Part shown: positions 1-64,000 of the stretch, one piece after another | Layout of the letters: the number at the start of each line of letters is the position of its first letter | Position numbering within the stretch: position 1 is the stretch's first letter | NCBI RefSeq assembly: GCF_008933165.1 | Contig: NZ_WBVQ01000003.1 | Location: 1-64,000, forward strand | From: Phaeocystidibacter marisrubri | Lineage (GTDB): Bacteria; Bacteroidota; Bacteroidia; Flavobacteriales; Schleiferiaceae | Reading direction: 5' to 3' | Length of the DNA: 64,000 nt | Translations under genes and position numbers: made by a program | The notes under the pieces: model-generated | What the model saw: only the letters and a program-made list of their open reading frames with translations | Database searches by the model: none | What the model was told of the DNA's origin: nothing

Positions 1-441
1 GGCACTACTTGCACCACCTGTGCCAATGTTTGTAATTCCCGGAGGGCGACAACACAAGTTCCATGAGAGCTTATAGTCGGAGCAACGGTTCGTCAAAACA
101 AGAGGGTTGTTCGTAGTAGTTTCGTAAACATTCACTTCAGGAGCGAAGATGGTTGCATTTGGAGTAATACAATCCCATGCGCCTTGTGCCAAGTATTGGG
201 CGGTTCGGGTAACCCCAATGGATGTGTTCACACCACAGGTTGAAGAAACTACATTCACTGCCGTATTTGCTGGTAACTGAATTCCACCATTGGATTGTCG
301 GTAAATCACCAACTTGATGTAATACCTATTGTTTCCGAGGTACTCGTATTGGATGTCTCCCCCAATAACATGAGAAGAGTGTGCTTGGAAACTGAAGATT
401 CCAAGAAGCATCACGGCGAGTAATTTCAAGGTAGATTTCAT
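1..441 (-). CDS. secreted HVIGGD-type surface protein, partial (C-terminus beyond window)
   Basis: The reading frame starts at the ATG at 439-441 and stays open for 147 codons to base 1, so the C-terminal part lies outside the window. Residues 1-23 are a signal peptide (Lys at 3 and 6, hydrophobic core, then AHSS). The mature protein opens with HVIGGDIQYEYLG, nearly the same as HIIGGDVYYEYVG at the same point of the next gene (570-2768), and both then run into KLVIYRQS / TMVIYRES. The two are therefore tandem paralogues in one orientation. The next gene ends in a T9SS type B signal, so this one probably does too, but that part is not visible. The biochemical role is unknown; a large cell-surface or extracellular protein is the safest description. 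Confidence 0.8.
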   Translation of the reverse strand, partial: MKSTLKLLAVMLLGIFSFQAHSSHVIGGDIQYEYLGNNRYYIKLVIYRQSNGGIQLPANTAVNVVSSTCGVNTSIGVTRTAQYLAQGAWDCITPNATIFAPEVNVYETTTNNPLVLTNRCSDYKLSWNLCCRPPGITNIGTGGASSA

Positions 442-477
442 GGCAGAATCTTTAAAGGATGTTCTGTCAAGTTACGA

Positions 478-534
478 AATGAGGAGTGTACAACTCGTAT
501 AGATTCCGTGTCTATAAGTCATACACTCCTCATT
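478..534. repeat. long inverted repeat / hairpin between two paralogous genes
   Basis: Bases 478-490 (AATGAGGAGTGTA) and 522-534 (TACACTCCTCATT) are exact reverse complements of 13 bases. A second inner stem lies inside them (TATAGA at 498-503 and TCTATA at 511-516). The element sits between the stop of the gene ending at 570 and the start of the gene beginning at 441. No T-tract follows on the minus strand, so it is not a classic rho-independent terminator. It may be an attenuator, an RNA-processing hairpin or a factor-dependent terminator. Confidence 0.55.
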
Positions 535-569
535 AGATGTGTCCGCTCAGCATGAGTTAGTGAACGGGT

Positions 570-2768
570 TTACTGGTCGCCGCGCATTACAGTAATTGAT
601 CCGTGTTCTTCCACGCTAGACCCGTCGGGACCATTGATCGCGTGAACAACATAGAAATAAGTTCCTTCGCTCACATCTCTACCATTGCTTGTTTTACCAT
701 CCCAAGCACGATCGTTTGAATAGTTGTTGGAGCTGTACACTTGGTGTCCCCATCTATCAAAGATGGAAACCTCTACTTGTTCATAGGAATCAATTCCCGC
801 AATCGTCCATCTTTGGTTGATGGCATCCATGTCTGGTGTGAAGACATTCGGAACGGTAAGCGAAACACCCTGAACAGGAGGGTCGGTTGGCGTACTAAAC
901 ACAATCCAGTTGGATTCTGAAACATAATTTCCGTCTGTTGTTTGGACGCGCAATGCATACGTTTGTCCAGCGTTTAAGCTTGAAGTGTTGTAGGTGTAGA
1001 AGGTGTCGGTTGTCGGTAGGCTAGCATCATTCACCAAAGACCAGTTGTATTGTCCTGGGGTTCCGGTTGGCTCACCGAGCTCTACGGTGTAAGAAGGAGC
1101 TCCCCATCCATCGTAATGAGTCCATCTCATTGGTACTTGAGCCATTGGGGCATTGTAGGCTCCCACCAGATGGATGCTCGCGATAGAACGAGTTACTGGC
1201 ACAGCTTGTCCGAGAATAACAAATTCTAGGCGATAATCGAAGGACTGAGCATCTACTAAGTTTCCATTTACACCAAAATCAATAAATGGAGAAGCATTAT
1301 ATCCCGTTACACCTACTTGGTTAAAGGTGAGTCCATTGTCGTCTGATCGCTGAACGCGAACAAAGTCGATGTATGAACCGGCAATCGTGTTCGTATCAAC
1401 GCTCCACTCCACTTGCGTGACTTGGTCGTTGTTTACCGATACGTTTTCCATGTCGTAAACGGGGTCGATACAACCTTCTACCCTTAATATAATGGTGTCG
1501 AATTCGTTCATGGCTTTACCACACTTGTTTAGTAGGGTGTTGCCGTCGCTACCAAACTTGGTGTACAGGTAGTAATCACCATTAAACACTAGAGGTTTGT
1601 AGAGTACCACGGTTATCGAGTCCGTCTCTGCGTTGTTATCGCAATATGTTCGGGCAGTTTTTACAGGGAGAGGTTGCCCATTTGGCGCGGTAATCCTGAA
1701 ATCGGTACCATCTGGGGAAACTGAGAAACATTCGATAGGAAGAGTAAAACTCAAGGTCACGGAAGTGTCACCACAATTGTAGTCTCTCACTTGTCTTCCT
1801 AAAGAGTCGAGATACGTCCCTTGCATGGAGGCGTCTAACTTCACTCCTTGGTTTACAATGGGCAGACATTGGGCGCGTACCACGATTTGAATCTCTCGAG
1901 TAGTATATCCCACTTCGTCCCACACTTGATAAGTAGAGTCAAAACGGTATTCGTAAACGCCAATGGCGAAAGTAGAAACTTCATACTGTACCCCCGGAGG
2001 AAGCATAGGGAGGAAAGTGAGGGTTCCAGTGTTCGGATCAAGGGTGAAAGGGCCGTTTGTATCGTCTACAGATACAGGGCGGGTGTGAGACCAGCTTGGA
2101 AGGTAGTTAATGGTTCGAGCTGCTGTGTTTCTAGGCTGAATTAACTCATAGCGAATGGAGTCGCCATCGGGTTCGATAGCATACTGTTGGTAAATTTGAT
2201 AAGATCCAGAGCACGCATAGTTCACAGGGCTATTCAGGAAGATTGGAGATGTGTTGTGGCCGTTGCGTTTGTCTAGACCCGCTTCAAAATAGAAATCATC
2301 TCCATTGGGAACATTTGTATAGTTGTTTGGACGAGCATTCCCGTGGAAATACATGATGAAATTATTACACGATGTTCCGGCCAAGTTGACGATTTGCTCA
2401 AACTTGTTCACCGTTGGTTTTGGAATGCGTTGTGTAGGACTCAAATCGGTACTGTCAATACAATCAAAGGCTCCCAAAGCACCTGCTGAGAATTCGTTTC
2501 CAACGCGAGGCATGGTCAAGTTGAAGGAGTAATTGCAATTCACGGCTTCAATTCGCAAGGCGATGGCGGAAGTTGAGAGTGGGCTATTAAGAGGTATACC
2601 CGTCGATTCTCGGTAAATAACCATGGTGATCTTGTAATCACCTACTTGTCGACCGGGTTGGTTGCCGACATATTCGTAGTACACATCACCGCCAATAATA
2701 TGCGAGGCGGTCATGTTGAAACTCAGTAGCAGTGCCGTGAGTCCGATGAGGTTGCGCAGTGTTTTCAT
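570..2768 (-). CDS. secreted HIIGGD protein with T9SS type B sorting domain
   Basis: A 732-residue protein. Residues 1-22 are a signal peptide, followed by HIIGGDVYYEYVG at 23-35. The middle is beta-rich, Thr/Asn-rich and contains many scattered cysteines (extracellular disulfides likely), and it includes a fibronectin-III-like stretch around 540-630 (WTHYDGWGAPSYTVEL, then TYALRVQTTDG). The last 90 or so residues (VPNVFTPDMDAINQRW, then VSIFDRWGHQVYSS, then WDGKTSNGRDVSEGTYFYVV) are the gliding-motility-associated C-terminal domain, i.e. a T9SS type B signal. The protein is therefore expected on the cell surface or released. It is a paralogue of the truncated gene at 1-441. No enzyme motif was recognised; adhesion or a structural surface role is an inference. 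Confidence 0.9.
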   Translation of the reverse strand: MKTLRNLIGLTALLLSFNMTASHIIGGDVYYEYVGNQPGRQVGDYKITMVIYRESTGIPLNSPLSTSAIALRIEAVNCNYSFNLTMPRVGNEFSAGALGAFDCIDSTDLSPTQRIPKPTVNKFEQIVNLAGTSCNNFIMYFHGNARPNNYTNVPNGDDFYFEAGLDKRNGHNTSPIFLNSPVNYACSGSYQIYQQYAIEPDGDSIRYELIQPRNTAARTINYLPSWSHTRPVSVDDTNGPFTLDPNTGTLTFLPMLPPGVQYEVSTFAIGVYEYRFDSTYQVWDEVGYTTREIQIVVRAQCLPIVNQGVKLDASMQGTYLDSLGRQVRDYNCGDTSVTLSFTLPIECFSVSPDGTDFRITAPNGQPLPVKTARTYCDNNAETDSITVVLYKPLVFNGDYYLYTKFGSDGNTLLNKCGKAMNEFDTIILRVEGCIDPVYDMENVSVNNDQVTQVEWSVDTNTIAGSYIDFVRVQRSDDNGLTFNQVGVTGYNASPFIDFGVNGNLVDAQSFDYRLEFVILGQAVPVTRSIASIHLVGAYNAPMAQVPMRWTHYDGWGAPSYTVELGEPTGTPGQYNWSLVNDASLPTTDTFYTYNTSSLNAGQTYALRVQTTDGNYVSESNWIVFSTPTDPPVQGVSLTVPNVFTPDMDAINQRWTIAGIDSYEQVEVSIFDRWGHQVYSSNNYSNDRAWDGKTSNGRDVSEGTYFYVVHAINGPDGSSVEEHGSITVMRGDQ

Positions 2769-2988
2769 AGCTGAGAGAATTGTTGGATAAATCCTTGAAG
2801 AGGGAATCTATCATACTTCATCTCGCTCAGCAATAGGTGATTAGAGGGGTGTGGTTTTTATCTCGTGAATGGATAAAAATGATGTGTCAACGTTCGCTCA
2901 GTGAATGGAGTCGTTTATTCAAACGGGCAATTTTAGAGCACGTGCAGATTTCATCGTTCCCTCAATGAGAACACTCTCCCTTATCCAA

Positions 2989-3609
2989 TTAAATCCCAGC
3001 TAGCGAAAGTGCGTTCAGGCAAAGCAAGGTGATTCCGAAGCCAACGCTGAACCCCACATAGACTTGGAGGGGAGTGTGGGCTTTGAGCATGAGTCGGGCG
3101 GATGCCAACATCCCTGTAAGGACAAATACCAAAGCGAGCAGTGGCAGTATTTGAACTTCATACCGGTGAGCTGTGAAAAGCAAAACGGCGAGAAGTCCGC
3201 CCATGCCTGCAAGATGGACACTCAGCTTGGTCCATCTAAGTAGAATATAGAATATGAAGATGGTAATGGCACTTGAGATGAGAAGGAGTGGTAGTTCCAT
3301 CGGGACACCTTGCCACGGTTGGAGGGAGTTAGCGGCAAATAGGAAAAAAGTAATGCTGATTAAGAAGGGATAACGTCTATCCTTTGGCTCGCTCATGTGC
3401 AAGGACTGGATAACGCCTAGCTGTTTCAACAAGAGGGAGAACAAGGCAGGTAGCAAGTAAGTAGCAATGAACATGAATCCCACAATTTGCATCACCTGAT
3501 ATTCAGCAAACATGCTGGGGTGTGCCCAGAGTACAAAGAAGGTAGCAAGTGTTGGAATGAATGCCGGGTGAAGGGCATAGCTCAATATTTGGGCGAACCG
3601 TCTGCTCAT
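2989..3609 (-). CDS. PAP2-like integral membrane protein
   Basis: A 206-residue protein of about six hydrophobic segments with no signal peptide. The C-terminal half resembles the PAP2 phosphatase fold. TKLSVHLAG at 127-135 stands where the SGH motif is expected. SARLMLKAHTPLQVYVGF at 170-187 follows the spacing S-R-x5-H-x3-D-V-x2-G, with Gln in place of Asp. The N-terminal first catalytic motif (Kx6RP) is not clear, so activity is uncertain. Its ATG follows the rpoN stop by one base, so the two are co-transcribed, with rpoN first. A lipid-phosphate or undecaprenyl-phosphate role would be typical of the fold but is not shown here. Confidence 0.75.
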   Translation of the reverse strand: MSRRFAQILSYALHPAFIPTLATFFVLWAHPSMFAEYQVMQIVGFMFIATYLLPALFSLLLKQLGVIQSLHMSEPKDRRYPFLISITFFLFAANSLQPWQGVPMELPLLLISSAITIFIFYILLRWTKLSVHLAGMGGLLAVLLFTAHRYEVQILPLLALVFVLTGMLASARLMLKAHTPLQVYVGFSVGFGITLLCLNALSLAGI

Positions 3610-3610
3610 C

Positions 3611-5071
3611 TTAGAGTTCCTTGCGGAGTCTTGCTACAGGGATGCCCAATTGTTCGCGATACTTGGCAACTGTTCTACGAGCGATGGGATACCCCTTCTC
3701 CTTGAGTAGTTTGGCCAACGCTTCATCTGTTAGAGGCTTTTTCTTGTTCTCTTCGCCAATGCTGTCTTCCAGAATTTTTTTGATTTCGCGAGTAGATACA
3801 TCTTCACCCTCACTGTTTTTCATGGATTCTGAGAAGAAGCTCTTGATGATATGAGTGCCATACGGCGTTTGTACATATTTGTTGCTGGCCACCCGACTAA
3901 CGGTGGAAATGTCCATGTCAATTTTCTCCGCGATGTCTTTTAAGATCATCGGTTTGAGTTTGCGTTCATCTCCAGTAAGGAAGTATTCCTCTTGGAACTC
4001 CATAATGGTAGACATGGTGAGAAGCAGTGTTTGTTGACGTTGGCGAATGGCATCAATAAACCATTTGGCCGCATCGATCTTTTGCTTGACAAACATCAAC
4101 GCATCCTTCTCGCTTTTGGTGGCTTGCCCCTTGCTGTCGCGATAGTGCTCGAGCATGGTTTTATATTCTCGACTGATATTCAATTCGGGAGCATTTTTAC
4201 CGTTCAACTTGAGTCGAAGCTCGCCGTCTTCAATAGAAATGAGAAAATCAGGAGTGATGTTTTCTGTAGGCTTAGAGCCATCAGAAACGGAGTTGCCGGG
4301 TTTTGGATTGAGTCGGCTAATCTCGTTAAGGGCACTTCTCAGTTGATCTTCAACAATGTCCAATCGGTCCATCAGCTTTTCAAAGTGCTTCTTTACGAAT
4401 TCGTCAAAGTGATGATCGATGATGCTTTGGGCGAGTTGAACGGATTCAGTGGAAGTCCGCTTTCTCAATTGAAGGGAAAGGCATTCTTGAAGGGAACGAG
4501 CTCCCACGCCTGGAGGGTCAAGGTCTTGAATCACCTTGAGAAGGACCTCTAGGTGTTCTAGGTCGGTATAAATTCCTTGGGTGAAGGCTAGATCGTCCAC
4601 AACGTCTTGAAGTTCTCTTCGGAGATAACCGTCGTCGTCAATATTTCCAACGAGATAAAAGGCGATTTTAAAATCTTCCTCGCTCAAGCTGCGCATACCC
4701 AATTGGGTGCGTAGGGTTTCCACGAAGGAAGTGCCTCCTGCTAGTGGGATGCGTTCGTCATCGTCGTCTGCACTGTAATTATTCGCATGCAATCGGTACT
4801 CCGGAATTTCGTCATCGCTCAAATATTGATCAATGTCGAAATCGTCATCCCTTTGGTCGTCGTTTTGATCGTTGTAATCATCTTCGTTGCGATCGAGGTC
4901 GTCGCGCACGTCTTCCTCTTCCCGACCTTCATCCAGAGCGGGATTGGCTTCGAGTTCTTCTTGAATGCGTTCTTCCAAAGCCTGAGTTGGCAATTGGATG
5001 AGTTTCATCAGCTGAATCTGTTGAGGAGACAGCTTCTGTTGAAGTTTTTGCTGAAGTGATTGTTTGAGCAT
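3611..5071 (-). CDS. rpoN: RNA polymerase sigma-54 factor RpoN
   Basis: A 486-residue sigma-54 with all parts in order. Residues 1-50 are the Gln/Leu-rich activator-interacting region (KLQQKLSPQQIQLMKLIQLP). Residues 55-100 form a very acidic linker of Asp/Glu runs. The core-binding domain follows, then a helix-turn-helix near 390-410 (EKIDMDISTVSRVASNKYVQ). The RpoN box ARRTVAKYRE is at 464-473, close to the C-terminus. RpoN directs RNA polymerase to -24/-12 promoters and needs AAA+ activators to open them; no such activator is encoded in this window. The gene is first in a two-gene unit with the PAP2-like gene. Confidence 0.97.
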   Translation of the reverse strand: MLKQSLQQKLQQKLSPQQIQLMKLIQLPTQALEERIQEELEANPALDEGREEEDVRDDLDRNEDDYNDQNDDQRDDDFDIDQYLSDDEIPEYRLHANNYSADDDDERIPLAGGTSFVETLRTQLGMRSLSEEDFKIAFYLVGNIDDDGYLRRELQDVVDDLAFTQGIYTDLEHLEVLLKVIQDLDPPGVGARSLQECLSLQLRKRTSTESVQLAQSIIDHHFDEFVKKHFEKLMDRLDIVEDQLRSALNEISRLNPKPGNSVSDGSKPTENITPDFLISIEDGELRLKLNGKNAPELNISREYKTMLEHYRDSKGQATKSEKDALMFVKQKIDAAKWFIDAIRQRQQTLLLTMSTIMEFQEEYFLTGDERKLKPMILKDIAEKIDMDISTVSRVASNKYVQTPYGTHIIKSFFSESMKNSEGEDVSTREIKKILEDSIGEENKKKPLTDEALAKLLKEKGYPIARRTVAKYREQLGIPVARLRKEL

Positions 5072-5135
5072 GATCGCCGATTAACAAAACCCGCGCCAAA
5101 GTGCAGCGGTCATTGTCAAAGGTGCAAAAAATGAC

Positions 5136-6569
5136 TCAGAATTCAGCGCGTCCTGGTGTACGAGGGAAAGGAATGACATCACGAATGTTGCCCATACCCG
5201 TAATGAACTGAACCATACGCTCAAAGCCAAGGCCAAATCCACTGTGTGTACAGGTTCCAAACTTGCGTGTTTCGAGGTACCACCAAAGATCTTCTTCTTC
5301 GATTCCCAATTTTTGCATTTTGCTAACAAGGACATCCAGACGTTCTTCACGTTGTGAACCTCCCACAATTTCACCGATGCCAGGGAAGAGAACATCCATG
5401 GCGCGCACGGTTTTTTCGTCTTCGTTCAAGCGCATGTAGAAGGCTTTGATGGAAGCTGGGTAATCGAATAAAATGACAGGACTTTTAAAGTGCTTTTCCA
5501 CCAAGTAGCGCTCGTGTTCGCTTTGAAGGTCGGCACCCCATTCGTCAATTCTGTATTTGAATTTGCCCTTTTTGTTCGGTTTAGAATTGCGAAGGATTTC
5601 AATGGCCTCGGTGTAGCTCAATCGAACAAAATTGTTGTCCACTACAAAATTCAAGCGCTCAATCAGGCCTTGCTCAGAGCGCTCTGCTTGGGGCTTCACT
5701 TTTTCTTCCTCTGCCAATCGCGCATCGAGAACAGCTAGGTCTTCTTCGCAATTTTGGAGGATGTATTTAATGACAGACTTGAGGAAATCTTCCGCCAAAT
5801 CCATGTTGTCGTCAAGGTCGTTAAAGGCAACCTCAGGCTCAATCATCCAAAACTCGGCAAGGTGACGAGAAGTGTTGGAGTTTTCAGCGCGGAAAGTCGG
5901 TCCAAAAGTGTACACCTTGGAGAGTCCCATGGCCGCCAATTCTGCTTCAAGCTGGCCGCTCACGGTCAAGTTCGTTTCGCGTTCAAAGAAATCTTGCGCA
6001 AAGTCCACTTTTCCATCTTCGGTCATTGGAGGATTGGCGGGGTCGAGTGTAGATACTCGGAACATTTCGCCTGCTCCTTCCGCATCAGAACCCGTAATGA
6101 TAGGGGTGTGAATGTTGAAGAATCCACGGTCGTTGAAGTACTTGTGTACGGCAAAAGTCGCCGCATGGCGAATACGCATGATTGCACCAAAAGTGGTAGT
6201 GCGCATTCTCAAGTGAGCCTTTTCGCGAAGGAACTCTAAGGAGTGTTTCTTCGGTTGAAGAGGGTATTCATCTGGGTCGGCATCGCCTAAAATCTCAAAT
6301 GACTTTGCCTGAACTTCCACCGTTTGGCCTTTACCTTGAGAGCTCACGAGGTCACCGCGTACAACAATACAAGAGCCCGTAGTAATCCGTTTGAGATCTT
6401 CTTCTGAAGCATTCTCAAAGTCTACCACACATTGCAGGTTAGCGGCCGTTCCACCGTCGTTAAGCGCGATGAAACGATTGGAGCGAAAGGTTCTAACCCA
6501 TCCTCTAACTTCTAGTTCTGACCCTACTGGAAGTTTGGTCAAGCACTCTTTTACCGTTGCTTTTTGCAT
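5136..6569 (-). CDS. asnS: asparaginyl-tRNA synthetase
   Basis: A 477-residue class IIb aminoacyl-tRNA synthetase that charges tRNA-Asn. The N-terminal OB-fold anticodon-binding domain is visible (VRGWVRTFRSNRFIALNDG, about residues 22-40). It is followed by the class II catalytic core, with motif 2 at FGPTFRAENSNTSRHLAEFW and motif 3 at GFGLGFERMVQFITG near the C-terminus, which ends IPFPRTPGRAEF. The sequence TGSDAEGAGEMF is typical of AsnRS rather than AspRS. Length and end agree with the bacterial family. It lies 64 bases upstream of rpoN on the same strand. Confidence 0.97.
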   Translation of the reverse strand: MQKATVKECLTKLPVGSELEVRGWVRTFRSNRFIALNDGGTAANLQCVVDFENASEEDLKRITTGSCIVVRGDLVSSQGKGQTVEVQAKSFEILGDADPDEYPLQPKKHSLEFLREKAHLRMRTTTFGAIMRIRHAATFAVHKYFNDRGFFNIHTPIITGSDAEGAGEMFRVSTLDPANPPMTEDGKVDFAQDFFERETNLTVSGQLEAELAAMGLSKVYTFGPTFRAENSNTSRHLAEFWMIEPEVAFNDLDDNMDLAEDFLKSVIKYILQNCEEDLAVLDARLAEEEKVKPQAERSEQGLIERLNFVVDNNFVRLSYTEAIEILRNSKPNKKGKFKYRIDEWGADLQSEHERYLVEKHFKSPVILFDYPASIKAFYMRLNEDEKTVRAMDVLFPGIGEIVGGSQREERLDVLVSKMQKLGIEEEDLWWYLETRKFGTCTHSGFGLGFERMVQFITGMGNIRDVIPFPRTPGRAEF

Positions 6570-6614
6570 CTTGTTGAAAACCGTGTGTTATGCCTGCAAA
6601 AGTGCAACATTTTT

Positions 6615-6729
6615 GGGGCTGGCGCAAGGGTTTCGTAGGGGCTGGTGCATTGGCTTTGCAGGGGCTGGTGCAGGGGCTTCGCAAGGGCTAGTGCAAGGGC
6701 TTCGCAAGGGCTGGTGCAAGGGCTTCGCA
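6615..6729. repeat. tandem repeat, five 23-bp units
   Basis: Five head-to-tail units of exactly 23 bases begin at 6615, 6638, 6661, 6684 and 6707. The consensus is GGGGCTGGTGCA followed by AGGGCTTCGCA, so each unit is itself a doubled 11-12 base word. The last units are the most alike and the first are the most diverged. The array lies upstream of asnS on the far side of its start. The Pro/Ala-rich frame it opens on the minus strand is a by-product of the repeat. Confidence 0.85.
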
Positions 6730-7062
6730 GGTAGAAGGGCTAGGATACAGACTTTAGTCTTCAGACTACAAAAAGTGTCACGGCCGCTAAAGGCCAACGA
6801 GACTCATAGCAGTATTTGATGAGGATAATCGTTTTTTTTAACTAAAAAACTGACGCTGATAATTTTGTGAAAATTTATATTTGAAATGCTCTGGTAATGT
6901 GGTCATTTAGGAGGTGACGACCATTCAGGATCTTAACCTCTTGAAAATCAAATTATAGTTTCAGCGAAAATTTCGGGACAGGGAGTAATTCAAATGAGTT
7001 ATCCCCTGCTCTTGTTTCCGAACATGCCTTAAATCGACTCTAAACGCTAGATTCACGATGAA
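6730..7062. other. gene-free stretch before the RHS island
   Basis: No convincing gene. The stretch is AT-rich compared with the flanks and marks the left border of the RHS cassette island. It holds short imperfect inverted repeats (for example TGGTC near 6899 with GACCA near 6918) and stop codons in all frames. No terminal repeats, attachment site or integrase was seen. Confidence 0.5.
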
Positions 7063-7455
7063 GTGTTTACTTTGTCAAAAGCGAATATGATCAAGAGAAG
7101 TCAGTACGATTTCAAGAACCGAATGGAGGAATTAGGTTCGGTAGATGGCACGGACTACAACAGTGCAACGCTATTCGATTACAACACCCTTGAAACCCTC
7201 TATCCAGAATTTGTAGAGGATTTTAATTCTACGAATAAAACGGGCTATAGCGACCCTGTCAATGAGTGTTGCTTCTTCGGCGATCGCTACTGGTACCACC
7301 CGGACTATCTAGGCAGCGTAGCAATGGTAACTAACGATGAAGGCGTGGTGCATCAGTTCTTTTTAACCAACGCTTGGGGCGAGGAGTTGCATACGTATAA
7401 CAACGCTAATACTTCGAGTTTAATTCGGAGTATCGATTTAATGACGACGGAGTGA
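7063..7455 (+). pseudogene. RHS cassette 1, core part before frameshift
   Basis: 130 codons that begin the first shortened RHS cassette. From about 7107 the sequence matches cassettes 2 and 3 almost base for base: DGTDYNSATLFDYNT, then NECCFFGDRYWYHPDYLGS (the YHPDxLGS motif of RHS cores), then FFLTNAWGEELHTYNN. The frame breaks at 7419-7421, where this copy has three T and cassette 2 has four; after that it reads LIRSIDLMTTE and stops. The natural continuation is the next feature in the +2 frame. No full-length YD-repeat region precedes it, so this is an orphan tip module rather than a complete RHS protein. It could alternatively be a sequencing indel. Confidence 0.75.
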
Positions 7456-7588
7456 GAAGCACTGCTTCGATCGAACGTTGCGCGCGAAGCGCTGAGCTGG
7501 ATGAGGAGACTGGATTGGCGTATTACGGCGCGAGGTATTACGACAATAAGATTAGTATGTGGTTGAGTGTGGATCCGTTGGCGATGGA
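7107..7588 (+). repeat. RHS core direct repeat, copy 1 of 3
   Basis: Long direct repeat shared with 9060-9543 and 11023-11475. Between the shared words GAYTACAAC and TGGTTR the interval is 407 bases here, 408 in copy 2 and 378 in copy 3. The differences are one lost T here and a 30-base insertion present in copies 1 and 2. Similarity ends sharply just after the SVDPLAM codons, where the variable tips begin. Confidence 0.85.
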
Positions 7589-8282
7589 AGGGAAAAATAT
7601 GAGTTTAACTCCATATCACTTCACTTCTAACAACCCGGTTATGAGAATTGACCCAGATGGGCTAAACGATTATTTTTCTGAAGATGGAGTTTTTTTGGGG
7701 TCAGACGATAGTAAGGATGATGGTATCCGAATCTTGTCGACTGAAGCTTGGAATACATTGTCCCAAGAGGATGAAGAAGGAAATGAGTATATTGATAAAG
7801 CTAGTGGGTTAAGTGCTTCACTTCTAGCATCGGAAAGTGACCTTTCAACTGATGCTATACTCTCCATTTATCAACACTATAATCCAACCGATCTATTATT
7901 AGCAGATTCAAAAAACATTACAAAAGGAGGATTTGAGTTTATTCCTAGTTTTAACGGTAATGATCCATATTTGAGAGTACATGTCGAAACGAATTCAACT
8001 TTAAAGCTGATTGATCACTCGAGTGAGATTATTAGTGGTCTCATCCATGAAAAGCAGCATTATTCTGATTATGTCGAAATGGGAGCGGTTGACTATTTTA
8101 GGCTACCGAAAAATTTCAGAGAGGTCAGAGCATATAATTCACAGACGACTCATGAATCATGGAATAATACTCGTTCGGAATTCCAAAGAAATGTTCTTAC
8201 AAATGCAGTGCCTTTTGGATTTCATTTACCAATAATTTTACCTAGGAAAGGGGTGGTTTTTCCAGAAGTAGAATTAAACTAA
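7452..8282 (+). CDS. RHS cassette 1 C-terminal part with HExxH tip (putative zinc peptidase toxin)
   Basis: 276 codons from a GTG that overlaps the stop of the previous frame (GTGA). Residues about 13-40 finish the RHS core (ELDEETGLAYYGARYYDNKI, then SVDPLA), followed by NNPVMRIDPDG, a spacing like the DPxG autocleavage motif at RHS tips. The remaining 215 residues are unlike the other cassettes and form the tip. They contain GLIHEKQHYSDYVEMG, an HExxH zinc site encoded at 8046-8060, with FREVRAYN about 20 residues on as a possible third-ligand helix. The likely role is a polymorphic toxin with zincin fold. It is out of frame with its own core start, so expression would need re-initiation or frameshifting. 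Confidence 0.7.
   Translation: MRSTASIERCARSAELDEETGLAYYGARYYDNKISMWLSVDPLAMEGKNMSLTPYHFTSNNPVMRIDPDGLNDYFSEDGVFLGSDDSKDDGIRILSTEAWNTLSQEDEEGNEYIDKASGLSASLLASESDLSTDAILSIYQHYNPTDLLLADSKNITKGGFEFIPSFNGNDPYLRVHVETNSTLKLIDHSSEIISGLIHEKQHYSDYVEMGAVDYFRLPKNFREVRAYNSQTTHESWNNTRSEFQRNVLTNAVPFGFHLPIILPRKGVVFPEVELN
7465..7494 (+). repeat. 30-bp in-frame palindromic insertion in RHS core (copy 1)
   Basis: Thirty bases absent from cassette 3 at the same point. The insert runs from CTTCGATCGAACG to CGCGAAGCGCTG and leaves a GAAGCGCTG-type direct repeat at its borders (here with one change, AGCACTG). The ends GCTTCG and CGAAGC are inverted repeats. It adds ten residues (ASIERCARSA-like) without breaking the frame. 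Confidence 0.6.
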
Positions 8283-8313
8283 TCAATTGATTAAAATTTA
8301 CACAAGCTGAATT

Positions 8314-8811
8314 ATGAAGATTTTGTTTTGTTCACTTTTCTTTTGTTCACTTAATTTGTTTGCTCAGAATGGGATAAATTTAGAGATAAGTCAACTGGTA
8401 GTAAATAAATTAATTACGAATACAGATTCTATTTTTGTTGAGGAAATAAGTGAAGATGGTCCCGAATTGAGGATTGAATGTGTCCTTAATAACCTCACTA
8501 ATGATTCAATTGAATTGGACGTTTCCTCTCATAATTTTTTCATCAGCTATTTATTTAATCGAGAGGAGCATTCAATTATAAGTGTCTCTCTTATTCCAGA
8601 TGTTTCCAGAGAGGAAGGTTCGTATTATATCCAACCACATGGAACAGTTCAAATGATCCTATTCATTACACCTCTGGCAAATACTCCATATTCAAAATCT
8701 GAAGACCAATTACACGTCATCATGCGCATTCTTCCCACATTAAGGGTAGAATACCAAGACAGACTGCACCATCTGGTATCTACGAGGATCTTGGATGTTA
8801 AACTCTTATAA
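8314..8811 (+). CDS. putative immunity protein of RHS cassette 1, exported
   Basis: A 165-residue protein starting 31 bases after the cassette 1 tip. Residues 1-18 are a signal peptide (MKILFCSLFFCSLNLFAQ), so the product is expected in the periplasm or at the outer membrane. The mature part looks like a single beta-sandwich (ELRIECVLNNLTNDSIELDVSS, then YYIQPHGTVQMILFITPL) similar in feel to bacterial Ig-like or DUF-type domains. No family was named with confidence. The position directly behind a polymorphic-toxin tip, repeated for the other cassettes, is the basis for calling it an immunity protein; this is inference. Confidence 0.6.
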   Translation: MKILFCSLFFCSLNLFAQNGINLEISQLVVNKLITNTDSIFVEEISEDGPELRIECVLNNLTNDSIELDVSSHNFFISYLFNREEHSIISVSLIPDVSREEGSYYIQPHGTVQMILFITPLANTPYSKSEDQLHVIMRILPTLRVEYQDRLHHLVSTRILDVKLL

Positions 8812-9059
8812 GAGTTCAGATTTATGATTAACTGGAATGGGTTGTGTATGGCACATTCCACTCAAATCCGCAACAAAAGTGTTCAAATATTTGGACAGTT
8901 CTGGAAATGAGTGAGTTGAGAATGAGATGTGCATTTCATTTTGAATATAGAGTAACTGGGGAGATGAAGAACAGAGATGCGGGTTGCTTTAGAACGAAAG
9001 TACTTTGAATTGGAAAGAACAGTTCGAGCGCACAAGGAACCTCTTCTGACCCTGTGATG

Positions 9060-9543
9060 GATGACTTCAAAAACCGAATGGAGGAGCTGGGTTAGTGGAT
9101 GGCACGGATTACAACAGTGCAACGCTATTCGATTACAACACCCTTGAAACCCTCTATCCAGAATTTGTAGAGGATTTTAATTCTACGAATAAAACGGGCT
9201 ATAGCGACCCTGTCAATGAGTGTTGCTTCTTCGGCGATCGTTACTGGTACCACCCGGACTATCTAGGCAGCGTAGCAATGGTGACTAACGATGAAGGCGT
9301 GGTGCATCAGTTCTTTTTAACCAACGCTTGGGGCGAGGAGTTGCATACGTATAACAACGCCAATACTTCGAGTTTTAATTCGGAGTATAGGTTTAATGAC
9401 GACGGAGTGAGAAGCGCTGCTTCGATCGAACGTTGCGCGCGAAGCGCTGAGCTGGATGAAGAAACAGGATTGGCGTATTACGGGGCGAGGTACTATGACA
9501 ATAAGATAAGCATGTGGTTGAGTGTGGATCCGTTGGCGATGTC
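9060..9543 (+). repeat. RHS core direct repeat, copy 2 of 3
   Basis: Second copy of the long direct repeat. Homology to copy 3 starts even earlier, with AGCRCACAAGGAACCTCTTC around 9026. At 9085-9094 this copy has lost one T relative to copy 3 (GAGCTGGGTTAG against GAGCTTGGGTTAG), which closes the original frame with TAG. Confidence 0.85.
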
Positions 9544-10261
9544 AGAGCATAACCGAACGATGTCACCATATCAATTCACAGATAACAATCCAATAAATTT
9601 GGTAGACCCAGATGGTAGGGAAATAGACTTCAGTAGATTATTAGCTTGGGATAAACATCTTAATAGAAATGTAGGCAATAACATCCTTCAAGACTTACAA
9701 GATTTAACAGGATTAAATTTGGAGTTTGATGAGAATGGTGTTCTAATCTCGAAAGGTGAAATTGAAGGGGTACACTACAGTGAAGAAGCTAGAGAATTAT
9801 TGTTGGGAGCAATAAATTCTACTGAAACTGTTGAGGTTACTAGACTGAAACCTGAGTTTGATAAAACTTCAAAAGCAAGTCTGGGTGGATATGGAATATT
9901 TTTATTGGAAGAACAAATCACTGATTTCATAAAAGGTACGGCCGGGCTGGATGATAGAACAATGGGGTATGGTATGATATTTCTACACGAGCTTGATCAT
10001 ACAGCTTTAGGACAAGGTGTAGAAGATGAACATGGTGCTTTTGAAACTGGGCCTGTTGTTGACAGAATGAATAAAATACGAGGTCAGATGAGTACTGAAG
10101 ACAATCAATGGGGACAGCGATTATCGTATGACATGTTGAGTATTGGTGGTAATGAAAACGTGTATTTTGTTCCATTTAGCAGCAGTTCAAAGTCAGCTAT
10201 TGAGCGAGGGGGTCTTCCATATACTGAATACATCAGAACCCACGAAAATTATTACCGTTGA
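9095..10261 (+). CDS. RHS cassette 2: RHS core with HELDH metallopeptidase-like tip
   Basis: 388 codons from a GTG after a single-base deletion; the homologous start is at 9060. Residues 1-150 are the RHS core (YHPDYLGS, FNDDGVRS, DEETGLAYYGARYYD, SVDPLA), then NNPINLVDPDG. The tip, about 160-388, is specific to this cassette. It carries FLHELDHTALGQGVEDEHGA, an HExxH site encoded at 9986-10000, with downstream acidic residues that could give the third zinc ligand. This is the only one of the three cassettes whose core and tip share one uninterrupted frame. It is not a full RHS protein: there is no signal peptide and no YD-repeat shell, so it may be silent until recombined onto a full-length rhs gene. 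Confidence 0.75.
   Translation: MDGTDYNSATLFDYNTLETLYPEFVEDFNSTNKTGYSDPVNECCFFGDRYWYHPDYLGSVAMVTNDEGVVHQFFLTNAWGEELHTYNNANTSSFNSEYRFNDDGVRSAASIERCARSAELDEETGLAYYGARYYDNKISMWLSVDPLAMSEHNRTMSPYQFTDNNPINLVDPDGREIDFSRLLAWDKHLNRNVGNNILQDLQDLTGLNLEFDENGVLISKGEIEGVHYSEEARELLLGAINSTETVEVTRLKPEFDKTSKASLGGYGIFLLEEQITDFIKGTAGLDDRTMGYGMIFLHELDHTALGQGVEDEHGAFETGPVVDRMNKIRGQMSTEDNQWGQRLSYDMLSIGGNENVYFVPFSSSSKSAIERGGLPYTEYIRTHENYYR
9420..9449 (+). repeat. 30-bp in-frame palindromic insertion in RHS core (copy 2)
   Basis: Same insert as at 7465-7494, here with perfect GAAGCGCTG direct repeats on both sides. GCTTCG and CGAAGC form inverted ends. Cassette 3 lacks it and reads straight from RSAELDEE, which is closer to the usual RHS core, so the insert is probably the derived state. 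Confidence 0.6.
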
Positions 10262-10728
10262 TGACTAAGTTTTTATTCATAAGTATATTATCTATGATTA
10301 CGTTGACATGTTCTGGTCAACGTAATGAAAGCTATTTGGATTCTGCAAAATCAATTGTTGAAAGAGTATTGCCTAAGAACATTTGCTATTTAGACTCATC
10401 ATACAAAATGAGTAATGGAGATATCTGCCAAGGTGTTTTGGATAGCATAGAATATTTGTTTGGAAAAGACTCAATGTACGCTTATTGCTTTGAATTCGTT
10501 TCGAACACATCGGCAATCGAAGCTACAGGTAAATCAGGCTTAGAACATTGTTCAACAGAATACATAGGCGTTATCAGTGATGTGAGATTTAACCAATTCT
10601 GTATACGAATCTATGCACACGAAGAGAGAAACGGCTATTGGAATAATGGTGAATACTATATCTTTTCGTTCTCATTAGATTCTCAGAATATTATATACTC
10701 TTATTGTAATCACTATATCGTTCATTAG
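10261..10728 (+). CDS. putative immunity protein of RHS cassette 2, exported
   Basis: A 155-residue protein. The ATG at 10261-10263 overlaps the cassette 2 stop (TGATG), the classic arrangement for translational coupling of toxin and immunity; a TTG three bases earlier is possible but less likely. Residues 1-20 are a hydrophobic signal segment (FLFISILSMITLTCSGQ); cleavage after SGQ fits, and a lipobox is not convincing. The mature part has several Cys and aromatic residues (NICYLDSSYKMSNGDICQG, then FNQFCIRIYAHEERNGYW). No known family was recognised. Its last 50 bases recur as an isolated relic at 12915-12971. Confidence 0.65.
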   Translation: MTKFLFISILSMITLTCSGQRNESYLDSAKSIVERVLPKNICYLDSSYKMSNGDICQGVLDSIEYLFGKDSMYAYCFEFVSNTSAIEATGKSGLEHCSTEYIGVISDVRFNQFCIRIYAHEERNGYWNNGEYYIFSFSLDSQNIIYSYCNHYIVH

Positions 10729-11019
10729 AGGACTTGGCTTCCACTTGTAGTTCGCCAATAGATGATAAGAAGATTGAAATCGATGAACCCGCATAAATAC
10801 TAGCTTCGAAAACGTATTCCTTTCTTAATGAACATCTTCGAAATTGCGAAGTGGGTGTTTTGCAAAAGGCGAATCTTCTGAGGATATGGAATATGACTGA
10901 TAAAAACTCAAGTTTCTAAATCGTTCTTTGAATTTCTGGGAAGCAACACTTCTATAATAGAACCACAAGAAGGTCTCGGAAGGAACGGTTCTAGCACACA
11001 AGGAACCTCTTCTGATCCT

Positions 11020-11940
11020 GTGATGGATGATTTCAACAACCGAATGAAGGAGCTTGGGTTAGTGGATGGCACTGATTACAACAGTGCAACGCTATTCGAT
11101 TACAACACCCTTAAAACCCTCTATCCAGAATTTGTAGAGGATTTCAACTCTACCAATAAAACAGGCTACAGCGATCCTGTCAATGAGTGTTGCTTCTTCG
11201 GCGATCGCTACTGGTCCCACCCGGACTATCTAGGCGGTGTAGCAACGGTAACTAACGATGAAGGCGTGGTGCATCAGTTCTTTTTAACCAACGCTTGGGG
11301 CGAGGAGTTGCATACGTATAACAACGCCAATACTTCGAGTTTTAATTCGGAGTATTGGTTTAATGACGACGGAGTGAGAAGCGCTGAGCTAGATGAGGAG
11401 ACAGGATTGGCGTATTACGGGGCGAGATACTACGACAATAAGATCAGTATGTGGTTATCCGTAGATCGGCTTGCGGCAAAATACCCTCATAGTTCGCCGT
11501 ATGCGTTTAGTGGGAATGATCCTGTAACTTTTGTTGATCCGAATGGGGATAGTTTGATGTTATCATGGAGATCTGGATGTTGGTTGCTCGGAAACCGTGA
11601 GACACATACTGTGATGTATGATGAAGGAAGTTTATTTAACACAGATGGATCAGCGTATACAGGGAAGGTCAACGGATTTCTTGGTGATGTTACGGATGCG
11701 CTGAATACTATTAGTGGATCAGATGAAGGCTTCAAGATGATAGCAGATTTAGAAAATTCGGATAATAGATTTACTATTGTGAAAGGCGAAAGTGAATTTC
11801 GTGAGAGTAGCGAAATAGGGGCGCATTGGATACGTACTCTGAAGATGTACAGTCTGGACTTATCACTCATGGCAGAGACGGATCTGGTGGTTCAGGTGGA
11901 ATCATTCCATGGGACCCGAGTGGAAGAAGACTGCCACTAG
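11020..11940 (+). pseudogene. RHS cassette 3, core and broken tip (5' part)
   Basis: 306 codons from GTG/ATG at 11020/11023. The open frame without a start continues upstream to about 10895, suggesting a decayed longer RHS gene. The core matches the other cassettes but lacks the 30-bp insert and has DRLA where DPLA is usual. After NDPVTFVDPNG the tip reads normally to FRESSEIGA, then changes to an unrelated frame (HWIRTLKMYSLD) that ends RVEEDCH. The continuation of the tip lies in the 11826-12248 frame, so a one-base indel near the GGGG at 11818-11821 is likely. Treat as a pseudogene unless the base call is wrong. Confidence 0.7.
11023..11475 (+). repeat. RHS core direct repeat, copy 3 of 3
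   Basis: Third copy, 30 bases shorter than the others because it lacks the palindromic insert. It carries private changes (YWSHPDYLGGVATV instead of YWYHPDYLGSVAMV). The upstream homology with copy 2 (CACAAGGAACCTCTTCTGA at about 10996) reaches beyond the part shared with copy 1. Confidence 0.85.
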
Positions 11941-12248
11941 TAGGTGGAAGTGGGGTAAACGCTTCCATGGATTTAGCTTATGAAATGTCGCATGCGGCTG
12001 ACGCAAATATGGGCTTGCTTGATAGCCGAATGCATGGAGTAGCACCACAAAGTACCAGGAGTGAGTGGCAGGCAGTTTATAGGGAGAATATAATTAGGGG
12101 ACAATTAAGCCTTCCGTTACGAATCAGTCATAGGTCTTCGTATGATCCTAATACAAGAGCTGTTGGACCACTACAACCCTATATGCTAAGCAATGGAACC
12201 AGCGGATCTGCTGTTCGACCAACGTGGAATAATTGGAAGCTGAGATGA
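11826..12248 (+). pseudogene. RHS cassette 3 tip remainder: inactivated zincin (YExxH)
   Basis: This frame carries the rest of the cassette 3 tip: SGLITHGRDGSGGSGG, IPWDPSGRRLPLVGG, then DLAYEMSHAADANMGLLDSR, then SEWQAVYRENIIRGQLSLPLR. The layout matches RHS-tip zinc peptidases, where the central motif is LAHExxHAxDA followed by a helix with EWxAxxxEN. Here the first metal-binding His is Tyr (TAT at 11979-11981), giving YEMSH, so activity is not expected. The frame begins after a TAG at 11808-11810 and has no good start of its own. Its stop overlaps the next gene's ATG (ATGA at 12245-12248). Confidence 0.65.
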
Positions 12249-12775
12249 AAATAGAATCAGTAGTACCTCTAATAATGGTAAGTTGTATGCTTTCAGGATG
12301 TGTAGCAAGAAAACTACATTTTGAAGAGAGCATAGCTTTATCAGACACTGTCTATCAGGATGTTAGTGTTGAGTTTCCAAAGCCAAAGGACGCGAAGGAA
12401 TTGATCGCAATAGGACATGGGAAAGAATATCAATATTGGTTCTCAGATTCTTCTGTGTTCTACATCACAACTGAATTAACTTCTAATACATTGAATTTTA
12501 ATCAACTGGAATACATGGTTCGGGAGTCTGAATATAATGAAGTACCGTACCCTTCAATGAGTATAATGGATACGATTGTACAGTCTGGTCATGATAAGCA
12601 TGAATTGATATGGAAGGAAGTTGGACTCTTTCGAGGACAATTAAGGTATGGTTACTTAAATGTGAGGCCAGAGAACGAAGTTGAATTTAATCAATACTTG
12701 TGCAATGTGGAATCGTCTTTGAAGGGTTCCCCTTTTAGTCTGCGAACAAACGAAAAAGATGATAGGTATAGATGA
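12245..12775 (+). CDS. putative immunity lipoprotein of RHS cassette 3
   Basis: A 176-residue lipoprotein from the ATG at 12245, which overlaps the tip stop as ATGA; a start 12 bases upstream would give MEAEMK and is less likely. The signal peptide ends in the lipobox LSGC, with Cys19 as the lipidated residue. The mature domain (HFEESIALSDTVYQDVSVEFPKP, then EYQYWFSDSSVFYITTE) was not assigned to a family. It lies in the same toxin-adjacent position as the exported proteins of cassettes 1 and 2. The lipid anchor places the presumed protection at the periplasm or envelope, consistent with a toxin that acts there. Confidence 0.65.
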   Translation: MKIESVVPLIMVSCMLSGCVARKLHFEESIALSDTVYQDVSVEFPKPKDAKELIAIGHGKEYQYWFSDSSVFYITTELTSNTLNFNQLEYMVRESEYNEVPYPSMSIMDTIVQSGHDKHELIWKEVGLFRGQLRYGYLNVRPENEVEFNQYLCNVESSLKGSPFSLRTNEKDDRYR

Positions 12776-13026
12776 GAATGTCTAAAGACTAGTTTCGGAA
12801 AGATTGAGTTGTGTGAGGGAATAGATAATGACTATTAGATGTATGCCTCCCTTATAGGTTAGCGTTAATCTCTATTTTAAACGCCTTCATTACAGGCGTC
12901 GTGCATGAATTTCTTTAGATTCTCAGAATATTATATCCTTTTATTGTAATCACTATATCATTCTTTAGGAGGCTCGGGAAGGTCTTCATTTTTAGGGGAG
13001 ACTCCATAAATTCGAACTTTATTCAA
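12776..13026. other. gene-poor end of RHS island
   Basis: No intact gene. It contains a short hairpin (ACGCCT at 12881-12886 and AGGCGT at 12894-12899) and the immunity-gene relic listed separately at 12915-12971. It forms the right border of the RHS island before the terminator of the Sus operon. Confidence 0.5.
12915..12971 (+). pseudogene. relic of the 3' end of the cassette 2 immunity gene
   Basis: Bases from TTAGATTCTCAGAATATTAT through CACTATATCRTTC to TTAG repeat the last 50-odd bases of the gene at 10261-10728 (10675-10731) with only a few changes. Nothing upstream resembles the rest of that gene, so this is a leftover from a duplicated or deleted cassette. Confidence 0.7.
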
Positions 13027-13054
13027 TAAAAAAAGCCCCCGCATCGCAGGGGCT
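13027..13054 (-). terminator. rho-independent terminator of the Sus operon
   Basis: Read on the minus strand: AGCCCC stem, short loop, GGGGCT stem (13034-13039 with 13049-13054), followed by seven T (13028-13034). It lies about 100 bases past the last gene of the susCD unit (stop at 13156). Between them, TGTCCGAT (13079-13086) and ATCGGACA (13107-13114) form another possible hairpin in the 3' leader. Confidence 0.8.
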
Positions 13055-13155
13055 CTTCCTCAGAGTTCATTAGGTGGATTGTCCGATGATGTCGCGGCTC
13101 AGAGCTATATCGGACATTGTTCGCACTACCTAGTAGTGGCTCTGAAGAAACTGTA

Positions 13156-14037
13156 TTATGGACAAGCTTCTAGGTCGATAAGTAAGTCCTGATCGTTTCT
13201 TCCATCCACACTAATTCCAGTGTTTCCTTTTTTCACAACGATACGAACTTGGATGATGGACTGACCTTGGCCATCGAGGAAGTCGTTGGTTTGCATGGAG
13301 AACTGGAAAATTCCCGGTTCAACTTCGTCCATAGCCAGTTCTGGGAATGCGGTTCCCACTTGAGCAAAACTACAATAGCGATGAGGTTCTGCAATCTCAA
13401 CGTCCTCTCCATCAAGCCAATACCCAATATACACATAAACTTCTCCTTCTTGGAGATTTTGCATGGTGGATTTTGGTTCGCGGTTGTTGTCATATACCAC
13501 GGTTACCACATCACTTTCCGAAACAAAAGCTGGAAATTGTGATACAGGTGGCTGTTGTGTACTCGGTGGATCGATGGCTACGAGAAAGTCGGAGGACTTG
13601 ATGTCCGGATCTCCGTAACCGCCACCATCTTTTGGTTTTACGAGGAATTCTAGATCGTTGGCGTAGCAAGTGGCAGCATCTACTTCATAGAAATCAGTTG
13701 GAACGAGGGTATAGCTAAAGACATAACCTCCTTCGGGAGTCATTCTCAAGGTGTCGTTGGAGTTTTTCCAAGCCTGACTCCCAATGCCGTTTGCCAAAGG
13801 GTGACCTGCGGCGTGTTCGGCTGGACTCCACGTCCAAATGTACATGTCTTCCCCTGCGTCCACAGCGTCTTTCAAGAGCTGGTTGTGGCCAAGGCTCATG
13901 TCGAGTGCATTGATATCAACATAGATCACCAAAGTGTCTTCTGGATTGATATTCTCCGCAGGAAGGGTGGTTACTTGAGCTTGAAGAGTGAGTCCACCCC
14001 ATACAAGCGCAAAAAGTGAAGCAATTCTTTTCATCAT
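13156..14037 (-). CDS. secreted protein of the Sus operon, unknown family
   Basis: A 293-residue protein with a signal peptide (MMKRIASLFALVWGGLTLQAQ) and no lipobox. It is last in the unit susC, susD, lipoprotein, this gene, with only two bases to the gene before it. The content is acidic and rich in aromatic residues (DMYIWTWSPAEHAAGHPL, GEVYVYIGYWLDGEDVEIAEPHRYCS), and the stretches DTLVIYVDINALD and SDVVTVVYDNNREP look like two beta-sandwich modules. SusE/SusF starch-binding proteins occupy this place in classical loci, so a surface glycan-binding role is likely, but no family match is claimed. No T9SS signal was seen at the C-terminus. Confidence 0.7.
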   Translation of the reverse strand: MMKRIASLFALVWGGLTLQAQVTTLPAENINPEDTLVIYVDINALDMSLGHNQLLKDAVDAGEDMYIWTWSPAEHAAGHPLANGIGSQAWKNSNDTLRMTPEGGYVFSYTLVPTDFYEVDAATCYANDLEFLVKPKDGGGYGDPDIKSSDFLVAIDPPSTQQPPVSQFPAFVSESDVVTVVYDNNREPKSTMQNLQEGEVYVYIGYWLDGEDVEIAEPHRYCSFAQVGTAFPELAMDEVEPGIFQFSMQTNDFLDGQGQSIIQVRIVVKKGNTGISVDGRNDQDLLIDLEACP

Positions 14038-14039
14038 TT

Positions 14040-14525
14040 TTACTGTTGACGGGTGAATACAAATTCATAGCGTGAAACAGGAGAGCCACATTTCTCAACC
14101 TCAAAGCCTAATCCAAAGTTGATGTCGTTCTCGCGTGGAGCGTTCAACATTGTAAAGGTTTTACCGGTCTCTCCAGACGGAGTGATCATCATCTCAGTTG
14201 GATAGTAAGCGGTGTCAAAAGCCCATGTTCCAGCGGTTCCAAATGGATTTGGTCCTTTTCCAGTTTGTTCAATGGTATAACTACCATCTTCAGAGAAGGT
14301 AACAATCCAGTTGTTGCCTGTTTTGGCATAGTAGCTGGTGAGGTCTCTCGACTCTGGAACAGGAAGGGTGAGGTCGTAGACTGTGCTTCCCGTTTGTACC
14401 CATGTTCCCACTACACCACCGCCAGCTCCATAAGCCGGACCTGGATCGGTAGGCTGGTCTGGTCGACAAGAGGCCATTACCAAGATGGGTAGGGCAATGG
14501 CGATAATATTCTTAAGTGCTTTCAT
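14040..14525 (-). CDS. lipocalin-like surface lipoprotein
   Basis: A 161-residue lipoprotein: signal MKALKNIIAIALPILVMASC with Cys20 as the lipid site, then a Pro/Gly spacer (PTDPGPAYGAGGG). It continues GTWVQTG, IVTFSEDGSYTIEQTG, GTWAFDTAYYPTEMMITPS and RYEFVFTRQQ. This is the strand pattern of small lipocalin-like domains in Bacteroidota (GxW near the start, a Phe-rich last strand). It sits 12 bases after susD in the same operon, so it is probably an outer-membrane accessory of the SusCD complex; binding of a glycan or a glycan-derived ligand is inference. Confidence 0.7.
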   Translation of the reverse strand: MKALKNIIAIALPILVMASCRPDQPTDPGPAYGAGGGVVGTWVQTGSTVYDLTLPVPESRDLTSYYAKTGNNWIVTFSEDGSYTIEQTGKGPNPFGTAGTWAFDTAYYPTEMMITPSGETGKTFTMLNAPRENDINFGLGFEVEKCGSPVSRYEFVFTRQQ

Positions 14526-14537
14526 AATCTATTTGAT

Positions 14538-15923
14538 TTAGCAACCTCCTTCATCATTCAATACAAACACATTGGAACGCTCCACTGATGGGAATTGTAG
14601 AACTTGACCCGGACAATCCCAATCTGCACCACGAATGGTGTTGATTTCTCCCAATACGCCTAAACGCTTGAGTTCGTGTCCGCGGTCTCCTTCGCACATC
14701 AATTCCACTCTACGCTCGTAGCGAACCGCCGTAAGGATCTCAGATACGGATTCAGAGCCATCTAGGTTTTGTGTGGTACCTCCGTACGCTCTTGTACGAA
14801 TGTCGTTGATGTCTTGAATCGCCGTAGGAAGATCCGATCCCGTCATAGCCAATGCTTCTGCACGAATCAACTTGAGCTTGGTAAGGTGTACAATTGGTAC
14901 ATCCATAAAATCGTAGTTGAATTTACTCTGAACAACGAGCTGGTTCGGAGCATTCTCGTTTAAAACTGCCATCCAAATGCTGTCGCGAAGATCGTCTGGG
15001 TTAGATGCAACAAGATCGTAGAAGTCTTGTGACATGGTGAATTCTGGATTCGGGTTTGCCACATTATCCCAACGGTAGAAACCGCTGAAAGAACCTCCTC
15101 GGTTGTCGTTGGTAGAAGGGTAACTTCTTCCTCCAAACACGATTTCGGTGTTGGTGCCTGATTCGTACCGATCAAAGGTGTTGATCATGGAATAGCTTCC
15201 ACTTTCAATAACGCTATCTGCATAGGCTGCAGCGGTCGCAAAGCTGTTCATTTGGAAGTACACATCTGCCAATGTGCCTTGTGCGGCATACTTGGTGGCG
15301 TAAACACCGTTTGAAGTAGGTAGACGCTTGGTTACATCTTTCAATTCTGAAATCACGAAGTCGTAAACTTCAGCAACGGTATTGCGTGGAATCAACTCAC
15401 GCTCTGTACGCGTTTTGATCACGATTCCCAAGTGACTATTGTCTGTGGTGTATCCGTAAGGCTGACCAAAGTAACGTACCAATTCAAAGTGCATCAAAGC
15501 ACGGAGGTAGCGAGCTTCGTCGAGGATTTCTCGTCTGCGATTAGCTTCTACGTCAACGAGGTCGATGTTTTCAATCAACCAGTTTGCGCGATAAACCGTA
15601 CGATAAGCATCGAGGTAAACGGCACTTACATCTGAGTTGAAGATATTGGTGTTTCTACCGTACACCTCTTGCATAAAGGTACTGGTGCGCGGACGAGCAA
15701 CATTGTCGCCCAACAAGGTTCCCCAAGCCTGCATTCTACCGTTGTAAACGTTTGCTGTTACATCGTAAATGGAATTGAGTACGCGCTCAATGTCTGCTTG
15801 GTTGGAGATGGCTTCGCCTTCGAGTAGAACTCCCTCTGGCTTGACATCTAGAAAGTCTTCACAGCTAGTCCCGCCTACGAGCAGGGTGCCGATCACTGCG
15901 ATGTGTAAGATCTGCTTTTTCAT
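14538..15923 (-). CDS. susD: SusD/RagB-family nutrient-binding outer membrane lipoprotein
   Basis: A 461-residue lid protein of the SusCD importer. The signal peptide ends GGTSC with Cys21 lipidated, followed by EDFLDVKPEG, the usual SusD opening (CxxFLDxxP). The TPR-type helices show in YDVTANVYNGRMQAWGTLLGDN and ARYLRALMHFELVRYFGQPYGY. The C-terminal half has LKLIRAEALAMTG and the RxxELMCEGDRGHELKRLG element typical of the family. It lies 12 bases after susC. With the amylases and maltose phosphorylase nearby, maltodextrin is the likely substrate. Confidence 0.95.
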   Translation of the reverse strand: MKKQILHIAVIGTLLVGGTSCEDFLDVKPEGVLLEGEAISNQADIERVLNSIYDVTANVYNGRMQAWGTLLGDNVARPRTSTFMQEVYGRNTNIFNSDVSAVYLDAYRTVYRANWLIENIDLVDVEANRRREILDEARYLRALMHFELVRYFGQPYGYTTDNSHLGIVIKTRTERELIPRNTVAEVYDFVISELKDVTKRLPTSNGVYATKYAAQGTLADVYFQMNSFATAAAYADSVIESGSYSMINTFDRYESGTNTEIVFGGRSYPSTNDNRGGSFSGFYRWDNVANPNPEFTMSQDFYDLVASNPDDLRDSIWMAVLNENAPNQLVVQSKFNYDFMDVPIVHLTKLKLIRAEALAMTGSDLPTAIQDINDIRTRAYGGTTQNLDGSESVSEILTAVRYERRVELMCEGDRGHELKRLGVLGEINTIRGADWDCPGQVLQFPSVERSNVFVLNDEGGC

Positions 15924-15935
15924 GCTATTGCGGAA

Positions 15936-18900
15936 TTAGAAGTTAACGTTTAAAGCGAGACTGAATGTACGTTCCTGCGGAGGAGTGAGGAACATTACGT
16001 TTACGCTCATGTTGCGGTCTGTTGCGTTTTCAAAGTCACGTGCAATCTCAGGATCCAATCCAGGATAGTTGGTAATGAGGAACACATTGGTTGCGATGAA
16101 GCTCACACGGAAACGATCCAATCCCCATTTTTCAACGGTTGCTTTTGGAAGGTTATAACCGATAGTGAAGTTACGAAGACGGATGTAATCTGCGTCGTGC
16201 AACCATAGGTCGGTGTTGATCCAAGGTGTGTTAGAACCGTATACTTCAGGATCGCGAGTTAGACGTGGATATGCTGCGTCATCGTCGCCTGGCCCGGTCC
16301 AACGATCGTAAATCTCTGTGCGCATATTCCAGTCGGTTACAACTCCAAGTTGGCGCTTAGAAGATGAGTCGTAAACCTGACCACCAATGCTGTATACAAA
16401 CAAGAAACTCAAATCCCAGTTGTGATAACGGAAGGAGTTGGTGATACCGCCAATCGCGTCAGGAAGTACTTTACCTACGGCTACACGATCGTCTGGAGTC
16501 CAGTCGTAGGTGATGTTTCCTTCTTTGTCGTAATACATCGGGCGACCATTAGAAGCATCAATTCCCGCATAGCGAACGAGGAAGTTGGTACCCACCGGAG
16601 CGCCAACTACTACACGTGTATCATTAGTGCCGCCTGAAACAGCGTCTTCACTGTATCCGCCAATACTGGTGATTTCGTTGTAGTTGTAGGCAATGTTGAA
16701 GTCGATTTTCCAAGAGAAGTTGTTCGTTACCACCGGACGCGCTGTGATGTTGAATTCAACCCCTGTGTTCAAGATCTCACCTAAGTTGTCCCAGTAGGTA
16801 TCGAAACCTTGGTAACGTGGAAGAGATACTTGAAGAAGCGCATCGGTTGTGTATTTGTAGTAGTACGCCAATTCACCAGTGATTCTATCATTCAAGAATC
16901 CGAATTCTAAACCAGCGTCAAAGATGTTCGACTCTTCCCACTTTAGGGTAGGATTCTCACGGATGGTTTGGTAGGTGATAGGCTCGCCGTTGTAGCTACC
17001 ATTCTGTCCGTAAGTAGCTCGCCACTGGTTGTCTGGAATAGCGGCGTTACCGCTGATACCATAGCTCATTTTCAATTTCAAGAAGCTAAGTGCCTTGCTG
17101 TTTCTCAAGAAGCTCTCTTCTGAAAGAATCCAACCGGCACCCAATGAAGGGAAAACACCCCATCGGTTTTCTGGACCGAAGTTCGACGAAGCATCGGTAC
17201 GAACTACCCCTTGCAAGAGGTATTTGTCGTGGATGGTATAGTTCACACGACCAAAGAAGCTCGCGAAGGTGTTGCCAGAACCAGGGTTGTTGTCGTAGGT
17301 CAATTCCAAATCATTTAGCAACTCTGGGTTGCTTCGGAAGGACCCATCAGCGTCAATAACCGAGTTGGTGTAGGTGCTGTCTGCTGGGTTAAAGTAGTTC
17401 CCGTTTTTCTGACGGCGCTCTTGGAATTCTGTACCGAGTAGAACGGTGAAATCGTGTCCATCTGCTGCACTGAACATGTAAGTACCCGTAGCATTCATGT
17501 TCCAGTTTCTCACTTGAAGCGGATAGCGCTGAGCAGTGCCAGAGTGAGTTGAGCCGAGAAGCTCTTGCGGTTCGTAGATGTCTTCTACCAATTGCATGAA
17601 GTCGTATGAACCCGTTGCCGTGAATGTAAGGGCGTCAGTGGCTTTATAGGTAAGGCTCAAGCTGTTGATGCTTCGAAGTTCGCGTTGTTGCCAATCCTTC
17701 AATTCGCGGAGACGAACGGGGTTGTTTCCACCGCTCCAGTAAGATCCATCTGGATTGTAAACCGGATAGATAGGAAGGGCTGTTGACATTGCAGCACCGA
17801 GGCCACCGGACCATCCCTCATCTACGCGGTTGTTCAAACCTTGCATAATGGAAGTGGTAACACCTAGGCGTACTCGTTTCGAAAGGTTCACATCACCGTT
17901 GGCACGTACACCTAGTCGGCTGTAATCGTTCTTTGTCAAGTAACTCTGATTGTTGTCGTAGGTCAAGCCAACGCGGTAGTTGTACTGTTCTTCATTCTGA
18001 CCTACGGCAAAATCATATTGTTGTTTGATGCCAAGTCGGGTTACTTCATCTACCCAATTGGTGTTAGTTTTTCTAGCGTCTTCAAGCGAAATACCGCCTG
18101 GAAGAACTGGACTACCTGCGGGAGGAGCGGACGAGAACAACTCTGGATTTGTCAAGTAAAGTGCTTGGTCGTTGTACCAAGCCTCCTCAAACATTTGGAG
18201 GTATTCTTCATTGTTCAACATGTTAGGAAGAGCCGTAGGTTGCGAAACGCCAATGCGAGCGTTGAACTCGTATACCATTTCACCCGGACGGGTATTGGCT
18301 CCTCTCTTTGTTGTGATTAGAATTACCCCGTTAGAACCTCTGGAACCGTAGATAGCAGTGGCTGCCGCATCTTTGAGGATTTCGATACTCTCGATATCTT
18401 CTGGATTGAGCGAGGCAAGAGGGTTGTTGTTCATACCCCCAGAGTTCCCCTTGAGGAAATAATCTTGTGTGATAGGAATTCCATCTACCACGTAAAGCGG
18501 ATCACCGCCCGCTGAAATAGATGCAATACCCCTTACGCGTACAACGGAGCCTGAACCAGCAATACCTGATCCTGTTACCACTTGCACACCTGGAGCTTTA
18601 CCTTGCATGGCCGTCTCAAAACTCGGTGCTGGCATATCGGTCAACTGTCGAGAATCGAGTTTAACGATGGAACCCGTAACATCTCTTTTACGTTGAACAC
18701 CGTAACCAACAATTACCACCTCGTCGAGCTCGCTCGTTTCAGGGTTAAGTTGAACGTTCAACGTGAGGTTTTGTCCAGCTGCCAATGTAACTGGCATTTC
18801 TTTTTTACCATATCCCAGAACTTGGAATTCTAGGACGTAATCTCCCGGTTGGAGACCTGTAATGGTGTATTTGCCGTCGAAATCACTGGTGACGGCAACG

Positions 18901-19043
18901 CTCGTGCCTTGCACGACAACGGCCACAGATGGCAGCGTTTCATTGGTCTCATCAGTAACAACACCAGAGATCGTTTGTGCGACGAGCGGTGTGGCTAACA
19001 AGCTGAAAAACACGGCCAATACGGCGGAGTACAGTTGCTTCAT
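15936..19043 (-). CDS. susC: SusC/RagA-family TonB-dependent outer membrane transporter
   Basis: A 1035-residue importer. Residues 1-22 are a signal peptide. Residues 24-100 are the carboxypeptidase-regulatory-like domain (ISGVVTDETNETLPSVAVVV, then DFDGKYTITGLQPGDYVL). The SusC signature ELDEVVIVGYGVQRKRDVTGS follows near 105-125, with plug motifs ADPLYVVDGIPI-like and ILKDAAATAIYGSRGSNGVI, then a 22-strand barrel ending RTFSLALNVNF. It is first gene of the Sus unit. Upstream, a -7 element TACTTTTG (19073-19080, minus) and the palindromic operator at 19094-19114 suggest regulated expression. The substrate is inferred as starch oligosaccharides from context. Confidence 0.96.
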   Translation of the reverse strand: MKQLYSAVLAVFFSLLATPLVAQTISGVVTDETNETLPSVAVVVQGTSVAVTSDFDGKYTITGLQPGDYVLEFQVLGYGKKEMPVTLAAGQNLTLNVQLNPETSELDEVVIVGYGVQRKRDVTGSIVKLDSRQLTDMPAPSFETAMQGKAPGVQVVTGSGIAGSGSVVRVRGIASISAGGDPLYVVDGIPITQDYFLKGNSGGMNNNPLASLNPEDIESIEILKDAAATAIYGSRGSNGVILITTKRGANTRPGEMVYEFNARIGVSQPTALPNMLNNEEYLQMFEEAWYNDQALYLTNPELFSSAPPAGSPVLPGGISLEDARKTNTNWVDEVTRLGIKQQYDFAVGQNEEQYNYRVGLTYDNNQSYLTKNDYSRLGVRANGDVNLSKRVRLGVTTSIMQGLNNRVDEGWSGGLGAAMSTALPIYPVYNPDGSYWSGGNNPVRLRELKDWQQRELRSINSLSLTYKATDALTFTATGSYDFMQLVEDIYEPQELLGSTHSGTAQRYPLQVRNWNMNATGTYMFSAADGHDFTVLLGTEFQERRQKNGNYFNPADSTYTNSVIDADGSFRSNPELLNDLELTYDNNPGSGNTFASFFGRVNYTIHDKYLLQGVVRTDASSNFGPENRWGVFPSLGAGWILSEESFLRNSKALSFLKLKMSYGISGNAAIPDNQWRATYGQNGSYNGEPITYQTIRENPTLKWEESNIFDAGLEFGFLNDRITGELAYYYKYTTDALLQVSLPRYQGFDTYWDNLGEILNTGVEFNITARPVVTNNFSWKIDFNIAYNYNEITSIGGYSEDAVSGGTNDTRVVVGAPVGTNFLVRYAGIDASNGRPMYYDKEGNITYDWTPDDRVAVGKVLPDAIGGITNSFRYHNWDLSFLFVYSIGGQVYDSSSKRQLGVVTDWNMRTEIYDRWTGPGDDDAAYPRLTRDPEVYGSNTPWINTDLWLHDADYIRLRNFTIGYNLPKATVEKWGLDRFRVSFIATNVFLITNYPGLDPEIARDFENATDRNMSVNVMFLTPPQERTFSLALNVNF

Positions 19044-19072
19044 ACTGCAGTTGTTGAGGGTTTGTCGAATCT

Positions 19073-19080
19073 CAAAAGTA
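19073..19080 (-). promoter_or_regulatory. susC -7 promoter element
   Basis: Minus-strand TACTTTTG matches the Bacteroidota -7 consensus TAnnTTTG and lies 29 bases before the susC ATG. A clear -33 TTG is not seen; that region is covered by the operator at 19094-19114. Confidence 0.55.
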
Positions 19081-19093
19081 GCAAAATATTTGT

Positions 19094-19114
19094 TAAGTGT
19101 ACTTTTTACACTTA
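19094..19114. promoter_or_regulatory. palindromic operator A (susC promoter)
   Basis: Perfect palindrome with 8-base arms TAAGTGTA (19094-19101) and TACACTTA (19107-19114) around a 5-base centre. It ends 13 bases upstream of the susC -7 element, covering the -33 region. The same 8-5-8 layout recurs at 23356, 38831, 38920 and 60794. The Nudix-type regulator at 22527-23264 is the proposed binder. Confidence 0.7.
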
Positions 19115-19315
19115 TTAAATTAAGGGTGTTTTGTTATGGTGAGGGAGCGTCAGACTTCAGGTGGAACGGTAACGTGGGAATTGATTCGATTTATGAGTGT
19201 GCTTTTCAGATCCATCTAGATCAGATGAACGATCTCTTCCTAGAATAGGAGTGTGGTCAATATTTTCGAAGAGCTTTCGTTTTACTTTACAGCCCAAATA
19301 CTAATATTTCGAAAC

Positions 19316-19666
19316 ATGAATCGTCACGTCTTTTTACTACTTCTCTCTCTGATGAGTTTTACTGGATATGCTCAGATTGCTTCGGTAAAGGGAGAAGCAC
19401 TAGTAAAAGAGGGTCCCTTTGTGGATGCGGTCATCAATGGCAAAGTGTATTTGCTCTATGACGGTGAATTGACGTACTCCACCCGAACTGATTACGATGG
19501 TAAATTTGAATTCCCAGACGTAACGCCAGGGGAATACATGCTAGTGGTGGACCACGTTCGGTATGGTATATCTGAAGAAATAAAGGTGGTGGCTAAAGTG
19601 GGTAGAATAACCACAGTGGAAGTGAATATGTCTCCACCTGCTGATGATATGGAAATAGAAGAGTAA
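19316..19666 (+). CDS. small secreted protein with carboxypeptidase-regulatory-like fold
   Basis: A 116-residue protein from the ATG at 19316; an earlier in-frame start at 19253 would put 21 extra residues before the signal peptide MNRHVFLLLLSLMSFTGYAQ, so 19316 is preferred. The mature part (GEALVKEGPFVDAVINGKVYL, then STRTDYDGKFEFPDVTPGEYMLVVDH) is one beta-sandwich of the CarboxypepD-regulatory or SdrD-B type, followed by a short acidic tail. It is divergent from susC. A surface or periplasmic role is likely; nothing more specific can be said. Confidence 0.7.
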   Translation: MNRHVFLLLLSLMSFTGYAQIASVKGEALVKEGPFVDAVINGKVYLLYDGELTYSTRTDYDGKFEFPDVTPGEYMLVVDHVRYGISEEIKVVAKVGRITTVEVNMSPPADDMEIEE

Positions 19667-19688
19667 GTCCATGCTCACTCTCGAATCT

Positions 19689-22508
19689 CTATCTAGCAAT
19701 CACAATTTTACCGCTCTCCGTAGTGCCTAATCGGTTGATTCGATAGATGTACATCCCGTTGGATACTGGGCGACCAGAATTGGTGAGAGTGTTCCAATAC
19801 ACGACGCTTCCTCCAGGGTCCATGCCGTATTCTTCATAACTCCACACTTGATTTCCCGCCACATCGTAAATGTAGATTTCCAAGTAATTCGCCTTGGTGG
19901 TGCCGATGTTAAAGAGGACATCAGAATGGCTTACTACCGTTGGATATACTTCTACACGATTACCTGTTGGAGGTTCTGGAAGGGTGTCAACGGGTTCTTC
20001 TACAAACGGTGCAGCTTTGAGTCGAATATCACTGTAAATGCGGTATTCCCCCGGTTGGAAAGTGAGGACGCTGTCCACATCTTCTATCATTAAACTGTCG
20101 TTGCTGAAGTATTCGTACCACATTCCTGTGTGGTCAAAGTCGGGGTCAATAGTGCTAGTGATGATGTTGAAATTTCCTAGAACGATCACATTCATGGTGT
20201 CATTCGAAAGTCCAATTCGCTTGGTATATCCACCCATGCTGAGTTCCCAATTTCCATCCTTTCTGAAGATGTCGTGTTGGGCTCTGAGTCGGTTGAGTTC
20301 AGCGAAATGAGCATACAATGCTCTGCGCTTTGGGTTGGCAATGTAATCCCAACGTATCGGTTTGTTGCCAACTCTGCCGTTGAAGTCGATGGAGTAATCA
20401 TACCCTACTTCGCCAAATTGCCACAGCATTTTAGGGCCGGGTACAGTGAAAAAGAAGGTGGCTGCCAAGGCGACACGATTCAAGGCTGTGTCTAACGGTC
20501 GAGTGCTATAGGCGGTGTTCGCATTTCCGAAATTGTTGTTACGGTACACCATGCGCTCCTCATCATGACTTTCCATGAATCCAACGGCATGCATGTCTGA
20601 CCAGCCTCTGCTCTTGTGTGTTACGCCGTAAAAATTAGACGACCAAGCCATCGCTCCCTCGCTGTACTCATGGTTCATGTTCGCCCAAAGCATCATACCG
20701 TTAGCACTGAGGACGCTCTCTTCGGAATTGTCGGCAAAGTGCTCAAGAATCATGTAGTTCGTCGAATCGAGGGCCCAAACGGTGTTGGCGTAGTTAGTGA
20801 GGATATCAACTCGACTTTGATCGTACTGTCCCCATGCGTTCACATCTCCCAACGTGTTCTTTTGGGTGAATCCTTTCGACAAGTCCATTCGGTAGCCGTC
20901 CACTCGGAATTCTTCAATCCAATAGGACAATACGCGCTTGGTGAAGTACTCGGTTTCACGGCTTTCATGGTTGAAGTCGTACCCCACGTTAAAGTCGTGT
21001 TTTGCAACGGGATTGAACCACGGAGAATTTGCAGCAGGACGATTATTCGCGCCGTCCCAATACATCCGTACCAGTGGGTTTTGACCAAAGGCATGATTGA
21101 TGGCGAGGTCGAGAATAACGGCTATACCGCGCTTGTGGCAAGTGTCAACGAAGCGTTTCAGCTCATTTGATGGACCGTAGTATTTATCAACTGCGAAGAA
21201 AAAGCTCGGGTTGTACCCCCAAGATTCATTGCCTTCAAACTCCATGATGGGCATCAGTTCAATCGCATTTACACCCATCGTATCTAAGTAGTCCAATCGA
21301 TTGATGACTTCGGCATAGGTGTGAGCTGCCGACCAATCTCGGATGAGCATTTCGTAGATGATGAGCTCTTCACGATCGGGGCGAGTGTAGGTGTAGCTAT
21401 TGTCCCAGTTGTATTCTGCCGCATTTGGATCGGTGTAGGTCACCGGTTCCGTGGTCAATCCTGTGGGATAGTCTGGCAAATTGGGGTAGGTTGAATCGGG
21501 AATCCATTGGTCGTTCCACGGATCGAGTACCATAGTGCTGTAGGGATCAGCAATTCGAATGGCATCTGGGCCTACGTAATACTGAAAGGATACAGGTGCT
21601 CCTGGCGTTAAGTTATCGAGTGCAATCCAGAAAGTAGAATCGTTGGAAGTGACGTTCATCTGGTACGGTTCATCCAACTTCCAATCATTAAAAGAACCTA
21701 TTACATAAACGTAATCCTTTCCTGGAGCTGTCAATTCTAGATACAAGGAGTCGTTTCTCCATTGGTACCCCGGTTTTCCCCAACTCGGTTTTGCCGCAAC
21801 GGGAGTTGTTGTGCGAGTTGTGATTTCGAGGGTGTCTCCCACTATGGTGTTACCGTTATCGGCAGTAAAAACAATACTGTGAAGTCCTGGAGAAAGCGTG
21901 TTGAAATACAACTTGTGACTTAATGTGGTGGTGTTTGTCGCCGAAGCAATGGGAGTTCCATCCACACTAAATTCTAAATCGGCGGGCAAGGACGATTGTC
22001 CGGCCAGAATCACGCTGTCGCTGGCGTCTGCGATTGTTCCCACACCTCCCGCAGGGGAAGTGATGGCTGCGGCGAATGTTCCCGCGTAAATGGGAACGTA
22101 AATATCTGATCCATCCGAAGCTCTACCTACGGTGTTTCCCGTCACATCGCGAAACACAAAAGCGAGATGCGTTACGGTTTCGCTCGTGGGAACACTGTAA
22201 AAGGTATTGATGTGGTATTTGATCTCGTGGACATTGTTGCCCAGTGATGTCATTTTTAGTCTCGCATCATCGGTGCCCCAGTTTCCTTGCACATGGCGCC
22301 AATCTGCTAGAGAAGTACTAACATTGGTGATTACCCCTGTGTGGGCATATACTGTGTTCACACCCACTAATGCTCCGTTTCCCTGTGAGGCGTCAAAAGT
22401 GACAATTACCGTATCGTTTTGAGTGGCAAAAGTTGGGGTGATGGAAACTTGTCCAAGTGAGCTAATGCCAAGGCAAAGTGCGAAGATGGATGTGAGAAGT
22501 CTGTTCAT
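19689..22508 (-). CDS. T9SS-secreted GH13 alpha-amylase-family enzyme
   Basis: A 939-residue extracellular enzyme. Order: signal peptide (1-20), two N-terminal beta-sandwich modules, a CBM48-like module (KDYVYVIGSFNDWKLDEPYQ, about 265-285), the (beta/alpha)8 catalytic domain, a C-terminal beta domain and, in the last 85 residues, a T9SS type A signal (VEVYPTVVSHSD, EIYIYDVAGNQVW, SGRPVSNGMYIYRI). GH13 regions are present: I LDLAINHAFG, II GYRMDLSKGF with the nucleophile Asp, III MILEHF with the acid Glu, IV FMESHDEER with the stabilising Asp. It probably hydrolyses starch or pullulan outside the cell. It follows the Nudix gene by 18 bases on the same strand. Confidence 0.93.
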   Translation of the reverse strand: MNRLLTSIFALCLGISSLGQVSITPTFATQNDTVIVTFDASQGNGALVGVNTVYAHTGVITNVSTSLADWRHVQGNWGTDDARLKMTSLGNNVHEIKYHINTFYSVPTSETVTHLAFVFRDVTGNTVGRASDGSDIYVPIYAGTFAAAITSPAGGVGTIADASDSVILAGQSSLPADLEFSVDGTPIASATNTTTLSHKLYFNTLSPGLHSIVFTADNGNTIVGDTLEITTRTTTPVAAKPSWGKPGYQWRNDSLYLELTAPGKDYVYVIGSFNDWKLDEPYQMNVTSNDSTFWIALDNLTPGAPVSFQYYVGPDAIRIADPYSTMVLDPWNDQWIPDSTYPNLPDYPTGLTTEPVTYTDPNAAEYNWDNSYTYTRPDREELIIYEMLIRDWSAAHTYAEVINRLDYLDTMGVNAIELMPIMEFEGNESWGYNPSFFFAVDKYYGPSNELKRFVDTCHKRGIAVILDLAINHAFGQNPLVRMYWDGANNRPAANSPWFNPVAKHDFNVGYDFNHESRETEYFTKRVLSYWIEEFRVDGYRMDLSKGFTQKNTLGDVNAWGQYDQSRVDILTNYANTVWALDSTNYMILEHFADNSEESVLSANGMMLWANMNHEYSEGAMAWSSNFYGVTHKSRGWSDMHAVGFMESHDEERMVYRNNNFGNANTAYSTRPLDTALNRVALAATFFFTVPGPKMLWQFGEVGYDYSIDFNGRVGNKPIRWDYIANPKRRALYAHFAELNRLRAQHDIFRKDGNWELSMGGYTKRIGLSNDTMNVIVLGNFNIITSTIDPDFDHTGMWYEYFSNDSLMIEDVDSVLTFQPGEYRIYSDIRLKAAPFVEEPVDTLPEPPTGNRVEVYPTVVSHSDVLFNIGTTKANYLEIYIYDVAGNQVWSYEEYGMDPGGSVVYWNTLTNSGRPVSNGMYIYRINRLGTTESGKIVIAR

Positions 22509-22526
22509 GTGTATAGTGGGTCCGAC

Positions 22527-23264
22527 TCAAAATTTCACGGTCACAAAGCTGCCGTGAACAGGAGATTTACTCCGAACTTCGAGGTTGAGTTTATACAGGC
22601 GAGCCGGTTTGTGTACCACGCCTGTTTGTTTTTCATCGAGTGCCGTGACGAGTTTCTCTTTGAGTACTTTCTTGCGGAAGTTTCGCTTGTCGAGTTCGCG
22701 GTCCTCAATCGCTTCATAGAGTGATTGAAGTTGGCTCAACGTGAATTTTTCTGGAAGCAATTCGAATCCCACTTGGCGATTTTCAAACTCTTCACGCAAA
22801 CGGTCTAATGCTCGTTGCATGATGCTGTTGTGGTCGAACGCCAATTCTGGAATTTCATGAATGTCTTGCCAGAAAACCCTTTCGGCAAAGCTGGAAGCTT
22901 CCGTTTGGAATTCGTCCATCTTGACAAGGGCATAGTAACCAATCGTGATTACTCGGGCTTCCGGTTGATCGCGATAACTCTTCAACCAATCCAAATCCTG
23001 AACTTGCTTCACGCGATTAGGATCGCCAAAGGCGTGAAACTGACGGAGGAAAATCCCTTCAATTCCCGTTAGTTCTTTTAGAACGCGTGCTGCCGCATCG
23101 TCTAAACTCTCGTCGTTCAACACGAGGTCGCCAGGTAGCGCCTGATGTCCAGACATGCCTTCAACAGCCTTTTGTTCAATCAATAACACTTTTAGTGATT
23201 GAGTGTCAAAGCCGAAAACGACGCAGTCGACAGAAACATTGGGATTTATCACTCTATTTTTCAT
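22527..23264 (-). CDS. Nudix-domain transcriptional regulator (NrtR-like)
   Basis: A 245-residue protein: an N-terminal Nudix fold (about 5-150) and a C-terminal winged-helix-like region (about 160-235, FTLSQLQSLYEAIEDRELDKRNFRKKVL). The Nudix box at 45-68 is degenerate: where catalysis needs REUxEE the sequence is ARVLKE, so pyrophosphohydrolase activity is unlikely. That combination is the hallmark of NrtR/AraR-type repressors, in which the Nudix domain senses a metabolite. The gene is divergent from pfkA, with palindrome B between them, and heads a unit with the exported amylase. No other regulator lies in the sugar region, so it is the best candidate for the maltodextrin regulon. Its ligand is unknown. 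Confidence 0.85.
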   Translation of the reverse strand: MKNRVINPNVSVDCVVFGFDTQSLKVLLIEQKAVEGMSGHQALPGDLVLNDESLDDAAARVLKELTGIEGIFLRQFHAFGDPNRVKQVQDLDWLKSYRDQPEARVITIGYYALVKMDEFQTEASSFAERVFWQDIHEIPELAFDHNSIMQRALDRLREEFENRQVGFELLPEKFTLSQLQSLYEAIEDRELDKRNFRKKVLKEKLVTALDEKQTGVVHKPARLYKLNLEVRSKSPVHGSFVTVKF

Positions 23265-23355
23265 AAAAAGTCGGACTTATCTGGCAAAGATAACAACTTG
23301 CAGTTCCGTGGCTCGTAGAGGTCCAAACTCATCAAATTTCGACCAAGTTACGTAA

Positions 23356-23376
23356 TAAGTGTCAATTTTACACTAA
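23356..23376. promoter_or_regulatory. palindromic operator B (pfkA / Nudix regulator)
   Basis: Arms TAAGTGTC (23356-23363) and TACACTAA (23369-23376), five bases apart; two positions differ from operator A. Its right arm overlaps the pfkA -7 element TAAGTTTG at 23374-23381, so a bound protein would block polymerase. It also lies 92 bases before the Nudix start, allowing autoregulation. Confidence 0.65.
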
Positions 23377-23381
23377 GTTTG
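23374..23381 (+). promoter_or_regulatory. pfkA -7 promoter element
   Basis: TAAGTTTG is an exact match to TAnnTTTG, 23 bases before the pfkA ATG, and overlaps operator B by three bases. It would drive the nine-gene operon. Confidence 0.6.
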
Positions 23382-23404
23382 TCTTTCTCGAATTACAACC
23401 GAAT

Positions 23405-24388
23405 ATGTCGAAAGCCATCAAGACTTTAGCTGTATTGACTTCTGGAGGGGATGCTCCGGGTATGAATGCTGCCATTCGCGCCGTGGTTAGAACTGCCGTT
23501 TTTTATGAGAAACGCATTTTTGGCATCAAGCGTGGGTACGACGGTTTAATTGAAGGAGATTTTGAAGAATTGAACTCAAAATCGGTGAAAAATATCTTGA
23601 ACTTAGGGGGGACAATTCTGAAGTCGGCCCGAAGTGAAGAATTTAAAACCGAGGCTGGACAGATGAAAGCTTACGAGCAACTTCAAAAGCACGGGGTTGA
23701 TGGTTTGATTGTCATTGGAGGGAATGGCACCTTTACAGGGGCGCATCGCTTTTTCGAGGCCCACGGTGTTCCAGTAATTGGCATTCCTGGAACCATCGAC
23801 AATGACTTATTTGGGACAGATTACACCATAGGGTACGACACAGCAACTAACACAGTGGTAGATTGCATCGATAAAATCCGCGATACAGCGTCTTCGCACA
23901 ATCGCCTCTTCTTTGTGGAGGTGATGGGGCGTGATTCCGGTTTCATCGCCATGAATACGGCTGTTGCCATTGGGGCGCTAGATGTGATTTTACCCGAACA
24001 GAATAAGTCGTACGAAGACTTATTTGTGGAAATAGAAAAGGGGGCAAGCAACAAGAAAACATCCAACATTGTGGTGGTTGCAGAAGGGAACAAGCTGGGT
24101 GACAGTTTTTCTATTGCCAATAAAGTGCGAGAGCACTTCCCTCAACTCGATACAAAAGTGACCATCCTCGGACACCTACAACGCGGCGGAGCACCTAGTT
24201 GCTTTGACCGTGTCACCGCTAGTAAATTGGGCGTTGCAGCAGTTGAAGGCCTGCTCAACGGACGATTTGATGTAATGGCGGGTATGGTAGACGAAGAACT
24301 CACCTATACATTCCTGCAACAAGCAGTGATGAATAAGGCTCAGCTCGATCCAGAAATGTTACGAATCTCTAAAATCCTCGCTATCTGA
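23405..24388 (+). CDS. pfkA: 6-phosphofructokinase
   Basis: A 327-residue PfkA that phosphorylates fructose-6-phosphate to fructose-1,6-bisphosphate in glycolysis. Seen: [17 protein letters not shown] (13-29), the ATP-site loop [10 protein letters not shown] (104-113), the catalytic GTIDND (129-134), and [12 protein letters not shown]. Gly at the position after Asn107 indicates ATP rather than pyrophosphate as donor. Asn107 stands where E. coli PfkA has the Mg-binding Asp103. This is the first gene of an operon that continues with gap (TGATG overlap). Placement in a sugar-specific operon suggests it is induced with maltodextrin use; another pfkA may exist elsewhere. Confidence 0.95.
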
Positions 24389-25380
24389 TGAGAAAGATTG
24401 CAATCAATGGGTTCGGTCGTATTGGACGACTGACTTTCCGAAACCTTTTAGAAAAAGGTGGACTTGAAGTAGTGGCTATCAATGATCTTACCGATACCAA
24501 GACCTTGGCTCACCTGCTCAAGTACGACACGGCTCACGGCAAATTTGACGGAACCATCAGTCATTCGGAAGACAGCTTAATTGTGAATGGCAAAACCATT
24601 CGCGTTTACGCTGAGCGTGATCCTGAAGCTCTTCCATGGGGAGAATTAGGAATCGATGTAGTTCTCGAATCTACCGGTATTTTCCGCGATGCTGAGAAAA
24701 TGTCGAAGCACCTCAAAGCTGGAGCAAAGCGAGTTGCGCTAAGTGCACCGGCAAGTGGTAAGCTCCTAACCATCGTGAAAGGAGTGAACGACGAACAACT
24801 CACTTCAGAAGAAACGCTGTTCTCTAACGCAAGCTGCACCACCAATTGTTTAGCTCCAATGGCCAAAGTTTTGGATGAGAAGTTTGGCATTGTGAAGGGG
24901 TTCATGACCACTATTCACGCCTACACCGCCGACCAGAATTTGCAAGATGGTCCTCACAAGGATCTTCGCAGAGCGCGTGCGGCAGCTCAAAGTATGATTC
25001 CAACTTCAACGGGTGCCGCCGTAGCGGTGGGATTGGTCCTTCCAAAGTTGGATGGAAAATTGGATGGATACGCCATGCGCGTTCCTACCATTACAGGTTC
25101 TGCCACAGACTTAACTGTGGAGTTGGAGAAAGCGGTTACCGCAGAAGAAATCAATGCAGCTATGAAAGAGGCTGCAGAAGGAGAGCTCAAAGGAGTTCTC
25201 GAATATACCGATGAGCCGATTGTGTCTACCGACATTATTGGTAATAAGCATTCTTGCATCTTTGACAGTGACATTACTTCGGTAAATGGGAACATGGTTA
25301 AGGTACTGGGATGGTACGATAACGAAGCCGGATACTCAGCTCGAATGGCCGATATGGTTGAGAGAGCTGCTAATTTGTAA
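24388..25380 (+). CDS. gap: glyceraldehyde-3-phosphate dehydrogenase
   Basis: A 330-residue phosphorylating GAPDH. The Rossmann motif NGFGRIGR is at 7-14. Asp33 in INDLTD marks NAD preference. The catalytic [12 protein letters not shown] places the nucleophile at Cys150, and the C-terminal [16 protein letters not shown] is intact. The start codon overlaps the pfkA stop. Together with pfkA and mgsA it adds part of lower glycolysis to the maltodextrin operon; it is either the main GAPDH or an inducible second copy, which this window cannot settle. Confidence 0.96.
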
Positions 25381-25405
25381 GTCGGCCTAACTTAATTCTG
25401 ACCGC

Positions 25406-26281
25406 ATGATATTTATCGCTGAAAGCGGATCGACGAAGTGCGATTGGGTCCTTATTGATAAGGGTGGTAAAGAGGTGGGGCGTTGGAGCACAATGGGCTT
25501 CAACCCTTACTTTCATTCGTCGGATTTGATTCGTCACAAAATGAGTCAGGAACGCGGTATGGCGCCCTATTTACTAGAGGTGCAGAATATCTGGTTCTAT
25601 GGCGCGGGTTGTTCCACAGCTCAATTGAAAGCCATTGTCATTGACGGTTTACAACAGGTGTTTCCCAATGCGGAAATCCATGTAGATCACGATCTCAATG
25701 CAGCCGCGTTTGCCTTATATCAAGGCAGGCCAGAAATTGCTTGTATTCTCGGAACAGGCTCCAACAGTTGCTACTTCGATGGCATTAACGTTCGTGAAGA
25801 GGTTCCAGCACTGGCCTATATTTTAGGTGATGAGGGCTCCGCCAGTTGGATTGGAAAGCGTTTGGTAGCAGATTTCTTGTACAAACGATTACCGCAAGAT
25901 CTTCATGAAGCATTTGTAGATACCTACAAGACGTCAAAAGATCAGATCATTCAACGTGTTTATAATGAACCTCACGCCAATGTTTATCTGGCTGAGTTCT
26001 CCCGATTTGCTGGAGATCATGCGGGCCACAGTTGGATTAGAGCCATGGTAGCAAATGGCTTTGCCAAGTTCTTGGACATTCATGTGAAATGCTATCCAGA
26101 AGCAGAATCTGCCGAGGTGAACTTTGTCGGTTCTGTGGCGAAGCAATTTGAAGACATCCTGAAGAAGGAAGTCAAGAAGGCCGGATTGCAATACGGAAGA
26201 ACTCAGGCTAAACCGGTGAACCTGTTGGTCAATTACCACATAGAGCGCTTGGGCGTTCTCGAGCTACTCAAGAAAGTATGA
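25406..26281 (+). CDS. BadF/BadG-type sugar kinase (N-acetylglucosamine kinase-like)
   Basis: A 291-residue ASKHA-fold kinase. The phosphate-1 motif is at the N-terminus (AESGSTKCDWVLID), the catalytic-type Asp region is DHDLNAAAFALYQGRP, and the phosphate-2 loop is CILGTGSNSCYFDG, followed by LGDEGSASWIGKRL. This is the pattern of GlcNAc/glucosamine kinases in the BadF/BadG/BcrA/BcrD family. In this operon the free sugar available is glucose released by maltose phosphorylase, so a glucose kinase role is a reasonable inference; the family name alone would suggest GlcNAc. Its stop overlaps the pgmB start (ATGA). Confidence 0.85.
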   Translation: MIFIAESGSTKCDWVLIDKGGKEVGRWSTMGFNPYFHSSDLIRHKMSQERGMAPYLLEVQNIWFYGAGCSTAQLKAIVIDGLQQVFPNAEIHVDHDLNAAAFALYQGRPEIACILGTGSNSCYFDGINVREEVPALAYILGDEGSASWIGKRLVADFLYKRLPQDLHEAFVDTYKTSKDQIIQRVYNEPHANVYLAEFSRFAGDHAGHSWIRAMVANGFAKFLDIHVKCYPEAESAEVNFVGSVAKQFEDILKKEVKKAGLQYGRTQAKPVNLLVNYHIERLGVLELLKKV

Positions 26282-26928
26282 TTAGGGGAATAATCTTCGA
26301 TTTAGACGGAGTAATCGTCGATACAGCAAAGTATCACTTCTTAGCTTGGCGCCGTATGGCAAAGGAGCTAGGGGTAAACTTCACCGAAGAGGAGAATGAG
26401 CAGCTCAAAGGTGTGAGTCGCCGCGGATCGATCGAGAAAATCATGCGTTGGGGAAATATTCAGCTCTCCGAGGCAGAGATAGAAAGATGGATGGCCATCA
26501 AGAACGAGTGGTATTTAGAGCACATTGCAACCATGGATGAAGGTGAAATTCTTCCCGGTGCAAGTGATATCATTCGTCAGGCAAAAGATGCTGGACTGTC
26601 CATTTCGTTGGGTTCGGCCAGCAAGAATTCTCGCGTGATTTTAGAGCGAGTAAAGCTCATTGATGAGTTCGATGCCATCGTTGACGGAACGGTCGTTTCT
26701 GCATCAAAACCAGACCCTGAAGTGTTTCTCACGGGTGCAGCACAACTGGGCTTACCTCCTGAAGATTGTTTGGTGTTTGAAGATGCTCAGGCTGGCGTTG
26801 AAGCGGCCATCAACGGCCACATGAAAGTGGTGGGTGTGGGTTCACCAGACATCTTGGGCAAGGCTCACATTGTGATTCCTAACTTAGAGGGAATCCGACT
26901 TCAAGAAGACATTATCAATAAAATATAA
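26278..26928 (+). CDS. pgmB: beta-phosphoglucomutase
   Basis: A 216-residue HAD-superfamily enzyme converting beta-glucose-1-phosphate to glucose-6-phosphate. The nucleophile motif FDLDGVIVDT has Asp8 and the general acid Asp10. The cap domain follows (EQLKGVSRRGSIEKIM, the substrate loop). Motif II is LGSASKNS, the Lys is in SASKPDPEVF, and motif IV is VFEDAQAGVEAA. It pairs directly with the GH65 gene eight bases downstream, the standard partner whose product it consumes. Confidence 0.95.
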   Translation: MIRGIIFDLDGVIVDTAKYHFLAWRRMAKELGVNFTEEENEQLKGVSRRGSIEKIMRWGNIQLSEAEIERWMAIKNEWYLEHIATMDEGEILPGASDIIRQAKDAGLSISLGSASKNSRVILERVKLIDEFDAIVDGTVVSASKPDPEVFLTGAAQLGLPPEDCLVFEDAQAGVEAAINGHMKVVGVGSPDILGKAHIVIPNLEGIRLQEDIINKI

Positions 26929-26936
26929 GTGCATCC

Positions 26937-29255
26937 ATGGAGAAGCGCTATCTCGAAATAGACGAGTGGAAGATCGTTGAAGAAGGCTGGGACCCAGCGA
27001 ACCACATGAAGAGTGAGAGTATCTTCAGTATTGGTAACGGCAGAATGGGGCAACGCGCCAACTTTGAAGAGACCTATTCGGGCAACACCCTTCAGGGTAG
27101 TTATGTGGCGGGAGTTTATTATCCCGACAAAACGAAAGTGGGTTGGTGGAAGAATGGATATCCTGAATACTTCGCCAAGGTTCTCAACTCCGTGAACTGG
27201 ATTGGAATCAATATTTCTGTAGATGGTGAGCAGCTCGATTTGAATGCCTGCGCAGTATCAAATTTCCGCAGAGAACTTGACATGCAGCACGGATTGTTGT
27301 CTCGTTCTTTTGATGTGAAATTTACCAATGGCAAAACCCTTCGTATAGATTCTAAGCGCTTCTTGAGCTTGGTGAGAGATGAGGTAGGTGCCATTGCGTA
27401 TTCCTTTACTCCTGTGAATTTTGAGGGGGCGGTTGTCGTCACTCCTTACCTAGATTTTGACGTTGAAAACCATGACGCCAACTGGGAAGAGAAGTTTTGG
27501 GATAGCGTTGAAGAACGCGTAGCGGCTCAAAAGGGCACGGTTACCGCCAAAACGAAGAAGCTCGATTTCCAGGTGAGCGCCGCCATGCGATTCGAAGTTG
27601 CAGAAGGCGATCAGCACATTACACTTTACCCGAACACGGATCAACGTGAGAAATTCGTTTCAAACACTGTTGAGCTCCGTGTAGAACAAGGGAAGACGTA
27701 TACCATTTACAAGTATGCTGGTATCACGTCGAGCATGAATTACAAAACCAAAGACCTCGCACTTGCTGCCGATACATTGGCCAGTGAAGCAATGCGCGAT
27801 GGTTTTGATGCCTTGTACGAAGAACACGCAAATGCATGGTTGGAGAAGTGGTCTACCAGTGATATCATCATTGATGGCGACCCTGCAGCACAACAGGCTA
27901 TTCGCTTTAATATCTTCCATCTCTTCCAAACCTTCACCGGAGTAGATCCTCGATTGAACATCGGACCAAAAGGGTTTACCGGAGAGAAATATGGTGGGTC
28001 TACCTATTGGGATACCGAAGCGTATTGTTTGCCATTCTACCTCTCTACAACCGATCAATCTGTGGCTAGAAACCTCTTGATTTATCGTTACAATCACCTT
28101 CAAAAAGCGATAGAGAACGCAGAGAAATTGGGCTTTACCAATGGAGCTGCTCTGTATCCAATGGTGACAATGAACGGGGAGGAGTGTCACAACGAGTGGG
28201 AAATCACCTTTGAAGAAATTCACCGAAATGGCGCCATTGCTTACGGTATCTTCAACTATGTTCGTCATACACTAGATCGCGATTATCTTCACGAATACGG
28301 CTTTGAAGTTCTTTTGGCCATTAGCCGATTCTGGGCACAGCGCGTGAATTGGAGCGAAGCGCGTGGTAAGTACGTGATGCTCGGTGTGACAGGACCCAAC
28401 GAATACGAGAACAACGTCAACAATAACTTCTACACCAACAAAATGGCCACATGGACCATGGCGTATACCTTGGAGGTCATTGACGAGCTAAAGGAAAACC
28501 ATCCTGACGCTTATGCCAAGTTGGTAGAAAAGACTCATTTTGACGAAGAAACGGAGACCAAAGAGTGGCATGAAATCATTGCCAATATTGCCATTCCGTT
28601 TGATGACAAGCAGCAAGTTTACCTACAGCAAGATGGATTTTTAGACAAAGATTTGCGTCCAGCTTCATCACTCGCGGTAGAAGAACGTCCGATTAACCAG
28701 CATTGGAGCTGGGATAGAATTCTGCGTTCATGCTTTATCAAGCAAGCAGATGTATTGCAAGGATTGTACTTCTTCGAGCATCAATACGACAAGGCCACCA
28801 TTCGCAGAAACTTCGATTTCTATGAACCGATGACGGTTCACGAGAGCTCGCTTTCGCCTTGTGTACATGTGATTTTAGCGAGTCGAATTGGCTATGGTGA
28901 AAAGGCTTATGAACTGTATCTCCGCACTGCTCGTCTCGATCTTGACGATTACAACCGCGAGGTTCACGAAGGACTACACATCACCAGTATGGCTGGAACT
29001 TGGATGTCGGTAGTGCAAGGATTTGGAGGAATGAAGATCATAAAGGAGAAGTTGGTGTTTGAACCGCTGCTTCCTGAAGGATGGAAAGCCCTTCACTTTA
29101 TGTTGCGCTGGCGTGGAGCTGTGCTAAAAGTGAATGTCACCCACTCCACCTTGAAAGTGGAGAATGTATCCGATGTGGAAGCGGAGTTCCACTATGGTCC
29201 GCACGTTCACAGAGTGGCGGCCAATGGTGAAATCAAACTCGAATTAACGAAGTAA
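26937..29255 (+). CDS. GH65 family phosphorylase, probably maltose phosphorylase
   Basis: A 772-residue glycoside phosphorylase that splits maltose with phosphate into beta-glucose-1-phosphate and glucose. It has the GH65 N-terminal beta-sandwich (GNGRMGQRANFEE, STYWDTEAYCLPFY) and the (alpha/alpha)6 barrel with the catalytic Glu in VTGPNEYENNVNNNFYTN. The phosphate-binding part is near HESSLSPCVHVILASRIGY and the C-terminal beta domain ends the protein. It has no signal peptide, so it is cytoplasmic. Kojibiose, trehalose and nigerose phosphorylases share the fold; maltose is favoured because of pgmB, the amylases and the SusCD genes. It uses inorganic phosphate instead of ATP. Confidence 0.9.
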   Translation: MEKRYLEIDEWKIVEEGWDPANHMKSESIFSIGNGRMGQRANFEETYSGNTLQGSYVAGVYYPDKTKVGWWKNGYPEYFAKVLNSVNWIGINISVDGEQLDLNACAVSNFRRELDMQHGLLSRSFDVKFTNGKTLRIDSKRFLSLVRDEVGAIAYSFTPVNFEGAVVVTPYLDFDVENHDANWEEKFWDSVEERVAAQKGTVTAKTKKLDFQVSAAMRFEVAEGDQHITLYPNTDQREKFVSNTVELRVEQGKTYTIYKYAGITSSMNYKTKDLALAADTLASEAMRDGFDALYEEHANAWLEKWSTSDIIIDGDPAAQQAIRFNIFHLFQTFTGVDPRLNIGPKGFTGEKYGGSTYWDTEAYCLPFYLSTTDQSVARNLLIYRYNHLQKAIENAEKLGFTNGAALYPMVTMNGEECHNEWEITFEEIHRNGAIAYGIFNYVRHTLDRDYLHEYGFEVLLAISRFWAQRVNWSEARGKYVMLGVTGPNEYENNVNNNFYTNKMATWTMAYTLEVIDELKENHPDAYAKLVEKTHFDEETETKEWHEIIANIAIPFDDKQQVYLQQDGFLDKDLRPASSLAVEERPINQHWSWDRILRSCFIKQADVLQGLYFFEHQYDKATIRRNFDFYEPMTVHESSLSPCVHVILASRIGYGEKAYELYLRTARLDLDDYNREVHEGLHITSMAGTWMSVVQGFGGMKIIKEKLVFEPLLPEGWKALHFMLRWRGAVLKVNVTHSTLKVENVSDVEAEFHYGPHVHRVAANGEIKLELTK

Positions 29256-29261
29256 CTCGTC

Positions 29262-31607
29262 ATGAAAAAGCATCTAGCCCTTCTCGTTTTTATTCCGCTC
29301 ATTGCTTGTCAGTCTCAAAACGAACCCAGCGTGAGCTATCCGGAAAATCCGGTAATTACGAAACTAGCAACGGCTATTCAGCTTGGAAATGATGGTGCGG
29401 AGATCAATGAATTCGATTACCTCGGAAAGCCTGCGGATTCAGTAAAGTATCCAGAAGGAGTTAGAGTAAGTCTGCCAGACACCCTCGGTTTTTCATACGT
29501 AGAACCAGAGAAGAATCTACCGATGGAATCCGTGATTACCCTGTATTCAGGTGGATTTGGATATGATATCATCATGCATCGTTCGCGCAGAATGGAGGTG
29601 GAGATTTCCGTTCCGGCCGATATGTTCGATTCAGCTCCTACTCTTTTTGGAACCTTTAATGCCTGGAATCGCACAGCAGATACTATGGTGTTAAAAGGAG
29701 ATTCTTGGACAGCGGTACTTGAACTAGAACCTGGCATCCACGAGTACAAGCTCTTCCACAACGAAACGGAATATGAGAATCCAACGGCCGATCGAGTAAG
29801 TAATGGTATGGGGGGCTTCAATTCCATTATTGAAGTGAAGCCCAAAGGAGAAATGCCCGTTGAATTGCAAACAGCTGGAGATTTAGAAGAAGGAGTAATC
29901 AACCTAGAAAACAATCTAGGTCCTGATCAAAAGCTGATTGTTCTTTGGGAGAATTATAGACTACCAGAGGAAAGCATCTCCTATGAAGAGGAAAAGATTG
30001 CCGTGAATATTCCGGTTGCTGCCAAAACAGCTGGGCGTTCTACTCTGCGCTTTTTCTCAGCCAATGAAGCGGGTTGGACCCGTGAATTGAGAGTGCCATT
30101 GTTAGATGGCAAGCCCATTATGGATGCGGCGAAGCTCGATAGGGGCGATTGGAATTCAGCACGTATGTACTTTATGATGGTCGATCGATTCGCCAATGGA
30201 GATTCGACCAATGACGATCCCATCAACAGTCGAGAAGTATTGCCACAAGCCGACTTTAGAGGAGGCGATATTGCAGGAATTCTCCAAAAATTGCGCGAGG
30301 GTTATTTCGATCAATTAGGCGTAAACACCATCTGGTTGTCGCCTATTACTCGCGGTCCAAGGGATGCGTGGGGGCTATGGAATAAAGGGGGTGTGACCAC
30401 TAAGTTTTCGGCTTATCACGGATATTGGCCAACCAGTAATACGCTCATTGATTCGCATTTTGGCAACCCTGAACTCGTTCATCAACTATTGGATGAAGCA
30501 CATGCGAAAGGCTACAATGTAGTGCTGGATTATGTAGCCAATCACATTCATCAAAATCATCCCCTTTACGAACAACATCCAGATTGGGCCACCAGCTTGT
30601 ATTTGCCCGACGGAAGTTTGAATACAGAGAGATGGGACGATCACAGACTCACTACTTGGTTCGACAATCACCTGCCCACGCTAGATTTGCGAAAGTGGGA
30701 AGTGGTTGACCCAATGACCGATTCTGCCATCACTTGGGTTACCGACTACGACTTTGACGGATTCCGTCACGATGCAACCAAACACATCGATCTGCTCTTT
30801 TGGCGCACGTTAACCAAGAAGGTGAAGCACCGCGTGACGGATGTAACCGGCAAAGAGATTTACCAGATTGGTGAAACCTACGGTTCGCCAGAACTCATTG
30901 CTAGCTACCTTTCAACGGGGATGTTAGACGCTCAATTCGATTTCAACGCTTACGATGCTATTGTGGGTGTGCTAACAGATTCAGCCATTCCAATCGAGCG
31001 GATTGTAGATGTAATGAACAACAGCTGGAACTACTACGGTCAGCACAACACCATGGGTTACATTTCTGGCAATCAAGATCGCTCTCGCTTCATTTCCATT
31101 GCCTCCGGCGACGTTTCCCTCAGTGAAGATCAGAAGTTGGCGGGATACACGCGGCACATTGGAAAACCCTCGAAGGAAGGATATGAGAAACTCGCCTTAC
31201 TACAGGTGTTCAATCATAGCATTCCCGGAATTCCTGTAATCTATTACGGAGATGAATACGGATCTCCCGGAGCGAATGATCCAGATAATCGCCGTTTGAT
31301 GAAGTTTGACGATTTGGATGCTGATGAAGTGCGTTTGCGGGAATGGGTGAGCGAGTTAGAGCGACTTCGTTCTTCCGAAATGGCATTGGTATACGGTACT
31401 GCGGAAATTGAAGCCATGGACGACAGAGTCATACACATCACTCGTAGATACTTGAACACTCAGATAGATATCTACATAAACAGAAGCAAAGAACCTATTG
31501 ATCTTCCATCCATCCCATCCAATGCCATCACGCTGTTCGGTTCTCGCTCAATAGATGGTCAATTGGGAGGAACATCAGCCCTAATCCTTAAAACAATTGC
31601 TCCATGA
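29262..31607 (+). CDS. GH13 amylase lipoprotein
   Basis: A 781-residue lipoprotein: MKKHLALLVFIPLIAC with Cys16 lipidated. An N-terminal E-set/AMPK-type carbohydrate module (LFGTFNAWNRTADTMVLKGD, about 130-150) is followed by another beta-module and the catalytic barrel from about 300. GH13 regions: I VVLDYVANHIHQ, II DGFRHDATKH, III EIYQIGETYG, IV YISGNQDRSRF (Gln instead of the usual His next to the stabilising Asp). The anchor suggests the periplasm or the outer face of the outer membrane. It probably trims maltodextrins to maltose; exact bond specificity is open. It lies six bases after the GH65 gene. Confidence 0.9.
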   Translation: MKKHLALLVFIPLIACQSQNEPSVSYPENPVITKLATAIQLGNDGAEINEFDYLGKPADSVKYPEGVRVSLPDTLGFSYVEPEKNLPMESVITLYSGGFGYDIIMHRSRRMEVEISVPADMFDSAPTLFGTFNAWNRTADTMVLKGDSWTAVLELEPGIHEYKLFHNETEYENPTADRVSNGMGGFNSIIEVKPKGEMPVELQTAGDLEEGVINLENNLGPDQKLIVLWENYRLPEESISYEEEKIAVNIPVAAKTAGRSTLRFFSANEAGWTRELRVPLLDGKPIMDAAKLDRGDWNSARMYFMMVDRFANGDSTNDDPINSREVLPQADFRGGDIAGILQKLREGYFDQLGVNTIWLSPITRGPRDAWGLWNKGGVTTKFSAYHGYWPTSNTLIDSHFGNPELVHQLLDEAHAKGYNVVLDYVANHIHQNHPLYEQHPDWATSLYLPDGSLNTERWDDHRLTTWFDNHLPTLDLRKWEVVDPMTDSAITWVTDYDFDGFRHDATKHIDLLFWRTLTKKVKHRVTDVTGKEIYQIGETYGSPELIASYLSTGMLDAQFDFNAYDAIVGVLTDSAIPIERIVDVMNNSWNYYGQHNTMGYISGNQDRSRFISIASGDVSLSEDQKLAGYTRHIGKPSKEGYEKLALLQVFNHSIPGIPVIYYGDEYGSPGANDPDNRRLMKFDDLDADEVRLREWVSELERLRSSEMALVYGTAEIEAMDDRVIHITRRYLNTQIDIYINRSKEPIDLPSIPSNAITLFGSRSIDGQLGGTSALILKTIAP

Positions 31608-33025
31608 AGAAGCATTTCATTGCTGGTTTGGCAGCGGTAACCTTACTCGTTGCATGCGATAATAAGTCTAAGTCTACTTCGACGGAAACCTCATCCGAGT
31701 TTGCATCTAACATAGGTTGGAAGTCGACCGCATCTATCTACGAGGTCAATATCCGTCAGCATACACCAGAAGGGACGATTGCTGCCTTCACGCAAGACCT
31801 AGATCGGATATCGAGAATGGGAGTGGGTATCCTTTGGATAATGCCTGTGCAGCCAATTGGCATGCAAGGGCGTAAGGATCCTAAAGACAACGGTAAATCT
31901 TTGGGTAGTTACTATTCTATCTCTGATTATACCGCCGTTAATCCAGAGTTTGGAACCGAAGCGGATTTCAAGGCCATGGTAGATAAGGCCCATGAATTGG
32001 GGATGAAAGTGATTCTAGATTGGGTGGCCAATCACACCGCATTTGATCACCATTGGGCATCAGAGCACCCTGAGTTTTACAATCACGATGAAAATGGTGA
32101 CATCAGTGTAGCGAGAAACAATGACGGAACGCTAACGGATTGGACTGATGTGGCGGATTTAAACTATGACGAGCCAGGGTTACACAAGGCCATGGTGGAA
32201 GAGATGAGTTGGTGGATTAGTCAATTTGATATTGATGGATTCCGTTGTGACGTTGCGGGATATGTTCCACATGAATTTTGGCAATCTGCCATTCCACAAT
32301 TACACGATGTAAAAGACGATATTTTCATGTTGGCAGAGTGGGATGAGCCTTACTTGCACGATGTATTCGACATGACGTATGGATGGGATTTCCATCACCG
32401 CACAAATGAAGTGGCCAAGGGCAAAGCTTATGCAACCACCTTTGACGATTACAAACGTCATCTCGATACGGCATATCCTGCCGATGCTATGAAAATGCTC
32501 TTTACCACCAACCACGATGAGAACTCTTGGAATGGTACTGTTTACGAGCGTTATGGTGATGGTCATAAGGCGTTCTTTGTATTGTGTGCTACCTATGAGC
32601 ATGGCATGCCGCTGATCTACAGTGGTCAGGAAGCAGGTCTTGATCACCGTCTAGAGTTCTTCTACAAAGACACTGTCACTTGGAAGAATCCAAATTTGGA
32701 GGCCTTCTACGCCATCGCCATCAAAACCAAAACGGCTAACCCTGCACTTTGGAACGCTCCCGATGGAGGAGAGCAGGAGAAAATCACTACCACGAACGAT
32801 GCGAATGTATACGCCTTCACTCGTAAGAAAGGAGACAATACGGTGATTGTATTCATCAACTTGTCCAATGTACCTACAAGTTTCACCTACAATGGCAACA
32901 TCGAAACCAACACCTATGAGGAAGTGTTTACCGGAAACCTACTCAACTTGGAATCTACCGGAGCCATGGATCTAGGTCCGTATGAGTACATGGTATTTTC
33001 TTCACAGATAACTGGAGTAGAATAA
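31604..33025 (+). CDS. GH13 alpha-amylase lipoprotein
   Basis: A 473-residue enzyme with signal and lipobox LVAC (Cys18), a Ser/Thr/Lys linker, and a plain three-domain amylase. GH13 regions: I VILDWVANHTAFDH, II DGFRCDVAGYVP, III MLAEWDEPYLHD, IV FTTNHDENSW, all with the catalytic Asp, Glu and Asp. The final beta domain ends EEVFTGNLLNLESTGAMDLGPYEYMVFSS. The start overlaps the previous stop (ATGA) and its own stop overlaps mgsA (TAATG), so translation along this stretch is tightly coupled. It is likely a maltodextrin-hydrolysing envelope enzyme. Confidence 0.92.
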   Translation: MKKHFIAGLAAVTLLVACDNKSKSTSTETSSEFASNIGWKSTASIYEVNIRQHTPEGTIAAFTQDLDRISRMGVGILWIMPVQPIGMQGRKDPKDNGKSLGSYYSISDYTAVNPEFGTEADFKAMVDKAHELGMKVILDWVANHTAFDHHWASEHPEFYNHDENGDISVARNNDGTLTDWTDVADLNYDEPGLHKAMVEEMSWWISQFDIDGFRCDVAGYVPHEFWQSAIPQLHDVKDDIFMLAEWDEPYLHDVFDMTYGWDFHHRTNEVAKGKAYATTFDDYKRHLDTAYPADAMKMLFTTNHDENSWNGTVYERYGDGHKAFFVLCATYEHGMPLIYSGQEAGLDHRLEFFYKDTVTWKNPNLEAFYAIAIKTKTANPALWNAPDGGEQEKITTTNDANVYAFTRKKGDNTVIVFINLSNVPTSFTYNGNIETNTYEEVFTGNLLNLESTGAMDLGPYEYMVFSSQITGVE

Positions 33026-33399
33026 TGAGGACCATTGCCTTAATAGCGCACGATGGAAAGAAGGCGGATATGGTCACTTTTCTTCGAAACAATCTCACTT
33101 TATTCAAGAGAGCTGACATTGCCTTGGTGGCTACGGGCACCACAGGTGGACATGTAGAGCAAGCGGGGTTAACCGTACAAAAAGTGCTCAGTGGTCCTAG
33201 AGGTGGTGATGCGCAGATTGCCGCGCGATTGGCAGTGGGCGAGATTGATGCAGTCTTCTTCTTTCGAGATCCCTTAGACAAGCATCCACATGAGCCGGAT
33301 ATCGCAATGCTCATGCGTTTATGCGATGTTCACAATATACCCTTGGCAACTAACCCAGCAACGGCAGAACTAGTTTTTGCAGGCTTGTTGGCGGAGTAA
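33025..33399 (+). CDS. mgsA: methylglyoxal synthase
   Basis: A 124-residue enzyme that turns dihydroxyacetone phosphate into methylglyoxal and inorganic phosphate. The family motifs are ALIAHDGKKADM, the phosphate loop VATGTTGGHVEQA, LSGPRGGDAQIAARLAVGEID with the catalytic Asp in GGD, and FFFRDPLDKHPHEPDI. It is slightly shorter than the B. subtilis and E. coli forms but complete. Its presence in a maltose phosphorylase operon is unusual: it would relieve sugar-phosphate build-up and return the phosphate spent by the phosphorylase. That interpretation is inference. Confidence 0.93.
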   Translation: MRTIALIAHDGKKADMVTFLRNNLTLFKRADIALVATGTTGGHVEQAGLTVQKVLSGPRGGDAQIAARLAVGEIDAVFFFRDPLDKHPHEPDIAMLMRLCDVHNIPLATNPATAELVFAGLLAE

Positions 33400-33418
33400 G
33401 AACCTAATTCAACAAGAA

Positions 33419-35221
33419 ATGGCAGCGAATCAACCTATGCACGCTGACTCTTCCAAAGTGAAGAAGCCCTCCCTTTCACTTGGCTCTGTAATTAACCTCA
33501 GTATGGGATTCTTAGGAATTCAGATGGGTTTTGGCCTACAGAATGGAAATGCCAGTAGGATTTTAACTGACTTTGGTGCCGATGTCCACGAGTTGAGTAT
33601 GTTCTGGTTAGTTGCTCCGTTCACTGGTCTGATCGTCCAGCCGATTATTGGACATATGGGTGATAATACTTGGGGGAAGCTTGGGCGACGGAAGCCTTAT
33701 TTTTTAGTGGGTGCGATACTCGCAGCGTTGGGTCTCATCTTCCTTCCCAATTCAGATGTCCTCGCCGGAGAATCACTCAAGGCTACTGAATTCTTAGGGC
33801 TTTCGGCGATCTTATGGATGGGAGTGATTTTTCTAGCACTCATGGACGCCAGCTTTAACATAAGTATGGAGCCATTTAGGGCGCTAGTTGGTGATATGCT
33901 TCCAAAGCGTCAAGGCACTCTCGGGTTTAGTGTTCAGACTATTCTGATAAGTGTAGGGGCAATTCTGGGTTCATTGCTTCCTAAGATTTTGAACACTGTT
34001 TTCGGTATATCCAATGAGCCTATTGCTGGTTCTGTAGCTCCAAATGTGGTCTGGTCATTCTATGTAGGCGCCATTATTTTAATTGCTACCATTCTGTATA
34101 CCATCGTGACGATTAAGGAGTATCCGCCTGAAGATTTTGCGAAATTTCAGGGAACTACAGAGAAGAAAGAAAAGACCAACATGTTTGCTGACATCTTTAG
34201 AGACACGCTTAAGATGCCATTGAGAATGAGGCGACTTGCTCTCGTTCAATTCTTTTCATGGTTCGGATTGTTTACCATGTGGGTTTATACGACCAATTCT
34301 ATCGCACAGAATGTGTACGATGTAGAATTAGGGGCTGCCGATTATATGGATTTGAAAGAACGCTTGTTGGAGGTTGATACATCTTCATTTGATAAGGACA
34401 AGCTCAAAAGTTATCACAAGGCGGTAGAAGGATTGGTCAATTTGAATCCGAGTTCGGAAGATAGGTACTTCATTAACAGTTCCATTTCATCGTTTGTAAG
34501 TCAAGGAATATTGATGGATGAATCGAAGATTTGGGAAGAAGTGGTTCAGCTTAAAGATTCGAAACCTGAACTCTTTAAGGGTATACTTGAAGAAAGATAT
34601 GAATTGGTTCAAAGCTCCATAGACAAGGGAGATGATATCGTTGTTGGAAGTGCTCTTACTTCAGCAGTAATGGAACATGGAAGTATTGAAGGGCTCGAAC
34701 TAATAAGTAAGCTAAAGAGCCTGGCGAAGGAACATCAAACCGCAGGGGATCAAACTGGAGTGATGTTCGGGATCTACAATTTTATAGCACTCATTTTTGC
34801 CTTTCTCTTGAATCCACTCGCCAAGGCGACGAGTAGAAAGTTTGTACACTTTGCGTCTCTGATGTTGGGCGGCGTTGGATTGATCAGTCTTTTATTTGTT
34901 CACAATGCAGACTACTTATGGGTAAGCATGATAGGAGTGGGGATTGCTTGGGCAAGTATTTTGGCGATGCCTTACGCTCTGTTGATAGATTCATTACCTG
35001 CCAATAAGATGGGGGTGTACATGGGAATATTCAACTTCTTCATTGTGATTCCTCAAATCATCAATGGATTTATCGGAGGCCCGATTATTCATTCCTTCTT
35101 CAATGACTACAGCATCAATTACTTGATGTTTGGAGGAGTATTCATGGTTCTGGCAGCTCTATTTACCCTGCGTATACGTGAACCCTTATTCAGCCATCCA
35201 AATGAACCTTTGGTTGAGTAA
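33419..35221 (+). CDS. MFS (GPH/SLC45-like) sugar transporter with large cytosolic-type insertion
   Basis: A 600-residue carrier from the ATG at 33419; the frame is open 42 bases upstream into mgsA, but this ATG is the first sensible start. Twelve hydrophobic segments can be traced, with the MFS loop motif GKLGRRKPYF between segments 2 and 3 and IAQNVY after segment 7. Between segments 7 and 8 there are about 145 charged residues (near 300-445: LKERLLEVDTSSFDKDKLKS, then EERYELVQSSIDKGDD) that family members of ordinary length do not have. As the last gene of the operon it probably brings maltose or maltotriose across the inner membrane to the cytoplasmic phosphorylase. Confidence 0.88.
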   Translation: MAANQPMHADSSKVKKPSLSLGSVINLSMGFLGIQMGFGLQNGNASRILTDFGADVHELSMFWLVAPFTGLIVQPIIGHMGDNTWGKLGRRKPYFLVGAILAALGLIFLPNSDVLAGESLKATEFLGLSAILWMGVIFLALMDASFNISMEPFRALVGDMLPKRQGTLGFSVQTILISVGAILGSLLPKILNTVFGISNEPIAGSVAPNVVWSFYVGAIILIATILYTIVTIKEYPPEDFAKFQGTTEKKEKTNMFADIFRDTLKMPLRMRRLALVQFFSWFGLFTMWVYTTNSIAQNVYDVELGAADYMDLKERLLEVDTSSFDKDKLKSYHKAVEGLVNLNPSSEDRYFINSSISSFVSQGILMDESKIWEEVVQLKDSKPELFKGILEERYELVQSSIDKGDDIVVGSALTSAVMEHGSIEGLELISKLKSLAKEHQTAGDQTGVMFGIYNFIALIFAFLLNPLAKATSRKFVHFASLMLGGVGLISLLFVHNADYLWVSMIGVGIAWASILAMPYALLIDSLPANKMGVYMGIFNFFIVIPQIINGFIGGPIIHSFFNDYSINYLMFGGVFMVLAALFTLRIREPLFSHPNEPLVE

Positions 35222-35242
35222 ACTTTGCGAAATGAAGGAAAG

Positions 35243-35269
35243 GCGACGAGGGAATTCGTCGCTTTTTTT
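35243..35269 (+). terminator. rho-independent terminator of the pfkA-to-MFS operon
   Basis: GCGACGA (35243-35249) pairs with TCGTCGC (35256-35262) around a GGGAAT loop, followed by seven T. It lies 22 bases after the MFS stop. The rest of the interval up to 35503 holds no convincing gene; a 73-codon minus-strand frame at 35320-35541 overlaps the next gene and was not accepted. Confidence 0.88.
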
Positions 35270-35503
35270 ATTGGACAAAATAACGACCAATGGTCTAGTT
35301 CTTCGTGAAGTTTAAAGCGCTAAGCCGCGTTCTTCGGCGAATGCAGAATTGTCCGTAAAATGTCTGCTTGAAAAAAGGCGAATAATGCTGTGGGATGCTT
35401 CGTGGGTAAAAATAATTTGCCCACCTCCCCGTGATGCCAATCTACCAGATTTTCACCTGATAAGCCATTTTTAACCGAATACAATCGTTTGCAAACAGCA
35501 ATG

Positions 35504-36919
35504 TCATTCCCCATGATCTGCTTCGTACAGATCAAATTCAATCAACTGAACACTGATGTCGGACTGAATGGGGTGCGCACTGTTGGGTGCAGCGCCTTTT
35601 GGCACGAGTTGATAGGCTGATTCGGTCGACTGAATTCTATCTGATAGTCGAATATGAGCGTAACGCTCTAGGTAAGCTTTAAATGACCAGTAAGAATTGG
35701 TGGCCGCGTCTGTTTCAAGAATGGTACCCGACTCAAGATTGTCGCGTAGAATGCGCACATCGTGCAGTTGATCGCTGTCTCGACCAACTTTCCCAGCCGT
35801 ATAAACAGAGATTCCAATCCCCACCCCGATAAGCACCCATCCAGAGATTTGAAGAACCACATTCCTGCGCCATTTGCTGGTTGTCTTTTCGATGATCGGA
35901 CGCAGCATACTTGCAAAGGCCAGTGCAAAGAAAGGAATGACTGGAACGAGATAGTGACCGTATTGATACGTAGTGAGCATGAAGGGAACACTTCCAGCAA
36001 GTCCCATAAAGAGCAAGGCGGAGATACTTGGACTCCATTGCAATCTCTCTTTGTTGATACGAGAGAAGATTGTGCCCACCAGAATTGTAAGTCCAAATGG
36101 TACGATGAGGTTCTCCAGAAGGACTTTTACAATTGTGAAGGAGTTGTCGGTGGTTCCAACGCTATTCAGACGGTTGGCAGTCCGCTCAAAGAGGTAGATG
36201 TCCAAACTTTCTCGAGCGGGTTCGTACATGTAAAGGGCAAAGGTTGCAATGCCCGCAACTACCATCATAATCACAACTTGAAGAATGCTCTTCCAAAAAT
36301 TCTTTCTTTCAGCAAGAGCGAAGGCAACCGGTGTAGTCCACACAAAAAGTGCAGGTAAACCTTTCACCATGAAGCCGCAAACTACAAGGAGTCCTGCCCA
36401 AGCGGCCCAGTAGAAATGTCGAGTGTCAGCCTTGAATCCTCTGTAGGCTGCCATCGTTCCACCTAACACAAATAAGCCCATGGTGTTCTCGAGCATGTTG
36501 TTGCGGAAAGACCACATCACCAAGGGAGTGATGACCCAAAGAAGCACGGGAAGCCAAGCCATTTTGTAATGCGTTGGCCAAATCATCCGCCAAAATTTTA
36601 CAATAAGAACGGCAGTGATGATGAACGTAACTCCAGTGTAGATGCGTTCCGTGTGAATTCCGGAACCAAACAGTTTGTAGAACAATGCCATAAAGCCAAA
36701 GGCCAATGGCGGGTGCTCATGGAAAGTCGGGCTTGCCATGTGCGCTTCCGAAAAATAGGGGAACCAAAAAGTGCCTGTGCCCTCGGCTAGGTTTCTACCT
36801 ACCGCAGAATAGATGACAGCGTCCATGAACATACCATCCATCACCAATAGAGGGAGGATAAGTAGAACACAAATTCCAGCTGTAATTAATGCAGGGCCGT
36901 TTGTTAGAATTCTCTTCAC
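35504..36919 (-). CDS. ArnT/PMT-like membrane glycosyltransferase
   Basis: A 471-residue integral membrane protein of the GT-C fold. The first periplasmic loop carries the acidic motif MDGMFMDAVIYSAVGRNLAEG and the FHEHPPLAFGFMALFY element (Asp and Glu of the PMT_2 family), followed by about ten more hydrophobic segments and a soluble C-terminal domain from about 380. Such enzymes transfer a sugar from an isoprenyl-phosphate carrier to lipid A, polysaccharide or protein; the acceptor here is unknown. It lies 31 bases after the GH13 gene on the same strand and may be co-transcribed with it, although a link to starch use is not evident. Confidence 0.85.
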   Translation of the reverse strand: MKRILTNGPALITAGICVLLILPLLVMDGMFMDAVIYSAVGRNLAEGTGTFWFPYFSEAHMASPTFHEHPPLAFGFMALFYKLFGSGIHTERIYTGVTFIITAVLIVKFWRMIWPTHYKMAWLPVLLWVITPLVMWSFRNNMLENTMGLFVLGGTMAAYRGFKADTRHFYWAAWAGLLVVCGFMVKGLPALFVWTTPVAFALAERKNFWKSILQVVIMMVVAGIATFALYMYEPARESLDIYLFERTANRLNSVGTTDNSFTIVKVLLENLIVPFGLTILVGTIFSRINKERLQWSPSISALLFMGLAGSVPFMLTTYQYGHYLVPVIPFFALAFASMLRPIIEKTTSKWRRNVVLQISGWVLIGVGIGISVYTAGKVGRDSDQLHDVRILRDNLESGTILETDAATNSYWSFKAYLERYAHIRLSDRIQSTESAYQLVPKGAAPNSAHPIQSDISVQLIEFDLYEADHGE

Positions 36920-36950
36920 ACCGCAAAGTTGAGGAATTTAGCTTTAAGCA

Positions 36951-38816
36951 TCATTCAAATGGCTCATTGCTTACTTCTAGAATGTGAATGGTGTAGGGAA
37001 GGAGTTTGAATGAGTTCTCCAAATGGATGACTTCGCCTGTAGGGAAATCCGTTGATCCGTGCACTTCAAATTGGCGGTGACCCCAAAGGACTTCATCGTA
37101 CTTGCCAAAGTCAATCACGCGTTCTTTGCTTCCGCCATTCATCAAGATGATAAAAGTTCTATCATCTGCCTGACGAGTGTAGGCGTATACATCATCTGTA
37201 ACAGCCCACTGTTTTAAGGTGCCGACAGAAAGAGCAGGAACGTCTCTTCGCAGTTGACCCAAGTGTTGCGTGAATTCAAAAGCCTCTCGCTCTAGATCAC
37301 TCAGGTTATCTACTTCAAATTTGTTGATCGTATCTTCTTTCCAGCCACCCGGAAAATCCTGACGCATTTTACCGTGACCATCGGTTTCTTTCATCAAGAT
37401 TTCTGTGCCGTAGTAAAGGCAAGGAATACCGCGGGTAGTTAGCATAAATCCTATACCCATCTTGTACTTGCGTATGTCTTCACCAATCATTCCGAAGAAG
37501 CGCCCCTCGTCGTGGTTATCGACAAAAGTTACCAATCGGTTGGGGTCAGAATAGAGGTAGTCGTGGGCCAATACGTAGTACATTTTCGCAATGCCTGAAC
37601 TCCATCCCGGATCGGATGTCAGTGCTTCTTTGATGGCAAAGTAGAGTTGGAAGTCCGTTACGCTTTGAAGGTGTGAATTGAAGGCGCGATCAACATTATC
37701 ACGCACAAACCAGTATTGTGTGGGTTCGTGATGGACCCATGTTTCAGCGAAAATGAAGAAATCAGGATAGCGATGAAGCAAGGTGCTATCTAGGATCGCC
37801 ATGAATTTTTGATCGGGATAAGCATAGGTGTCAATTCGGAAAGCATCAATATGAAACTCATCAATCCACCAAATGCTGTTTTGAATAAGCCAGGTAGCCA
37901 TGTGAGGGTCGCGCTGATTCACATCGGGCATGTGATGGTCAAACCAGCCGTCGCTCATCTTCTTTTGGTCAAAGTCGGATGCATATGGATCCATCAGAGC
38001 GGTTGCTCTATAGTTGGTTCCCGTATATTCTTTCCATTGGTTGAACCAGGATGTAGAAGGTGGGTCGCGAAATAGGTAATGCTGATCTCCAAAGTGATTG
38101 TAAACCATGTCCATTACAATCTTCATATCTCTATCGTGAAGTTCATCGATCAAGTCTCGGTATTCTTCATTAGTTCCATTTCGGGGATCTAGCTGGTAAT
38201 GATCGGTGATGGCATAACCGTGATAAGACGATTGATACTCGTTGTTTTCCACAAGTGGACTAATCCAAAGGCCTGTGATACCCAAACTCTGAATGTAATC
38301 AAGATGATCTGTTATGCCTTCAACGTCTCCGCCATGACGTGCATAGGGTTCTGAACGGGCAATGGAGTCTTCGTTCATGCTCGCCACCACGTCGTTCTTC
38401 GGGTTTCCATTCGCGAAACGGTCGGCGGTAATGAGGTAGAGATAGTCGGAGGCCGATAAACCATGATGGTGTGCTTCCTTTGGTTTAACGGTCCATTTTA
38501 CGGACTCAGATATTCTACCTCCTGTAAATGTGAACGTTACATCTTGTTCCTGGGAAACGGGACTTACGTTAACTCGGATGAAGATATAATGCGGATTGTC
38601 TGCCAGTGAAAACGATGCGATAGTGACATTCCTATTGTCAGATATAACATCTTGAACATGATTCAAGTCGATACCTTTTACCAATATTTCCAATCGATCT
38701 CCATCCGAATCGGGTCGCCAAGAAGGGGGATCCATTCGTTCGATAGAAAAATTTTGGGCCATGCCAAATTGTGAGAAAAGGGCGAAAAGGATGATGAATG
38801 TTGTGATTCGGCGCAT
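36951..38816 (-). CDS. GH13 neopullulanase / cyclomaltodextrinase-like enzyme (SusA-like)
   Basis: A 621-residue exported enzyme. The signal peptide MRRITTFIILFALFSQFGMAQ is followed by the cyclomaltodextrinase N-terminal domain (SFSLADNPHYIFIRVNVSP, about 70-90). The catalytic barrel has GH13 regions I VMDMVYNHFGD, II DAFRIDTYAYP, III FIFAETWVHHEP, IV VTFVDNHDEGRF, complete with catalytic Asp, Glu and Asp. No lipobox and no T9SS tail, so it is probably periplasmic, as SusA is. It would cut maltodextrins delivered by SusCD. Operator C lies 14 bases before its ATG. Confidence 0.93.
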   Translation of the reverse strand: MRRITTFIILFALFSQFGMAQNFSIERMDPPSWRPDSDGDRLEILVKGIDLNHVQDVISDNRNVTIASFSLADNPHYIFIRVNVSPVSQEQDVTFTFTGGRISESVKWTVKPKEAHHHGLSASDYLYLITADRFANGNPKNDVVASMNEDSIARSEPYARHGGDVEGITDHLDYIQSLGITGLWISPLVENNEYQSSYHGYAITDHYQLDPRNGTNEEYRDLIDELHDRDMKIVMDMVYNHFGDQHYLFRDPPSTSWFNQWKEYTGTNYRATALMDPYASDFDQKKMSDGWFDHHMPDVNQRDPHMATWLIQNSIWWIDEFHIDAFRIDTYAYPDQKFMAILDSTLLHRYPDFFIFAETWVHHEPTQYWFVRDNVDRAFNSHLQSVTDFQLYFAIKEALTSDPGWSSGIAKMYYVLAHDYLYSDPNRLVTFVDNHDEGRFFGMIGEDIRKYKMGIGFMLTTRGIPCLYYGTEILMKETDGHGKMRQDFPGGWKEDTINKFEVDNLSDLEREAFEFTQHLGQLRRDVPALSVGTLKQWAVTDDVYAYTRQADDRTFIILMNGGSKERVIDFGKYDEVLWGHRQFEVHGSTDFPTGEVIHLENSFKLLPYTIHILEVSNEPFE

Positions 38817-38830
38817 AACAGGTCATGTAA

Positions 38831-38851
38831 TAAGTGTCCAAATTACACGAA
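38831..38851. promoter_or_regulatory. palindromic operator C (neopullulanase promoter)
   Basis: Arms TAAGTGTC (38831-38838) and TACACGAA (38844-38851) with a 5-base centre. The weakest of the five sites. On the minus strand it overlaps a near -7 sequence (TAATTTG), so binding would mask the promoter of the gene starting at 38816. Confidence 0.5.
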
Positions 38852-38919
38852 TTCTTTTGACACCTGTCAACTTTCTCAAATACAAGTTACGTGTGAAAGG
38901 TTTTTTCTTAAATTAGCAG

Positions 38920-38940
38920 TAATTGTAAAAAGTACACTTA
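38920..38940. promoter_or_regulatory. palindromic operator D (T9SS carbohydrate-binding protein promoter)
   Basis: Arms TAATTGTA (38920-38927) and TACACTTA (38933-38940), one mismatch to operator A. It sits 14 bases before the ATG at 38954. Together with operator C it places both sides of this divergent promoter under the same control. Confidence 0.6.
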
Positions 38941-38953
38941 CAACAGAATAGCT

Positions 38954-40342
38954 ATGAAGAAACTTTACGCATTGGCATTGTTGGTTGGCGGTTCACTCGG
39001 AGCAGGTGCTCAGACTTACGCTGTTAACTTTGCCGTAGATCTTAACGCAGCAAATCCCAATCAGGATACTGTGATTGCTGCAGGTAACTTTGCATCAGCT
39101 GATGCATCGGGCCTTTACACGGATTGGAATGACGCTTCGTCTAATCCAGATAGTGCTGTTTATATGGCGGATCCAGATATGGACGGCATTTGGACATTCA
39201 CTGCAAACCTTCCAGATGGTAATTACGAATACAAGTTCCTCAACGGTGTTGGCGGATGGGAGTCTGGTTTTTCAGGAAACCGTACGTTCACGGTAAGTGG
39301 TGCTGCGGTTCAATTGGATACTTTTTGTTATGACAACCCGAATCCAGGTATTTGTCCTACAACAACTCCTGCTATTTTGGATGTAACTATCCAAATTGAC
39401 ATGAGCAATGTATGTTCATTCGATCCTGCAACTGACATTGTTGATTTTGCAGGCGAACCAAATGCATGGGCTGGTGATACATTGGACGATTCAGATGGTG
39501 ACTTGATTTACACGATTACGTACACAGATTTGAACGTGCAAGTAGATAACGCTACAGGATTGGCTTCATTCCAAGGCAAGTGTCGTATCAATAGCAACTG
39601 GGGAACCTCAGAAGGTGGTTCCAACCGTGTGATTGAGTTCGGTACAGATACCGTACTTCCGGTTCGTTGTTACAATTCTATTGCCTATGGTACTTGTGTG
39701 CCGAATCCACCAGCGGCTGATATCACTTTTGAAGTGGACATGAACAACGAAGTTCCTGCTGGTGACGGTAAGATCTTTATCGCAGGTGATTTCACCAACT
39801 GGCAAACCAATGCATTGGAAATGTTAGACAACGACGGTGACGGAGTTTACTCTGTAACGGTTCCTAATTTCTGTCCAGCTGATGTTCAGTGGAAGTTTAT
39901 CAACGGTACTCCTGACGCACAAGGTGGTAGCGGTGCCGTGGAAGAGTCGGCTGACTTCTCTTCAATCGGTGGTTGTGGTGTGGACAACGGTTCATTCTCT
40001 GATAACCGTTACTTCGCGCGTCCAACCGACGGAAACAATAGCATTGTTCGTTACGAATTCAATACTTGTAATGGTATTGATGGGGGCATCAGCGTAGATG
40101 AGTTCTCTAAAGAAAACATCTTCCTTACTCCAAATCCAATGACAGAACGCGCAGTAGTTGCTCTTCCAGAAGGAGTTTACAATGCACGTGTATTGGATCT
40201 TGCTGGTCGCACATTGCGTACATACAACGGAGCTTCTCAAGAGCTCGTTATCGATCGCGCTGAATTGAACGGAGGCGTATACATGCTTGTTCTCACTAAT
40301 GAGTCTGGCGAAGTGAACACAACGAAATTTGTGATTCAGTAA
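38954..40342 (+). CDS. T9SS-secreted protein with tandem carbohydrate-binding-like modules
   Basis: A 462-residue extracellular protein: signal peptide (1-20), about three E-set/AMPK-type modules (AAGNFASADASGLYTDWND, then DFAGEPNAWAGDTLDDSDGD, then IFIAGDFTNWQTNALEMLD), and a T9SS type A signal in the last 75 residues (ENIFLTPNPMTERAVVALPE, ARVLDLAGRTLRTYNG). Asp-rich loops such as DPDMDGIW and DNDGDGVY look Ca-binding. No catalytic domain. The role is probably surface starch binding, the job done by SusE/SusF in Bacteroides; the shared palindrome upstream supports membership in the same regulon. Confidence 0.85.
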   Translation: MKKLYALALLVGGSLGAGAQTYAVNFAVDLNAANPNQDTVIAAGNFASADASGLYTDWNDASSNPDSAVYMADPDMDGIWTFTANLPDGNYEYKFLNGVGGWESGFSGNRTFTVSGAAVQLDTFCYDNPNPGICPTTTPAILDVTIQIDMSNVCSFDPATDIVDFAGEPNAWAGDTLDDSDGDLIYTITYTDLNVQVDNATGLASFQGKCRINSNWGTSEGGSNRVIEFGTDTVLPVRCYNSIAYGTCVPNPPAADITFEVDMNNEVPAGDGKIFIAGDFTNWQTNALEMLDNDGDGVYSVTVPNFCPADVQWKFINGTPDAQGGSGAVEESADFSSIGGCGVDNGSFSDNRYFARPTDGNNSIVRYEFNTCNGIDGGISVDEFSKENIFLTPNPMTERAVVALPEGVYNARVLDLAGRTLRTYNGASQELVIDRAELNGGVYMLVLTNESGEVNTTKFVIQ

Positions 40343-40371
40343 GCCAAGAGAGACCAAGGGTTACATTAAAA

Positions 40372-40410
40372 AGCCCCCAGAGGTTCTTCCTCTGGGGGCT
40401 TTTGTATTTT
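40372..40410 (+). terminator. strong rho-independent terminator
   Basis: AGCCCCCAGAGG (40372-40383) and CCTCTGGGGGCT (40389-40400) form a perfect 12-bp stem with a TTCTT loop, followed by TTTTGTATTTT. It lies 30 bases after the stop at 40342. An A-tract on the other side makes it usable in both directions. Confidence 0.95.
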
Positions 40411-40440
40411 ATCTAATCACGCTTTGCGTCTGGAGCCAAA

Positions 40441-40468
40441 AAAAGCCTAGAGGAAACTCTAGGCTTTT
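40441..40468 (-). terminator. rho-independent terminator of the bacilliredoxin gene
   Basis: AGCCTAGAG and CTCTAGGCT (40444-40452, 40457-40465) form a perfect 9-bp stem closed by a GAAA tetraloop and flanked by an A-run (minus-strand T-tract) and TTTT. It lies just past the stop at 40479. Confidence 0.92.
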
Positions 40469-40478
40469 ATTTGTCCGA

Positions 40479-40892
40479 TTAGCAATGCTCGTCGAAAGCC
40501 ATTTTTAGGTTCTCAGCAATCATGTCGGCTGTTCTTCCTTCAATGTGATGTCTCTCAATCATGTGAACCAATTCACCGTTCTTGAACAAGGCCATAGAAG
40601 GTGATGATGGTGGGAATGGTGCCATAGCAGCACGTGCTCTATTCACGCCATCTACATCGTTTCCTGCAAAAGCAGTAACCAATTGAGTTGGCTTTTTGTC
40701 GGTGTTCTCTAGTGCAATACGAACGGCAGGGCGAGCACTTCCGGCAGCGCAACCACATACAGAGTTGATGACAACAAGTGTGGTTCCTTCGTTTGCGAGA
40801 TATTGATCTACCTCTGCGGCGGTACGAGCTTCGTTAAATCCGATGCTGGTAAGCTCCTGACGCATTGGCGCGATGAGGTCTTCTGGATACAT
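40479..40892 (-). CDS. BrxA/BrxB-family bacilliredoxin (YphP/YqiW)
   Basis: A 137-residue protein from the ATG at 40890-40892. A longer frame to 40952 exists, but it would contain the -7 element TACTTTTG (40910-40917, minus), so the short start MYPEDLIAPMRQEL is chosen. The family signature VINSVCGCAAG gives the CGC active site (Cys46, Cys48). PPSSPSMALFKNGELVHMIERHHIEG matches the rest of the DUF1094 fold. In Firmicutes such proteins remove bacillithiol from proteins; in Bacteroidota the low-molecular-weight thiol partner is less certain. It is a single gene with its own terminator. Confidence 0.93.
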   Translation of the reverse strand: MYPEDLIAPMRQELTSIGFNEARTAAEVDQYLANEGTTLVVINSVCGCAAGSARPAVRIALENTDKKPTQLVTAFAGNDVDGVNRARAAMAPFPPSSPSMALFKNGELVHMIERHHIEGRTADMIAENLKMAFDEHC

Positions 40893-40909
40893 AGCTGAAT
40901 TATTTTGTA

Positions 40910-40917
40910 CAAAAGTA
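40910..40917 (-). promoter_or_regulatory. bacilliredoxin -7 promoter element
   Basis: Minus-strand TACTTTTG, an exact TAnnTTTG match 18 bases before the chosen ATG. It decides the start against the longer open frame. Confidence 0.55.
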
Positions 40918-41052
40918 CAATGTTCAACCACATTCATCACCCATTGGTTCATACGATTTCGTTTTTTCTATTCTGAACACGACGTATGCCCCTCTGGTCA
41001 AAATGAAAATTTAACCGGGTGATTATTCTAGGTTTAGAAATTTGTCTTACTT

Positions 41053-41072
41053 TTGACTGACCGTTAAGTCAA
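41053..41072. promoter_or_regulatory. TetR-type operator with promoter
   Basis: TTGACT (41053-41058) and AGTCAA (41067-41072) are exact inverted repeats eight bases apart, six bases before the TetR ATG. A -7 element TACTTTTG at 41048-41055 overlaps the left arm. The arrangement indicates autorepression by the gene that follows and control of the whole operon. Confidence 0.65.
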
Positions 41073-41078
41073 TTAAAA

Positions 41079-41663
41079 ATGCCTCGGACTCCAGAACAGA
41101 ATAAATCGATAAAAGCGCAATCCCGAAAAGCGATCTTGGATGCGGCTTTTCCATTGTTTTCCAAGCATGGGTTTGACAAGACGAGCATGGCGACCATTGC
41201 GAAAGAAGCAGGTGTGTCAAAGGGGTTGATTTATCATCACTTCGACAATAAGGTGGATGTCCTCATTGCCGTTTTCGATAATCTCATGGAGCAGTCGTCT
41301 GAAGTGTGGGATGTTTTTGGCGAAGATGAATCCGCACACGATCGATTGTTGAAGATGATTGATATCAGCATACTCTTCACAAAGGGAAATCCGGAATGGG
41401 TGCGTTTGCTTATTCAACTTGCACTTCAAGAGGATGTGGTGGAAAGTTTGCACGATCACATCTCCGCAATTCGCTCCAACAAGTTGCAGTTGATGATTCC
41501 TCTCTTTGAAGAGCTGGGATACGACGATCCAGAAGCTGAAGTACTGTACATCGGTGCCAAGTTTGATGGAATTGCTTTGGGTTTGCTAAGCATGAAAGAA
41601 GACTACCCTCTCGAAAAAATGGTGAACCGCCTCAAATCAGAATATAACCTCAAGACTCAATAA
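41079..41663 (+). CDS. TetR/AcrR-family transcriptional repressor
   Basis: A 194-residue repressor. The N-terminal helix-turn-helix is clear (TSMATIAKEAGVSKGLIYHHFDNKVDVL, starting near residue 36), and the all-helical ligand domain follows. It is the first gene of a seven- to eight-gene operon for an ABC exporter and outer-membrane proteins, three bases before the LolA-like gene, so it most likely controls that operon through the palindrome at 41053-41072. The inducer is unknown. Confidence 0.93.
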   Translation: MPRTPEQNKSIKAQSRKAILDAAFPLFSKHGFDKTSMATIAKEAGVSKGLIYHHFDNKVDVLIAVFDNLMEQSSEVWDVFGEDESAHDRLLKMIDISILFTKGNPEWVRLLIQLALQEDVVESLHDHISAIRSNKLQLMIPLFEELGYDDPEAEVLYIGAKFDGIALGLLSMKEDYPLEKMVNRLKSEYNLKTQ

Positions 41664-41665
41664 AG

Positions 41666-42409
41666 ATGAAAAGACTATTGACCTTGCTCGTCCTCGTCAT
41701 TTCTGTTTTCTCCTATGGTCAGTCGGCCGATGAAATCGTGAAGAAAAGCGAGGACAAACTCCGGGGATCAACCAGCAAAGGAGTGATGGAAATAAAGATA
41801 GTTCGTCCAACGTGGGAGAGAACGATTACCGCCACATCATGGAGTGCGGGAAGCGATTCCAGTCTTGTGCTGATCAATGCTCCAGCTAGAGATAAGGGCA
41901 CGGTGTTCTTAAAGCGCGATAAAGAGATTTGGAACTACATTCCGACCATCAATCGCCAGGTGAAAATGCCGCCGAGTATGATGGCGCAAAGTTGGATGGG
42001 CAGTGACTTCAACAATGATGATCTAGTGCGAGAATCCTCACTGGTGGTGGATTATACGCATACCTTACTTCGCCGAGAAACCATAAGGGGGAAAGAGTGC
42101 TATGTGATTGAAAGCAAGCCTAAACCCGAGGCGCCTGTAGTTTGGGGAAAATTGGTCTCCTGGATTACGGTGGATGAAAATCTTCAATGGCAAACGGAGT
42201 TTTACGATCAGCGCGATGAGTTGGTTCAACGCATGGAGGGTTTTGATGTCGTTGAATTTGATGGACGAACGCTTCCTTCCAGGATGCGAATGACTCCTCT
42301 TGACGAGGAGGATGGATATTACACAGAGCTGAAGTACATCGAATTGGATTTTGATGTGACTTTTCCAGAGAATTTCTTTTCGGTTCAGAACATGAGACGC
42401 GTACGTTAA
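41666..42409 (+). CDS. outer membrane lipoprotein-sorting (LolA-like) protein
   Basis: A 247-residue exported protein with signal peptide MKRLLTLLVLVISVFSYGQ. It begins SADEIVKKSEDKLRGSTSKG and shows the half-barrel pattern of the LolA/LolB-like family (KGTVFLKRDKEIWNYIPTINRQVKMPPSMM, then CYVIESKPKPEAPVVWGKLV, then RMTPLDEEDGYYTELKYIELD). It is broader than true LolA and of the type found next to MacB/FtsX-like ABC genes. It may carry a hydrophobic substrate across the periplasm for the transporter encoded downstream. Confidence 0.85.
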   Translation: MKRLLTLLVLVISVFSYGQSADEIVKKSEDKLRGSTSKGVMEIKIVRPTWERTITATSWSAGSDSSLVLINAPARDKGTVFLKRDKEIWNYIPTINRQVKMPPSMMAQSWMGSDFNNDDLVRESSLVVDYTHTLLRRETIRGKECYVIESKPKPEAPVVWGKLVSWITVDENLQWQTEFYDQRDELVQRMEGFDVVEFDGRTLPSRMRMTPLDEEDGYYTELKYIELDFDVTFPENFFSVQNMRRVR

Positions 42410-42419
42410 ATCACCTTCT

Positions 42420-43646
42420 ATGCTCTATTTACGATTGGCTTGGAGAAATTTGTGGCGAAATAGAAGACGCACGATCATTACAGCTTCTGCGGTTTTCTTT
42501 GCCGGATTTGCGGTGATTAGCATGCGCATGCTTCAATTGGGCACCTATGATTTAATGGTCCGCAATGTGGTGGGATCGCACGAGGGCTTCATTCAAATTC
42601 ACAAGAAGGGATATTGGGAGGAGCAGACTTTAGACAACAGCTTTGAAATGGATGAATCCCTCATCGAAACCGTGGAAGGCGTTTCAGGGGTAGTAGGCGT
42701 TTCTCCCCGTTTGTCCAGCTTTAGCCTCTCAAGCGAAGGTCTTCATTCTCGCCCCGTTCAGGTGGAGGGTTTTGATATCGATCGCGAATCGGTGATGCAC
42801 TTTGACAAGGGAGTATTTTCAAATCAAACTCCGGAAGGATTTGGCTATCCAGGAGATGGAGTGATTATAGGCTCTGAACTCGCCGATTTTCTAAAGGTAG
42901 GAATAGGTGATTCCATCGTTTTCATCGGACAGGGATATCACGGGCAGAGTGCACCAGCCTTACAACCCGTTACTGGAATCGCCACTCTTTCTAACCCCAT
43001 CCTGAACAAGGGTACGGTTTTCATGGATTTGGCCATGAGCCAGTATATCTACGCGGCCGATCATCGAATCACTGCTTTGGCTATCGATATTGCCCCTGAC
43101 GAGGACCTCACCGAGCTCACGGAGGCCATACGGTCAAAGGTGGATACATCGGTTTATGAGGTGATGAACTGGCGAGAAATGATGCCCGAACTCGTGCAAA
43201 CCATTCAAGCTGATTCTGCCGGAGGAATATTGATGGCAGGGATCTTATACATTGTGATTTCTTTTAGTTTGTTGGGAACCTTTATCATGCTTGCCGCCGA
43301 AAGAAAGCGTGAATACGGGATGTTGATTGGACTTGGTATGCGCAGGCGGCAATTGATGGTGGTTGCTTTCATGGAGGCCTTCTTCATGGCACTTTTGGGA
43401 AGCGTTGCTGCCATTGTCATTACCCGACCTATCGGTGTCTATTACCACAATCACCCCATTCAACTAACCGGAAAGGCCATGGATGCAATGAGGGATATGG
43501 GGATGGATGCAGCGATGCAATCCAGTATAGATTGGTCCATCCCTCTGGTTCACAGTATGGGCTTACTTTTCCTCACATTGTTGATCAGTTGCTACGGACT
43601 TATTGTCATATCGAGATTAAAACCGGTAACCGCCATGCGCTCTTAA
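42420..43646 (+). CDS. ABC transporter permease (FtsX/LolC-like) 1
   Basis: A 408-residue permease: an N-terminal membrane segment (LAWRNLWRNRRRTIITASAVFFAGFAV), a periplasmic MacB-type domain of about 230 residues, then three membrane segments near 270-400 (YIVISFSLLGTFIMLAAERKREYGMLIGLGM). It starts RNLWRNRRRT, as such permeases do. It pairs with the second permease 10 bases downstream and with the ATPase at 45899. The four-segment layout indicates a mechanotransmission-type exporter or lipoprotein extractor, not an importer. Confidence 0.92.
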   Translation: MLYLRLAWRNLWRNRRRTIITASAVFFAGFAVISMRMLQLGTYDLMVRNVVGSHEGFIQIHKKGYWEEQTLDNSFEMDESLIETVEGVSGVVGVSPRLSSFSLSSEGLHSRPVQVEGFDIDRESVMHFDKGVFSNQTPEGFGYPGDGVIIGSELADFLKVGIGDSIVFIGQGYHGQSAPALQPVTGIATLSNPILNKGTVFMDLAMSQYIYAADHRITALAIDIAPDEDLTELTEAIRSKVDTSVYEVMNWREMMPELVQTIQADSAGGILMAGILYIVISFSLLGTFIMLAAERKREYGMLIGLGMRRRQLMVVAFMEAFFMALLGSVAAIVITRPIGVYYHNHPIQLTGKAMDAMRDMGMDAAMQSSIDWSIPLVHSMGLLFLTLLISCYGLIVISRLKPVTAMRS

Positions 43647-43656
43647 TCTTTCTGCT

Positions 43657-44892
43657 ATGAATACGCTAAAAATGACCATCGTTATTGCCTGGAGAAATCT
43701 GTGGCGAAGTAAGGTGAGAAGTGCAGTTGTGGTTCTTGCAATGGCCGTTGGAATTTGGGCCGGTATTTTTCTAAGTGGCTTTAGTTTGGGGATGAATGAG
43801 CAAAGAACGGATAGTGCCCTTTCTACCTATCTCGGTTACGCTCAAGTACACCCCAATGGCTGGTCGGAAGAGCCACTTGTCAATTTGTTTATCCCCAATT
43901 TGAAGGAAGTTGAAGAAGCGAGTAAACAGATTCCAGATTATGTTGCGCATACTTCTAGACTCAATATCACAGGAATGGCTTCCTCCGCCAGAGGCTCTGC
44001 TGGAGTGATGATTTCTGGGATTGATCCCGCTCGAGATACATTGGTTTGTGATTTGAATACACGCTTGGTGGAAGGAGAGTATTTCCCACCGTCAGAACGC
44101 GTGAGTTATGCCTATGTTGGAACTGCATTGGCGGAAAAATTGAAACTGCAATTGGGAGATTGGATCACGTTCGATTTCCAGAATGTTGATGGATATAGCG
44201 CGGGTAGCCGATACTATATCGCAGGGATGTTCAAGACGGTTTCCAGTGCGTACGACAAGAGTACAGTACAGGTTCTACGCTCTGATTTAACTCGAGATAT
44301 TGAAGCGCAGGAAGGGGTGGCTCATGAGATTATTTACAAATTGGCCGACAAAGAGTCGTCGCGAGAATGGGCGGAGAAGTTAAGCGCGGAATTTCCAGAT
44401 TTGGAAGTGGAATCTTGGCAAGAGGTTTCACCCGAATTGGGGTACGCGGATGATATGATGGCTGTGAGTCTGTACATTTTCATTGGCATCATTCTTTTCG
44501 CCATCACCTTTGGTATCTTGAATACGATGTTGATGGCGATCTTAGAGCGCAAGCGCGAACTGGGAATGTTGATGGCCATTGGAATGAATAAGCGTAGAAC
44601 CTTTGGAATGATTGTATTGGAAACACTGTTTCTTGGTACCGTTGGAGCCCCGGTTGGGATTCTGTTGGGGCACCTGACCATTGTTTCAACGGCTTCTACG
44701 GGTATGGATTTGAGCAGTGTGGGTGAGGGCTTGAATGCCTATGGTATGGATAGTATTGTGTACCCTGTTCCCGTGCCGGATTATTACTTTGGCATTGCTC
44801 TTATGGTGGTTGTTATGACGCTTTTGGCTTCTTTATATCCGGCTTTTAAAGCGTTGAAGTTGAATCCTGTTGAAGCTATTCGAAGCGTATGA
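43657..44892 (+). CDS. ABC transporter permease (FtsX/LolE-like) 2
   Basis: A 411-residue permease with the same plan as permease 1: AWRNLWRSKVRSAVVVLAMAVGIWAGIFLSG at the start, a periplasmic domain, then ILFAITFGILNTMLMAILERKRELGMLMAIGMNKRR and a last segment near the C-terminus, which ends LKLNPVEAIRSV. The two are similar but not identical, suggesting a heterodimer like LolC/LolE. Its stop overlaps the next gene's ATG. Confidence 0.92.
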   Translation: MNTLKMTIVIAWRNLWRSKVRSAVVVLAMAVGIWAGIFLSGFSLGMNEQRTDSALSTYLGYAQVHPNGWSEEPLVNLFIPNLKEVEEASKQIPDYVAHTSRLNITGMASSARGSAGVMISGIDPARDTLVCDLNTRLVEGEYFPPSERVSYAYVGTALAEKLKLQLGDWITFDFQNVDGYSAGSRYYIAGMFKTVSSAYDKSTVQVLRSDLTRDIEAQEGVAHEIIYKLADKESSREWAEKLSAEFPDLEVESWQEVSPELGYADDMMAVSLYIFIGIILFAITFGILNTMLMAILERKRELGMLMAIGMNKRRTFGMIVLETLFLGTVGAPVGILLGHLTIVSTASTGMDLSSVGEGLNAYGMDSIVYPVPVPDYYFGIALMVVVMTLLASLYPAFKALKLNPVEAIRSV

Positions 44893-45902
44893 GGGTTGTA
44901 GTTTTCGTAGTTCTGTTTCTGCCGCTAGTGGCAGTTGGACAAAGAGATCATATTGTTTCTTTTCGAGATAAGTTGGTGGTGACTTCCGTCTTGAATACCA
45001 AAAGTGAATCTTTCGATTTTACCAGTTCGACGGATCAGAGTTTGGAATACAGCACGGCAGATATTACCGGCTTTGGCTTTGGTGTAGATTATAAATGGCT
45101 GACGTTTGAATTTACCAAACGACTGAGCTCAAAAGGTTCGGATGAAGTATATGGTCACACGGAGAATTTTGGAATTGGCTTTGGTTTTACCATGCCCAAG
45201 TGGTATTTCCGAAACTTCTTTGAGATTTACAGTGGCTATCATCTTACCAACCCTGATTTCATCGATTTCAATTACCTAGATAGTACAGGTGGATATCCGT
45301 ACAGACCCGATATCAGTTCGGTACGCTATTACGCCTCTTGGAATTGGGTTTTCAATGACGAGAATTACTCGAGCATGGCCAGTTTGTGGCAGTTGGAACG
45401 TCAAGAGAAGAGCGCCGGATCTTGGGTGGCAGGAGGAACGTATTCGTATGGAAGCGCTATTGGTGATAGCGCCTTCATTCCGGCTATTCAGAAACCGAAT
45501 TTTGAACAAGCCTCCAATTGGAGGGAAGTGAGTAGTCGCTCCATTGCGGCGAATGTGGGTTACCAATACACCTTTGTGTTGAGTGATAGCCGCAAGTGGT
45601 TCCTGCACATAGGTCTCACCCCTGGATTGGGGATGAATTGGAGCAATGCCTTTGATGAATCTGAAGACGACTATGTGGACTTACCCACTCGGGCCGTGTT
45701 CCTTACAGAGGGCCGATTTATTGTAGGTTACAATGGAGACCAATGGTATTTCGGGGTTTCCAGTATCGGATATTCATCGTTTGCCGCAGGTGCGGAAGTA
45801 AGTCCCGTTTCCAATTTCAACAGTTACAACAGACTATATCTCGGGTACCGATTTACCCTTCCCAAGAAAGTAGAAGAATCCCTTAATATCATTGGATTAT
45901 GA
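44889..45902 (+). CDS. DUF4421-like outer membrane protein 1
   Basis: A 337-residue protein with signal peptide (MRVVVFVVLFLPLVAVGQ) and a beta-barrel-like alternation of aromatic strands (FGFGVDYKWLTFEFTKRL, IGFGFTMPKWYFRNFFEIYSGYHLTNPDF, EKSAGSWVAGGTYSYG). The pattern matches DUF4421 proteins of Bacteroidota. It lies between the second permease and the ATPase, with a four-base overlap on each side, and has a paralogue at 46598-47617. It is probably the outer-membrane part of the export route; no function is known for the family. Confidence 0.75.
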   Translation: MRVVVFVVLFLPLVAVGQRDHIVSFRDKLVVTSVLNTKSESFDFTSSTDQSLEYSTADITGFGFGVDYKWLTFEFTKRLSSKGSDEVYGHTENFGIGFGFTMPKWYFRNFFEIYSGYHLTNPDFIDFNYLDSTGGYPYRPDISSVRYYASWNWVFNDENYSSMASLWQLERQEKSAGSWVAGGTYSYGSAIGDSAFIPAIQKPNFEQASNWREVSSRSIAANVGYQYTFVLSDSRKWFLHIGLTPGLGMNWSNAFDESEDDYVDLPTRAVFLTEGRFIVGYNGDQWYFGVSSIGYSSFAAGAEVSPVSNFNSYNRLYLGYRFTLPKKVEESLNIIGL

Positions 45903-46597
45903 GTCAGTCGAATACGGTTGTAGAGCTGATAGATTTGCACAAAACATACGATGCAGACGCGGTTGCTGTGAATGCGGTTGACGGTGTGAGTTTGAAGATT
46001 TCACAAGGAGAGTTTACAGCCATTGTAGGTCCCTCTGGATGTGGTAAAACGACCTTGCTCAATATGATTGGTGGACTAGATCAGCCAACTAGTGGCCAAG
46101 TTGTGGTTTCAGGAGAGGTGATCAACGACCTTTCGGAGAATGCACTGATCGATTTCCGATTGAAGCACATCGGCTTCGTTTTTCAAGCCTACAATTTGCT
46201 TCCGGTCTTAACCGCTGAAGAGAATACTTCCTTCATTATGCAGTTGCAGGGAATTCCTAAGGCCGAAAGGTCAAAGCGGGCGAAAGAACTACTGAGTGCT
46301 GTCGGTTTGGAGGGGAGAGAAGGAGATAAGCCTTCCGCATTGTCCGGAGGACAACAACAACGGGTTGCTGTAGCTAGAGCCTTAGCAAGTCGACCAACCT
46401 TTGTAATTGCCGATGAGCCTACAGCTAACTTGGACAGTCATTCTACGTCTAATTTGTTGGATATCATGGCAGAACTCAATGCAAAAGAGAACATTACGTT
46501 TTTGTTTGCAACGCATGATCAACGGGTCATTGATAAGGCAAGAAGAGTGATAACTTTGGAAGACGGTAAAGTCATTAACGACGAAACACGATCTTAA
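45899..46597 (+). CDS. ABC transporter ATP-binding protein (LolD/MacB-like)
   Basis: A 232-residue ATPase. Walker A GPSGCGKTT, Q-loop region GFVFQAYNLLPVLTAEEN, signature LSGGQQQRVAVARAL, Walker B FVIADEPTANLD, and the H-loop FATHDQR. It is the class that works with FtsX-like permeases (LolD, MacB, FtsE). It serves the two permeases upstream; an unknown-function gene sits between them. Confidence 0.95.
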   Translation: MSQSNTVVELIDLHKTYDADAVAVNAVDGVSLKISQGEFTAIVGPSGCGKTTLLNMIGGLDQPTSGQVVVSGEVINDLSENALIDFRLKHIGFVFQAYNLLPVLTAEENTSFIMQLQGIPKAERSKRAKELLSAVGLEGREGDKPSALSGGQQQRVAVARALASRPTFVIADEPTANLDSHSTSNLLDIMAELNAKENITFLFATHDQRVIDKARRVITLEDGKVINDETRS

Positions 46598-47617
46598 ATG
46601 ACCAGATTCCTCCTGTCGATTGTCCTCACGCTCTCTAGTTTGTTCTTGTACTCACAACAGGACACAAACTATGTGCGCGACTTTCGGCAGTTTGGGAATT
46701 TAAGCCTTGCGATGGAACAAAAAGCCAATAATCTCGCGGCTTTTAGTAGCTATGGTAACGTGTTGCGGCTGGCTACAAACAACGGTTTTCCCACCTTCGG
46801 TTTGATGTTTAGTTACAAGTGGCTCAACGTGTGGTTCACCACGCCATTGGGGCATTTTAACTACACGGACCCTATCAAAGGAGAGACCGATAACTTCGGA
46901 TTGGCGCTTGGGTACACCGGAGATCACTGGTGGATTCGTGGGTTCTATGAACACTACTCAGGATATCACATTTCCAATCCCGAAGTTTTCAACCCCAATT
47001 GGTTTGATGACAATGCTACACTGCCTTTGGTTCCTGGACTGCAATCGCGCACTTTTTATGCAAATGCGTATTATGGATTCAACGAGGAGACGTATTCTCA
47101 TCGCGCGCTGTTATGGCAAAGTCAGGCTCAGAAGAAGTCGGCCGGAAGCTGGATACTAGGTCTCTCTGCGGGATACGATCACATATTTTCAGATACGGTT
47201 ATTGTTCCCGATGACGCGGAAGTTTTCTTCTATGATTTACGGAATGTAACAGGCTACGAAACCCTCACCACCGGAATCAATATCGGATATACGTATTCAT
47301 TCGTCTTCTCTGAACGGTGGTCTTTGGGCTTGATGCTGGCTCCGGGGATTGCCACCTCGGTAGGGGTGGTTGAAGAGGTGAACGATGTTCGGAATAACAT
47401 TGAGCTGGAGCTCGGTGGAATGGTAGAAGGTAGAGCCATGTTGTCCTACCACGCAGATCGCTGGTTTGGAGGTGTGTCAGCCAACGGATATATGCTTACA
47501 AAACCCATCAATGGTGATCTATTCAACAATATTCACACTTATGTACGAGTGAATATTGGATATCGTATCAACATGCCAAAGAGCAAGTTCTTAGGGCGAT
47601 TTGGATTGTCGAATTAA
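46598..47617 (+). CDS. DUF4421-like outer membrane protein 2
   Basis: A 339-residue protein with an N-terminal signal (MTRFLLSIVLTLSSLFLYSQ). It resembles the protein at 44889-45902 along its length: FSYKWLNVWFTTPLG, FGLALGYTGDHWWIRGFYEHYSGYHISNPEVF, and QKKSAGSWILGLSAGYDH. The two look like a duplication with the ATPase gene between them. It starts one base after the ATPase stop. Outer-membrane location is inferred from the strand pattern. Confidence 0.75.
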   Translation: MTRFLLSIVLTLSSLFLYSQQDTNYVRDFRQFGNLSLAMEQKANNLAAFSSYGNVLRLATNNGFPTFGLMFSYKWLNVWFTTPLGHFNYTDPIKGETDNFGLALGYTGDHWWIRGFYEHYSGYHISNPEVFNPNWFDDNATLPLVPGLQSRTFYANAYYGFNEETYSHRALLWQSQAQKKSAGSWILGLSAGYDHIFSDTVIVPDDAEVFFYDLRNVTGYETLTTGINIGYTYSFVFSERWSLGLMLAPGIATSVGVVEEVNDVRNNIELELGGMVEGRAMLSYHADRWFGGVSANGYMLTKPINGDLFNNIHTYVRVNIGYRINMPKSKFLGRFGLSN

Positions 47618-47618
47618 A

Positions 47619-48815
47619 ATGAAAAAGTCACTTTCCATACTTCTCATCCTCATGGGGGTTAGTGCATTCGCACAAAGGGAGTTTACTGTAGGCGGATATC
47701 TCAAGTATCTCCCATCTCAAACTTGGGTGAACAAGGGCTTGATCCCTCCCTTTTTGCAAGATGCGATTCCCGCCTCATATGATGATCACCTGATTCATAA
47801 CCGACTGAATTTTTCGTTCGGAACCCAGTACAGCGCAGGTCCCCCGTGGTGGTCGGTTGAAATGGGGGTTAGAAATAGAATCTTTTACGGTTACCAATCT
47901 TCGGTGGTGGGCTTTCGTGAAAGTGTAGATTCAGATCCGGGATTGGTGGATTTGAAGCACGTTTGGAACGACGATGGAGATGTTGTCTTTCTCTCTGAAA
48001 TTGATCGATTGTTCTTCCATTATGAAACGAATCGCATCGCGTTAACAGTGGGTAGACAGCGTATCAATTGGGGTATTCACAATGTGTTTAATCCCAACGA
48101 TATCTTCAATCAATACAATTACTTTGATTTTGACTACGAAGAGCGTCCCGGTACGGATGCCGTGAACTTCCAGTACAATTTAGGGGATGGATATTCATCG
48201 GTTTCACTGGCCTATTCACCCTCTACAAATGGGTTGGAAGAAAGTACGTTGGCAGCTTTGTACAAGAGTAATTATCGATTGTATGATTATCAGGTTTTGG
48301 TGGGATATACCTACCACGACGTAGTGATTGGCGGTGGATGGGCAGGGGCTATCGGTGGTGTGGGCTTCAAGGGAGAATTCGCTCAATATATCAGCACCGA
48401 TGAGGTTGAAAGTGAAAGTAATTTCACTGCGACCATTGGCGGAGATTACATGTTTGGGAATGGGATCTATGCCTCGTTATCGTACTTGTACAATGGTTTG
48501 GGCAGCCTGAACCCCACATTGATTGAGCAACTAGCCCTGAGAAACACGCGACTGTCTAGCAAAAATATTTTTCCTTACCGACATACCTTGATGCTCACCG
48601 CTAGTTACAATCTAACGTCGCTTTGGGCGCTGAACTTCTCGTGGTTCCAGTCGCACAATTTTGACCAAGCTGCAGTGGTGCCGGGTGTCACTTACAGCAT
48701 ATCGAATAACTGGGACGCTATGATTCTCGCTCAGATGTTCACGGCTCGAGATGCGGAGGACAATCCTGCCCTGTTCAACACGACGATATTTGGACGTGTA
48801 AAGTGGAGCTTTTAG
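47619..48815 (+). CDS. porin-like outer membrane beta-barrel protein
   Basis: A 398-residue protein from the ATG at 47619; an in-frame start 18 bases upstream overlaps the previous gene and would precede the signal peptide MKKSLSILLILMGVSAFAQ. The body is a beta-barrel pattern with the plug-like motif TVGRQRINWGIHNVFNPNDIFNQYNYFDFD, seen in DUF1302-type and related porins found with lipid or terpenoid export systems. The last residues FGRVKWSF end in Phe, as outer-membrane barrels do. It completes the TetR-led operon. It ends four bases into the convergent aldehyde dehydrogenase gene. Confidence 0.8.
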   Translation: MKKSLSILLILMGVSAFAQREFTVGGYLKYLPSQTWVNKGLIPPFLQDAIPASYDDHLIHNRLNFSFGTQYSAGPPWWSVEMGVRNRIFYGYQSSVVGFRESVDSDPGLVDLKHVWNDDGDVVFLSEIDRLFFHYETNRIALTVGRQRINWGIHNVFNPNDIFNQYNYFDFDYEERPGTDAVNFQYNLGDGYSSVSLAYSPSTNGLEESTLAALYKSNYRLYDYQVLVGYTYHDVVIGGGWAGAIGGVGFKGEFAQYISTDEVESESNFTATIGGDYMFGNGIYASLSYLYNGLGSLNPTLIEQLALRNTRLSSKNIFPYRHTLMLTASYNLTSLWALNFSWFQSHNFDQAAVVPGVTYSISNNWDAMILAQMFTARDAEDNPALFNTTIFGRVKWSF

Positions 48816-50272
48816 TAGTCCATGGCTACATACTTCACCTCAATGTAGTCTTCAATGCCGTACTTTGAACCCTCTCGTCCCATTCCACTTTGCTTGATGC
48901 CTCCAAATGGAGCAACTTCTGTTGAAATAAGTCCGGTGTTTACACCTACCATACCGTACTCCAAAGCTTCGGAAACGCGCCAAATTCTTCCAATGTCCCT
49001 GGCGTAGAAGTAAGAGGCAAGACCGTAGATGGTGTTGTTCGCCATCTCTATGGCTTCTTCCTCGGTTTCAAATTTGTAGATCGGAGATACAGGACCAAAA
49101 ATCTCTTCAGAACTCATTTTCATATCCTCTTTTACCCCTTCAATTACGGTAGGTTGAAAGAACAAATCACCCGATGAGTTTCGACTTCCTCCTGTGGTCA
49201 CTTTGGCACCTTTGGAGGTGGCGTCGGCTAAAAGCGATTCTACTTTTTCAATTCCTGCAGCATTGATTAGTGGACCAATTTGAACGCCTTCATCCATTCC
49301 GTTTCCCACATTCAATGCACGAACTTTTTCAGTAAAGGCTTCTATAAAGGCGTCGTACACACCCGACTGTACCAGGATCCGGTTGGCACAAACACAGGTT
49401 TGACCAGCATTCCTGTATTTCGAGGCAATGGCTCCTTCAACAGCGCTGGGAATATCTGCATCGTCAAACACAATGAAAGGGGCGTTCCCACCTAGCTCCA
49501 AGCTAATCTTGGCAATGTTTTCTGCAGCGTTTTTCATAAGTATACGCCCCACCTCGGTAGATCCCGTGAAGGATATTTTTCGCACTAATGGATGAGTGGT
49601 CAAGTGGGTGCCCACACTTTCTGCTTTGGAGCAGGTAATGATGTTGATCACTCCATCAGGAAAACCTGCTTCTCGAGATAATTCAGCGAGAGCAAGCGCG
49701 GTAAGCGGAGTGTCTTCCGCGGGTTTAATCACTACGGTGCATCCTGCTGCCAGGGCGGGTGCAATTTTTCTAGTAATCATGGCCAATGGAAAATTCCATG
49801 GTGTGATTGCCACACAAACACCAATGGGTTGTTTGAGGGTTACAATCTTCCTATCGGATTTAGGGGATGGAATGATATCGCCATAAACTCGTTTACCCTC
49901 TTCGCCAAACCACTTGATAAAGGAAGCTCCATACTGCACTTCGCCTCTGCTTTCAACAATGGGTTTTCCCATTTCGGCGGTCATGAGTTGAGCCAAATCG
50001 GAGGAATTCTGAAGGATGAGCGAATGCCATTTCTCCATGGTTTTTTGTCGCTCTTGCGCTGAGCGTCCACTCCAACCAGATAGGGCCGCATGAGCAGCTT
50101 GTACGGCTAGTTCAGCTTCCTCAACGCCCACGTCGGCAACTTCAGCTAGGGTTTCACCCGTTGCTGGGTTGGTGATGGGGAAAGTATTGACGGAGCTTTT
50201 CCAACGTCCATTGATAAAGCTGTTGGTTTGAACTAGATTCTTATTGCTTAACTTGAGGGTCTGCAACGACAT
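48812..50272 (-). CDS. gabD: NAD(P)-dependent succinate-semialdehyde dehydrogenase
   Basis: A 486-residue aldehyde dehydrogenase: cofactor region TPWNFPLAMITRKIAPALAAGCTVVIKPAEDTP, the catalytic Glu in LELGGNAPFIVFDDAD, the catalytic Cys in RNAGQTCVCANRI, and EEIFGPVSPIYKF. The second Cys two residues after the nucleophile (CVC) is common in GabD-type enzymes. It oxidises succinate semialdehyde to succinate, but related semialdehydes cannot be excluded. It is a single gene; a palindrome (AATGTG and CACATT, 50303-50319) lies 31 bases upstream. Confidence 0.9.
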   Translation of the reverse strand: MSLQTLKLSNKNLVQTNSFINGRWKSSVNTFPITNPATGETLAEVADVGVEEAELAVQAAHAALSGWSGRSAQERQKTMEKWHSLILQNSSDLAQLMTAEMGKPIVESRGEVQYGASFIKWFGEEGKRVYGDIIPSPKSDRKIVTLKQPIGVCVAITPWNFPLAMITRKIAPALAAGCTVVIKPAEDTPLTALALAELSREAGFPDGVINIITCSKAESVGTHLTTHPLVRKISFTGSTEVGRILMKNAAENIAKISLELGGNAPFIVFDDADIPSAVEGAIASKYRNAGQTCVCANRILVQSGVYDAFIEAFTEKVRALNVGNGMDEGVQIGPLINAAGIEKVESLLADATSKGAKVTTGGSRNSSGDLFFQPTVIEGVKEDMKMSSEEIFGPVSPIYKFETEEEAIEMANNTIYGLASYFYARDIGRIWRVSEALEYGMVGVNTGLISTEVAPFGGIKQSGMGREGSKYGIEDYIEVKYVAMDY

Positions 50273-50302
50273 GATTAGATCTTTTAATGATTTCTATTCA
50301 TC

Positions 50303-50319
50303 AATGTGAATTCCACATT
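50303..50319. promoter_or_regulatory. short palindrome in divergent promoter region
   Basis: AATGTG (50303-50308) and CACATT (50314-50319) are exact inverted repeats around five bases, between the aldehyde dehydrogenase start (50272) and the secreted protein start. It is a possible operator for either gene, different in sequence from the TAAGTGTA sites. Confidence 0.35.
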
Positions 50320-50412
50320 CACTCTGTTAGAAAGGCTGTTCACTATAATGTCTAAGGTATTTCGAATTGATCTTTTAACCTTTGAATCATGGAATTAACA
50401 AAACCAATCCAC

Positions 50413-51516
50413 ATGAAAACTGCCTTAACTAGCTTAGCGATGTTAACCGTAACCGGGTTATCCGCTCAAATTACAATCAATAGCTCGGATTATTCAATTC
50501 CAGTATATCCAGATACCGCACACTTGAAAGTGGTAGCTGCAGGAGCGTCTACTCTTGCTCCTGGTACTAATGCAACATGGGATTTGTCCGGAGTGTTCTC
50601 GGGAGCCAATATAGAATTGTCGTACGACGCAGTGACGAGTTCTAATTTCCCAACCTCAATGGCGCAATCTGAGAATCCGGTTGATTTGGGTGGAGGACTC
50701 ATTCTTACCGATTTCTTTTCCTATTACAGCAAGGATGCAAACGGCTTCTATGAAGATGGATTCGAGATTGTTGGCAAGGGATACAGCTTGGCAGCTATGA
50801 CAGGCGATGGAGCCGACTCTCTTTACACTTTGGATACGGCTCAACATTATGCCTTCCCTCATCTACAATTTCCCCTCAGCATGGGAAGCAATTGGTCGGG
50901 TTCTTTCCACATTTGGATTCCTATGGAGATTACCATCGAATCTGTAGGATGGTATGATGAGCAGATTTCTTTGCGACAGGATGTTTTTTCTCACGATACG
51001 GTAGTCGGTTGGGGGAACATGATTCTTCCTACAGGTAGAAGTGCTCAGGTCCTTATGGTACATTCAAGCCGTGTTCGAGTGGATTCAGTGATGATGAATG
51101 GCGCTCCGATGGATCCCATTTTGGCTCAACAATTTGGGTTCACTCAGAATGATACCATCCGCTTTGAAACCTATTCGTTCTACACGCACAGGTTGAATTC
51201 GCCGATGTACGAATACTCCGTTGTAGATGGAAATATGGGACAACCGTATTTCAATCGATCTGAAGATATTTCTACGGGCGAATGGAGTGATGCGAGTGTC
51301 TTCATTGCATTTCCAAACCCAGCAAAGGAGGAGTTGCGATTGATGACAGACAGTCCAGCGGATGTGGATGTGATTAACATGTCAGGCGCCCGAGTGGCAC
51401 ATCTCACAAAAAGTCAATGGAACAATGGCCAGCTTCTAATCCGTGTGGCTGATTTGCCGGCAGGTCTTTACATCGTTCGAATGGGCGAGCAATCTTTGAA
51501 GATCACCGTGGAGTGA
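50413..51516 (+). CDS. secreted protein with T9SS type A sorting domain
   Basis: A 367-residue protein from the ATG at 50413 (signal MKTALTSLAMLTVTGLSAQ); an ATG at 50389 would add eight residues and cannot be excluded. The middle is a beta-rich domain without a recognised family (GTNATWDLSGVFSGANIELSYDA, GMNSWSGSFHI-like). The last 75 residues are a T9SS type A signal (SVFIAFPNPAKEELRLMTDS, VDVINMSGARVAHLT, LPAGLYIVRMGEQSLKITVE). It is expected on the surface or outside the cell. It stops one base before the convergent flavoprotein gene. Confidence 0.8.
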   Translation: MKTALTSLAMLTVTGLSAQITINSSDYSIPVYPDTAHLKVVAAGASTLAPGTNATWDLSGVFSGANIELSYDAVTSSNFPTSMAQSENPVDLGGGLILTDFFSYYSKDANGFYEDGFEIVGKGYSLAAMTGDGADSLYTLDTAQHYAFPHLQFPLSMGSNWSGSFHIWIPMEITIESVGWYDEQISLRQDVFSHDTVVGWGNMILPTGRSAQVLMVHSSRVRVDSVMMNGAPMDPILAQQFGFTQNDTIRFETYSFYTHRLNSPMYEYSVVDGNMGQPYFNRSEDISTGEWSDASVFIAFPNPAKEELRLMTDSPADVDVINMSGARVAHLTKSQWNNGQLLIRVADLPAGLYIVRMGEQSLKITVE

Positions 51517-52179
51517 TTAAATAAACGTACTGACTTCTGAAAGGTCCTTTCTGTGTATGTCCGGGACTTCAGCATCTTTAGCTGGATACCCCACTGGAAT
51601 AAGCAGAAAGGGCTTTTCATTTTCTGGACGATGGAGTATTTCGGATAGGAAGTTCATGGGGCTTGGGGTGTGGGTGAGGCTCACCAATCCCGCATTGTGA
51701 ATTGCTTGCAGGAGAAATCCACACGCGATGCCTACGCTTTCCTGTACGTAGTAGTTCTTCTTTCTGCCATCTGGATGATGGTCGTACACTTTTTTAAAGA
51801 CCACTATGAGCCAAGGAGCTGTGGTGAGAAACTCTTTTTCCCAATCGGTTCCGAGCGGAGCCAAGTCCTCCAGCCATTCCTGTGGGGCTCTTTCGCTGTA
51901 AAAGGCTTTTTCTTCCTCTTCAGCTGCAGCACGGATTTGAGCTTTCACATTGGGATCAGAAATTGCCACGAAATGCCACGGTTGTTTATGGGCACCAGAA
52001 GGTGCGGAACTCCCAACGCGAATCAGGTTTTCTATCACGTCTTGAGGGACGGTTTGGTCGCTCATGTGTCGTACGCTCCTCCGAGCATCCATCATCTTTC
52101 GATGAGCTTCTACGCGGGAAGAAAGTGTCGCAACATCTAGCTCTAAGGGGGTGAACGGAATGGTCTTGAAAGGTTTCAT
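51517..52179 (-). CDS. nitroreductase-family flavoprotein, iodotyrosine deiodinase-like
   Basis: A 220-residue FMN enzyme. The FMN-phosphate Arg pair is in DARRSVRHMS (31-40), APSGAHKQPWHFVAI is at 59-73, and SVGIACGFLLQAIHNAGLVSLTHTPS follows. The lid carries Glu90, Tyr94 and Lys115; the spacings of 4 and 21 equal those of Glu157, Tyr161 and Lys182 in human iodotyrosine deiodinase, whose lid chelates the zwitterion of iodotyrosine. The C-terminal LIPVGYPAKDAEVPDIHRKDLSEV also follows that family. The likely chemistry is reductive dehalogenation of halotyrosines or a related flavin reaction. The next gene upstream on the strand ends at 52180. Confidence 0.85.
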   Translation of the reverse strand: MKPFKTIPFTPLELDVATLSSRVEAHRKMMDARRSVRHMSDQTVPQDVIENLIRVGSSAPSGAHKQPWHFVAISDPNVKAQIRAAAEEEEKAFYSERAPQEWLEDLAPLGTDWEKEFLTTAPWLIVVFKKVYDHHPDGRKKNYYVQESVGIACGFLLQAIHNAGLVSLTHTPSPMNFLSEILHRPENEKPFLLIPVGYPAKDAEVPDIHRKDLSEVSTFI

Positions 52180-52866
52180 TCAAAGTGTTTTTACATCCCA
52201 TAACGCAAGGCACTTATCGCGGTAAGCTCCGTTGTTTTCCGTGCAGTTTTCATTGAAAATCGCAAGAGGAGGAGGGAGGTTAAACGGTTCGATTTGAAGG
52301 TTGAGAGGACGCCAATCGCCAGTGTGAATATCGGTATTGTATTTCCGTTCAGTGAAGGTCGTCATCAATACATAGCGAATGCCAGAACGTTTAATGTTGT
52401 TGAGTGCCGAGTGAATTAAATCGGAATGGAGATGCACCAAACAATCGCGAACCAAAAGCAAGTCCGCTTTGGGCAACGTATCAGTAATGAGGTCAATAGC
52501 TTCAAACTGCACCTCTTTTCGATCGGCATATCGAACTTTATTGGTCTCAATGAGTTCATCAACAATGTCGCCTCCAGTGTAGCGGGCGCCTTTGAGATCG
52601 ACTTTGCTCATCCAGCCAAAATCACCACAGGGCACATCTAGGAGCGAAGAAATGCCATAGGTTTCAATGACATTTTCAACCGTAGAAATGACCTCTTTCG
52701 TCTGTTCTGAATTAGAGCCAGGACCTGAAATGCTTTCAGCATCTTTCCAATCATTTTGAGCGAAGATGGTTTCAAAGCGCTGTTTGGTATCCTGACCTGA
52801 ATAGGGGTCGGGCTTCAATTTCGCTTTCCATTTGGCAAGAGAATTTAGGATGCTCTTCTTCAACAT
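52180..52866 (-). CDS. SAM-dependent methyltransferase (class I)
   Basis: A 228-residue protein with the class I SAM fold: motif I LLDVPCGDFGWMSKVD (SAM loop), acidic residue in YTGGDIVDELI, and motif IV-like LLLVRDCLVHLHSDLIHSAL. The tail FNLPPPLAIFNENCTENNGAYRDKCLALWDV is typical of small methyltransferases of unknown substrate in marine and gut Bacteroidota. It abuts the flavoprotein gene and is transcribed first. It is divergent from cardiolipin synthase. Confidence 0.8.
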   Translation of the reverse strand: MLKKSILNSLAKWKAKLKPDPYSGQDTKQRFETIFAQNDWKDAESISGPGSNSEQTKEVISTVENVIETYGISSLLDVPCGDFGWMSKVDLKGARYTGGDIVDELIETNKVRYADRKEVQFEAIDLITDTLPKADLLLVRDCLVHLHSDLIHSALNNIKRSGIRYVLMTTFTERKYNTDIHTGDWRPLNLQIEPFNLPPPLAIFNENCTENNGAYRDKCLALWDVKTL

Positions 52867-52933
52867 TCCCCGAATTTCGGAAAACCCTTGTATCCTCCCA
52901 GCATTTGGACTGAAAACTCGCTATCTTTCTGCT

Positions 52934-54376
52934 ATGACATGGGACTCTCTTTTGGTACTGGGCTATTATCTCTTCGTCACAACGGTTGCCATTGGGATTT
53001 TGATGGAGAACCGAAACCCGATGAAGACAATGGGTTTCATTATGGTGCTGTATCTCATTCCGATAGGAGGATTGATTATTTACTTTCTATTCGGACAGAA
53101 CCATCGCAAGCGAAAGCTCTTTTCGAGAAAGGGCATCCGAGACAATGAACACATTCGAACGTGGGAACTTGAGAATATCTCGCAGGTCAAGTCGGCCGAA
53201 GAGGTGACCAAGCATTTTCTACAAGACAAATGGAAGGTGGTGAATTCACTTTTTAACAGTGATAGAGCTGTTTTGACAACCCAAAACACATGGAGGTTAC
53301 TGCGTAATGGCGAAGAGACTTTTGGGGCACTACTGGAAGCTATTGAACAGGCTGAACATCACATTCACATTGAGTATTACATTGTAGAAGACGATGGGGT
53401 TGGACGTCAATTTCGCGATGCTCTGATCGAAAAGGCCAAGTCTGGTGTAGAGGTTCGTTTCATCTACGACGATGTGGGAAGTATGAGTCTCAAACGACGG
53501 TTTTTGCGCCCCATGCGTGAAGCGGGAATTGAAGTGAAGCCCTTTATGCCTGTACTTTTTCCACTGCTCACCTCAAGAGCAAATTACCGCGATCACCGAA
53601 AGGTGGTGATAGTGGATGGTAAAGTGGGGTTTACTGGGGGAGTGAATTTGTCTTCTCGTTACACCAATGTGAAATCGGAGGGACGCTATTGGCGTGATAC
53701 CCATCTTCGATTGGAAGGAGATGCAGTGAAATCACTACAAATGCACTTTTTGCTGATGTGGCGTTTTGTGAATGAAAGTGCGCCACAGGTTTCTCCTGAT
53801 TACTTCCCAGATATTGAGGTGGATGAAATTACTCTCGTTCAAGTTGCCGCTTCTGGACCCGATTCGGATTGGGCCAATATTCTCTCGGCGATATTCACGG
53901 CCATCAATACGGCCCAGAGGGAAATCCTCATTACTACGCCGTATTTTATTCCCAATGATGAAATACTCTTTGCCTTGCAAACTGCTGCATTAAGTGGTAT
54001 TCAAGTAAAAATCATCCTTCCAAAGAAATCGGATTCACGTCTGGTTCAAGCGGCAATGATGAGTTATGTGAAGGAAATGCTCGAAGCAGGTGTGAAGGTA
54101 TATCTGTATGAGAAGGGATTCATCCACGCCAAAACGATGGTTGTTGATGAAAGTTTGTGCACGGTGGGCACATCGAACATGGACTATCGCTCGTTCGATA
54201 TCAACTTTGAGATCAACGCTTTTGTGTACGATAACGAAATGGCCAAAGCGCTCAAATCAGACTTCAAGAAAGACCTGGAGTCGTGTTCAGAAATCACTTT
54301 GGAACGTTGGGATAAAAGGGTCTTGCGAAGACGGGTTAGCGAGAGTTTTGCTCGCTTGGTAGCTCCCCTGCTTTAG
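52934..54376 (+). CDS. cls: cardiolipin synthase
   Basis: A 480-residue inner-membrane phospholipase-D-family enzyme from the ATG at 52934; an upstream open frame to 52832 adds 34 residues before the first membrane helix and overlaps the divergent gene. Two N-terminal helices (LLVLGYYLFVTTVAIGIL, TMGFIMVLYLIPIGGLIIYFLFG) precede two HKD motifs, HRKVVIVDGKVGFTGG and HAKTMVVDESLCTVGTSNMD, with both His, Lys and Asp kept. It makes cardiolipin from phosphatidylglycerol or a CDP-lipid. It overlaps the convergent patatin gene by four bases. Confidence 0.95.
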   Translation: MTWDSLLVLGYYLFVTTVAIGILMENRNPMKTMGFIMVLYLIPIGGLIIYFLFGQNHRKRKLFSRKGIRDNEHIRTWELENISQVKSAEEVTKHFLQDKWKVVNSLFNSDRAVLTTQNTWRLLRNGEETFGALLEAIEQAEHHIHIEYYIVEDDGVGRQFRDALIEKAKSGVEVRFIYDDVGSMSLKRRFLRPMREAGIEVKPFMPVLFPLLTSRANYRDHRKVVIVDGKVGFTGGVNLSSRYTNVKSEGRYWRDTHLRLEGDAVKSLQMHFLLMWRFVNESAPQVSPDYFPDIEVDEITLVQVAASGPDSDWANILSAIFTAINTAQREILITTPYFIPNDEILFALQTAALSGIQVKIILPKKSDSRLVQAAMMSYVKEMLEAGVKVYLYEKGFIHAKTMVVDESLCTVGTSNMDYRSFDINFEINAFVYDNEMAKALKSDFKKDLESCSEITLERWDKRVLRRRVSESFARLVAPLL

Positions 54377-56589
54377 AACCAATATCCTATGTTCAGATAC
54401 GCCATCATTCCAGAAGATTCAAAAGATTTGTGAAGGATAGCTGAGATAGGGCCAATGAAGGTGTTGATGCCATATTCAAACTTAAAACCCGTAAGCAACA
54501 ACGATGATTGCTTGTCAAACGGTGTATAGATGTCGTCAATAATTGCCGCTCCATTTATTCCTCCTAGAACAAAGTTGTTTTTGAAAATCTCGTACTGTAG
54601 CTCGAATCCTACCATAGCCGAGTTTAGCCCATATACGGGATCAAACGTAGAGGTGGCGTAGCCAAAATTACCATAGGCAAAGGAGTAGCCGTAAAGAGGT
54701 ACATTGTTGTTGATGTAATTTTTACCAACGCCTCCATAGTTGACGATGTAAGGAGGTGTGATTTCAGACGAACCTATATTAACCAAACCGTACAAATTGG
54801 ATCGAAAGGTCCAGTCTTTTGAAAGGGGAATGTTGCTCTCAAAGTTGATGTCTGTAGAAAACGGAAGTCCACCGTATAGCTCATTCAAGGAACCGATGAA
54901 CATGACGTTCAACTCCATCAATATCCCTTTGGTTGCATAGGTGTTCCGATTTCGAATATCAATTTCAGAGTTGAGGAAGAGCTCCACGTTTTCAGATCGG
55001 AGTCGCACTTCACCAAAAATTGATTGAATAAAGGCACCATCACTGTATTGGGAAGTGTTGTGATACGCTACGCCGAGTTTGATGGCGGTAGATTTGGCGA
55101 TAGAAGAGGTGAGAAAGAGTCGCGCTCGGATATCTTCGGTGCGCATTTCGCCAAAATTTACGCCTCCATAGTGGAAGTCACTCTGATAATTCCAATACCT
55201 GAAGTCACCCCCTAGTCCGGGTAGTACACCATTGTCTTTCATCACCACGATGTTGGCGCGTGGATTGGCACTAATGCCAAGATCGAGTGACATGTAGGAA
55301 CCGGTGAAAATTTCGTTTCTACTGGTTAGGTTGAGCAGGGCGGCGCTTTCAAAATCACTGTCATATCTGATACCTACACGAGCTTTTACTCCGGAGGGTT
55401 TCTCTAATACTCGAACTTCTAGTACCGTTTTCCCATTGAAGGGATAGGTGAGGTAATTGGCCAAGCTGAATTGATTGGTTCCATGGATTTTGAGCATGCC
55501 TTGTTCGATATCGTCAAAGGATACCGTATCACCTTCGCTGAACCCGAGGTTACCAATCACATTTCTTCTCGAGGCGTTAGCCAAGCCCTTTACTCGAATT
55601 TCATCAATTCGAATTCTATTGGGGGGGAGCCTTCTGCGAACAGTCCTTGGCTGTGGTCCGCCCAACAGCTCACGAATGCGAAGCAACTCGTCCATATTGG
55701 CTCTTGCAACCCTTCGTCCGGATTCTATGATTTCAGCGGCTTTATCGAAGGTGGTGACCCCGAAATCATTCATGTCAGGGTTTAGGATAAGATCGCACAG
55801 TGACTCCCGCTCTTTGGTGGTGAAAGCGTTCATGTACATCCCGGTCTTCTCTAAAACCTTTAAGAAGGTAGGATCGGCAATGGAGTCTTTGAAAGTGGTT
55901 TGAACATCCACGCCAATGAGGATGTCAACCCCTAATTCTCTCAGGTGATCTGCGGGGAAGTTGTTGACGGTTCCTCCATCAATTAAGTAGGTATCGTCAT
56001 AATAGAACGGACTAAAGAGAGAGGGAATACTCATGCTTGAGCGCAAGCACAGAGGAAGTATGCCCTCGTACATCACCTTTTCCCGTCCGGTGTTGAGTTC
56101 CGTAGCTACGCAGACAAAGGGAATAGGGAGGTCTTTGCGGAAGTCCAGCGGGTCGTGGTATCCAATGGTTTCCCTAGAGAGAATGTTGAGGATTCGTTCA
56201 CCAGGGTTTAAACCGCCTGGTATTTGTAGACCTTCTTCAGTGACGTCCAAAGTGAGAACATAGCGTTCGTCTGAATTCTTTTCGTAAGGAGCGAGGTACT
56301 TTCTCTCTGGCCTAGGGTTGGTCACGAAGTCCCATTCTGTGGTCGTGGCGATTTGCGATAGATCTTCTGGCGTATGGCCAATGGCGTACAATCCGCCAAT
56401 GATCGAGCCCATACTGGTTCCGCCAATAGCGTCAACGGGGATGCCTAAAGAATCTAGCACTTCAAGAACGCCAATGTGTGCAAAGCCCTTGGCCCCTCCA
56501 CCCGACAGTACAATGCCTATTTTGGGACGATCTTGAGCAAATGTGCAAATTGAAAATAGCAGAGAGAAGATGAGACATGCCCTTTTCAT
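54373..56589 (-). CDS. patatin-like phospholipase with POTRA and outer membrane barrel (type Vd-like) 2
   Basis: A 738-residue protein: signal (1-19); patatin domain about 22-215 with oxyanion GGGAKG, nucleophile motif GTSMG (57-61, Ser59) and catalytic Asp in LIDGGTVNNFP; one POTRA-like domain near 325-400 (IRIDEIRVKGLANASRRNVIGNLGFSEGDTV); and a 16-strand Omp85/TpsB-type barrel ending MAYLNIGYWF. This order is that of PlpD, the type Vd autotransporter, so the lipase part may be exposed or released outside. It follows the second such gene by 45 bases, third in the uvrC unit. Confidence 0.9.
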   Translation of the reverse strand: MKRACLIFSLLFSICTFAQDRPKIGIVLSGGGAKGFAHIGVLEVLDSLGIPVDAIGGTSMGSIIGGLYAIGHTPEDLSQIATTTEWDFVTNPRPERKYLAPYEKNSDERYVLTLDVTEEGLQIPGGLNPGERILNILSRETIGYHDPLDFRKDLPIPFVCVATELNTGREKVMYEGILPLCLRSSMSIPSLFSPFYYDDTYLIDGGTVNNFPADHLRELGVDILIGVDVQTTFKDSIADPTFLKVLEKTGMYMNAFTTKERESLCDLILNPDMNDFGVTTFDKAAEIIESGRRVARANMDELLRIRELLGGPQPRTVRRRLPPNRIRIDEIRVKGLANASRRNVIGNLGFSEGDTVSFDDIEQGMLKIHGTNQFSLANYLTYPFNGKTVLEVRVLEKPSGVKARVGIRYDSDFESAALLNLTSRNEIFTGSYMSLDLGISANPRANIVVMKDNGVLPGLGGDFRYWNYQSDFHYGGVNFGEMRTEDIRARLFLTSSIAKSTAIKLGVAYHNTSQYSDGAFIQSIFGEVRLRSENVELFLNSEIDIRNRNTYATKGILMELNVMFIGSLNELYGGLPFSTDINFESNIPLSKDWTFRSNLYGLVNIGSSEITPPYIVNYGGVGKNYINNNVPLYGYSFAYGNFGYATSTFDPVYGLNSAMVGFELQYEIFKNNFVLGGINGAAIIDDIYTPFDKQSSLLLTGFKFEYGINTFIGPISAILHKSFESSGMMAYLNIGYWF

Positions 56590-56634
56590 GCGGAGTGATT
56601 TTGAAGCTGAAAGATACTACTTCAAAAAGGGAAT

Positions 56635-58794
56635 TTAGAACCAAAACCCCAAACGCACGTAGGTGTCTATTCTAGAGTGGTTGGACGATTTGGAAAGCGT
56701 GATTTCTAATGGGCCGAGTGGACTCTTGTAGCCGTAGGAAATGCCATAACCGTCCAAGATTACACTACTGTTGAAGAGCTCGTCCACGGTCGCTTCCAAT
56801 GTTCCCACGTTGGCAATGGCCGTAAAGAAGTGATTCGGGAATGCTTCATACCAAACATCTGCACGGAAGGTGAGGGCATTTCTACCGAATAGTTCCATGT
56901 ATCGGTAACCCACAAATGGAAAAATGTGTTGGGTGTAATTTTCCCCCATACTTCCCAAAAAGATGGAATAGGGATAGGGAGCATTAGGTCCAATGGTGGT
57001 GGCTCCCAAAATTCGAGTTCTAGCCCCAACACGGTCACTGAAGCAGAAAGCTTGATCGTATTGTATGTGAAGAATGGAGATGGGTTCGGCGTATGTTTTG
57101 AAATCGATCTGTTCCGAAATCAATTTGAATTCTCCATTGAGTTGAAATCCAGAGGTAGGCTTATACGTGCGGTCGAAGGAATCGAAATCGATAAACCCAA
57201 AGTAGTTGAGATATGTCGTATTTGACTCTTGAATTTCCGAACGCAAAATGGGTTCACTGATATCAATATTCTCAAAGCGAACACCGCCGCCGATCGTGTA
57301 GAGATCCCAAAGTGTAGAGTGGAGGAAGATTTCGGTTCCAAAATCGGTGTAGGTGTATTCAGAAATGGGACTTCCGTTTTCGTACACGTTGGCATTGAAT
57401 TGATGGAAGTCGGATTTGAATCCAAAGGCTGGAATAAACCCGCGCTCAAAGATGTAGCTCAATTCGCCTCTCGGATTTTCACTCAAGACAAAATCAAGTG
57501 AAAATTTGGAGTTCTTCACTAAGGCATTTCTCACGGTTACATTGAGAAGTACCCCCATTTTATAGTCATCGTCGTAGTGAATGCCCAAACGCGCTTGGGT
57601 ATTGTCTTCAGATTCGACCACAAAAATGTGCATCTCTTTCTCCCCGTTTCGTGTTTTATGGATTCGGTAATCTACTTGCTTATAAAACCGACTGCCATAT
57701 AAGCGCTCGATTCCGGCAATGATATCCTCAGAATCAGTGGTGTCTTTTGGGGCTATTCCTAAGGTAGAACGCACAAAACGATCAGAAGTGAGCGTGGCTC
57801 CGTGAACGATAATCGTATCGACGTATAATTGTCGAGAGGGATAGGGAGCTGTTCTTTCAGGAAGGGGTTCAGAGGCGGCCCACTGCGAGAGCTCTTCGCT
57901 GTGCTCTAAGGTGGCCTCGGCCCCTCTGCGAATGATTTCATCGCGAAACTCGTAGCTCACAATGCTAAACTCATCCAATTCGGGATGGATGACCACCGTT
58001 GCGTCCTTCAGTTGCTCGCGGTAGTTCTCCATATTGGGATAACTGCCCACCTGTTCCAAAATGCTCACCATATTCGTGAGTTGGTCGCGAGTGTACAATC
58101 CAGATTGCGCATCAGATGCAATGATTATATCCATTCCCTTTTCGCGAAGTAAACTGATGGGAAGATTGTTTTTGATACCGCCGTCTACGTGTAATTCGCC
58201 TTCTAATTCAAAAGGAGAAAAGATGGAAGGAAATGCGGAGCTAGCTCGAAGTACATGGGCTAGATCGCCCGAATCAAACACCACTTCTTCACCTGTTTCT
58301 AGATTGGTGGTGATGCAGCTGAAAGGGATATTGAATTTGGCAAAGTTGGTGCTGTCGTGTACTTCTTGAAGCAAATATGACAGGGTGGTAAGTACGTATT
58401 GCCCAGAGTTTACAGCGTCTGGAATTTTAATTCCCGAGGAATCGATCGCCAGGGTTAGCGTATATCGATCGTCAGAGCTTCTGTCTAAGTAAGACAATCG
58501 GTAACGAGGAATGTTGTTGTTGAGGAGGGCATCCCAATCTACCTCGTTCAGTAGACCTTCGATGTCGTCTGCAGAAAACCCCATGCAGTACATGGCTCCA
58601 ATAATGGCGCCCATGGAGGTTCCAGTCACATAATCCGGACGAATGTTTTGGTTTTCCAATTCCCGAATTACGCCGATGTGCATCATGGACTTGGCTCCTC
58701 CACCGCTCAAGGCGAGTCCGACTTTTGGACGCTCTTGCGCATGGGAAAGCGTGCTGAAAAGTAATGTGAATAAGAGTAGTTTGGCTTTATTCAT
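56635..58794 (-). CDS. patatin-like phospholipase with POTRA and outer membrane barrel (type Vd-like) 1
   Basis: A 719-residue protein from the ATG at 58792-58794 (MNKAKLLLFTLLFSTLSHAQ); a longer frame to 58839 would precede the signal peptide and run deep into uvrC. Patatin domain: GLALSGGGAKSMMHIG, GTSMG at 58-62 with Ser60, and Asp in LHVDGGIKNNLP. POTRA-like region about 330-410 (YVDTIIVHGATLTSDRFVRSTLG) and a barrel ending TYVRLGFWF. The start overlaps the uvrC stop by eight bases, so it is translated with uvrC. It is a paralogue of the gene that follows. Confidence 0.9.
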   Translation of the reverse strand: MNKAKLLLFTLLFSTLSHAQERPKVGLALSGGGAKSMMHIGVIRELENQNIRPDYVTGTSMGAIIGAMYCMGFSADDIEGLLNEVDWDALLNNNIPRYRLSYLDRSSDDRYTLTLAIDSSGIKIPDAVNSGQYVLTTLSYLLQEVHDSTNFAKFNIPFSCITTNLETGEEVVFDSGDLAHVLRASSAFPSIFSPFELEGELHVDGGIKNNLPISLLREKGMDIIIASDAQSGLYTRDQLTNMVSILEQVGSYPNMENYREQLKDATVVIHPELDEFSIVSYEFRDEIIRRGAEATLEHSEELSQWAASEPLPERTAPYPSRQLYVDTIIVHGATLTSDRFVRSTLGIAPKDTTDSEDIIAGIERLYGSRFYKQVDYRIHKTRNGEKEMHIFVVESEDNTQARLGIHYDDDYKMGVLLNVTVRNALVKNSKFSLDFVLSENPRGELSYIFERGFIPAFGFKSDFHQFNANVYENGSPISEYTYTDFGTEIFLHSTLWDLYTIGGGVRFENIDISEPILRSEIQESNTTYLNYFGFIDFDSFDRTYKPTSGFQLNGEFKLISEQIDFKTYAEPISILHIQYDQAFCFSDRVGARTRILGATTIGPNAPYPYSIFLGSMGENYTQHIFPFVGYRYMELFGRNALTFRADVWYEAFPNHFFTAIANVGTLEATVDELFNSSVILDGYGISYGYKSPLGPLEITLSKSSNHSRIDTYVRLGFWF

Positions 58795-60592
58795 CTGCAT
58801 GAAAATACGACCAAATCTTTTGAGCCTTGCTACTTCCAACGAGGTTTTCTAGCTCACCTTTGGCTGCTTTGCTAACGCCCGTTGCGCTCTTGTATTTTTT
58901 CAATAGGATTTTTACCGTAGAGGGGCCTATGCCTGGTATTTCTTCTAGTTTGCTTTTAACGGCAGACTTGCTCCTTTTTTGTCGGTGGAAAGTGATGCCA
59001 AAACGGTGTGCTTCATTTCTCGCCTGTTGAATAATTTTCAGTGTTTCTGAACGCTTGTCAAGGTACATGGGAACAGGATCGCCCGGGAAGTAAATCTCTT
59101 CCAAGCGCTTGGCGATGCCAATAATGGCAATCTTTCCACGCAATCCGAGTAATTCAAGACTTTTTAATGCAGCGCCCAATTGCCCTTTGCCTCCATCAAT
59201 CACGATGAGTTGAGGTAGGTCTCCACCTTCTTGTTGAATCCGACTATAACGACGGTAAATGACTTCTTCCATGGAGGCGAAATCATCCGGACCTTCTACC
59301 GTTTTAATGTTGAACTTTCTATAGTCGTTTTTGGATGGTTTTCCATCTTTAAAAACCACACAAGCTGCAACAGGGTGTGTGCCTTGGATATTTGAGTTGT
59401 CAAAACACTCCAAATGCCGAGGTTCCACATTCATGCGCAAATCTGTTTTCATTTGCTGCATGATTCGATTGGTGTGACGATCGGGGTCTACAATCTGAAT
59501 GTTTTTCATTCGCTCAGATCGATGGTAACGGGCATTCCGTTGACTCATGTCCACCAGCTGTTTTTTATCTCCGCGCTGTGGAACGGTGATTTTTACATTG
59601 GGGATATCTATTTCTACTTCGTGAGAGAGGTATAGCGTTCTACTCTGACTATTGAAGAGGTTCCGCATTTCTGGGATACTCAATGCCAATAATTCTTCGT
59701 CTGATTCGTCGAGTTTCTTTTTCAACTCTACCGTGTGGGCCTGTACAATGGCTCCTTCAATGATTTTCAAATAGTTCACATAGCCGTATTCGGCGTCGGA
59801 AATGATGGAAAATACATCTACGTTAGTGATGGAAGGAGTGACCACCATGCTCTTAGCTTGGTATTTTTGGAGGAGGTCGATTTTTTCCTTAACCGCTTGA
59901 GCACTTTCAAATTCCATGTGTTCTGCATGGGTCTGCATCTGCGTTTTGAGCAGTTTGAGCACGGCAGAAATGTTTCCTCGAATGATCTCCCTCGCCGATT
60001 CTACATCGTTCATGTAGTCTTCTTCGCTTTGAAGATCTTCACAAGGGCCAAGGCAATTCTTGATGTGATATTCTAAGCAGACTTTGTATTTCCCATTGTC
60101 GATGTTCTCTTCACTCAAGTTGAGATTACAGGTGCGAAGGTGATAGAGTTGTCGAATCAGATCTAGTACCGTGCGCATGACGCGAACACTGGCATACGGT
60201 CCAAAGTATTCACTCCCGTCTTTAACGGGGTTGCGTGTAGAGAAAATGCGTGGGAATCGCTCCTTCTTAATGCAAATCCAAGGGTACGTTTTGTCGTCCT
60301 TTAAATTCACATTGTATTTCGGTTGGTGTTCCTTTATGAGGTTGTTCTCTAATAAGAGCGCATCAAATTCTGAATCAGTAATGATGGTTCGGATGTCGCG
60401 AACCTTTTTGACGAGTAAGTAGGTTCGCGCATTGTCGTGCTGTTTGGTGAAATAACTACTAACTCTTTTCTTCAGATTCTTGGCCTTGCCGATATACAGG
60501 ATCTTTCCATCCTTGTCTAAATGTTGGTACACACCAGGTTTTTCTGGAAGTGTTTTTAAAAGATTTTGGAGGTGTTCAGATTCAGCGGCCAT
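58787..60592 (-). CDS. uvrC: excinuclease ABC subunit C
   Basis: A 601-residue UvrC that makes the two incisions in nucleotide excision repair. The ATG at 60590-60592 (MAAESEHLQNLLKTLPEKPGVYQHL) is preferred over one 99 bases upstream that adds an unlikely Arg/Ser-rich leader. Order: GIY-YIG domain (GVYQHLDKDGKILYIGKAKNLKKRV, 16-40), UVR/UvrB-binding motif (HAEHMEFESAQAVKEKIDLL, about 200-220), the RNase-H-like 3' nuclease core (HLECFDNSNIQGTHPVAACVVF, LPQLIVIDGGKGQLGAA), and C-terminal helix-hairpin-helix (EEIPGIGPSTVKILLKKYKS). It heads a unit with two patatin genes. Confidence 0.96.
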   Translation of the reverse strand: MAAESEHLQNLLKTLPEKPGVYQHLDKDGKILYIGKAKNLKKRVSSYFTKQHDNARTYLLVKKVRDIRTIITDSEFDALLLENNLIKEHQPKYNVNLKDDKTYPWICIKKERFPRIFSTRNPVKDGSEYFGPYASVRVMRTVLDLIRQLYHLRTCNLNLSEENIDNGKYKVCLEYHIKNCLGPCEDLQSEEDYMNDVESAREIIRGNISAVLKLLKTQMQTHAEHMEFESAQAVKEKIDLLQKYQAKSMVVTPSITNVDVFSIISDAEYGYVNYLKIIEGAIVQAHTVELKKKLDESDEELLALSIPEMRNLFNSQSRTLYLSHEVEIDIPNVKITVPQRGDKKQLVDMSQRNARYHRSERMKNIQIVDPDRHTNRIMQQMKTDLRMNVEPRHLECFDNSNIQGTHPVAACVVFKDGKPSKNDYRKFNIKTVEGPDDFASMEEVIYRRYSRIQQEGGDLPQLIVIDGGKGQLGAALKSLELLGLRGKIAIIGIAKRLEEIYFPGDPVPMYLDKRSETLKIIQQARNEAHRFGITFHRQKRSKSAVKSKLEEIPGIGPSTVKILLKKYKSATGVSKAAKGELENLVGSSKAQKIWSYFHADE

Positions 60593-60693
60593 GGGATAAA
60601 GGTACAAATGAACCAGAAGTTCAGTGCATCGTGAGGAACGCTTTGCACCCGAATTTTGTTTGATACTACCCTTGGCAAATCCCCGTTTCAAGC

Positions 60694-60729
60694 AAAAAAA
60701 AAGAGAAAGCTATCTAAATAGCCTTCTCT
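60694..60729 (-). terminator. rho-independent terminator upstream of uvrC
   Basis: On the minus strand AGAGAAGGCTAT, a TTAG loop, and ATAGCTTTCTCT (60702-60729, one mismatch) are followed by eight T. It should stop transcripts coming from the phosphatase gene at 61017 before uvrC. Confidence 0.8.
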
Positions 60730-60793
60730 AACCCATGAGTCGAATCCGTGCGAATTCGTTGCTTAACCGTCTGCAAGTTAAGTAAAAAAGTTA

Positions 60794-60814
60794 TTAGTGT
60801 ATATAGTACACTAA
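60794..60814. promoter_or_regulatory. palindromic element E, same class as the sugar operators
   Basis: Perfect arms TTAGTGTA (60794-60801) and TACACTAA (60807-60814), five bases apart, matching the operator layout at susC and sharing the arm of operator B. A-run before and T-run after also make it readable as a weak bidirectional terminator. A -7 element TACGTTTG begins 12 bases to the right (60827-60834), close to the 13-base gap at susC. Confidence 0.45.
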
Positions 60815-60826
60815 CTATTTTTTTGA

Positions 60827-60834
60827 TACGTTTG
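60827..60834 (+). promoter_or_regulatory. -7 promoter element of putative small RNA
   Basis: TACGTTTG is an exact TAnnTTTG match on the plus strand; no protein gene follows on that strand, so any transcript would be non-coding. Confidence 0.4.
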
Positions 60835-60840
60835 TCTGGC

Positions 60841-60993
60841 GCGACCATTCAAGCGGTCAAGCGCGCGTTCCTGTGCAAGCGATATAGGGAGCTGACACTA
60901 ACAGAGCGAGTTGAATTCTGTCCTTGATTTTCTGAGCCTTTTCAAGACTGAGCCTTTCTTCACCGCAACCTGTATGTAGAGGCTCCTTTTTTT
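60841..60993 (+). ncRNA. candidate small RNA between uvrC and the PP2C gene
   Basis: A region of about 150 bases without an acceptable gene. It follows the -7 element, opens with a hairpin (GCGCGACC at 60839-60846 pairs with GGTC and GCGC at 60855-60864, AA bulge), and ends with GAGCCT (60950-60955) and AGGCTC (60980-60985) followed by C and seven T, a plausible terminator with a long loop. It does not match tRNA, tmRNA, RNase P or SRP RNA motifs that I know. A minus-strand open frame of about 45 codons runs through it without a start codon. Treat as a hypothesis. Confidence 0.3.
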
Positions 60994-61016
60994 GTGCCCA
61001 GAACCCGTACTATTGA

Positions 61017-61775
61017 TTACTCAACCTCCAACGCGATCAAGGAAAAGTTGTCTCGACTCTTCTCTTCGCATTTGACGCGTATTTCTTTAAAAGCACTCTT
61101 GAGTTCGCATTTCGAAAGCTGTTCGATGAGTTCAGATTCAGGACAGCCTTCCAATATTCCATCAGAAAGGAGTAGTAAAATGTCGCCAGATTCAATTTCC
61201 GTTAGTTCGGTGATGTCCGGTGTGGCAAAGCGGTTGCCATCGCTGATGGCTTGAAGAATTATGTTTTTTCTATTGCTCTTTCGAGCTTCTTCCTCGGTGA
61301 GGTGACCCTGATCCACCATTAATTGAACTAAACTGTGGTCTCTGGTTCTGTAGAGGACTTCACCTTTTCGAATGTGGTAAAGTCGACTGTCGCCTACCCA
61401 GTACACAAAGGCGCTGCTCTCTGAATTTGGATGGAACCCAACGACTGTAGAGGCCATTCCCTTGCATTCGGGATAAAGCTCCGAGTGAGCATTTAAACTC
61501 TGTTCGGCCGAACGAATCGCATCGCAAATGGTTTGAGGATTAACTTCACTGGCGTAGGAGAGATGCGTTCCTATGGAACGAGAAACGATATCCGAAGCGA
61601 CTTCACCGCGATTGCTCCCGCCAACACCATCACAAACCAAGAATGTGCGAGCGCCCTCCGCATCTACATGCTGCGGATAAACGTTGTCTTCGTTCAATTT
61701 CCTTTTGCCAGGGTGACTCAGGATGTAATGACGAGTGTTTAGACTATTATCGTTCAATTGAAGATTCGCTCTCAC
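61017..61775 (-). CDS. PP2C-family serine/threonine protein phosphatase
   Basis: A 252-residue protein phosphatase of the PPM/Stp1 type. The metal-binding motifs are SHPGKRKLNEDNVY (near 19-32), FLVCDGVGGSNRGEVAS with the core Asp, VYWVGDSRLYHIRKGEV, LLLSDGILEG, and a final Asn/Phe element SRDNFSLIALEVE. It lies 37 bases after the kinase gene on the same strand, the usual kinase-phosphatase pair, and would reverse its phosphorylations in the cytoplasm. Confidence 0.94.
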   Translation of the reverse strand: MRANLQLNDNSLNTRHYILSHPGKRKLNEDNVYPQHVDAEGARTFLVCDGVGGSNRGEVASDIVSRSIGTHLSYASEVNPQTICDAIRSAEQSLNAHSELYPECKGMASTVVGFHPNSESSAFVYWVGDSRLYHIRKGEVLYRTRDHSLVQLMVDQGHLTEEEARKSNRKNIILQAISDGNRFATPDITELTEIESGDILLLLSDGILEGCPESELIEQLSKCELKSAFKEIRVKCEEKSRDNFSLIALEVE

Positions 61776-61812
61776 ATTATTACACGCGCGGTTGCTTCCT
61801 TAAGTCCGCACA

Positions 61813-63963
61813 TTATTCAAATCTCGACCACCATTTGCGCGCTTTTTCCGAGTCCCATGGGTATTTACCCGATAGTTCTTTGAGTGAAGCATGCAATTCT
61901 CTGGCGGTTTGCGGTCTCTTTTCAGGGTCTTTTTCCAAACATCGATGAATCAAATCACTGACCTCTTGCGGCACTTGAGTATTGATTTCATGCAACGGAT
62001 CGGGTTCCGTGTTAATCACTTGGAACATGATGTCAATCTCAGTGGAGAAACGGAAGAGGGACTGGCCTGCTAGCATATAATAGGCTACCGCTCCTAAGGC
62101 GTAAATGTCACTTCGGAGGTCGGAGTTCTTTGGTGTTTTTATTCGTTCAGGCGCCATATATAGCGGGGTGCCCGTCACTTGAGTGGTGCGTGTTTGAGCA
62201 GCTTCTTCGTCAGAAAGGTCCTTTACCAAACCGAAGTCGAGCACTTTCACGACATCATCTTCTCCTCCCCGTTGCACCAACATGATGTTTTGTGGTTTGA
62301 TGTCACGGTGTATCAAACCAATGCTATGAGCTTCACGAATGGAAGCGGATGCTTGGCGAAGAATGTGAAGCGCACGCTCAAATGGCAACTCGCCTTGCAT
62401 CTGAACGATTTGAGCCAAGGTGAAACCATTTAATAGCTCCATGGCATAGTAGAAGATTCCGTCTGGAGTTCTACCAAAATCATAAATCTCGATAGTATTC
62501 GGATGGGTGAGACGCGAAGCCAATTGAACTTCTCGCTCAAATCGCTCTACCACTTCGGCTGATATGATATTTGGCTTCAGGATCTTAATGGCGGTCGGTC
62601 GTTTGAGCATGGCGTGATGGGCGAGGTATACTTCGCCAATTCCCCCTTCGCCAATCTTCCGCACCATTGTGTATTGACCCAATTGGGCAGCTTCGCCTAC
62701 TTTTCTGTTCAAGCGAACGTAGCGTAAGGATGAGTACAAGCTGTAGGTGAGTACAACCGCAAGAATTAAAATCAATATTCCGAAAGTCGCGTCGAGGTAA
62801 ATGAGTGGTTCAAATGCCTCTTCGTAATCTACTTCGGTTACCAGTCCAAAACCAAATTCAGGAAACCAATGATAGGCACCAATGACTTTCACTCCTCGAT
62901 AGTCGCGATACGGGTCGATTAAAACGTCTGTAATCGCAATGGAAGAATCACTTTTGGATGCAATAGAAAGGGCAACAGGTTCCGTGAAATTACGTGAAAT
63001 CAAAGGCTGTGTAGGCTTGTAGCCTTCGGTGAGGTCACCTCCTGGATCGCGAAGAGAAACCACCAATGAACTGCCGGCTTCTTCTTTGTTCGGAACTAAA
63101 CCAATCGATTTGAGTTGATCTACAAATCGGCTTTCGGTGAGCATCATTCCCTCCGCATTGAAGGCATAAGTCTCACCTGTTTTTCCCATTCGGGCCACAT
63201 TCACAATTTCGCTAAAACCTTCGTCGGCATATCTACCCACACCGAAGTAGCCAATGAGCTCTCCGATTTTATTGTAAATGGGATTGCCCGCCCAAACGAT
63301 GGGTTTGGAATAGATGGAACGAACATCATAGTCGTCGTAAACCAATTTATTGGGATCAAATGGGGCTTTAAATGTGCCTTCTCTAGCGTTCGCTTCAAAA
63401 AGTTGTCGGAAGCCTGCGGGATTGAGGCGATTGCCAATCACACTGCGATCGGACGCAGCGAATTCATATCCGGCTTCGTCAAAGAGATTGTAACCGGCGC
63501 TGTTGGTGTTCTTTAAATAAGGACGAAGAATACCCGTTAGCGTATCTTGCCATGGCGAGAATTGAAGCCGCTCTATTTCTTCAGGGCTATTTCTATAGCG
63601 AAGGATGTAGTGGATTTCATCAGAAACTTCAGGTGTGTTGCACCAAAATCGAACAGAATTGCGAAAATCTCGGATCCAGTATTGCATGGCCACCACATCG
63701 GCATCCAAGACGGCTTGAAGTTGTTCGCGACGGATTTCCTCTAGACTGTTTTTAACCTGTCGGTGAGACCAGTATCCCAATACAATGAGAAGCACGAAAG
63801 TGACGATGAGGGTAATGCCAAAACGTTGGCGAGTACCAAAAAGACGCTCCATCCAAATCACCGAACGCTTGGTGAATGTGGTGTCGCTCAACTTCGGTGA
63901 GAGATGTTGTCGAGGTTTTTTTCGCGATGCAGTGTCCGTTGCATTTCCCGAATTCTCGACCAT
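61813..63963 (-). CDS. Cache-domain membrane Ser/Thr protein kinase
   Basis: A 716-residue membrane receptor kinase. Cytoplasmic N-terminus, membrane helix about 48-66 (FGITLIVTFVLLIVLGYW), a periplasmic double-Cache-like sensor about 75-385 (NPIYNKIGELIGYFGVGRYADEGF, then GAYHWFPEFGFGLVTEVDYEEAF), a second helix (FGILILILAVVLTYSLYSS), then the kinase: glycine loop KIGEGGIGEVYLAHH, Lys in TAIKILKP, HRDIKPQNIMLV, DFGLVKD, APERI. It is the reverse of PknB layouts, in which the sensor is C-terminal PASTA. The frame is open to the window edge upstream, so the true start could be earlier. It is paired with the PP2C gene. Confidence 0.92.
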   Translation of the reverse strand: MVENSGNATDTASRKKPRQHLSPKLSDTTFTKRSVIWMERLFGTRQRFGITLIVTFVLLIVLGYWSHRQVKNSLEEIRREQLQAVLDADVVAMQYWIRDFRNSVRFWCNTPEVSDEIHYILRYRNSPEEIERLQFSPWQDTLTGILRPYLKNTNSAGYNLFDEAGYEFAASDRSVIGNRLNPAGFRQLFEANAREGTFKAPFDPNKLVYDDYDVRSIYSKPIVWAGNPIYNKIGELIGYFGVGRYADEGFSEIVNVARMGKTGETYAFNAEGMMLTESRFVDQLKSIGLVPNKEEAGSSLVVSLRDPGGDLTEGYKPTQPLISRNFTEPVALSIASKSDSSIAITDVLIDPYRDYRGVKVIGAYHWFPEFGFGLVTEVDYEEAFEPLIYLDATFGILILILAVVLTYSLYSSLRYVRLNRKVGEAAQLGQYTMVRKIGEGGIGEVYLAHHAMLKRPTAIKILKPNIISAEVVERFEREVQLASRLTHPNTIEIYDFGRTPDGIFYYAMELLNGFTLAQIVQMQGELPFERALHILRQASASIREAHSIGLIHRDIKPQNIMLVQRGGEDDVVKVLDFGLVKDLSDEEAAQTRTTQVTGTPLYMAPERIKTPKNSDLRSDIYALGAVAYYMLAGQSLFRFSTEIDIMFQVINTEPDPLHEINTQVPQEVSDLIHRCLEKDPEKRPQTARELHASLKELSGKYPWDSEKARKWWSRFE

Positions 63964-64000
63964 AATGGTCTCTTCACTATGGTTGGCTAAGAGCGTACGC

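Follow-up and report, generated by a model that had tools for sequence, protein, structure and literature searches.

A candidate pair of divergent small RNA genes at an AraR-type operator in Phaeocystidibacter marisrubri

The stretch of DNA analysed here (the window, 64,000 nucleotides of Phaeocystidibacter marisrubri) represents contig 3 of a 3.35-Mb genome. Towards its end, a gap at 60593-61016 separates uvrC (58787-60592, minus strand; named by eye from its translation) from a PP2C phosphatase gene (61017-61775, minus strand). The order uvrC, gap, PP2C is the same in two relatives of the genus that carry the locus, G001 and G002, which together with the window genome, G000, form the comparison set. 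Within the gap lie a palindrome of the AraR/NrtR operator type (60794-60814, TTAGTGTA-N5-TACACTAA) and, on either side of it, two candidate small RNAs (sRNAs) whose promoter-like sequences have this palindrome in common. One, of about 155 nt, is on the plus strand (60839-60993), its start placed from a -7 box and its end from a T-run at 60987-60993, and the other, of about 74 nt with a nearly invariant body, is on the minus strand (60695-60768), its start likewise placed from a -7-like box. The region 54373-58839 contains two tandem patatin-like protein genes with a barrel-type C-terminal half, as judged by eye from the translations.

The palindrome, in full TTAGTGTATATAGTACACTAA with the spacer TATAG, has two perfect 8-bp arms, which confirms the original prediction of a fifth operator-like palindrome at 60794-60814. 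Its exact sequence occurs once in the 3.35-Mb genome, where an order-1 model gives about 0.0003 expected copies, and the window holds five sites with at most three mismatches against 0.14 expected, a number reached in 0 of 100 shuffles. The remaining sites are found before susC (19094-19114, minus strand), where the operator stands 13 bases from TACTTTTG in all three species; between a Nudix gene and a pfkA-gapA-maltose phosphorylase operon (23356-23376, without assigned strand; the operon names, unlike that of the Nudix gene, were given by eye from translations); directly before a cyclomaltodextrinase-like amylase gene (38831-38851, minus strand); and directly before a starch-binding (SusE-like) gene at 38954-40342 (38920-38940, plus strand). 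All five recur in G001 and G002 with at most three mismatches, the flanks having been examined for the susC, Nudix/pfkA, amylase and sRNA sites and the starch-binding site recognised by its spacing to the amylase site. Genome-wide, the motif at up to three mismatches shows no enrichment, with 12 sites in G000 against 38 for a reversed-pattern control, and it is likewise below this control in the relatives (14 against 34 in G001, 12 against 35 in G002). The shorter pattern WAGTGTA-N5-TACACTW, with one mismatch allowed, has no excess in G000 (9 against 12) and is in excess in several relatives, for example G003 (17 against 4). The case for a putative operator lies in the low-mismatch sites, their position and their conservation. 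Thirty operator-like loci of the family (one of them, L055, without motif letters) divide into 11 inside open frames and 19 in intergenic sequence; each of the 19 has a gene starting away from it within 150 bases, the sRNA site (L065) solely by way of uvrC, at 146 bases.

Several of these sites have neighbours worth recording in their own right. The maltodextrin operon begins with phosphofructokinase-like and GAPDH-like genes (23405-25380, identified by eye), which places dedicated glycolytic enzymes under the Nudix operator. Another gene whose product has GAPDH domains (L009, C1:778834) has a two-mismatch site upstream, beyond a terminator-like hairpin, and this site has no counterpart among the G001 and G002 sites whose flanks were examined. 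A three-mismatch operator separates another alpha-amylase gene from a divergently oriented short-chain fatty acid transporter gene (L017:1501-1521, G000:C2:640702), and in another genus of the family the palindrome TTAGTGTA-CCAAT-TACACTAA precedes a glutamate dehydrogenase-like gene (L004:1501-1536, G006:C13:17703).

Promoter-like elements flank the palindrome on both sides. The plus-strand -7 element (60827-60834) is TACGTTTG in G000 and G001 and TAGGTTTG in G002 and stands 12 bases from the operator in all three species, so that the resemblance first proposed to the 13-base spacing at susC is borne out and kept throughout the comparison set. Beside the other palindrome edge, the minus-strand -7-like element (60773-60780) reads TAACTTGC, TATCTTGC and TATCTTTG in G000, G001 and G002, at 13, 11 and 12 bases from the operator, respectively. 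The form TAnnTTTG is present in the plus promoter of three of three species and in the minus promoter of one of three, the other two having TAnnTTGC, with the starts in each case placed from the boxes themselves. In Flavobacterium psychrophilum a TAnnTTTG box is located at -12 to -5, and the variant TAnnTTGY at the same position marks another promoter class (PMC9723704). With the box at -12 to -5, transcription would be expected to start at 60839 on the plus strand and at 60768 on the minus strand, which would put the operator centre near -35/-36 on either side. The operator centre thus falls some 35-36 bases before the expected start in both promoters and at susC, over the place of the -33 element; by eye, the plus promoter has no TTG at -33. 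By chance, a TAnnTTTG would occur at one or other of three given positions with a probability of about 0.001, and the 12-13 base spacing is absent at the other operator sites examined.

The plus-strand candidate ends in a G+C stem followed by seven T, an end that a simple terminator scan misses because the hairpin is long. Separate structure predictions for the three species arrive at the same overall fold, with a 5' hairpin (60839-60864), a small hairpin and a long closing stem (60886-60893 with 60981-60988; GGAGC/GCUCC) before the T-run; RNAalifold pairs these bases partly in another way. Folding energies are unremarkable (z -0.26, -2.30 and -0.65), and one pair of the 5' helix is changed on both sides, although covariation among only three sequences does not exceed that of shuffles (159/500 for this helix, 151/500 for the minus-strand terminator described below). 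Of the roughly 150 bases of structured, non-coding sequence with a terminator-like end that had been predicted, the non-coding stretch of about 155 bases and the T-run end stand, and the term structured is weakly supported by these z-scores. No reading frame is conserved through the whole of the plus or the minus unit in the three species. An 86-codon plus-strand frame at 60994-61254 was considered as a gene behind the plus RNA and rejected, being antisense to the phosphatase gene and represented in G001 and G002 only by frames of 49 and 46 codons; as it is the only plus-strand frame behind the RNA, a role of the latter as leader of a downstream gene is not likely.

The minus-strand candidate, absent from the original prediction, is placed equally well. 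It carries a predicted hairpin (60758-60741) and ends in an intrinsic terminator (60694-60729) formed by a 12-pair stem (60729-60702) together with nine consecutive T. This stem is the only minus-strand terminator-like site that the scan finds in 60550-61100, a count no higher than shuffles can yield (mean 0.6), and it is fully paired across the three species, with one two-sided change. In each species the minus RNA is more stably folded than its shuffles (z -3.80, -3.67 and -2.39), a signal that comes from the terminator, the body alone having a z of -0.58. A small plus-strand frame (MSRIR...) inside the minus-RNA gene was discarded, its frame being shifted by a one-base indel in G001 and G002.

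Sequence conservation sets these elements off from their surroundings. Silent sites between the three genomes are near saturation, 19 of 157 four-fold sites being identical in all three in uvrC and 8 of 47 in PP2C. By the same three-way count, in blocks drawn after the alignment of the three sequences had been seen, invariant columns number 38/41 in the minus body, 24/39 in the minus terminator and 18/21 in the operator, and two plus-strand blocks reach 33/42 (60859-60900) and 44/51 (60913-60963). Less conserved are the plus 5' helix (17/35), the variable part of the plus RNA (10/23) and its terminator (11/34), as are the minus promoter stretch (10/23) and the operator-to-box spacer together with the box (12/20). 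The outer flanks of the gap have 12/110 and 0/23 invariant columns, the latter being the bases beside the PP2C stop. The operator, both candidate RNAs and their order are kept in both relatives, and the locus displays the sequence-level hallmarks of sRNA genes: a conserved non-coding unit, a promoter-like box and a terminator-like end.

This pattern bears on whether the minus strand of the plus block at 60913-60963 might instead encode a small basic peptide, (V/L)KKGSV(L/F)KRLRKS(R/K)T(E/D). The frame is open across the block in all three species (60898-60963, minus strand), with 12 of 16 residues identical. Five of its six four-fold sites are invariant, however, against 19 of 157 in uvrC, which points to bases being kept rather than residues, and the frame ends after 21 codons in the window and runs on in G001, with both ends unconserved, making a coding function highly improbable. 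It is also very unlikely that the palindrome is a mere, possibly bidirectional, terminator of the phosphatase gene amid non-functional spacer. In the window it is flanked by A6 and T7 runs and folds with -12.6 and -8.8 kcal/mol, and the plus T-run is present in G001 too; in G002, however, the arms are retained with no T-run beside the stem on either strand (GTAAAATTTTATTAGG; GATATATTTTTATATC). The arms, kept in both relatives, furthermore match the operators of four sugar-gene promoter regions in the window, and both flanking sequences are far more conserved than silent sites. The role as terminator of the phosphatase transcript, named at the outset as the alternative to an operator, is accordingly disfavoured.

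Two further explanations concern the minus stretch only and leave the plus RNA as the single independent transcript or the single target of the operator. The minus stretch could be a regulated 5' leader (attenuator) or a long 5' UTR of uvrC, which lies downstream on the same strand, starting some 100 bases beyond the terminator in the window and some 60 beyond it in G001. Attenuators usually take the shape of a terminator that precedes a gene, and the sRNA site is one that the operator survey counts as before uvrC. Against this, uvrC has a TAnnTTTG box of its own directly before its start, downstream of the minus terminator, in G001 (TATCTTTG) and G002 (TATATTTG), and in the window TACCTTTA, which matches five of the six specified bases, takes this place, again past the terminator. 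Such boxes suggest that uvrC has its own promoter, and the minimum-energy folds contain no conserved pairing that would open the terminator; the leader is unlikely on this evidence. At 60593-60606 and its homologues, the TAnnTTTG box lies only a few bases from the uvrC start codon in G001 and G002, a position that suggests a leaderless or nearly leaderless uvrC mRNA. Alternatively, the minus stretch could be the 3' UTR and terminator of the phosphatase gene, or an sRNA derived from that 3' UTR, with the operator serving the plus RNA only. PP2C, on the same strand, ends at 61017, and the stem at 60729-60702 is the sole terminator-like site found by the scan on this strand in 60550-61100. Yet the 41-base body is invariant at 38 positions as opposed to none of the 23 beside the PP2C stop, so its conservation is not that of a bare terminator, and a -7-like box is kept at the expected distance; we regard this explanation as quite unlikely.

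Both candidate RNAs appear to be confined to the genus. By BLAST, the plus side was matched in 4 of 60 genomes (the window genome, G001, G002 and G006, the G006 match being the palindrome alone), and its covariance model in 3 of 88 family genomes, all of the same genus; the RNA is single copy by BLAST. The minus RNA, also single copy, was matched by BLAST in 3 of 88 family genomes, the window genome included, and a search of 296 genomes of the order with its covariance model likewise recovered three. One of the models (R2) includes a three-pair stem with a two-base loop that is unable to form, of little consequence as its columns are invariant, and both covariance searches were run with stricter filters that lose weak matches. 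The covariance search in relatives that had been proposed as a check thus recovered both RNAs in G001 and G002 and neither of them outside the genus. The plus model also gave six weak matches (E 0.007-0.1) in other genera, which were rejected as chance, no operator with at most four mismatches being present in their 3-kb loci on the strand searched. Among the GTDB contigs, a 20-base piece of the minus RNA is matched exactly in two records, both of them the relatives. Rfam 15 gave no match at gathering score in the window, nor at the operator locus in any of the three genomes, and five matches at relaxed E-values were dismissed as far below gathering scores (best E 2.9). The 6S-Flavo family (RF01685) has no match in the interval. 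Elsewhere, a sub-cut-off 6S-Flavo match at G000:C1:1403654-1403795 (L131; 37.4 bits against a cut-off of 85), with a similar one in G002 (39.7 bits), is perhaps a divergent 6S RNA of the genus.

The presumed binder of the operator is the Nudix regulator encoded at 22527-23264 (minus strand), which has NUDIX, NrtR_WHD and AraR_C domain matches and resembles BtAraR (BT0354) of Bacteroides thetaiotaomicron with an E-value of 2e-42. The promoter fragments used with BtAraR contain AGTGTATTTGATACACC, AGTGTTACTTTTACACC and AAAGTGTAAAAAAGACACTTA (PMC4666351; piece limits set in this analysis), and the window operator has the same GTGT/ACAC half-sites and spacing as the BtAraR regulon. In BtAraR, the DNA contacts that define GTGT are Lys179, Arg180, Asn181 and Lys184, all in the recognition helix, plus Lys204 and Arg205 in the wing (PMC4666351); the window protein keeps K179, R180, N181 and K184 in its helix, DKRNFRKK, and does not keep the wing contacts 204/205. 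The likeness extends to the combination of Nudix and winged-helix domains, the recognition-helix residues and sus-type target genes (PMC4666351). In contrast, as read from the alignment, Arg34 of the BtAraR arabinose pocket aligns with a glutamine in the window protein and, together with the differences at wing positions 204/205, this makes a ligand other than arabinose likely. The genome also encodes a paralogue at C1:1590418, behind a three-mismatch operator, which matches BtAraR with an E-value of 4.6e-44 and has the helix DKRNFRRK. NrtR-type regulators number two in G000 and three each in G001 and G002 (regulators L135, L136 and L139 were left out of the helix reading), so the identity of the binder is uncertain, and either Nudix paralogue could bind the operator. 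The second NrtR/AraR-type Nudix gene of G000 (L014:1501-2223, G000:C1:1590394) starts 3 bases behind its operator and adjoins a thioredoxin reductase-like gene; an operator-like site likewise marks the start of its G001 homologue (L067).

In BtAraR, the sugar lowers the affinity for DNA and the operon is upregulated (PMC4666351), which makes repression the natural expectation for the window regulator; this agrees with operators lying 3 to 14 bases from the start codons of the amylase, starch-binding and second Nudix genes. By analogy with BtAraR, we infer both a sugar response and Nudix binding at 60794-60814. On the strength of motif identity, a spacing kept in three of three species and conservation, the gap probably contains a divergent pair of sRNA genes that a single AraR-type operator would place under common control with susC and the maltodextrin genes; the earlier suggestion of a sugar-responsive sRNA controlled with the maltodextrin genes would thus hold as to the co-controlled unit and was incomplete in lacking the second, divergent RNA on the same operator. 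Under the mechanism we propose for this divergent pair, in which transcription, repression, ligand and base-pairing role are all inferred, the non-coding RNA genes of about 155 nt (plus) and 74 nt (minus) in the uvrC-PP2C gap would share the central operator, and the apo form of the Nudix regulator would bind it and block both promoters. A maltodextrin-derived ligand would release the regulator, whereupon both RNAs would be made alongside SusC/SusD, the amylases and the products of the pfkA-gapA-maltose phosphorylase operon, and would base-pair with mRNAs through their invariant single-stranded segments. A broader proposal, for which our confidence stops a little short of even, is that one sugar-repressor operator drives two sRNAs in opposite directions, as a two-RNA module of an AraR-type regulon that ties the release of transport and glycolysis genes from repression to a pair of post-transcriptional regulators, each RNA being a new, genus-confined family.

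Searches for targets of such RNAs yielded leads only, none of them convincing. The complement of the minus seed, TAACCCATGA, has 17 sites in the three genomes, 3 of which are the locus itself; 3 of the other 14 (L083, L086 and L093) lie where a frame of 60 codons or more starts, each in a different gene. That of the plus seed, AAAGGCTCRG, has 44 sites in the three genomes, and among the 30 examined in context 6 belong to the locus; at L109, L114 and L129 an ATG follows after 11-27 bases, within longer frames or overlapping them, and no such site recurs. A duplex scan paired three RNA segments with 34 genes between 13156 and 63963, of which 17 have orthologues in both relatives and the other 17 just in G001, using 60 single-base shuffles each and taking the window uvrC start at 60691 instead of 60592. 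Its best duplex, with 102 tests uncorrected, is that of the plus apical loop with gapA (z -3.86), a contact of which 9 bp (AAGGCTCAG) fall within the coding sequence of pfkA, and the 5' part of the plus RNA forms duplexes with the gene at 56635-58839 (z -3.34) and with susD (z -3.01), under the same lack of correction. For each of the three segments susC is outside the top five of the 34 genes. Pairing of the plus with the minus RNA is no better than that of shuffles in the window and G001, and better by 0.6 sd in G002. A 3' UTR of a secreted protein gene in G001 (L099:1501-1525, G001:C25:93465) is complementary to about 20 bases of the minus RNA, with two G-U pairs; in the other two genomes the 19-letter complement, with R/Y allowing for G-U, is matched at 0-2 mismatches nowhere but at the locus.

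Carbon-linked sRNAs are known to exist in the phylum, as GibS and FopS demonstrate (PMC7366714, PMC11697453). GibS of Bacteroides thetaiotaomicron, of about 145 nt, acts through a seed at the start-codon regions of its targets and is highest with N-acetylglucosamine, and FopS represses translation of SusC-type transporters (PMC7366714, PMC11697453). The candidates recall GibS, an intergenic sRNA linked to the carbon source whose conserved 5' seed is for the most part single-stranded. They differ from GibS and FopS in being single copy by BLAST instead of a 14-member family and in forming a divergent pair with a sugar operator of its own, and neither candidate has an Rfam match.

Enterobacterial Spot 42 and SgrS are single sugar-responsive sRNA genes, with CRP and SgrR as their regulators. 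The candidates would be like them in being sRNA genes under a carbon regulator, the RNA arm of a sugar regulon, and differ from them in their type of regulator and in their divergent arrangement as a pair. The NrtR/AraR regulons of Bacteroidota are described through protein genes in the literature examined, and the available text of PMC4666351 names no sRNA in the BtAraR regulon. A literature search of partial coverage gave, among the matches listed, no sRNA in an NrtR/AraR regulon, no two sRNAs on one operator and, for publications naming the genus, none on its transcriptome or sRNAs.

If the divergent-pair reading is true, the new features would be the presence of an sRNA in an NrtR/AraR regulon and the control of two such RNAs by a single operator, the best-formed one. 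The locus would then offer a simple test case, with two RNAs, one operator and one regulator family for which a DNA complex has been solved, and starch use in marine Flavobacteriales would gain a post-transcriptional arm. The arrangement suggests that sugar sensing in this marine bacterium may have an RNA arm too.
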